Assembly (NCBI GenBank): GCA_002862405.1
Contig: PKCZ01000052.1
Location: 1-34,251, forward strand
Source: Pseudomonadota bacterium
Lineage (GTDB): Bacteria > Pseudomonadota > Gammaproteobacteria > Pseudomonadales > Halieaceae
Reading direction: 5' to 3'
DNA length: 34,251 nt
Shown here: piece by piece, positions 1 to 34,251 of the stretch
Layout: the number at the start of each line of letters is the position of its first letter
How positions within the stretch are numbered: position 1 is the first letter of the stretch
Notes under the pieces: model-generated
The model's input: the letters and a program-made list of their open reading frames with translations, nothing else
Told to the model about the DNA's origin: nothing
Databases searched by the model: none
Made by a program: the position numbers and the translations under genes

Positions 1-644
1 TCTTCAATAAATCCGGCCAACAGCACATTGGGCGGTGTGCCAATAATGGTCGACATCCCGCCAATGGTGGTCGCATACGCGAGCGCCAATAACAGCGCCA
101 CCTGAAACCGTCGTTTTTCTTCATCGCTCATTCCGACAGCCTTTTCTGCCACCATTGCCGCCACTGATGCCGCAATAGGAAGCAGCATCATTGCCGTTGA
201 CGTATTCGTCATCCACATGGAAAGCAAAGCGGCAGCGACCATAAAGCCAAGAATGAGTTTTCGACCATCCGTCCCGGTACGCGACAGAACCGTGAGTGCT
301 ATTCGGCGATGGAGCGACCATTTCTCCACCGCAAGCGCTAATACGAAAGCACCCATGAATAGAAAAATGGTGGGGTGCGCATAACTTTGTGCGACCGCCT
401 TGACTGGCATCACCTGTAATAAGGGAAAGCTCACGAGTGGGATGAACGCCGTCGCCGCTACTGGAATCGCTTCTGTCGACCACCATGTGGCCATCCATAG
501 CCCAACACCTGCCACCAGCCAGGCATCTCGCGGCATCGTCTCCTGCAAACCGGCGGTCAGAAACATGAACAAGAAAAAAGAAGGCCCCAACCATAACCCT
601 ATCTGCTTCACGGTCGATCGTTCCTTCGGTAAGTCTGTCACCAT
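1..644 (-). CDS. SLC13/DASS family anion (dicarboxylate/sulfate) symporter, 3' part cut by window edge
   Basis: Reverse-strand reading from ATG at 644: MVTDLPKERSTVKQIGLWLGPSFFLFMFLTAG...TNTSTAMMLLPIA...ALAYATTIGGMSTIIGTPPNVLLAGFIE. The hydrophobic segments and the 'TTIGG..TIIGTPPN' signature are typical of DASS carriers. The frame stays open to base 1. Confidence 0.85.
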   Translation of the reverse strand, partial: MVTDLPKERSTVKQIGLWLGPSFFLFMFLTAGLQETMPRDAWLVAGVGLWMATWWSTEAIPVAATAFIPLVSFPLLQVMPVKAVAQSYAHPTIFLFMGAFVLALAVEKWSLHRRIALTVLSRTGTDGRKLILGFMVAAALLSMWMTNTSTAMMLLPIAASVAAMVAEKAVGMSDEEKRRFQVALLLALAYATTIGGMSTIIGTPPNVLLAGFIE

Positions 645-661
645 CAATGTGTCCCCAGAGA

Positions 662-686
662 CAAAAAGGCCCCCTTTCGGAGGCCC
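662..686 (-). terminator. Rho-independent terminator of the TBDR at 724-3714
   Basis: Minus strand reads GGCCTCC-GAAA-GGGGGCC-TTTTTG, a 7-bp stem with a GAAA loop and a T run, just after the TBDR stop. Confidence 0.75.
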
Positions 687-723
687 TGGTGAGGTGGCAA
701 GTAATACCACCTCCTCAGTTTTC

Positions 724-3714
724 TCAGAAGCTCATACGCAGGTCAACGTACATGTAGCGACCGTAGTCAGAATGAGCATCAGCGAAATACCCAAAGTAAC
801 GGTCAGCCAATGGCGCTCTCTCGTCGGTCAAGTTCTTCACACCGAGCCTGAAGCGCGCGCGCGTTTCACCCATATCGAAGCGATAATCAAACGTAGCGTC
901 ATAGGTTGTCATTGATGGGATCACGTAACGAGTCCCGTCACTCAAGGTTAGCGAGCTCTGGTAGAACGACCCAACCTGATATCCAGACAGCGACGCACCA
1001 AAGTCACCTCGACGCCAACGCAGGCTCGCCCGGTGACGCTCTTCCTGATTACCATCGCGTCCCACAAGATCAGCGAAGCCATCGATTGGAATGTTCGCTG
1101 GAATTTGACCACTCGCTTGACTCGCAACGAGTAGCGCGGCATCACCTGACGCTTCCTGCTCAAACTTGTCTAGGTAGGAGCCGTTGTATCGGAAGCTGAA
1201 GGTACCCAGGTCAGTGTCAATGTCGTAATAAACACCGATGTCATAGCCCTCAAGGGTACGCTTATCGAGGTTTGCGTAAGCGTCATCTACCCGAATGGTA
1301 TCTCCCCCAGGGCAGATACCTGCTTCGGTGAAGGCGGCAATTTGATCATCGTCGGGCGCCTGGCGCACAACCGCGGGGTTAAAGGTCATCGAGCAATTGG
1401 TAGTACCGGCCTGCAAGCGGTAGTACAAGTCAAGGATCATGTGGTTCTCTTCGCCGAAGAGACCAATCGTGTCATCTTTCTCGATACTCCACCAGTCAGC
1501 GGTCAGCGTAAGTCCATCAAGCGGCTCAAAAACAAAACCGACCGATGTGTTCTCGCCGGTCTCCGACCTGAGCAGCTCACTGCCTTGTGCGGAACGCTGA
1601 ATCGAGTTTCTGCAATCAAGGTTATAAGCCTCAGCCGTGACTTGGTTCGCGTACTCACAGGTCCAGTCCGTCCGCGTATTACTTCGTGCTACCAAGCCCT
1701 CGTTTACCGTAACGAGGTTTGGCGCGCGGAATGTTTCAGACCACGAACCGCGAACCAGGAGCGATTCAAACGGACGGTAGCCAAATGCAGCCTTACCGAC
1801 AGAGATGTTGCCATCGCTGATGTCCGAGTAGTTCTCATTTCGGACCGCGAGCTGAACATCGAGATTTTCGAGAAGCGGTATCTGCAACTCGGCAAACATG
1901 GAAGTGACATTACGAGACCCTGAGCTATCGCCTGTGGGGCTCGAATTCGCGACATCACTTACATAGGGGTAAGTGTCACCCTGGTAGTCGGTAAAGACTA
2001 TAGTGCCGTCGAGCCGTGGATCACGATCATCTCGGTACTCCTCTTTACGCCACTCGAACCCAATTAGGCCAGCAATGGACCTCCCACCCAACTCGAGTAA
2101 ATCATTGTTCGAGACTTTGAAGTCGAAAGTTGTGAGTTCGGTTTCTGATTTACGATAAACATCAACCAAGATGCGCTCGATATTCGATCCCTCATAAGTT
2201 GGATCGAGTGGATTGAAGGCATCCATCGACGAGTCACTTAGGGCGTCGGTAGCAAGCGTATTCGAAACACGGTTGCGTGTGATGTCGTCTTTTGTGGCCT
2301 TGGCATATGAGAACGCAGTTTCCCAATCCCAATCATCTTGTGAGCCACGGAGACCTTGCAGAACTCGCAACATATCACCGTCGTTGTCAACGATTCGTGG
2401 AGCCTGCCCAAAACGGTAGTTGTCAATGATGAGGTCGAGACCCTCCGCAGGAACACCGGCCATAGCATCATCTAACCCGGGGCCAGAAAGGCGTCCCGGA
2501 CCGCTACCTAGCGGGTTATAGGGGTTGTCAGCGCCCATGATCAGCTTAACCGAGCTGAATGTCGCTGATGCATGACGTATAAGGTTAGTCTCAGACTCGT
2601 AGAAGGACAGTTCAGTAAAGCTCTCTGTACCGTTCGCTAATTCATGGGTGATATTTGCAAACAGGCTCATGCGATCAAGCTCCGAGGCAAGATCTCGCCC
2701 AAACCCATTGTTGCCGTTAAGGTCATAGCGATAAGTACCCTGTCCATCTACGGCGCCGCAGGTGGTGGCATTGATCGTGTACTGACAGCGAGAATCCCCA
2801 ATCGGGTAAGTTTCAAATTCACCCGCGGTATCTGTAATAACCCCGTTTAAGCTGGTTGGCTCACGGGTGGTACGAACATCCATCTGAGGATACAAACCGT
2901 TAGCTGAATTGTTTCGGAATGAGGTGCTACCAGCCCAAAGCGAGTCTTCTGGGATGCGACTCCTAAAATCAGAATTTGCCCAGCGCGGATCGTCGTTAGA
3001 ACTCACACGATCCCGATGATAGTAGTTAAAGAACACACCCACATTGGTGCGCCCATCATTGAAGTCCTGCCCCCATTCTGCTGTAACGCTTTGACGGGTA
3101 CTCGGCGTGTTATCGAATTCTGAGTGACGGAATCGGATGTTAAATCCCTCAAAGTCATCTTTGAGCACCGTGTTCACCACACCAGCCACCGCGTCAGCGC
3201 CGTAAATGGCCGAAGCACCGTCACGAAGTACTTCGACACGATCGATGCCCCAAACCGGTAGGTGGTTAGAGTTAGCGGTGTTAACAGGAATAAAGCTTCC
3301 ACCTACCTCCTCAGTCTGATACGTCGCCGAGTTCACGAGTCGACGACCATTCAGTAGTACCAGGGTGTTACCGGTACCAAGGTTACGAAGGTTGAACGCA
3401 CCTAAGTCACCCCGGCCAGAGTTCACTCCGCCAGAAATATTCTCCGCCTCGTTGAAAAAATTTTGTCCGTTTTCCGGGATCAGTGCGAGCAGCTCGTCAC
3501 CAGAGTCAATGCCCATGGCCTCGATGGCCTCGGCGTCAACGACGCTGACTGCGAGTGCTTCTGATATTGACGCTCCTTTAATTTGCGAGCCGACGACAAC
3601 GACTTCCTCGAGTGGCCCCTCATTTTGTGCAAATGAAGCGGTAGATAGAACGGCAATTGCTACCCCCAACGGGGCGCGCGTGAATCGCAATGAGCAATCA
3701 AAGGATGTGATCAT
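724..3714 (-). CDS. TonB-dependent receptor
   Basis: 996 aa; signal-like N-terminus (GVAIAVLSTASFAQ), TonB-box-like EEVVVVGSQIKG, plug motifs (NLRNLGTGNTLVLLNGRRL, RVEVLRDGASAIYGADAVAGVVN), C-terminal barrel ending ...YMYVDLRMSF. Confidence 0.95.
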   Translation of the reverse strand: MITSFDCSLRFTRAPLGVAIAVLSTASFAQNEGPLEEVVVVGSQIKGASISEALAVSVVDAEAIEAMGIDSGDELLALIPENGQNFFNEAENISGGVNSGRGDLGAFNLRNLGTGNTLVLLNGRRLVNSATYQTEEVGGSFIPVNTANSNHLPVWGIDRVEVLRDGASAIYGADAVAGVVNTVLKDDFEGFNIRFRHSEFDNTPSTRQSVTAEWGQDFNDGRTNVGVFFNYYHRDRVSSNDDPRWANSDFRSRIPEDSLWAGSTSFRNNSANGLYPQMDVRTTREPTSLNGVITDTAGEFETYPIGDSRCQYTINATTCGAVDGQGTYRYDLNGNNGFGRDLASELDRMSLFANITHELANGTESFTELSFYESETNLIRHASATFSSVKLIMGADNPYNPLGSGPGRLSGPGLDDAMAGVPAEGLDLIIDNYRFGQAPRIVDNDGDMLRVLQGLRGSQDDWDWETAFSYAKATKDDITRNRVSNTLATDALSDSSMDAFNPLDPTYEGSNIERILVDVYRKSETELTTFDFKVSNNDLLELGGRSIAGLIGFEWRKEEYRDDRDPRLDGTIVFTDYQGDTYPYVSDVANSSPTGDSSGSRNVTSMFAELQIPLLENLDVQLAVRNENYSDISDGNISVGKAAFGYRPFESLLVRGSWSETFRAPNLVTVNEGLVARSNTRTDWTCEYANQVTAEAYNLDCRNSIQRSAQGSELLRSETGENTSVGFVFEPLDGLTLTADWWSIEKDDTIGLFGEENHMILDLYYRLQAGTTNCSMTFNPAVVRQAPDDDQIAAFTEAGICPGGDTIRVDDAYANLDKRTLEGYDIGVYYDIDTDLGTFSFRYNGSYLDKFEQEASGDAALLVASQASGQIPANIPIDGFADLVGRDGNQEERHRASLRWRRGDFGASLSGYQVGSFYQSSLTLSDGTRYVIPSMTTYDATFDYRFDMGETRARFRLGVKNLTDERAPLADRYFGYFADAHSDYGRYMYVDLRMSF

Positions 3715-3863
3715 GGATTTCTCCTGAGTGATTTCGTGACTTGTTATTAGTGCCGCTTGGCGGCTATTTTTGTTGTTAATGTTTTTACGTCTTTATCGTT
3801 ATTGTCTGAAAAATGTATTACGAACAGACTTCTGTGACAAGTTTTCAGGAATTAGAGGCTGCC

Positions 3864-4215
3864 CTAATCGCAACTGGGTAAAAACCCTTCCTTGATGGTG
3901 AATCTAACGTTTACTATCAGGTGATCAACGCCACTCGACATACGGTCCCACTTGCCGAGGCTCGCGCTCTCTTACCAACGCTTTGGATCCAAAACCAAAA
4001 CATCGGCGATCATCCGCATCGCCAAATAACCACGATCACATGGGCCTAGAATATCGGCCAGTAATCCGCTGCTCGATAGAAAAGATTGAACGAGCGATAG
4101 AGTGTCGCCATCTCGCACATAGGCGCTGTATTTTCGAGAGGAGCTATTGAACTCCGACGTCGCCCTCGTAAGGCGGTGCGCCCATGCCATCTACGACCAA
4201 TCCGCCTTTAAACAT
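3864..4215 (-). pseudogene. Remnant of an N-acyl-D-amino-acid deacylase-type amidohydrolase (N- and C-terminal ends kept, middle lost)
   Basis: N-end MFKGGLVVDGMGAPPYEGDVGVQ* resembles the amidohydrolase start 'GG.VVDGTGAPP...DVGV'. About 20 nt later in another frame: SRKYSAYVRDGDTLSLVQSFLSSSGLLADILGPCDRGYLAMRMIADVLVLDPKRW*, then in the same frame ESASLGKWDRMSSGVDHLIVNVRFTIKEG, resembling the D-aminoacylase C-terminus (A.ILGL.DRG.L.PGM.ADVVVFDP... GI.HVIVNG...). Confidence 0.7.
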
Positions 4216-5427
4216 GAGATCGAGTGGCCGATTATCGATTGCCGTGCCTGCTGACGGCTGCTCGAAATACGCAGACATAAAAGACTCGGCTGCCGCCCGT
4301 CCGTAGGCCTTTATTACGCCACGATCTGTCTCATCACCAATTTCCAAGGTCGTTGAGGAAATACCATACTTTGTGAAGAAATAGTGCTTTGCCGCGTTCA
4401 CCTGAGGGCTTTCTGAGACCTGTCGTTGGATATCAAAGTCATCAAACTGAGAACGCATCAGTGCTTCAAATTGTGCTAACCAATCCCCCAAAAGACCTGG
4501 CATGGTCGATGCAGACTGATCAGGCTGGGTGTAGAAAACCTCGTAATGTGTGGAGTGAAAATCGATCGCCTTGATAAGTTCGGTATCATGCGTTTCGAGC
4601 CATTTAGAGACGTCGCTGTCAATAATGCGATTTTCGGGCTGCGAAAATCGACCCCACTCGCGATTCAGATCCTTCCCGCCCACATTATGGCGCCACAACC
4701 CCTTGTCGACCCCATCGGGGTTTATAAGGGGGTAGAGTAGTATTCCAACCTGGTCGTGAAAGCGCGTCGCAAGCGCATCATCCTCGAATAATCGCTCGAC
4801 AAAACTAATTAGCGCAAGCGCCCCAGTAGTTTCAGGTGGGTGCTGACGCCCCAATAACAATAGCGTGTGCTTTTTTGCGGGAGAAGTCACTCTCCAAAGT
4901 TGTCGGCCGTCTACTGACGGTCCTGCCGATGACACGGTCACACCATGCTGCGCCTTTAAGGATTCGAGCCACGTTGCGTAATGTGATGATGTCAGCAGGG
5001 GCTGTGCTGCAATGACAACAGACTTGTCTTGCGGAACCTTGAGCGAGAACCCCGCCCGAGACTTATCGTTATTAAGGTCAAGCTTTGTCGCTGGGTACGT
5101 TTGCCAATTCACGCCGTCGATACTAAAGTCAGGCGTGTAGCGATGCTTGTAGTTGCCGTAGTCCAGCACCATTGCGATATTTGTCGTCACGTCGGCCAGC
5201 AACCGGAAGGCGTACCAGGGGCTGGAGTTGATTGGTTCGTCCTCGGGAGCAACCGAAATTGTTAACCGCCCATCTGAGGCAAACTCGCAGCCGTTGATAT
5301 TGCCGCCTTGAAAATCAGTCAACACCTTGATGCCCGCTTGTTCGCAGACTGGCTTTCCCGCCTCAGCCCGCACGGGGGCTGGGTAGCATACGATGCTAAA
5401 AATGAGGCTAATTAAAACCGCTCTCAT
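4144..5427 (-). CDS. M14 family zinc carboxypeptidase, exported, with short amidohydrolase N-terminal remnant at C-end
   Basis: Signal peptide MRAVLISLIFSIVCYPAPVRA; zinc-site-like GRQHPPETT; YPLINPDGVDKGLWRHNVGGKDLNREW; DFHSTHYEVFY; TLEIGDETDRG. The last ~23 residues look like an amidohydrolase start. Confidence 0.88.
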   Translation of the reverse strand: MRAVLISLIFSIVCYPAPVRAEAGKPVCEQAGIKVLTDFQGGNINGCEFASDGRLTISVAPEDEPINSSPWYAFRLLADVTTNIAMVLDYGNYKHRYTPDFSIDGVNWQTYPATKLDLNNDKSRAGFSLKVPQDKSVVIAAQPLLTSSHYATWLESLKAQHGVTVSSAGPSVDGRQLWRVTSPAKKHTLLLLGRQHPPETTGALALISFVERLFEDDALATRFHDQVGILLYPLINPDGVDKGLWRHNVGGKDLNREWGRFSQPENRIIDSDVSKWLETHDTELIKAIDFHSTHYEVFYTQPDQSASTMPGLLGDWLAQFEALMRSQFDDFDIQRQVSESPQVNAAKHYFFTKYGISSTTLEIGDETDRGVIKAYGRAAAESFMSAYFEQPSAGTAIDNRPLDLMFKGGLVVDGMGAPPYEGDVGVQ

Positions 5428-5660
5428 ACTGTGACTCTTTAGTTACTCCGCAAGCCTCCGAATCGGGTCTGCTGAATTTGTTTAATGGCCTGGCGTCGAG
5501 CCAACCTCCGCCGCAATGGTCGCGGCCCCCCGTCAGACTAGTGACACAGAATACGCAAAACACCGTTGTGCACAATACGGCTCACTAGCAAGACTCGTCA
5601 TAGGAAGCTCATATTGATGCCATAATAGGACGCCAGATTACCCTCACACTGAGGCAATAC

Positions 5661-7013
5661 CTATATTGCAGCGAATAGGAATCCGACCGCCGCAATGCCT
5701 GCCGCAATGAGCGCGTAAGGAAGCTGCGTCACCGCATGTTGATAGGTATTACACCCCGCGCCCTGAGCTGATAGCACCGTAGAGTCTGAGTAGAAGCAAG
5801 CATGGCTACCGAAACCACTGGCCGATAACAGAGCACCGATAACGAGCGGGATGCTGACATCGTAGGCCTGCGCCAGCGGGAAGGCGACGGGCATAGCGAT
5901 CGCGATGACACCCCAGTTTGATCCAGTGGCGAAAGACACCGCTGACATGGTGACAAACACAATGGCAGGCAGCATGGTGGCAGTCATATAGGGCTTCACC
6001 GCTTGAATCACGAAATCTGTAAGCCCGATCCGATCGTTTGCTTCCACGAAAACAAAAAGCGCAAGCAACATTGCCAACACCGGCACCATAATTTTGATAC
6101 CGTTAGTGCAAGTATCGAGAAGCTCCGAAAGTGGCATGATTCTTAAGGACGCGTAGTAGGCCACGGTCACAATGATTCCAGCGATTACACCGCGTAGCAA
6201 TTCTACACTGGGAGACAACGAAAATACGGGAAAGATCGTGAAGTAGAGCAGCGCTGCAATGGGAATAAAGAACGTCCCCGCTCCCCCTGACCCAAATTCC
6301 ATTTCATTTGAGGGATCTTCCGAAATACCCAGCTCGCCGGTCTCCTCCGCGAGCGCTTCTGCTTTAGCCATAGCACCAAGACGAGGAATGACGCCAAGTA
6401 TGACTAGCGGCACCAAAAGCACAGCGATAATTGGGTAAAACATGTAGGGAAGCGATTCGATAAAAAGATTCAAACCTTGGCCATCGGCGGCGACCGCATT
6501 TTTTTCCAGAAGGCCTGCAAAGTAGGCGCCCCAACTCGATATAGGTATCAAGAGACACAACGGTGCCGCTGTTGAATCAACAACGTAGGCAAGCATTGCG
6601 CGAGACGCCTTAAAACGGTCGGTGACCATTTTCATGGTTGCGCCAACGGTCAGAGAGTTAAGGTAGTCATCGAGGAAAATAACCAGCCCTAGCACCCAGG
6701 TCGTCAGCAGACTTTGTCGCTTATTTTGAAGTCGAGCGAGTAATAACCGCCCAAAGGCCATCGAGCCACCGCTTCGAACAAGAAGCGCAATGAAAACGCC
6801 ATAGAGGGCACAAACCAAAATAATCCAAGCTATGTCCTCATCTCGGAGCACAGACAGGGAGACTTCAGCAAGGGTCTCTACAAAACCCACGCCGTCTATA
6901 ATGAGAAAGGCAAAAATTGCTCCAGCGATCACCGACTCGAGTGTCCGCCGTGTTTTGATAGCTAACGCTAATACCAGCGCTGTTGGCAGCAGACTGACAA
7001 TTCCGTATTCCAT
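5661..7013 (-). CDS. NhaC-family Na+/H+ antiporter-like membrane carrier
   Basis: 450 aa polytopic protein: SLLPTALVLALAIKTRRTLESVIAGAIFAFL, FLDDYLNSLTVGATMKMVTDRFKASRAMLAYVVDSTAAPLCLLIPISSWGAYFAGL, SFATGSNWGVIAIAMPVAFPLA, SGFGSHACFYSDSTVLSAQGAGCN. Confidence 0.87.
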   Translation of the reverse strand: MEYGIVSLLPTALVLALAIKTRRTLESVIAGAIFAFLIIDGVGFVETLAEVSLSVLRDEDIAWIILVCALYGVFIALLVRSGGSMAFGRLLLARLQNKRQSLLTTWVLGLVIFLDDYLNSLTVGATMKMVTDRFKASRAMLAYVVDSTAAPLCLLIPISSWGAYFAGLLEKNAVAADGQGLNLFIESLPYMFYPIIAVLLVPLVILGVIPRLGAMAKAEALAEETGELGISEDPSNEMEFGSGGAGTFFIPIAALLYFTIFPVFSLSPSVELLRGVIAGIIVTVAYYASLRIMPLSELLDTCTNGIKIMVPVLAMLLALFVFVEANDRIGLTDFVIQAVKPYMTATMLPAIVFVTMSAVSFATGSNWGVIAIAMPVAFPLAQAYDVSIPLVIGALLSASGFGSHACFYSDSTVLSAQGAGCNTYQHAVTQLPYALIAAGIAAVGFLFAAI

Positions 7014-7154
7014 CGCCTCCAGAGCCTCTCAGAACACCATCGCTTTGGCTTGAGTCTACAGGGCAATAAGGTGAAGATTCACCTCAACTTGATGTTTTGA
7101 TCTTGAACCGCCATCCTCGCGCGTCGTTTTATGCGCGCTCAGGGGTAAATTGCT

Positions 7155-8171
7155 CTGAATTCACCAAAAAACAGTGATACACGTCTCGCCGTCATCGGCG
7201 GAGGCTCATGGGGCACGACACTGGCATCACTGGTCTGTCGCAATGCTCACGTTACGCTGTGGGCGCGCGATTCGGATGTTGTGGATGAGATTAATGGCTC
7301 GAATACCCACAGCCGCTACCTCGAAGGTCTCAATCTCAATCCCCTATTATCCGCAACCACGAGTCTCGAAGCGGCCGTGACCAACGCCCATGCTGTTTTT
7401 ATGGCCATTCCATCGCACAACTTTCGTAGTGTATTTGAGCAGGTGGCGCCTTTGGTTCCCAGCGGCGCCCCTATCATCAGTCTGACCAAGGGACTCGAAG
7501 CCACGACGCAAAAGCGGATGACCGAGGTGATTCACGAATACTGCCCAAATCATCCAGTGGGTGTGCTGACCGGGCCGAATCTGGCAAGGGAAATTCTCGA
7601 AGGAAAAGCCGCAGCAAGCGTGCTTGCGCTCGATGACGCCTCGGCTGACTGGTTGCAACCCATTCTCAATGTCGGCTTGTTTCGGGTCTATCGAAACGAC
7701 GATGTGGTTGGCTGCGAGCTCGGTGGTGTCCTGAAAAATGTCATTGCTCTCGCCGTTGGTCTTGGAGACGGCCTCGGGGCTGGCGACAACACGCGGGCCG
7801 CGCTGATTACGCGAGGTCTCGCCGAAGTCACGCGCTTGGGCATTGCCTTAGGTGGTCGCGCAGAGACTTTCGCTGGGCTGGCAGGAATGGGCGATATGAT
7901 CGCCACCTGTACCAGCCCTCAGAGCCGAAATCGCCACGTAGGGCTTCGACTAGCGGAAGGAAAGTCAGTACAAGAGATCACCGACGCCATGAACATGGTG
8001 GCAGAGGGTGTTAAAAGCGCGCCCACCGTCGTCTCACTAGCAAACCGTCACGATACTGAGATGCCAATTTGCGGTGAGATGCAACGTATTCTCGAAGGCA
8101 AGGCCGATGCAACCCGGGTTTATCGGGGACTTATTCGCGTTGTCGCGGGTGCTGAATCGGAGCCCGGTTGA
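7155..8171 (+). CDS. gpsA: NAD(P)-dependent glycerol-3-phosphate dehydrogenase
   Basis: Frame extends upstream of the tracked ORF: LNSPKNSDTRLAVIGGGSWGTTLASLV..., then AIPSHNFRSV, SLTKGLE, VLTGPNLAREI, LGGVLKNVIALAVGLGDGLGAGDNTRAALITRGL, GLAGMGDMIATCTSPQSRNRHVG. The start at CTG 7155 is inferred from an AGGGG element at 7141-7145 and a stop codon at 7146-7148. Confidence 0.9.
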   Translation: MNSPKNSDTRLAVIGGGSWGTTLASLVCRNAHVTLWARDSDVVDEINGSNTHSRYLEGLNLNPLLSATTSLEAAVTNAHAVFMAIPSHNFRSVFEQVAPLVPSGAPIISLTKGLEATTQKRMTEVIHEYCPNHPVGVLTGPNLAREILEGKAAASVLALDDASADWLQPILNVGLFRVYRNDDVVGCELGGVLKNVIALAVGLGDGLGAGDNTRAALITRGLAEVTRLGIALGGRAETFAGLAGMGDMIATCTSPQSRNRHVGLRLAEGKSVQEITDAMNMVAEGVKSAPTVVSLANRHDTEMPICGEMQRILEGKADATRVYRGLIRVVAGAESEPG

Positions 8172-8226
8172 CGCCTTGCAGATTGGGCCACATCTTGAGA
8201 ACTCGATAGCACTGGAGCCCCCGATA

Positions 8227-9045
8227 ATGCGCCGGATCCAATTTGTTGTATGCACCCTACTGCTCTGCCTCGTGGTGGGATGCAGCACAAGCCCTACAGG
8301 TAGAAGCCAATTTCTGATCGTTTCTCCAGAGTCGGCCATACAGCAGTCGCGAGGCGCCTATCGGCAAGCAGTGGAGGCACTCCGTGAAGAGAATGAGATA
8401 TCCCAAGACCGATTACTGGAGTCGCGCGTCCGCCGCGTTACAGGGCGAGTGGTAACCGCCGCCGTTGCGAACTTCCCAAAGTCTTTCAGCTGGGACTGGA
8501 GTGTGGTGATTGTCGACGATGCAGACACCGTGAATGCCTGGTGTATGGCCGGCGGCAAAATGGCTGTGTACACGGGCCTGTTTGAACAGCTTGAGCTCAC
8601 TGATGCTGAATTCGCTCAGATTATGGGCCACGAGATTTCTCATGCGCTCGCTGACCATACGGCCGAGCGGATGTCGCGCGCCATGGCGATACAACTGGGC
8701 CTGGTAGCCGTCAGTGCAGCGACTGATGGCAGCCGCGCTGCAGGGCAAAATGCAGAGCTCTTAGCCCAGGTCGCCCTCGAATTACCCAACAGTCGGGTGG
8801 CAGAACGTGAGGCCGACACGCTTGGCATGCGGCTGGCAACCCTCGCAGGATATGACCCGGAGGCCGCTGTGACGTTGTGGCAAAAGATGTCAGGCCTGGC
8901 AGGCGATCGACCAACTGAATTTTTGAGCACGCATCCTGCACCTAACGATAGACAAGCGCGACTCAATCAAATGATCCCGGCCATGCGCGACTTGAATCCG
9001 ACGGGCAAGAAACTACCCGCCGCGGCCATTACTATCGTCGACTAG
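8227..9045 (+). CDS. M48 family metalloprotease, lipoprotein
   Basis: ATG 8227: MRRIQFVVCTLLLCLVVGCSTSP (lipobox LVVGC); MGHEISHALADHTAERMS (HExxH); ELPNSRVAEREADTLGMRL (ExxxD); FLSTHPAPNDRQARL. Confidence 0.93.
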   Translation: MRRIQFVVCTLLLCLVVGCSTSPTGRSQFLIVSPESAIQQSRGAYRQAVEALREENEISQDRLLESRVRRVTGRVVTAAVANFPKSFSWDWSVVIVDDADTVNAWCMAGGKMAVYTGLFEQLELTDAEFAQIMGHEISHALADHTAERMSRAMAIQLGLVAVSAATDGSRAAGQNAELLAQVALELPNSRVAEREADTLGMRLATLAGYDPEAAVTLWQKMSGLAGDRPTEFLSTHPAPNDRQARLNQMIPAMRDLNPTGKKLPAAAITIVD

Positions 9046-11006
9046 GTCCTACGATGCTGCTCGAATTGAGCAAGGACATCAGCGATGACCTGGGTCTCAG
9101 TCAGACCCCACAAGCAGTACCCCGCTGAACCCGAGGTTAAGTGCACCTCAGTCACCGAGGTTGATCCCTCGACCGGAAGTGCCACTTCATCGCCGCTGGT
9201 ATCAGGAGAAGCATCTACACCCTGAGGTGCCAGCTTCACCGCATAGACAAAACCCGATTCATCATCAGCGCCAGCGGTCAGCGCAATCGAGCCATCAGCT
9301 CCGCTGTAATTGGTTACCGTTGCAGCAACACCACTGTTGTTAAGTTCAGCCGCAAACGCCGACAATGCAGGGAGTACCGTTTCCCGCTGAAACGCAACAA
9401 CCGCATTTTCCGAGGGTGCCTTGAGCAGCGCTCCCAACCGAGACTGCCAATCAACGTCAGCATCTGTATCAAAGCTCGCTGAGGCTTTTCCAAAACTCGA
9501 TTGCATATCGGACTTAAGCGATCGCTGAAGCCCCCAAAGGGCCCCTAACAGGATCAACGAGAACGGAAGCGCACTTGCAATCGTCGCGGTTTGCAGTGCG
9601 CCTAAGCCGCCAGTAATCAGGAGCGTAGCCGAGATTGCAGCAATGATCCCTGTCCAAAGAACGCGCTGAAAGACAGGCGTTTCATCAACGCCACCCGATG
9701 CCATCATGTTAAGCACCAAAGCGCCACTGTCGGCCGAGGTGACAAAAAAGATCACGATCATCACCAAACTCAAAAGCGATAGATAAAACGTACCCGGCAA
9801 ATAATCGAGGAACAGGAACAGCCCAAGTGGCTGATCATTAGCAACGGCCTCGCCAAATGCCACCTCCCCCGCATGAATTAAATCGATAGCGCTACCACCA
9901 AAAACGTTCATCCAAAGCACCACAAATAAAGTCGGTGCCACCATCACACCAATCAAAAACTCTCGTATCGTGCGACCACGCGAAATGCGTGCGATGAAGA
10001 TGCCGACAAAAGGCGCCCAACTTATCCACCAGCCCCAGTAGAAGATCGTCCAACCACCCAGCCATTCAGTGTCTTCGTAAGTGAAAAGATTGGTCGACGT
10101 GGTTATCAGATTGGCCACGTAGTAACCGAAGTTCTCCAGCGTGCCGCCCAAGATCAAGGCCGTAGGCCCGATCAGTAGCACGAAGCATAGGAGCGCTATC
10201 GCAAGAAAGGAGTTGATCTCTGAAAGACGTTTAATACCCGAGTCTAGACCCAGCGCTACGGATACCGCAGCCATCGCCATGATCGCGACGGTGATCGCGA
10301 GTTTGAGACCGCCGGACTCCGGCACACCAAACAGGTAATTAAGGCCCGTGCTCAGCTGCTCGACGCCTAGTCCCAGGCTAGTTGAAATCCCGAAGGTGGT
10401 GCATACGATGGCGAAGACATCGATTGCCGCACCCCACGGGCCGTAGATGCGGTCACCCAAAATAGGATAGAACGCGGAGCGCAGTGTCAGTGGCAAACCT
10501 CGCCGAAACGAGAAGTAAGCCAGCACCAAGGCCATGAGTGCATAGACTGACCAGGCATTGAATCCCCAGTGGAGCATGGTCAGGTTGACCGCCTGATTCT
10601 CTCCACCCAATGCAGTGCCCTCACCAACGGGAGGTCTAAGGTAGTGAACCACGGGCTCCGCCACACCATAGAACATGAGCCCGATCCCAACCCCAGCAGC
10701 AAACAGCATCGATAGCCACGAAAAAAGACTGTATTCAGGTGACGAATTGTCGGGGCCCAGTCGAATGTTGCCGACGCGAGAAAAGGCCAGCACAACCGAT
10801 GCGACCAACAGTATGGCCATCACAATCCCGTAGTACCAACTTGCATTCTCCACGATCGCTGCCTGTAGCGTGCCGAACGCCCCGCCGCTCGTATCGGGAA
10901 ACAAGAGGACAATGCCGACTGTACTCAGCAAAAAGGCGATAGACGGGATGAAAACTGCGCGGTCAACGACAAAACCGCGATCGGACAAATTCAACATGAA
11001 ACGCAT
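9042..11006 (-). CDS. BCCT (betaine/choline/carnitine) family transporter with long hydrophilic C-terminal tail
   Basis: MLFAAGVGIGLMFYGVAEPVVHYLRPP, MLHWGFNAWSVYALMALVLAYFSFRRGLPLTLRSAFYPIL, WTIFYWGWWISWAPFVGIFIARISRGRTIREFLIGV. Start set at the internal MRFMLNLSDRGF; the tracked ORF extends to 11066. Confidence 0.93.
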   Translation of the reverse strand: MRFMLNLSDRGFVVDRAVFIPSIAFLLSTVGIVLLFPDTSGGAFGTLQAAIVENASWYYGIVMAILLVASVVLAFSRVGNIRLGPDNSSPEYSLFSWLSMLFAAGVGIGLMFYGVAEPVVHYLRPPVGEGTALGGENQAVNLTMLHWGFNAWSVYALMALVLAYFSFRRGLPLTLRSAFYPILGDRIYGPWGAAIDVFAIVCTTFGISTSLGLGVEQLSTGLNYLFGVPESGGLKLAITVAIMAMAAVSVALGLDSGIKRLSEINSFLAIALLCFVLLIGPTALILGGTLENFGYYVANLITTSTNLFTYEDTEWLGGWTIFYWGWWISWAPFVGIFIARISRGRTIREFLIGVMVAPTLFVVLWMNVFGGSAIDLIHAGEVAFGEAVANDQPLGLFLFLDYLPGTFYLSLLSLVMIVIFFVTSADSGALVLNMMASGGVDETPVFQRVLWTGIIAAISATLLITGGLGALQTATIASALPFSLILLGALWGLQRSLKSDMQSSFGKASASFDTDADVDWQSRLGALLKAPSENAVVAFQRETVLPALSAFAAELNNSGVAATVTNYSGADGSIALTAGADDESGFVYAVKLAPQGVDASPDTSGDEVALPVEGSTSVTEVHLTSGSAGYCLWGLTETQVIADVLAQFEQHRRT

Positions 11007-11136
11007 ACTTATCAAAATGTCGATGAAGTGTAACAGTAACTGCCTCGCAAACACTTGCTCGAGCAATTAAAAGAGCAAAAAGTACTTTGCGTATTAATTA
11101 TTTACATTTTTTATTAATTTTGTCCTTCAAAACAAT

Positions 11137-11168
11137 GGGTTATACCATCTTCGGCGCGGGCTATACCA
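11137..11168 (+). promoter_or_regulatory. Direct repeat GGGTTATACCA / GGGCTATACCA upstream of TBDR
   Basis: GGGTTATACCA at 11137-11147 and GGGCTATACCA at 11158-11168, exactly 21 nt apart; -10-like TAGAAT at 11185-11190. Confidence 0.45.
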
Positions 11169-11221
11169 ATTAAATACTTTGAGCTAGAATCTTCTGACCA
11201 CTCTGATAACGGAAGTGTTTT

Positions 11222-14077
11222 ATGTTTCTCACCAATAAGTTTGGCAAGCGGCCCTTATCGCTTGCCGTAGCCGCTGCTATTGCGCCGGCTTTAGCGTCCA
11301 CAGCACTCGCGCAAAACCTTCAGCTTGAGGAAGTTGTCGTTACTGCGACCAAGCGTGCTGAAAACCTTCAAGATGTTCCGATCTCAGTCAATGCCTTGTC
11401 TGGCGATGCCATGCGGTCGCAGAACATTATGACCTTCGATGACTACGTCGAGTTCCTGCCTAACGTCGTGAGCGCTGGTATTGGTCCAGGTCAGAAAGAA
11501 ATTTATATCCGCGGTTCAGCCTCTGAGCAGTCGTCTATTACTGTTGCGCCAGCGCAGGGCTCTGCTCCGGGCGTAGCACTGTACCTCGACGAGATGCCCG
11601 TATCGTTTGGCGCTCGTAACCTAGATGTGTACGCAGCTGACCTTGAGCGTATCGAGGTGCTCTCTGGCCCTCAGGGCACGCTCTTTGGCGCAAGCTCGCA
11701 GTCGGGCAACATGCGTCTCATCACGAACAAGCCTAACCAGGACGAGTTTGAAGCCAGCATTGACTTTGGTATGAGCTCAACGTCGGGCGGCGCGGGCAGT
11801 AATAATGTCGAGGCAATGATCAACATCCCATTGAGCGATCGCGCTGCAGTTCGCTTCGTTGGCTACAGCGATAACCAAGGTGGTTGGATTGACAACGTAT
11901 CGGGCAGCTTTACGCCAAGTGGTGACGTTATAGATCGTAACAACTCGGCCGGTTACGGGCCTTTCTTCAGTGGCTTCCCGCTGACGACAATTCAATCCGC
12001 CTCAAACGCAGATCTTGCCGAGGATGACTGGAACGAAGCCAAGTACAACGGTTTCCGCGTAGCGGCGAGCTACGATTTTAACGACGAGTGGAGTGGCTTG
12101 TTGACTCACATGTCGCAGGAAATCGATGTTGAAGGTTCATTCTTGGTCGACCCAAGCTTGGGTGACGAGAAGTCTATGAAGTTTGCGCCTGAGCACAACC
12201 TCGATGAGTTCGATATTACCACCTGGACCCTCGAAGGCCGACTGGCCAATCTCGACATGGTTTACACCGGTGGTTACATCGATCGTGAAGTCGATGCCAT
12301 CATCGATTACACCCACTACAACAACGGCGGTGGCTACATCACCTACTACCTCTGTAGCGGAAATATCTACTCAGGTGACAAGGCCAATGCAACTAACACA
12401 TGTTTTGACCCCACCAAGCAGTATGCTGATGCTTCAACCAACGAGCGAACTACGCACGAGATCCGTTTCAGCAGTGACCCAGACAACCGTCTGCGCTGGA
12501 TGGCAGGTGTGTATATGAGCGATGTCGACACTACGCACGTTGGTGAATTTCAATATATGTCGACCAATGACGCATTCAGCGAGCACATTGTTAACTATTT
12601 TGGGTCAGGCGCTCCGTTCGAAGTTGGAAACACAACGATTCCTAATACGGCAGGTACAAATACCGTAGGCCCACGAAGCCCACTGACAACCTTCTATAAT
12701 GATTACACGCGAACTGAGGAAGAGACCGCGTTCTTTGGTGAAGTTGCATTGGATCTCACCGACGATCTAACAATTTCATTGAGTGCTCGACGTTATGATC
12801 TCAAGTCGCAGCTACAAGGCGCTTCAAACTTCTCGTTTGGCTGTCGCTATGGCGCGCCATTCACCGATCGTGACACACCTGCAGGCGCGGGCTTCGGTAA
12901 TGCTGAAGTCACACCTGATGGCCGCTGTAACAGTAACGCCTTCAGTAACGACGTAACGTCACGTCTTCTAACATTGGGGGCCTACGCTGCATCGGGTGAT
13001 GACAACATCATCTTGAACGCAACCAGCCCTAATGGTGCGCGCGACATGTTCCGAGGTGGTGGTAGCAACGCAGCCACATTGGCCGCGATCCAGAACGGCA
13101 ACCTGGATATCGGTGATATCTCTGCTGACGGATCAACGGAAGAAGAGGACACAATCGTTCGACTGTCTCTGAACTACAACCTGTCCAATGATGTGATGGT
13201 TTACGGTATCTACTCAGAGGGCTATCGCCCAGCGACACAGAACCGTAACGCAGGCCAGTTGGCAGCAAACCAGAGCGGCGTATACGAGGGTTATGTGGTA
13301 CCAGCAGTAGCGGTCACCGATACACTCGAGAACATCGAGTTTGGTATGAAGGGTGAGTTCCTCGATCGTACATTGCGATTGAATGCAAGCTTTTACATGA
13401 CCGAGATCACTGACCTACAAGTATCTCGTTTTGACCCATCAAACGTAGCGTTCCTCGTCTTCATGGAGAACGTTGGTGATGCAGAGTCAAACGGCATCGA
13501 TGTGGATTTCCAATGGGCTGCCGGCAGCAACCTGTTGATTTCAGGTGCTGCCAGCTTCCTCGATACGGAAATCACTCGTCTGAACCCCCAGCTGCAGGGT
13601 GTTGCGGTTCCTGTTGGATCAGAGTTACCTCTGGCACCTCGCTTCTCGGGTAACGTTCGCGTCCGCTACGACTACGAAGTGCCCAGCATGGCCGCCAATG
13701 GCTACGTAACAGCTGCACTAGTACATCGTGGTGAATCGGTAGCTGGCATCGTAGGTAGTGCGGCCTTTATGGATGACACAGGTGTTCTCGCCTATGGCGC
13801 TTCATCTGGTCTGGGCCTGCAGAACGAGGGTGGTACGTTTGGTACGGTTAATGACCGTACTGGAAACCTTCCAGCAAACACCCGTTTTGTTAACGAGTCT
13901 GCAACCATGATCAACCTGAGCGCTGGTCTTGAGAAGGACAACTGGCTCGCTGAGGTCTACGTTCGTAACCTCACAAGTGAAGAAGGTGCGATCGTGCAAA
14001 CGGCAGGTAAATTTACGCCTGAAGCTACGATCAACCGACCCAGAACGCTTGGTTTGAGGCTCTCTTACCGCTTCTGA
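11222..14077 (+). CDS. TonB-dependent receptor
   Basis: 951 aa: signal region, LEEVVVTATKRAENLQDVPISVNALSG (TonB box and plug), LERIEVLSGPQGTLFGASSQSGNMRLITNKP, C-terminal INRPRTLGLRLSYRF. Confidence 0.95.
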   Translation: MFLTNKFGKRPLSLAVAAAIAPALASTALAQNLQLEEVVVTATKRAENLQDVPISVNALSGDAMRSQNIMTFDDYVEFLPNVVSAGIGPGQKEIYIRGSASEQSSITVAPAQGSAPGVALYLDEMPVSFGARNLDVYAADLERIEVLSGPQGTLFGASSQSGNMRLITNKPNQDEFEASIDFGMSSTSGGAGSNNVEAMINIPLSDRAAVRFVGYSDNQGGWIDNVSGSFTPSGDVIDRNNSAGYGPFFSGFPLTTIQSASNADLAEDDWNEAKYNGFRVAASYDFNDEWSGLLTHMSQEIDVEGSFLVDPSLGDEKSMKFAPEHNLDEFDITTWTLEGRLANLDMVYTGGYIDREVDAIIDYTHYNNGGGYITYYLCSGNIYSGDKANATNTCFDPTKQYADASTNERTTHEIRFSSDPDNRLRWMAGVYMSDVDTTHVGEFQYMSTNDAFSEHIVNYFGSGAPFEVGNTTIPNTAGTNTVGPRSPLTTFYNDYTRTEEETAFFGEVALDLTDDLTISLSARRYDLKSQLQGASNFSFGCRYGAPFTDRDTPAGAGFGNAEVTPDGRCNSNAFSNDVTSRLLTLGAYAASGDDNIILNATSPNGARDMFRGGGSNAATLAAIQNGNLDIGDISADGSTEEEDTIVRLSLNYNLSNDVMVYGIYSEGYRPATQNRNAGQLAANQSGVYEGYVVPAVAVTDTLENIEFGMKGEFLDRTLRLNASFYMTEITDLQVSRFDPSNVAFLVFMENVGDAESNGIDVDFQWAAGSNLLISGAASFLDTEITRLNPQLQGVAVPVGSELPLAPRFSGNVRVRYDYEVPSMAANGYVTAALVHRGESVAGIVGSAAFMDDTGVLAYGASSGLGLQNEGGTFGTVNDRTGNLPANTRFVNESATMINLSAGLEKDNWLAEVYVRNLTSEEGAIVQTAGKFTPEATINRPRTLGLRLSYRF

Positions 14078-14102
14078 TTTAGAGACTAAGTTAGTACCCT
14101 GT

Positions 14103-14130
14103 AAAGGGCGGACAATGTCCGCCCTTTTTT
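14103..14130 (+). terminator. Rho-independent terminator after TBDR
   Basis: AAAGGGCGGA-CAATG-TCCGCCCTTTTTT: 10-bp stem followed by a T run. Confidence 0.88.
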
Positions 14131-14157
14131 ATTTCTACCAAAAAGAAAATTTATTCA

Positions 14158-16155
14158 GTGATTGCAGAGTCGATTCAACAAGCCCGTGTAGCCATGGGCA
14201 AGCGAGCCTTTAGCGAGTCTCGAGCCTTACTCAGCGAAGCGCTCACCGCTGAGCCAGACAACTTTGAAGCACGCTACACCCTTGCGGTATTAGAACGCGC
14301 AGAGGGTAATCACGATAAAGCGCTAGAACTCCTGACTGCTCTGACAGCAGAAAAGTCCGACTTTGGCAGGGGCTTTCAAGAGATGGGCTTGTGCGAGCTT
14401 GCTTTAAAGCGAGAGCAAAAAGCAGTATCTGCGTTCGAGGAGGCTGTGGATCGAGATGGATCTCTGATTGATAGCTGGAAGTTCATCACTGCCTACTACC
14501 GACGAACGGGCGATCCTCGAGCTGAACAGGCAGGTAAACAGGTCGAATTTCTTGCCGCGCTCCCCGGTGAACTGCGGACCGTAATTAGCTATCTTGCAGC
14601 TAATCGACTCGGCGATGCGGAGCGTCTTTGCCGCTACTTCATGCAGCAGAACAAAACACATGTTGAAGGCATGCGTTTGATGGCTGAGATCGCTACTCGA
14701 ACAGGTGTATTCGACGACGCGGAATTCCTCCTCGAAACGGTCATGGAGCTTGAGCCCGAGCACTACGACGCTGAAATCCAGCTGACTCATGTTCTGCTCA
14801 GACGCCAGCGGTTTCATAAGGCGCACTTGCGTGCGAAGTCGATGTACCAACGTTTAGATAATCCTCCTCAACAAGTGCAGGCGCTCTACGCGTCGGTCTG
14901 TTTTGGTGTCGGTGAGAACGAAGAGGCTATTCGGGTGTATCAAGAGATGATCCGCACGATGCCAAAAGACCCTGCACTTCGGGTTTCGCTCGCACACATC
15001 TACAACGCGACCGGCGAATCCCATCGCGCTATCGACCTTTTCAAGCAGGCTTATGACTTGAACCCAAGTTTTGGCGATGCCTTTTGGAGCTTGGCAAACA
15101 CCAAGTCCTATCGCTTCACTGAGGATGAAGTCAACGCGATGACTGAAAGTTTGAGTGGCGATAACACTCCCGAGCTCGACCGTATTCAAATGCACTTTGC
15201 TCTCGGGAAGGCGCATGAAGACAGTAAAAATTTTATGGCCGCGTTTGAGAACTATCAACAAGGAAACGCACTAAAGCTTGCGGTATCGAATCACAGCCGT
15301 GAGCAGCTCGACATCCGCGTCTCTACTCAAATAGATGTCTGCAAAGCCTCATTGTTTGATCGCCTAGGCGATGTAGGCCATGCCGCACCGGACCCTATCT
15401 TTATTGTCGGATTGCCTCGTGCGGGCTCAACCCTGCTAGAGCAAATACTCGCATCGCATTCACAAGTGGATGGCACGATGGAGTTGCACGACATTCTCGA
15501 TCTGGCGAAGCGATTGCGCGGCCGAGACAAGGCGGGCGACCCTAGCCCTCGCTATCCGCGTATTTTGGGCGAGCTTCCCACAGAGCGGTTTGAACAATTC
15601 GGCAAGCAATTTATCGAGGACACGCGCGCTTACCGAGGCGCTGCACCGCGTTTTATCGACAAGATGCCAAATAACTTTTTCCACGTGGGGCTCATCAAAC
15701 TCATCCTTCCCAATGCGAAAGTAATCGATGCACGACGACACCCCATGGCGTGTTGCTTTAGCGGTTACAAACAGTTGTTTGGTGAGGGTCAGGAGTTCTC
15801 CTACGGCTTGGAGGAGATAGGTAACTACTACAAGCAGTACGTTGATCTCATGAATCATTGGAATGAGGTATTACCCGGCTTTGTTTTGCGCGTTCAACAT
15901 GAGGATGTCATCGACGACCTCGAGACTCAGGTACGGCGCATTCTGGACTTCTGTGGGCTCGAATTTGAGGAGTCCTGCGTGGAGTTTCACAAGACGAAAC
16001 GCACCGTAAGAACACCCAGTGCGGAGCAAGTTCGCCAGCCCATCAATACCTCAGGCGTCGACCAATGGCGTAACTTTGAGGAATACCTTGACCCACTAAA
16101 ACGTGCTCTCGGCCCCGAGCTATTGAATACCTATGGGATAGATCCTCCTCGATGA
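14158..16155 (+). CDS. TPR-repeat protein with C-terminal PAPS-type sulfotransferase domain
   Basis: 665 aa, GTG start. N-terminal TPR-like helices (FEARYTLAVLERAEGNHDKALELL, DPALRVSLAHIYNATGESHRAIDLFKQAYDLNPSFGDAFWSLA), then PIFIVGLPRAGSTLLEQILASHSQVDGTMEL, FIDKMPNNFFHVGLIKLILPNAKVIDARRHPMACCFSGYKQLF. Confidence 0.92.
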   Translation: MIAESIQQARVAMGKRAFSESRALLSEALTAEPDNFEARYTLAVLERAEGNHDKALELLTALTAEKSDFGRGFQEMGLCELALKREQKAVSAFEEAVDRDGSLIDSWKFITAYYRRTGDPRAEQAGKQVEFLAALPGELRTVISYLAANRLGDAERLCRYFMQQNKTHVEGMRLMAEIATRTGVFDDAEFLLETVMELEPEHYDAEIQLTHVLLRRQRFHKAHLRAKSMYQRLDNPPQQVQALYASVCFGVGENEEAIRVYQEMIRTMPKDPALRVSLAHIYNATGESHRAIDLFKQAYDLNPSFGDAFWSLANTKSYRFTEDEVNAMTESLSGDNTPELDRIQMHFALGKAHEDSKNFMAAFENYQQGNALKLAVSNHSREQLDIRVSTQIDVCKASLFDRLGDVGHAAPDPIFIVGLPRAGSTLLEQILASHSQVDGTMELHDILDLAKRLRGRDKAGDPSPRYPRILGELPTERFEQFGKQFIEDTRAYRGAAPRFIDKMPNNFFHVGLIKLILPNAKVIDARRHPMACCFSGYKQLFGEGQEFSYGLEEIGNYYKQYVDLMNHWNEVLPGFVLRVQHEDVIDDLETQVRRILDFCGLEFEESCVEFHKTKRTVRTPSAEQVRQPINTSGVDQWRNFEEYLDPLKRALGPELLNTYGIDPPR

Positions 16156-16769
16156 TCTTCTCCTCCAGCAAGAAATTTATCTTTTTTGCAGTCCCAAAAA
16201 CGGGAACCCATGCGGTCCGAGAGGTGTTACGCCCTCTGCTAACTGACGCAGACTGGGAGCAACAAATGTTAACCGGGCGCATGCTTTCACCCGTCCCAGA
16301 GCTCGCTACGATCGGACACGGTCATATTTCCTATCAACAACTCACACGCGCGGTTGGGCAGGAGGAGATATCAAACCACTTCAGCTTTGCCATTGTGCGC
16401 CACCCCATTGAGCGCTTTATGTCAGTGTGTGCCTTCCTTGCTCGAACGGATCCGAGCTACGCCGATGACCCTGTGGAGTGGGCCAAGCGTGCCTTTGGAT
16501 TTGAACGCTTTCGTCAGCGCGTTTTGGTGCGCCCACAATCCGAACTTCTTATCGACGATAGCGGTGAGCTCGCACCTTCTTTTGTCGGTCGCTACGAGCA
16601 GCTAGAGAGAGATTTGAACGTGATATGTGAGGAACTCGGAGTACAACTTCCGACGTTAAAACGCAGAAATGTGACACCAAACGAGAAGCCAGATATTTAT
16701 CGCGATACTGATTTCATGAAGGATTTAGAGGCGTTTTATAGCGCCGATTTTAGGTTGCTCGGCTACTAG
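16152..16769 (+). CDS. Small sulfotransferase-family protein
   Basis: MIFSSSKKFIFFAVPKTGTHAVREVL (P-loop-like), HFSFAIVRHPIERFMSVCAFL (3'-phosphate-binding-like RxPxxR). ATGA overlap with the preceding TPR-sulfotransferase. Confidence 0.85.
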   Translation: MIFSSSKKFIFFAVPKTGTHAVREVLRPLLTDADWEQQMLTGRMLSPVPELATIGHGHISYQQLTRAVGQEEISNHFSFAIVRHPIERFMSVCAFLARTDPSYADDPVEWAKRAFGFERFRQRVLVRPQSELLIDDSGELAPSFVGRYEQLERDLNVICEELGVQLPTLKRRNVTPNEKPDIYRDTDFMKDLEAFYSADFRLLGY

Positions 16770-17718
16770 CAGAGCTAAACTCAGCAACGCGCCGCGGGCG
16801 CAATGCGGCGGCAAGAATCCGCTGATTGATAATGGGGTTAATCCCCACCTGATTCGATGATGTCACTAGCACGCGCGGGTCCAGTTCCAGCTGAGAAGCC
16901 GTTCGCTCTAAGACAGCGCGGTAGTGTGGAAAGGCCGACTCACTGAACCCGTGCAAACTCCATATCTCGCGCCAGTCATGAACTAAATCGAGCAGGAGAT
17001 GTCTGTATCGGAGCATGGTAGCTGGGTCATTCGCCGTATTGGCTTCACAGTCCCCTAGCACTTGCTCGACGATCGCCAACATTTCTCCTGGGGCCATGAC
17101 TGGCGCGACAGGGAACTGCTCTGTGCGTAGCTTAGGTGTTAGCTGCGGGTCATAACTAATATCGATGGGGGCTGCGTTAGTTGCGGACCGCACGGTACGC
17201 CAAAATCGAGATGAACCCGCAAGATCGATGACCAAATGTACCCGCGAGAGGTTGCTTGCGTTGATCACTCGGTGCCGGCGCCAAGAATCAAACAACCAGC
17301 TTTCACCCACCGCCATGTGTACCGACTCGTCTCCACAATAAAAAATGACAGAGGGGTCCGTCACGATGGGTACGTGAATACGCACACGACTGACCCAATG
17401 ATAGTTAAAATCCACGTGCTCAGCGACTTGTGCACCAGGCGCTAAGCGCATAAGCCGCGATCTCGCCACGACTTCTCCAAATGACGTAACGGTCTGGTGT
17501 AGATAGGGACTTTCGCGAAGTGCCCGAGTTGCCTGCATCGCACCATCAAACGCGTGGTTCATTTCGCCGTTGACTGAAACCAGTGGCACAGCTGAATTAC
17601 CGGGCAGTCCTGACGGATGATCGAGCCAGAAATCCGTGGGTAAAGCTTCAACCTCACGCGCAAGCAACTGGCTGTCAAAGCGCCAAGGAAGCTGAAGAAA
17701 GGGCTGATTGAATTCCAT
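16750..17718 (-). CDS. Aspartyl/asparaginyl beta-hydroxylase-like 2OG-Fe(II) oxygenase
   Basis: MEFNQPFLQLPWRFDSQLLAREV...RSRLMRLAPGAQVAEHVDFNYHWVSRVRIHVPIVTDPSVIFYCGDESVHMAVGESWLFDSWRRHRVINASNLSRVHLVIDL: HVD...HRV arrangement of the Asp_Arg_Hydrox fold. Start at internal ATG; the ORF extends to a TTG at 17790. Confidence 0.8.
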   Translation of the reverse strand: MEFNQPFLQLPWRFDSQLLAREVEALPTDFWLDHPSGLPGNSAVPLVSVNGEMNHAFDGAMQATRALRESPYLHQTVTSFGEVVARSRLMRLAPGAQVAEHVDFNYHWVSRVRIHVPIVTDPSVIFYCGDESVHMAVGESWLFDSWRRHRVINASNLSRVHLVIDLAGSSRFWRTVRSATNAAPIDISYDPQLTPKLRTEQFPVAPVMAPGEMLAIVEQVLGDCEANTANDPATMLRYRHLLLDLVHDWREIWSLHGFSESAFPHYRAVLERTASQLELDPRVLVTSSNQVGINPIINQRILAAALRPRRVAEFSSASSRAT

Positions 17719-17776
17719 GCCGGCATTACGCCATAAAGCCGACGAAGATGACAGGCTGCACCCAATTTCCATTGAG

Positions 17777-17794
17777 TGCTTTGGGCTCAAAGCA
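17777..17794. promoter_or_regulatory. Inverted repeat TGCTTTG-ggct-CAAAGCA, candidate MarR operator
   Basis: 7-bp perfect arms, 4-nt spacer, between the divergent hydroxylase and marR, 22 nt before the marR ATG. Confidence 0.5.
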
Positions 17795-17816
17795 TTAAAC
17801 TTGGTGCCCCCTGAGG

Positions 17817-18308
17817 ATGACGATAACTATGCAGAACGGCGACCTACCTGATCACGTACTCGTGGCATTGCGGCGAATTATCCGAGCGACCGATTTATAC
17901 TCGCGAAAGCTCGGTAAAAAAACTGGATTGACGACACCTCAACTGGTCATCATTCAAGCGGTCGGCGATCTCAAGGACCCGACTGTCTCTGACATCGCAA
18001 AAGCGGTCAGTTTAAGTCTGGCAACAGTCACCACCATACTGAACCGATTAGAGCGCAATGGCATCGTCAACAGGGCACGATCATCGGTCGATAGGCGCAG
18101 GGTCATTGTCACCTTGACCGAGGAAGGTCAGAGCCTAAAAAGCTCGGCACCCAAGCCTCTACAAGACAGCTTCGTTGATCGATTTACGCGTTTGGAGTCC
18201 TGGGAGCAACATCTCATTGTCGCCTCGCTCGAGCGCGTAGCGACAATGATGGACGCCGATGATCTGGACGCAGCGCCGCTGCTCGCCAGCGGCGACTCCG
18301 TCGTTTAA
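17817..18308 (+). CDS. MarR family transcriptional regulator
   Basis: LTTPQLVIIQAVGDLKDPTVSDIAKAVSLSLATVTTILNRLERNGIVNRARSSVDRRRVIVTLTEEGQ: winged HTH with the DRR wing. Confidence 0.93.
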   Translation: MTITMQNGDLPDHVLVALRRIIRATDLYSRKLGKKTGLTTPQLVIIQAVGDLKDPTVSDIAKAVSLSLATVTTILNRLERNGIVNRARSSVDRRRVIVTLTEEGQSLKSSAPKPLQDSFVDRFTRLESWEQHLIVASLERVATMMDADDLDAAPLLASGDSVV

Positions 18309-18321
18309 GCATCGAGTATAG

Positions 18322-19224
18322 CTACGCGCCCTCGTCTTTAACCAAAGACTTCATCACAATCGAGAAGTCATCTCGCCCCAGACCGGCAGCCTGAAGCGCT
18401 TGATACACCGCATTTGCAAGACGCCCAAAGTCAGCATCAACCGATGAGTGCTCCGCCAGTTCGATTGCCAAACCCAAGTCCTTTGCCATCAAGTCCACCA
18501 TAAAGCCAGGCTTGTAGTCATTTCCTGCCGGCGCACCTTCCATAACCCCGGGCCAGGGATTGTACACCTGGAGCGACCAGTTGTTGCCCGAACTCGCCTT
18601 CATAATCTCTGACTGCACCGAGGGATCCAGGCCATTGGCAGCCCCGATGGCCAGTGCCTCGCAGGTGCCGATCATATGAATGGCCAACAACATATTATTG
18701 GCCGCCTTAGCCACCTGCCCTGCACCGTCAGGCCCAGCGTGAAAAATCTTTTCCTCATTGCCCATCGCCTTGAGGACTTCTTTTGCACGGGAAAAGGCCT
18801 CGGCTGTGCCACCGCACATAAACGCCAGCGTTCCTGCCTGTGCTGCACCGACGCCACCTGAAACAGGCGTATCCATGAAATCAATGCCGACGTCGCGTGC
18901 GGCCACGTGGAGCTCGCGGGCCGTGGCTGCGTCAATCGTACTTGCATCGAGTACCAACGTTCCCTTAGACAAACCCGAAAAAATCCCTGCATCACCCAGC
19001 ATGACCGACTTGACGTGTTTGCCTGCCGGCAACATGGAGACGACCACATCGGCACCCGAAGTGGCGTCGTGAGCGGAAGGAGCCGCCACCGCACCCGCGG
19101 CTACGACGTCACTCAACGCTGACGCTGACAAATCAAATGCCGCTACCGTCCAGTCTGCCTTAAGGAGGTTTTTAGCCATGGGACCGCCCATATTACCAAG
19201 ACCAATAAATGCGACCGTTGGCAT
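18322..19224 (-). CDS. mmsB: 3-hydroxyisobutyrate dehydrogenase
   Basis: MPTVAFIGLGNMGGPMAKNLLKADWTV; DTPVSGGVGAAQAGTLAFMCGG; GAGQVAKAANNMLLAIHMIGTCEALAIG; FMVDLMAKDLGLA. Confidence 0.92.
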   Translation of the reverse strand: MPTVAFIGLGNMGGPMAKNLLKADWTVAAFDLSASALSDVVAAGAVAAPSAHDATSGADVVVSMLPAGKHVKSVMLGDAGIFSGLSKGTLVLDASTIDAATARELHVAARDVGIDFMDTPVSGGVGAAQAGTLAFMCGGTAEAFSRAKEVLKAMGNEEKIFHAGPDGAGQVAKAANNMLLAIHMIGTCEALAIGAANGLDPSVQSEIMKASSGNNWSLQVYNPWPGVMEGAPAGNDYKPGFMVDLMAKDLGLAIELAEHSSVDADFGRLANAVYQALQAAGLGRDDFSIVMKSLVKDEGA

Positions 19225-19248
19225 CGAATTTCCTTTTATGATTTAAAT

Positions 19249-19264
19249 TAGTAAGTGCTTACTA
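19249..19264. promoter_or_regulatory. Palindrome TAGTAAG-tg-CTTACTA, candidate regulator site
   Basis: 7-bp perfect arms, 2-nt spacer, between the hydrolase stop and mmsB; overlaps the hydrolase stop codon. Confidence 0.45.
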
Positions 19265-20368
19265 CCACGGATAGTGCATGCTCGGTGAACCTTCAGGCTC
19301 ACGAAAAAAGGACTCCAGTAAATCATCGGGGACATCGCGCACCGCATCAAACTGCCACTTTGGCTGACGGTCCTTATCCACTAGTAGCGCTCTTACGCCC
19401 TCCGCAAACTCTGGATGTCGCATGATATTGGCACCCAAACGCAACTCAGTATCGAACACTTCCTTCAATGAGTAATCGACTGAATCATTCAGCTGCCTGA
19501 AGATCCACGCAGCAGCAAGTTTCGAGCCGTGAGCAAATCCATCACGCGCCTTTTGCAGCCATGCATTGTCACCGTCATAAGCCAACAGCCGGTCCGATAT
19601 CGCCACCAGATCATCGCCCGCCATCAGCGCATCAATGTCGGGCATCAGTGGCTCAACGACACCTGCCGGGAGTTCTGCGGCTGGCGTCAATCCTAGGATA
19701 GCGTCAACAATCGCTGTATTGGCTTCCGGATCATCAGTCCAGTCAGCCACTGCCAAAGCCGCCATCACCTCATGACGCTGCTCGTGCGCAAGGAAGACGT
19801 CACCCAAATTGGCAAACAGCGCGTCCGCGGCGTTGATGTGCGCCGACGTCAATGACAAGAAACGCCCGATCATTCCTGGCGTCCGATTCAAGAAGTAACT
19901 GCCACCTACGTCAGGGAACAGTGCAATCGTGATTTCTGGCATACCGATGCGGGTTCGTTCGCTGACAACCCGGTGGCTGCAGCCAGCCATGACACCCATA
20001 CCGCCACCCATCACAACACCATGGCCCCAACAGATCACGGGTTTAGGGTAAGTGAACAGCACGTAATTCATCTGGTACTCGCGCGCAAAAAAGTTTTCGG
20101 CGTAAGTACAAGGACCGCCCGGATTTTCGATAGAGGATCGACGCAGTTCGTGAACGTCACCACCGGCACAAAAGGCCTTCTCTCCCTCACCATCAATATA
20201 TACTGCGGCAATGGAATCATCCTCGGCCCATTCAAGTAGCTTACCGAGCATGATTTCAATCATCTCAGCATCGAGGGAATTGAGAATTCGGGGCACGTTT
20301 AAGGTCAACCGACCCACCTGGCGATCACTCTCGCCCAAGCTTGAAACTACTACAACTTCTTCGCTCAT
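19262..20368 (-). CDS. 3-hydroxyisobutyryl-CoA hydrolase (enoyl-CoA hydratase/isomerase fold)
   Basis: GRLTLNVPRILNSLDAEMIEIM, KAFCAGGDVHELRRS, GHGVVMGGGMGVMAGCSHRVVSERTRIGMPEITIALFPDVGGSYFLNRTPG: HIBYL-CoA-H type. Start MSEEV overlaps the upstream stop (ATGA). Confidence 0.9.
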   Translation of the reverse strand: MSEEVVVVSSLGESDRQVGRLTLNVPRILNSLDAEMIEIMLGKLLEWAEDDSIAAVYIDGEGEKAFCAGGDVHELRRSSIENPGGPCTYAENFFAREYQMNYVLFTYPKPVICWGHGVVMGGGMGVMAGCSHRVVSERTRIGMPEITIALFPDVGGSYFLNRTPGMIGRFLSLTSAHINAADALFANLGDVFLAHEQRHEVMAALAVADWTDDPEANTAIVDAILGLTPAAELPAGVVEPLMPDIDALMAGDDLVAISDRLLAYDGDNAWLQKARDGFAHGSKLAAAWIFRQLNDSVDYSLKEVFDTELRLGANIMRHPEFAEGVRALLVDKDRQPKWQFDAVRDVPDDLLESFFREPEGSPSMHYPW

Positions 20369-21153
20369 CGGTTCTTCCACTCTGGCGCACGCTTTTCTAG
20401 AAAGGCGTTTACACCCTCCTTTTGGTCTTCGGTTGAAAATAGCGCCACGAATTCGTCACGCTCTGCCACCAATCCAGCGCCAATCGCTATGTCTCGCGCG
20501 GAATGAATAAGCCTTTTACAGGCAGCAATCGATGTTGGACTTTGATCTGAGGCGCGTTTGGCTAAATCTATAGCTGTTGCGAGTGAAGTGCCCGGCTCAA
20601 CAACCTCCTCCACCAGACCAATCGTCATGGCTTTTTCGGCCGAAACGCGCTCGCCGAAAAGAATCATGCGCTTTGCCCACCCTTCGCCTATAAGCTGCGC
20701 CAGTCGCTGGGTTCCGCCTGCGCAAGGAAGTAGCCCGACGCGAGCCTCTGGCAAAGCGAGTGCCGCGTGCGACTCGGCGATACGGATGTCACATGCCAAC
20801 GCTACTTCGAGACCACCGCCCATGGCATAACCATTAATTGCAGCGATCGAAACGCCTCGATAATCCGCCAAAGTCTCAAACGCGGTCCCAAAGGCATCAC
20901 CCATGGCTCCCGCAGCGACAGGATCGCCGCTGGCAAACTGGTTCAAATCAGCGCCCGCTGAAAAAAACTTCTCGCCCTGTCCAGTGATGACCAAGGCGCG
21001 GACATTGGCCATACCATTGAGCTCATTCACAACAGCCTCGAGAGCGGGAAGACTTTCGAGGTCCCAGGTGTTGGCTGTGGAGTTATTGATCGTGACGATG
21101 GCAATCCCATCCTCGATTGACACCAACACCTTTTCACTTGGACTGATACTCAT
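20365..21153 (-). CDS. Enoyl-CoA hydratase
   Basis: FFSAGADLNQFASGD, AAINGYAMGGGLEVALACDIRIAESHAALALPEARVGLLPCAGGTQRLAQLIGEGWAKRMILFGERVSAEKAMTIGLVEEVV. Confidence 0.92.
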   Translation of the reverse strand: MSISPSEKVLVSIEDGIAIVTINNSTANTWDLESLPALEAVVNELNGMANVRALVITGQGEKFFSAGADLNQFASGDPVAAGAMGDAFGTAFETLADYRGVSIAAINGYAMGGGLEVALACDIRIAESHAALALPEARVGLLPCAGGTQRLAQLIGEGWAKRMILFGERVSAEKAMTIGLVEEVVEPGTSLATAIDLAKRASDQSPTSIAACKRLIHSARDIAIGAGLVAERDEFVALFSTEDQKEGVNAFLEKRAPEWKNR

Positions 21154-22310
21154 TGGATTAACTCCAGCGCGCCGTCCATCAGTGCTTGTCGCGAAATAAT
21201 GACCCGCATAATCTCATTGGTGCCCTCAAGAATCTGATGAACCCGCGTATCACGAACATAACGCTCCATCGGATACTCACGAATATAGCCATAGCCACCG
21301 AACAGCTGCAGCGCGTCATTACAGACTTTAAACCCGGCATCAGTGGCAAAACGCTTCGCCATCGCGCAATAGGTTGAGGCGTTTGAATCACCGTTATCAA
21401 GCTTACTGGCTGCAAGGCGAATCATCTGTCTCGATGCGACCAGCTCGGTGAGCATGTCGGCGATCTGAAATTGTGTGTGCTGAAACTCGGAAATCACGGT
21501 ATTGAACTGCTGTCGATCTTTCACATAAGCAGTGGCATCGACAATCGCTTGCTGCGCCGTGCCCACCGAGCAGGTTGCGATATTGATTCGACCTCCATCG
21601 AGCCCTTCCATGGCAATGGAGAACCCCTGACCTTCTTCGCCCAGTCGATTGGCCGCCGGGACGCGAACATCATCAAAGCTGATTTGCCGCGTGGGCTGCG
21701 CATTCCAACCCATCTTGCTCTCTTTCTTACCGTAGGAAATTCCCTCGAGATCAGCGGGTACGAGAAACGCGGTGATACCCCTGGCTCCGCTATCGCCTGT
21801 TCGCGCCATGACAACGAGGACATCCGTGTCGCCAGCGCCAGAAATGAAAACCTTGCTGCCATTGAGCCGATAGCTATCGCCCTCTCTCATGGCAGTGGTC
21901 CGCAGCGACGCCGCATCTGAGCCAGCACCGGGCTCGGTCAAACAATACGAGGCCAAAGTCTCCCCACCGACCAGTGATGGACACCAGCGATCAACAACCG
22001 ATTGCTGACAATACTTTCCGATCATGGCGGTCGCCATGTTATGGATGGTCAAAAAAGCGGCAGTCGTTGTACAGCCTCTCGCAAGCTCCTCGACAATAAG
22101 ACTGGCGTCCAGCCGTGACATACCCAGCCCTCCGGCCTCTTCCAGGGTATACATCCCCATAAAGCCGAGGTCGCCCGCTGCCTTCAGGGCAGATTTTGGA
22201 AACAGTGATGACTCGTCCCAATGCGCTGCATTGGGACGAAACTCTGCCTGCGCAAACTCTCGGGCGCTGGCAACGTAAGCGCTTTGCTCTTCGCTTAGCT
22301 CAAACTGCAT
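21150..22310 (-). CDS. Acyl-CoA dehydrogenase, probably isobutyryl-CoA dehydrogenase
   Basis: YCLTEPGAGSDAASLRTTA, KVFISGAGDTDVLVVMART, DTRVHQILEGTNEIMRVIISRQ. Substrate inferred from neighbours mmsB, hydrolase and hydratase. Confidence 0.9.
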   Translation of the reverse strand: MQFELSEEQSAYVASAREFAQAEFRPNAAHWDESSLFPKSALKAAGDLGFMGMYTLEEAGGLGMSRLDASLIVEELARGCTTTAAFLTIHNMATAMIGKYCQQSVVDRWCPSLVGGETLASYCLTEPGAGSDAASLRTTAMREGDSYRLNGSKVFISGAGDTDVLVVMARTGDSGARGITAFLVPADLEGISYGKKESKMGWNAQPTRQISFDDVRVPAANRLGEEGQGFSIAMEGLDGGRINIATCSVGTAQQAIVDATAYVKDRQQFNTVISEFQHTQFQIADMLTELVASRQMIRLAASKLDNGDSNASTYCAMAKRFATDAGFKVCNDALQLFGGYGYIREYPMERYVRDTRVHQILEGTNEIMRVIISRQALMDGALELIQ

Positions 22311-22363
22311 GAGAAGACCTCACAGTGATATATCGGGGCATGTGTTGATTCATTTTATCCATG

Positions 22364-22377
22364 GCACCTGTCGGTGC
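22364..22377. promoter_or_regulatory. Inverted repeat GCACC-tgtc-GGTGC
   Basis: 5-bp perfect arms, between the divergent acyl-CoA dehydrogenase operon and luxR-type gene. Confidence 0.3.
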
Positions 22378-22443
22378 TATTGTGGCGTTAGACAGCGAGA
22401 CGCGCAAAAGAACGCGAAGTTTAATTCATAATTTTTACGAACC

Positions 22444-23271
22444 ATGTCCAAACTCACAGCCATCACATCGGATTTTGCCAGAGCCATTGAGTATCTGGGT
22501 ACAGAACATTTTGTCCCCACGATCGCGGACGTGCTTTGTGGCCTTATCAATGCTGACGACGCCACCGTCATTGTCTACGGTCATGAGGAACTGCCGACCA
22601 TTAGCTTCGCAAGGCCATTAGCCGGCAAGGAAGAAAGCTCACTTGCCACTTACCTTACGGGGCCTTTCTTACTAGACCCGTTCTATCGCGCTGCGGCCTA
22701 CGATCAGCAGTTTGGTGTTTTTCGCCTTGCTGACCTCGCGCCCGCGAGTTTCCGGAGCTCAGAGTATTACAAGAACTGGTACAAACACTGTGGCTATGAG
22801 GACGAATGCGGGTTGCTCATCCGTGTTGCCAACGAGAACTTTATCAATATCTCTATTGGTCTTACATCCGAAGGGGCCCGCTTCAGAGTTGGGCAAGCAA
22901 AGCTACTCGCGAGTATTTACGAGCTGACGGCCTCACTCTGCCGGCGACACTTCTTAGAGGTGCAGGAAGCGCAAAAGAAAACGACACTGCGAGAGCGCAT
23001 GCATCGATCGCTTACAGCGTTTGGTGGCAGTGTACTGACCCGCCGAGAGAGACAGGTTGTCGAACTGGTCCTGCTTGGCCATAACACCCGCTTAATTGCC
23101 GAGAAACTCGGCATCTCGATCGAAACGGTAAAGCTGCATCGGAAGCATGCTTATGCCAAATTGGATATCAGTTCTCAGGCAGAGCTCTTCTTTCTATTCA
23201 TGGAAGCGCTGTCCCACTGGTCAGGTGATCCTGATACCGACCCGCTCATTGCCTATCAAGGAGGCCAGTGA
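22444..23271 (+). CDS. LuxR-family HTH transcriptional regulator with N-terminal sensor-like domain
   Basis: C-terminal LTRRERQVVELVLLGHNTRLIAEKLGISIETVKLHRKHAYAKLDISSQAELFFLF is a GerE/LuxR HTH. Confidence 0.9.
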   Translation: MSKLTAITSDFARAIEYLGTEHFVPTIADVLCGLINADDATVIVYGHEELPTISFARPLAGKEESSLATYLTGPFLLDPFYRAAAYDQQFGVFRLADLAPASFRSSEYYKNWYKHCGYEDECGLLIRVANENFINISIGLTSEGARFRVGQAKLLASIYELTASLCRRHFLEVQEAQKKTTLRERMHRSLTAFGGSVLTRRERQVVELVLLGHNTRLIAEKLGISIETVKLHRKHAYAKLDISSQAELFFLFMEALSHWSGDPDTDPLIAYQGGQ

Positions 23272-24845
23272 TTTTGACTGAACTCTCGTTGGGTGATGGT
23301 TTTGCGGCACTCAATCGCGGCGACCTCGCCACCGCTGGCGAGGCCTGCAAACAAGCCTTGGCCGCCAATCAAAAGCACGTGCCTGCGCATTTCCTCGTGG
23401 GTCTGGTGGCTTTAGAAGGCAAACAGCGTCAAGTCGCACACGAAGCGTTTAAATCGGTTGTTAAGCTAGACCGCGATCATGCGGCTGCCTGGGCCCACCT
23501 CGCAAAACTCAATGTGGGTGAAGGCAGAATCGCGGCGGCTGAGTCGGCACTGCGTGAAGTCCGCAGAATTCAGCCCAGCGATCCTATGGTGATTGAGCTG
23601 ACCGGTACCGTGCTCAACTCGCTCGGTGAGTACGAAGCCGCCGAGCTCTTTTTTGAGCGCGCGCACCAGATGGTACCGCAAAGCCCGTCCGCGCTAATGA
23701 ACCTTGGCAATGTTCGAGTCTTCCTTGGAAAGATTGAGGCGGCGGTTGCCCTCTTTAAGCGCGCCATCGAACTCGAACCCAACAGTGCGCAATGTCACTG
23801 GGGACTGGCCAATTCAGAAAAAGCAAAAAACGACAGCCACATAAAGACCATGCAGGGGTTGATCGATTCTGGGCGGCAATCGAAACGGTCGCAGGGCTTT
23901 CTATATTACGCCATAGGCAAAGAAAATGAGGATTTAGGCAACTGGATTGATGCCTTCTCCGCCTTCAGTCAGGGTGCGCAGGCCCGACGCGAAACCGTCG
24001 AATTCAGCGAGGCCGATGAAGCGGCCATGTTTGCGGCCATCAAAGAGACTTACACAGCGGAGTGGTTAGCTGGTGCCACGCCCGGTGCTGAAGACCCAGC
24101 ACCTATTTTCGTCTTGGGCCAGCCACGGACCGGAACAACACTGATAGAGCGAGTCATCACCAGCCACTCACAGGTGTATTCCGCGGGCGAGTTACAACAA
24201 TTTGGTCTCGCAGTTCGGCGAGCTTCGCGGTTCGCTGATCCAAAACGGTTTTCTAAAGAACTGTTTCTTACCGCGTCGACAGTTAATCCCGCAGAGATTG
24301 GACATATGTACCTACGATCAACAGCGAAGCTTAGAGATAAAAGCCCCTTCTTCGTGGATAAGCTACCGGTCAATTACCTCAACATCCCACTTATTTTGGC
24401 TGCCCTTCCCAAGGCAAAGATTATTCATCTTGTTAGAGGTCCAATGGACGCATGCTTCGCAAGCTTCAAGCAGTTATTCGCGGATGCGTACCTGCACTCC
24501 TACGACCAATGCGAGATGGCACGCCATCATGCTCGCTATCGCGATTTGATGGCGCATTTTCGACATGAGTTCCCCGGACGCATTATCGATATCAGCTACG
24601 AAGCGGCGGCGCGAGACCTTGAACCCAACGCAAGAAAGCTTATTGGCGCCCTTAAACTCCCATGGGAAGACGCCTGCCTTAACTTTCACGAGAGTACATC
24701 CGGTGTCGCCACCGCGAGTTCGGTGCAAGTCCGTGAGCCCGCGCATACCCGATCCATCGGTCGCTGGCGTCGGTACGAAACTGAGCTTTCACCCATGATG
24801 AACGAGCTGACGCGACTCGGGGTACCCCTTGAGGGGGTTCCCTGA
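23268..24845 (+). CDS. TPR-repeat protein with C-terminal sulfotransferase domain
   Basis: GTG start overlaps the luxR stop (GTGA). TPR-like repeats, then PIFVLGQPRTGTTLIERVITSHSQVYSAGELQQFG, FVDKLPVNYLNIPLILAALPKAKIIHLVRGPMDACFASFKQLF, C-term STSGVATASSVQVREPAHTRSIGRWRRYE. Confidence 0.93.
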   Translation: MILTELSLGDGFAALNRGDLATAGEACKQALAANQKHVPAHFLVGLVALEGKQRQVAHEAFKSVVKLDRDHAAAWAHLAKLNVGEGRIAAAESALREVRRIQPSDPMVIELTGTVLNSLGEYEAAELFFERAHQMVPQSPSALMNLGNVRVFLGKIEAAVALFKRAIELEPNSAQCHWGLANSEKAKNDSHIKTMQGLIDSGRQSKRSQGFLYYAIGKENEDLGNWIDAFSAFSQGAQARRETVEFSEADEAAMFAAIKETYTAEWLAGATPGAEDPAPIFVLGQPRTGTTLIERVITSHSQVYSAGELQQFGLAVRRASRFADPKRFSKELFLTASTVNPAEIGHMYLRSTAKLRDKSPFFVDKLPVNYLNIPLILAALPKAKIIHLVRGPMDACFASFKQLFADAYLHSYDQCEMARHHARYRDLMAHFRHEFPGRIIDISYEAAARDLEPNARKLIGALKLPWEDACLNFHESTSGVATASSVQVREPAHTRSIGRWRRYETELSPMMNELTRLGVPLEGVP

Positions 24846-24876
24846 GATTAGGTCAGGAGTATACTGCGCGGGTGCA

Positions 24877-24897
24877 AAAGAAGCGTGAAGCTTCTTT
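24877..24897. other. Intergenic hairpin AAAGAAGC-GTGAA-GCTTCTTT
   Basis: 8-bp perfect stem with a 5-nt loop between the TPR-sulfotransferase and TBDR; no clean T run follows on the plus strand. Confidence 0.5.
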
Positions 24898-24966
24898 ATA
24901 AAAAACGAGCAGGGAGGCCGATAAATAGCCATACCAGACTGCTCCAACCCATATGAGGAAATCACT

Positions 24967-27348
24967 ATGGCAAAGGTATTCGGGGCCAAACCCAATGCGC
25001 GACTTATTTTGCCGCTAGCTGTCTCGGCGGCTTTAGTTGGCACGAAACCCGCCGTCGCCCAAACCCTTGAAGAGGTTGTTGTTACCGCGACTAAGCGGGA
25101 GCAGGGCGTCATGGATGTCCCGCTAGCTATTACAGCGCTTTCGGGCGACTTCATCGAAGATACAAACCTCAACGACGTCAAGGATCTGATTTCCTACACC
25201 CCTGGTGTGAGCGGTAACTCTCAAGACTCCTACATCGATGCGGTTAGTATCCGCGGTGTTAGAACGCAGGACTTCGGTGTTGGCGGCGATCCATCGTCGG
25301 CATTCTTCAAGAACGACCTCTACGAGGGTCGTAACGGTTCAGCGGTTACTAGTCTCTTTGATATTGAGCGTGCCGAGGTGCTACGTGGACCACAGGGCTT
25401 CCTGTTCGGTCGCAACTCGATCGGCGGTGCATTTAGTGTCCACACTCGCGAAGCTGAGATTGGGGCCGATGATGCCTACATGGATCTGGACTTTGGTCAG
25501 CGTGGTCACTTTGTATTTGAGGGCGCAACCAACATTCCGGTCAACGAAAGCTTTGCAATGCGTCTTTCGGGCTACTCCTCTAGCGAGCGCGGATTCGCGA
25601 AAAACGTGGCGACAAATCGTCGTGAAATTGAACACAGCAAGATGGCTGTACGTTGGTCTACCGCCTACGAGGGTGACCGCTTGTCCATCAATACGGTTGT
25701 CGACTACGAAGACAGAGAGCAGTCTGGTTCCATGTACCGCGCAATTGATAGCGGCGATATCTGGGATGCGTTTGACGGCTATATCGTTGATGACACCACA
25801 TTAGATGGCACGAGCGAGCAAATCGACTCTGACCTCGAGGCGGGCGAAGATGATGACGGCAACTTGCTGACCATCGGCGTCTTCGTTGACTACGATCTGG
25901 GCTTCGCGACCTTGACCTCTAACACGGGCTACAAGGACCACGATTACTACTACTCAGAAGATTACGACGGTACACCTCTCAACATCAACAACTTCCAGTT
26001 CCGTCAATCGGGCCAATACTTCCAGCAGGAGCTGCGCCTGACCGGCAGTGACGAAGGTCCTCTCGGCTGGTACGCAGGTGTTTCGTACTATGACGAGGAC
26101 CTTGACGCCGAGTTTGCCGCGATTGGTTCTGAAGATCTGATGTGTCAGTACTACTTGAACTACTACGCCGAGTATTACGGCTACGAGTTTTACAGCGGTT
26201 GCTCCGATTACTACACCGACTTCTACCCGAGTGCCGACGGCAATCTGGTTGAGACCGGCATGCTCAAGGGCAAGTACAGCGGTTGGGCAGCGTATCTCAG
26301 TATGGATACTGACATCAGCGAGACACTCAATGTTGAAGTGGGTGTGCGCTACACTAGCGATGACAAAGACTTTGGCATCCTTGTCCCCGAGCCCGAGAGC
26401 TATTTAGGGCCCTACTTCACCTATGGTTTTGCGACCGCCGAGTACATCGAAGACTCAAAGTCATGGAGTGATACCACAGCAAAAGTTGCGCTGACGTGGA
26501 CTCCTACTAATGACGCTATGGTATTCGCTAACTATACCCAAGGCTTCAAGTCAGGTGGCTTTGGTAGCTTCTGGATCCAAAATGACCAAGGCAACCCGCC
26601 TGCCTATGAGACAGGTATTACGCAGGGAGATGGCTACTTGCCCGGCTCATTTAGACCGGAGCAGATGGACTCTTACGAGCTAGGATTCAAAACAAGCTAC
26701 CTAGACGGTGCCGGTAACTTTGACATCGTCGCTTTCATGTATGACTACAAAGATGCACAGGTCATCAGCTACGTCGATGTCGACTTTGAAGACGATGGCG
26801 TGACAGACGCCTTCTCGGGTCGCGTGTTGAACGTTGGCCAAACCGATGGCTTCGGTGTCGAAGCGTCAACCACTGTCGCCATGAGCGAGAACACCACCTT
26901 GTATCTCTCGGTGGGTTATCTCGATACAGAAGCGACAGGTCTCTCGGAGATCTGTGGCGCTGATGGTGCCGTCGAGGGCGATGGCCTTGGTTGTGAAGGT
27001 AGCCGTGTTTTCTGGGCACCTGAAGTCACGGCCGCAGGTAAGCTCGACATCGACTTCCCCATGCAAAACGGCATGATCAAGAGCAGCATAGAAGTGTCTT
27101 ATGAAAGTGAGCGCGGCGGCAGCTGGGAAGGCAATCCAGAAGGCATGATTGATGCCTACGCTGTGACTAACTTGCGTATTGGCTACGAATCAAACGACAA
27201 CTGGTACATCCAGGCCTACGCTGAAAACCTGCTCGATGAGTTCACATGGGATGGCTACAACGCGAACGGCGGAATTTTGCCATCGCACTTCTTTGGCCCC
27301 ATGCGCCCAAGAACCTTCGGCATCCGAACAGGAATTAGCTGGTACTAA
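24967..27348 (+). CDS. TonB-dependent receptor with Tyr-rich segments
   Basis: 793 aa: QTLEEVVVTATKREQGVMDVPLAITALSG, IERAEVLRGPQGFLFGRNSIGGAFSVHTRE, C-term MRPRTFGIRTGISWY; SD GAGGAAAT upstream. Confidence 0.95.
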   Translation: MAKVFGAKPNARLILPLAVSAALVGTKPAVAQTLEEVVVTATKREQGVMDVPLAITALSGDFIEDTNLNDVKDLISYTPGVSGNSQDSYIDAVSIRGVRTQDFGVGGDPSSAFFKNDLYEGRNGSAVTSLFDIERAEVLRGPQGFLFGRNSIGGAFSVHTREAEIGADDAYMDLDFGQRGHFVFEGATNIPVNESFAMRLSGYSSSERGFAKNVATNRREIEHSKMAVRWSTAYEGDRLSINTVVDYEDREQSGSMYRAIDSGDIWDAFDGYIVDDTTLDGTSEQIDSDLEAGEDDDGNLLTIGVFVDYDLGFATLTSNTGYKDHDYYYSEDYDGTPLNINNFQFRQSGQYFQQELRLTGSDEGPLGWYAGVSYYDEDLDAEFAAIGSEDLMCQYYLNYYAEYYGYEFYSGCSDYYTDFYPSADGNLVETGMLKGKYSGWAAYLSMDTDISETLNVEVGVRYTSDDKDFGILVPEPESYLGPYFTYGFATAEYIEDSKSWSDTTAKVALTWTPTNDAMVFANYTQGFKSGGFGSFWIQNDQGNPPAYETGITQGDGYLPGSFRPEQMDSYELGFKTSYLDGAGNFDIVAFMYDYKDAQVISYVDVDFEDDGVTDAFSGRVLNVGQTDGFGVEASTTVAMSENTTLYLSVGYLDTEATGLSEICGADGAVEGDGLGCEGSRVFWAPEVTAAGKLDIDFPMQNGMIKSSIEVSYESERGGSWEGNPEGMIDAYAVTNLRIGYESNDNWYIQAYAENLLDEFTWDGYNANGGILPSHFFGPMRPRTFGIRTGISWY

Positions 27349-27368
27349 CATAGCCTTTCAGTGAAAGC

Positions 27369-27923
27369 CTACCACTCGGCCAGCAAACCTTCTCGGTGCG
27401 CTGGCCGAGACGTTTTTGGAGACAGCCAAATTGCAATAAAAGCGGGAGCGAAATCGGGATCTTCCACGCTACCAACCCAGCTTCCGTTGTAGAAAAAACG
27501 GCTGACGCCTTGCTCGTCGACATCAAACGCAATCTTGTCGCCCTTTTTGACATCTGGCCACATAGCCAAGACCGCTGCTTCCCACTCCGATCGTCGAGGG
27601 TCATCAAACTCCAGATAATCCCACTCCTTCGCTGTCTGCTTTGCCAGAAAACTGCCGGAGATATTACGTTGATATGTGAGTTCAAACCTGAACGAGTGAC
27701 GGGGGTCATCCCACTGACCGGTTTTAGTGAATAGCTTGGAATTGAAGACCTTAAAAAATGCGACTCGCAACTGGGAGCTTCCCACAAGCGTAAGCGGTCG
27801 CGCTTGCTCTAGGGTCAGCACCTTAGAGGCATAAGGTGCGTGCTCAAGGTCTTCAGTTTGGCTCAGCCCTACAAGCGGGATGCTGCAGACACAAAAGAAT
27901 AGTAGTACTCGAGCCACCGGCAT
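27369..27923 (-). CDS. Chalcone isomerase-like (CHASH domain) exported protein
   Basis: MPVARVLLFFCVCSIPLVGLSQ signal; LVGSSQLRVAFFKVFNSKLFTKTGQW...FELTYQRNISG...KGDKIAFDVDEQGVSRFFYNGSWVGSVEDPDFAPAFIAIWLSPKTSRP. Start overlaps the upstream stop (TAATG). Confidence 0.8.
   Translation of the reverse strand: MPVARVLLFFCVCSIPLVGLSQTEDLEHAPYASKVLTLEQARPLTLVGSSQLRVAFFKVFNSKLFTKTGQWDDPRHSFRFELTYQRNISGSFLAKQTAKEWDYLEFDDPRRSEWEAAVLAMWPDVKKGDKIAFDVDEQGVSRFFYNGSWVGSVEDPDFAPAFIAIWLSPKTSRPAHREGLLAEW
27375..27417 (+). terminator. Rho-independent terminator of TBDR, inside the 3' end of the convergent gene
   Basis: CTCGGCCAGC (27375-27384) pairs with GCTGGCCGAG (27400-27409), then ACGTTTTT. Confidence 0.75.
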
Positions 27924-28417
27924 TAAGCTGCTGCAAGCTCCCGCTGACTGAACTTCACCATTAGTGGCAGCATCACCATCCACAGCGGCACCAGAATTAG
28001 CATCGTAGTGACATCACCCAGCGGCAATGTGACTGCACCGAACTTGGCACCAGCCAAATAGTTGGCAGGGGCGATCGCGCCCAAAACAATGGGACGCCAG
28101 CGACTCTCAGACAAAAACGCCATGGCTCTCGGCAGCGCCGTTGGAAAAACGAGCCAAAGGCACACCATCCACAGTGGAAACAGCGGCGCACCGAAATCAT
28201 AAACACCGGTCATCGCCAGGGTGAAATCAACACCAATACCTAGCGCCGCACACGGCAGCACTCGATTCAGTTCGGAGCGAATATCGGCGACCGCCGCGTA
28301 ATGGAACGCTATGAGCGCGAACGTCAGTAACATCCAGTCCTCTCTACCAAGGACGCAGCTAAACCAGGTGGTCTGGAACCACACGGCGTTAAACCAGGTT
28401 TTTTCTATCAACGTCAT
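27923..28417 (-). CDS. DUF2878-like integral membrane protein
   Basis: 164 aa, multiple hydrophobic helices, NAVWFQTTWFSCVLG start and GVYDFGAPLFPLWMVCLWLVFPTAL core. Confidence 0.75.
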   Translation of the reverse strand: MTLIEKTWFNAVWFQTTWFSCVLGREDWMLLTFALIAFHYAAVADIRSELNRVLPCAALGIGVDFTLAMTGVYDFGAPLFPLWMVCLWLVFPTALPRAMAFLSESRWRPIVLGAIAPANYLAGAKFGAVTLPLGDVTTMLILVPLWMVMLPLMVKFSQRELAAA

Positions 28418-28460
28418 GTGGCTGATACGGCGGGACCGCCGTTAGGGATTGCCTGCGCCG

Positions 28461-29828
28461 CTATTTTACGTTGTAAAACGCTGCCGTCCTATCCAGAGCC
28501 GAGGTCAGTTTTGATAAGAGCGCATCCACTTCTTCAGTCGATGTCACAAACGGTGGCGACATAATCATCGCATCACCTGTTTGTCGCACCATCAGTCCGT
28601 TTTCAATGGCTCTGTCACGCGTGTATACGGCGCCCCCAGACTCTGGTGCCAGGCGCTCTCGAGAGCCCTTGTCCTTGACCAGCTCAACCGCCGCGACCAA
28701 GCCCTTGGATCTCACCTGACCGACCACCGGATGATCTACCAGCGACTCAAGCGCCTGAGCGAAGTAAGGTGCCAGGTCGTTGGCAGACGATTCGAGAATA
28801 GACGTATTTTGAAGCACATCCATCATTGCGAGCCCAGCCGCACATGAGGCTGGGTGACCCGAATAGGTCAAACCATGCGCAAACTCACCGCCGTGGCCCA
28901 GCAAGACATCGGCCACTTTGTCACTAACGAGGCTTCCGCCGAGGGGCATGTAGCCATTAGTGACGGCCTTCGCAAACGTGATGAGGTCGGGCTTCGTTCC
29001 ATAAGATTGGAAGCCAAACAAATTACCGGTCCGACCAAAGCCACAAATTACCTCGTCGGAAATGAACAAGATATCGCGCTCATCCAAAATCTTCTGAACC
29101 GCTGGCCAATAGGTATCAGGCGGAATGATGACACCGCCGGCACCTTGAATAGGCTCAGCAATGAATGCTGCGATGTTGTCCTCGCCGAGCTCATCAATTT
29201 TCTTCGCCAACTCGTTTGCTGCCCACAGCCCAAACTCGTCGGGACTCATATCGCCACCCAACTCGAACCAGTAAGGCTGCTCAATGTGGCGGATGTAGTC
29301 CAGCCCCTGAGTTTGCTCGTGCATGGTGCTCATACCACCCAACGATGCGGCTGCGATAGTGCTGCCATGGTAGGCGTTTTTCCGGCTGATAATGAGCCGC
29401 TTACTCGGCTTACCGAGCAGCTCGTAATACCGGTGCACAAATTTGATCTGCGTGTCGTTTGCCTCAGATCCCGAGTTTGTGAAGAACACCTTATTAAAAT
29501 TGGCCGGCGCCATGTTACAGAGACGGGTCGCCAGCTCGACGGCGGGTTGATTAGAGCACTTGAAAAAATTGTTGTAGAACGGAAGCTCCATTAGCTGATC
29601 AGCGACCGCTTTCTTGATGCCATCCTGGCTGTAGCCAAGACTGCAGCACCATAGCCCGGACATCGCGTCTTGAATCTTATTGCCGTCAGAGTCGTATATG
29701 TAAATGTGCTCAGCACGGCTTACAATGCGACCGCCATTTTCCGCGTAATCACGAAAATCAGTGAACGGATGCAAATGATGCTGTTGATCAAGTTGTCGTA
29801 GCTGATTCGTTTCTAAGGTCGCATTCAC
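28461..29828 (-). CDS. Class III pyridoxal-phosphate aminotransferase (omega-transaminase type)
   Basis: [115 protein letters not shown]. Confidence 0.94.
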
Positions 29829-29880
29829 GGTATCATCTCCAGTAGATGGTTATATTGTCCACAAGCACGCTCGGCAGCGC

Positions 29881-29909
29881 CTTACCCCGATCGGGTAAGA
29901 GCGCTCTTA
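29881..29909. promoter_or_regulatory. Two overlapping palindromes in divergent promoter region
   Basis: CTTACCC-cgatc-GGGTAAG (29881-29899) and the perfect 14-mer TAAGAGCGCTCTTA (29896-29909), sharing TAAG. Confidence 0.55.
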
Positions 29910-29928
29910 TTCAAGGAAATTCCAAAGA

Positions 29929-31017
29929 ATGTTGGTGAACGAAGAATACAGGGGACTTGTCTATCCCTGGGGACGAAAGAGTCCGGTTGGATACGGTGAG
30001 CCACTCGAAGTCGCGCCCGGTGTCTGGTGGGTGCGATTTGAAATGCCTGGCGGGCTCGACCACATCAACATTTGGTTGCTCGAAGAGGCAGACGGTTGGA
30101 CGGTAGTGGACACCTGCATAAAACTCGACAGCGCTAAGTCGCAGTGGGAATCGCTCTTTACGGGATTTATGCAAGGAAAGCCAATCGTTCGTGTCATTTG
30201 TACCCACTTACACCCCGATCATATCGGCTTAGCGGGATGGCTCTGCGAGCGCTTCGATTGCGAGGTGTGGATGACTCGAAGCGAATACTTAAACGGTAGT
30301 CTGCTTCTTAGCTACACCTCCAACGAGGTGCCGAGTACCGCGCTGCAGTTTTACAAACGCGCGGGGTTCAGTGATGACATGATGGCGAGCTACCAGCAGC
30401 GTTTTGGAACCTTCGGAAAAATGTCGGAACCATTGCCGCACAGTTATCGGCGCATTGTGGACCTAGAGACGATTAATATCGGCGATCATTATTGGCAGGT
30501 GGTTATCGGCCAAGGCCACTCTCCCGAGCACGCGTGTCTGTATTGCCCGGGTCTAAAGCTCATCATTGCCGGCGATCAAATTCTCCCAAGAATTACGCCT
30601 AACGTATCGGTATTCCCCACTGAGCCAGATGGCAATCCGCTGGAGTATTGGCTGTCCTCAAACACGCGCCTACTCGATATTCTGCCAGAAGATCTACTCG
30701 TACTACCCGCACACCAGTCGCCGTTCAAAGGCGCGAGAACACGTCTCAACCAGATTATAGACAGCCATCGTCAATCACTTGCGAGGCTATATAACAACTT
30801 GGCTGAGGCGAAGACAGTTCCCGAATGCTTCGTACATCTTTTTAATCGCGAGTTAAAGGAACACGAAGTGCACCTGGCCACAGGTGAAACCATTGCGCAC
30901 CTGAACTACTTGGTTCAGCGCGGAAACGTCACTCGCGACGTCAATGCCGATGGACTTTACACCTACACTGCCAACCCAAACTCGGAGTTCATCCACGCAG
31001 ATGACGTCGCTGCTTAG
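29929..31017 (+). CDS. MBL-fold metallohydrolase
   Basis: CTHLHPDHIGLAGWL (HxHxDH), GQGHSPEHACLYCPGLKLIIAGDQILPRITPN, VLPAHQSPFKG. Confidence 0.93.
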   Translation: MLVNEEYRGLVYPWGRKSPVGYGEPLEVAPGVWWVRFEMPGGLDHINIWLLEEADGWTVVDTCIKLDSAKSQWESLFTGFMQGKPIVRVICTHLHPDHIGLAGWLCERFDCEVWMTRSEYLNGSLLLSYTSNEVPSTALQFYKRAGFSDDMMASYQQRFGTFGKMSEPLPHSYRRIVDLETINIGDHYWQVVIGQGHSPEHACLYCPGLKLIIAGDQILPRITPNVSVFPTEPDGNPLEYWLSSNTRLLDILPEDLLVLPAHQSPFKGARTRLNQIIDSHRQSLARLYNNLAEAKTVPECFVHLFNRELKEHEVHLATGETIAHLNYLVQRGNVTRDVNADGLYTYTANPNSEFIHADDVAA

Positions 31018-31975
31018 CCGGTTCATTGCGCGAGCCGCGCGCTATCTCTACCTGCGCCGCCACGAAAAGCTGTGGGATGGTGTTCCGCTTGACCCCATTG
31101 CAGTCAGCAATCTTTGTGTTGAGCTAGACGGCCGCCAGGTTGGATTACGCATGTACCATGGCGAGTCGGATAAGCCCATGGTGATTTATGCACACGGCGG
31201 CGGCTTCGTCGTGGGTAACCTCGAGACTCACGATCGCTTTTGTCGAGCGCTGAGTTTAAATAGCGGTTGTAGCCTTATTTCGATCGACTACCGTCTTGCC
31301 CCAGAGCACACCTTCCCCGCAGCGCACGATGATTGTCTGGAGGCGACGAAGTGGGTGCTCGACAACTTGAATAATCTCGCCCCTAACAACGGCCTGTTCA
31401 TCCTCGCGGGCGATAGCGCTGGCGGAAACCTTGCCATTGCCTCGACATTGGCGCTTCAGGAACGCTACGGCATCGCCGGCTGTTTGGCGATCTATCCCGC
31501 CACCCAGCATTACATCAGTGATTTACCCTCCTATACCGAGCACGCCAAAACGGGTCTTGTGCCAGCGCGACACATGCGATGGTTCTGCGATACCTACCTG
31601 AATGGTACGGCTCCAGCTGATCCCGTATTGGAACAAATGTTTCCGGGACGGCGGACAACGCTTAACCTATTCCCTAGAACGCTGATAATTACAGCCGAGC
31701 GAGATCCAATTCGTGATGACGGGGCTAGGTTTGCCGTGAGGCTTCACCGATCGGGCTGCAAGATAACGTATAAGCACCTGTCGCAGGCAAGCCATGGATT
31801 CGTATGCTCTGAGGGCGACTCAGAGCATTTTAGGGAAGCCGTGCAGATTGCGAGCCAATGGCTAGCAACACCGCTTATTCTGAAATCGCTTCAAGAAGAT
31901 TTAGAATCTCCGACTTCTCAAGCTGTCTCGGACAGAAGTAGCCATCACCCTCGTCCATCGCCGCCTCGGCAATAA
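31001..31975 (+). CDS. Alpha/beta hydrolase (HSL-type esterase/lipase)
   Basis: MVIYAHGGGFVVGNLETHDRFCRALS (HGGG), SIDYRLAPEHTFPAAHDDC, LAGDSAGGNLAIASTLAL (GDSAGG). ATG at 31001 overlaps the end of the MBL gene. Confidence 0.92.
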   Translation: MTSLLSRFIARAARYLYLRRHEKLWDGVPLDPIAVSNLCVELDGRQVGLRMYHGESDKPMVIYAHGGGFVVGNLETHDRFCRALSLNSGCSLISIDYRLAPEHTFPAAHDDCLEATKWVLDNLNNLAPNNGLFILAGDSAGGNLAIASTLALQERYGIAGCLAIYPATQHYISDLPSYTEHAKTGLVPARHMRWFCDTYLNGTAPADPVLEQMFPGRRTTLNLFPRTLIITAERDPIRDDGARFAVRLHRSGCKITYKHLSQASHGFVCSEGDSEHFREAVQIASQWLATPLILKSLQEDLESPTSQAVSDRSSHHPRPSPPRQ

Positions 31976-33080
31976 CATCAAACTTATCGCGCTTGATGCG
32001 TGGGTCCGTCGGAGCAATGCCAACATCGGCAATCAGCTTTTCGACTTCAGCAATTAACGCCCGTGCCCGTGTCTCCGGATGACCCGAATCTGAAATGCCG
32101 GTGGCCACAGCAAGCTCAGCCAAGCGATCGACCGCCGTATCTCCGTAAAGCGTCAGCACGTGTGGTAGTACCAACGCATTCGCGTGCCCGTGGGGTATGC
32201 CAAAATTAGCGCCCAGCTGATGCGCGATAGCGTGTACGTTACCGACATTGACCTGATTAATGGCGACGCCCGCGTTATAAGCCGCAAGCGCCATACCCTC
32301 TCGCGCATCCATATTGCCAGGCTCCTCACAGGCCATTCGAAGCCATCGAAAAACGCCTTGAACCGATATACGGCCCATTTCAGTCCGGTTACCACGCTCC
32401 CAGGTCGAGATATAAGCCTCGATACCATGTGTTAAGGCATCGATTCCCGTCGCCGCTGTGATGGGCTTAGGTAAACCCACCATAAGACAGGCATCCAAAG
32501 CGACTGCCTTCGGATGGATGGCTTCACCACCAATGATCTCTTTCTTGTGTGAAGCCTGATTCGTAATAACGGCGCCCATAGTCGCCTCGCTGCCCGTGCC
32601 TGACGTAGTTGGAATCACGAACAATGGCGCCGCTTCATCGGGACCATTGCCCATGCCCGCCCACTTGGTCATATCGCCGTCGTTATACTTCCTAAACGCG
32701 ATGACTTTTGCGCAATCAATGGACGAACCACCACCAACGGCGAGGATCGCGGTCGCACCGGATTCTTTCAGAATGCGCGCGCCTTCCTCTACGTGTCCGT
32801 ACGTAGGATCAGGGTCTACTTTGTCGTACCAAGTCAGCGTTACGCCATCGCGGTTGAGGCCAGCAACAGCCTCGTCCGCCAAGCCGAGATCTCTAAGCGC
32901 CCTGTCCGTCACCACCAGAACCGAGGTGTGTCCTAGCTCCACGATACGATCACAGAGGCGTGCGCAACTCGCTTTGCCGACAAACGCCATGTAGTTGCCT
33001 TTTGGCTTCCCTGCAATAACTTTTGCCATTGCAAAAAAGATTCGGTTTTTGAGCTTACGAAGAAACATTGGTTTAGCCAT
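31875..33080 (-). CDS. Iron-containing alcohol dehydrogenase
   Basis: ILAVGGGSSIDCAKVIAF, VIPTTSGTGSEATMGAVI, GIDALTHGIEAYIS, HAIAHQLGANFGIPHGHANALVLPHVL. Confidence 0.93.
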   Translation of the reverse strand: MAKPMFLRKLKNRIFFAMAKVIAGKPKGNYMAFVGKASCARLCDRIVELGHTSVLVVTDRALRDLGLADEAVAGLNRDGVTLTWYDKVDPDPTYGHVEEGARILKESGATAILAVGGGSSIDCAKVIAFRKYNDGDMTKWAGMGNGPDEAAPLFVIPTTSGTGSEATMGAVITNQASHKKEIIGGEAIHPKAVALDACLMVGLPKPITAATGIDALTHGIEAYISTWERGNRTEMGRISVQGVFRWLRMACEEPGNMDAREGMALAAYNAGVAINQVNVGNVHAIAHQLGANFGIPHGHANALVLPHVLTLYGDTAVDRLAELAVATGISDSGHPETRARALIAEVEKLIADVGIAPTDPRIKRDKFDVIAEAAMDEGDGYFCPRQLEKSEILNLLEAISE

Positions 33081-33181
33081 ATTTACCCCTGACTTTGCTG
33101 CGACACGCGATTAGCCGCTATGCTCGCCAAATTGTCGTATTTTATTTTTAACAGTAACTCGAGGATCGGTTAAGCGCCACT

Positions 33182-34156
33182 ATGTCACACCACTATATTC
33201 ACATAGAAGACCCTGAAACCCTCGTGCTGAGAGAGGCCGAAGACCTAAGCTGTACTGCCGACGAAGTTGTCATCGATGTGGCTTATGCCGGTATCAATAG
33301 AGCGGACGTGCTGCAGCGCATGGGGTTTTATCCACCACCTGAAGATGCGAGCCCTGTCATGGGGCTCGAGGTATCGGGAACGATCCGCATAGCAGGCGAG
33401 CGCAGCGGCTTCGCCACAGGTGAGCGGGTCTGCGCGCTGGTCCACGGTGGCGGCTACGCGACACAGGCCAAGGCCAAAGCAGAGTGCACCTTGCGCGTGC
33501 CTGCTGAGATTGACATGAAAGTTGCAGCTTGCCTTCCCGAGGCATTTCTCACAGTCTGGTACAACGTTGTTATTCGTGCCGCGCTGAAACCTGGCGAGAC
33601 CTTGCTAGTGCACGGTGGCACCAGCGGTATCGGCAATATTGCAGTACAGCTTGGTAATTTCATGAAGTGTCGCGTCATTGCAACGGCGGGCTCAGCCGAT
33701 AAGTGTCAGCTGCTTGCCGATATCGGCGCCGATGTGTGTCTGAACTACAACGCGGCACCACTGACAGACCAGTGCGCGCAGCGCGGTGTGTTAGGGGGTG
33801 TAGATGTAATCCTTGATATGGTCGGCGGTGATTTCGAGCAATTTAATCTGGAGTGTCTTGCCGTTGATGGACGAATTGCCTGCATCGGGCTGATGCGGGG
33901 AGGCCAGGCCACAATCGACCTGACACAACTGCTCATGAAACGTGCAACCTTGACCGGAAGCACCTTACGACGCCTGACTCACGAAGAGAAAGCGCGATGT
34001 TTCCGCGACGTTGATGAGCAGCTCATGCCACTAGTCGAGAGCGGTCAAATGCGCCCGCTCATGGATAAGACCTTCGAATTAAAGAATGCCCTCGAAGCGC
34101 AGACCTACATGTCCTTGGGCACTCACGCTGGAAAGCTGTTGTTAAATTGCGCGTAA
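33182..34156 (+). CDS. Zinc-independent NAD(P)H:quinone oxidoreductase (medium-chain, PIG3/QOR type)
   Basis: AYAGINRADVLQRMGFYPPPEDASPVMGLEVSGTI, LVHGGTSGIGNIAVQLGNFMKCRVIATAGSADKC, GADVCLNYN, GGVDVILDMVGGDF. Confidence 0.93.
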   Translation: MSHHYIHIEDPETLVLREAEDLSCTADEVVIDVAYAGINRADVLQRMGFYPPPEDASPVMGLEVSGTIRIAGERSGFATGERVCALVHGGGYATQAKAKAECTLRVPAEIDMKVAACLPEAFLTVWYNVVIRAALKPGETLLVHGGTSGIGNIAVQLGNFMKCRVIATAGSADKCQLLADIGADVCLNYNAAPLTDQCAQRGVLGGVDVILDMVGGDFEQFNLECLAVDGRIACIGLMRGGQATIDLTQLLMKRATLTGSTLRRLTHEEKARCFRDVDEQLMPLVESGQMRPLMDKTFELKNALEAQTYMSLGTHAGKLLLNCA

Positions 34157-34251
34157 GCTTGGACAGCATTCTGTGCTAGTAGCTCCACAGCAGCTTAATC
34201 CGACTGACCAGTGGACCCATGATTTAACAACTGAAATAACAAGCCCGAGAC

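Follow-up and report, generated by a model that had tools for sequence, protein, structure and literature searches.

Most of what is documented on tyrosine sulfation in bacteria concerns RaxX, and bacterial TPST has been described as sparse (PMC9372746). In Xanthomonas the gene for RaxST, a cytoplasmic TPST-like sulfotransferase, adjoins that of the secreted RaxX (PMC9372746, PMC6637879), and RaxST modifies its substrate before secretion (PMC9372746). The gene pair described here resembles RaxST and RaxX in that a bacterial, putatively cytoplasmic, TPST-like enzyme is encoded beside an exported protein, and differs in what is exported: RaxX is a small peptide secreted by an exporter of its own, whereas the partner here is an outer-membrane TonB-dependent receptor (TBDR). 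Neither a small peptide substrate nor dedicated exporter genes were found beside the enzyme, the neighbours of which are a LuxR regulator and the TBDR, and no relation to plant immunity was seen. To our knowledge, RaxST has no TPR part.

By both sequence and fold, the closest solved catalytic domain belongs to the metazoan Golgi enzymes TPST1 and TPST2, in which the 5'-PSB Arg and the Glu base are likewise conserved. TPST1 and TPST2 have a membrane anchor, whereas the enzyme studied here is prokaryotic, carries an N-terminal TPR superhelix and has apparently one partner gene where TPST1 and TPST2 have many substrates. OGT and SPINDLY, the nucleocytoplasmic protein glycosyltransferases, likewise combine a TPR superhelix with a transferase domain; those transfer sugars whereas this is a PAPS sulfotransferase, which would work like them but is not a member of their group. 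The receptor, with its plug and beta-barrel, is a TBDR like FyuA, PiuA, Fiu and FhuA, but differs from them in its linked sulfotransferase and in a loop 5 that is rich in Tyr and bracketed by Cys. We know of no sulfated TBDR, and in the open-access literature no paper on the pairing of TBDRs with sulfotransferases or on TBDR sulfation was found.

The enzyme and receptor genes

Within the window (the whole stretch of 34,251 nucleotides that was analysed) three genes follow one another on the + strand: a LuxR/GerE-type transcription regulator (22444-23271; GerE PF00196, E 3.7e-14), the N-terminal part of which has no Pfam match; a TPR-sulfotransferase of 525 aa (23268-24845), the proposed protein-tyrosine sulfotransferase; and a TBDR (24967-27348; Plug E 3.7e-16, barrel E 1.6e-28), the proposed substrate. 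The 3' end of the regulator gene overlaps the start of the sulfotransferase gene by 4 bp, the gap from the sulfotransferase to the TBDR is 121 bp, and a promoter scan gave no convincing internal promoter. At 28 of 39 orthologous loci a LuxR-type homolog lies upstream of the sulfotransferase. On the - strand, 3' of the TBDR (27369-28417), are chalcone isomerase-like and DUF2878 genes, which recur at roughly half of the orthologous loci. The original prediction had described the gene directly 5' of the TBDR as encoding a TPR part and a PAPS sulfotransferase domain, and the domain search confirmed this, with matches to TPR families and to Sulfotransfer_3 (PF13469, E 1.2e-42). It had included neither the LuxR-type gene, nor a second TBDR/TPR-sulfotransferase pair in the window, nor the presence of a TBDR beside all four TPR-sulfotransferases of the genome.

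The Sulfotransfer_3 domain spans aa 279-468 (24102-24671, + strand). Arg287 of its PRTGTT motif (24126-24128), conserved in 45/45 sequences, aligns with the 5'-PSB Arg of the TPST motif PRSGTT, and Glu308 (24189-24191), also conserved in 45/45, aligns with the second Glu of TPST GEE, which we take, from TPST2, to be the catalytic base. A published description of the TPST motifs was also used in assigning this Glu (PMC9372746). The DKxP motif keeps its Lys in 44/45. In the AF2 model of the enzyme (pLDDT 88) the solved sulfotransferases nearest by fold are tick and human TPST, and the TPR part resembles OGT and SPINDLY; when the sulfotransferase domain was searched by sequence against solved structures, the best matches were again TPST. 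The enzyme thus shows the PAPS sulfotransferase fold, the 5'-PSB Arg and the Glu base that characterize TPST. It has no evident signal or anchor and would be cytoplasmic, and the genome encodes an APS kinase for PAPS.

The AF2 model of the TBDR (pLDDT 72, pTM 0.79), built from an alignment of 71 homologs from which orthologs of the window TBDR were left out, matches FyuA, PiuA, FhuA and further solved TBDRs, with short turns and long loops alternating along the barrel. In the receptor frame, SEDLMCQYYLNYYAEYYGYEFYSGCSDYYTDFYPSADG at 26128-26241 has 11 Tyr in 38 residues, and a Tyr-rich segment with 11 Tyr, proposed earlier at 26131-26240, is therefore real with a shift of a few bases. The segment falls in loop 5 (aa 388-426; 26128-26244, + strand), a long loop that connects strands 366-387 and 427-449 of the predicted structure, and contains Cys393 (26143) and Cys412 (26200). 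By counting back from the C-terminal strand, residues 388-426 are predicted to be extracellular, with low confidence in the loop blocks (means about 48-68); a buried or periplasmic position, which would have spoken against the original prediction, was not obtained. When the receptor's own residues, 6.8% of them Tyr, were shuffled, only 9 of 5000 shuffles reached at least 11 Tyr in a 38-aa window, and a chance origin of the cluster is therefore unlikely. A second segment that had been counted as part of the signal, GYKDHDYYYSEDYDG (25927-25971, + strand; strand plus loop 4), did not hold up as a sulfotransferase-linked feature and was rejected, as it is retained, and is about equally Tyr-rich, in homologs without a linked sulfotransferase.

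Loop tyrosine and gene linkage

The genome to which the window belongs has only four TPR-sulfotransferases. Two are in the window, each beside a TBDR; the third (contig C15) comes after a TBDR; and the fourth is on contig C113, the first 405 bases of which encode a TBDR C-terminus. The gene of that TBDR breaks off on C146, the last 149 bases of which align at 92.6% with the first 149 of C113. With the C146/C113 overlap taken as one locus, the TBDRs beside the four enzymes are the top four of 25 when ranked by Tyr clustering, an outcome expected once in 12650 if ranks were random; the receptor at 24967-27348 is rank 2. The C113 locus also encodes a conserved protein of ~310 aa with no Pfam match (L039:448-1395), located between the TPR-sulfotransferase and a convergent Tyr-rich TBDR, and homologs of it were found at L224, L231, L232, L241, L244 and L222. 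Six relatives have TBDR, ~310-aa gene and sulfotransferase together, as in this type of locus.

Four control genomes (the window's own, G006, G053 and G118, Erythrobacter sp. NAP1) provided 112 TBDRs, taken from stretches around TBDRs. For unlinked TBDRs (n=98, with the contig-break case L049 left out) the maximum number of Tyr per 38 aa had a median of 5 and never exceeded 7, and most linked TBDRs had 8-12. At least 8 Tyr per 38 aa were counted in ten receptors: nine have a TPR-sulfotransferase as neighbour, and the remaining one (L049) runs into a contig break that overlaps a sulfotransferase contig. Of the linked TBDRs in G053, three reach 6 Tyr or fewer; two of these neighbour short sulfotransferase paralogs, and the third neighbours a weaker match of 464 aa. 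A further G053 receptor carries a DYTGY loop and is located ~3 kb away from a TPR-sulfotransferase.

Co-occurrence of the two genes in relatives, which had been put forward as a check, was found across genus and family. In these genomes, which are partly incomplete MAGs, receptor and enzyme mostly either occur together or are both missing; apparent single-gene cases lie at contig ends, and G069 has both genes on different contigs. The loop sequence of linked orthologs varies between genera while its Tyr-richness stays (CQYYLNYYAEYYGYEFYSGC, CQYYYNSYYDEVYYFNPAYETC, YCNVYWGDSCEGVFDYYNNAYDGAYAYVLYDYWGTY). Receptors of the same subfamily that have no linked sulfotransferase also exist, about 30-40% identical, and retain the ED..C...C loop, so that the same loop could be compared in both classes. 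After removal of duplicates, the Cys-bracketed loop held 7-14 Tyr in all linked members (47/47) and 1-4 Tyr in 19/21 of the unlinked ones, nearly all of which had 1-2 (e.g. CRAIAMTDAGDFDSSLGPVTDC); at a cut-off of at least 5 loop Tyr, linked members were 47 rich and 0 poor and unlinked members 2 rich and 19 poor. Both unlinked Tyr-rich exceptions carry a cognate sulfotransferase elsewhere in the genome (G069:C40 and G206:C1:464454). Linkage and loop Tyr are associated with a Fisher p of 6e-15, computed over rows that are related by descent. In a tree built without the loop there are only two Tyr switches, each coinciding with linkage and together too few for significance, and an independent-pairs comparison on the subfamily tree yields 4 pairs only, which gives it no statistical power. 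The two linked TBDR clades, both with a Tyr-rich loop 5, use different sulfotransferase clades, located on opposite sides of the receptor, and four genomes (G066, G171, G198 and G318) each have one linked Tyr-rich copy and one unlinked Tyr-poor copy; because of these two observations the pattern goes beyond shared ancestry. That homologs without a linked enzyme keep the Cys-bracketed loop and lose its Tyr lends support, from sequence comparison, to the earlier reading of the loop as a possible substrate of the sulfotransferase.

The enrichment is specific to Tyr. Linked loops are composed of 24.2% Y, 5.2% F, 1.1% W and 0.3% K+R, and unlinked loops of 2.4% Y, 6.2% F, 2.4% W and 2.2% K+R; there is no increase in Phe or Trp, and basic residues are almost gone. 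TPST prefers Tyr with nearby Asp or Glu (PMC6272617, PMC9372746). An Asp or Glu lies within 5 residues of 438 of the 521 linked-loop Tyr, and the loop has the acidic Tyr context without basic neighbours of a TPST substrate, but an acidic residue at -1 is present in only 81/521. Among genus orthologs the loop was 85-100% identical in 5 of 9 comparisons where the barrel was 65-80% identical, and changes in its Tyr codons were mostly synonymous, suggesting that selection acts on Tyr content. Loop identity is 68-78% in L106, L114 and L115 and 57% in the more distant L119, and these loops are still Tyr-rich.

The second pair and the DY[TS]xY receptors

The second pair in the window consists of a TBDR (11222-14077, + strand) and its partner, a long TPR-sulfotransferase of 665 aa (14158-16155, + strand), both identified by domain search. 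A wider scan, seeded with nine TPR-sulfotransferases and using one genome per species, retained 80 loci by sulfotransferase similarity only; these are the loci nearest to the enzyme at 14158-16155 and thus represent one broad clade. They come from Halieaceae, Colwellia, Alteromonas, Arenicella, Woeseia, SAR86, Sphingomonadales, Hyphomonadaceae and others. For 80 of the 84 sulfotransferases in these nearest loci a TBDR lies directly upstream on the same strand, with a median gap of 82 bp. Numbered as in the receptor at 11222, Y348, D362-Y363, Y366, Y376, C378 and C394 are common to 96-100% of 70 TBDRs. Most of these residues belong to the loop motif DYTHYNNGGGYITYYLC...C (aa 362-394; 12305-12403, + strand), in which, over the 70 homologs, the Asp is found in 99%, the three Tyr in 100% each and the two Cys in 96% each. 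DY[TS]xY is near-invariant in this family from Halieaceae to Sphingomonadales, and it places Asp at -1, the position that TPST favours (PMC9372746). In the four control genomes DY[TS]xY was found at the loop position only in receptors near a TPR-sulfotransferase; one other match lies further along the barrel. Judged from the alignment, the segment would form the loop that precedes the Tyr-rich one of the receptor at 24967.

In a Woeseiaceae genome (L174:5471-9953) the TBDR immediately upstream of the TPR-sulfotransferase is not Tyr-rich, with a maximum of 3 per 38 aa, and breaks the pattern seen with the long enzymes. In a bog gammaproteobacterium (L184:3258-12659) a TBDR, two sulfotransferases and a further TBDR stand in tandem on one strand. 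The TBDRs that neighbour short TPR-sulfotransferase paralogs outside the window clade (L213-L230) have 4-7 Tyr per 38 aa (one has 9), just above controls. A rule by which every TPR-sulfotransferase has a Tyr-rich neighbour was consequently rejected, and the acceptor of the short paralogs may differ.

Proposed receptor sulfation before export

The gene pairing, the Tyr enrichment that follows linkage, the predicted extracellular position of the loop, the TPST-like fold and catalytic residues and the PAPS supply were all obtained by computation. We consider it likely that the putative cytoplasmic protein-tyrosine TPR-sulfotransferase sulfates several Tyr of the extracellular loop of its partner TBDR before export. 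The TPR superhelix would hold the unfolded receptor chain while the sulfotransferase, acting as a cytoplasmic protein-tyrosine sulfotransferase, transfers sulfate from PAPS to several Tyr, the presumed acceptors, of one loop. Sulfation would precede Sec export of the unfolded receptor, much as RaxST acts before secretion, and the loop may then be closed by a disulfide between its two Cys. The mature receptor would display a Cys-bracketed, strongly acidic sulfotyrosine cluster at the cell surface, which probably binds cargo or a partner, cargo binding being the simplest guess.

An alternative that we regard as unlikely is that the enzyme sulfates a ligand, a small molecule or a glycan, that the receptor binds or imports, with the Tyr-rich loop as the ligand-binding site. 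Aromatic TBDR loops often bind cargo, and a tight, operon-like pairing with an uptake receptor would also suit a ligand-making enzyme. A loop that is acidic and has 0.3% K+R would however be a poor site for sulfated anions, it is Tyr and not Phe or Trp that is enriched, the nearest solved enzymes are protein-tyrosine and not small-molecule sulfotransferases, and the TPR part resembles the protein-modifying OGT and SPINDLY. Less probable still is that the Tyr-rich loop marks a receptor subfamily for a hydrophobic or aromatic ligand, next to which the sulfotransferase, acting on another residue type or surface protein, is simply inherited. The few independent switches on the tree fit such inheritance, as do the Tyr-poor receptors beside short paralogs, but the pattern recurs in two receptor families that are distant from each other, as well as in two clades of sulfotransferase and three arrangements of the genes, paralogs within one genome differ as predicted, and Phe and Trp show no rise. 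That Tyr-richness and gene proximity are a coincidence or composition effect is very improbable, since, even though TBDR loops are aromatic-rich in general and this protein is itself rich in Tyr, the four-genome controls and the shuffles speak against it and the same-loop homologs contradict it.

Returning to sulfation of the receptor itself, we lean towards the broader view that in many Alpha- and Gammaproteobacteria each TPR-fused Tyr sulfotransferase has a partner TBDR in which it modifies one dedicated extracellular loop, a widespread surface-receptor sulfation for which at least two clades of enzyme and two receptor loops have been recruited. The presence of a Tyr-rich surface loop only together with the enzyme suggests sulfate decoration of receptors, in marine Proteobacteria a widespread and so far undescribed one. 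The prediction is directly testable in cultured relatives. If it is true, large numbers of annotated TPR-sulfotransferases would gain a substrate class, and an overlooked post-translational modification would be added to outer-membrane receptors, with possible consequences for ligand binding and for whatever else docks there.
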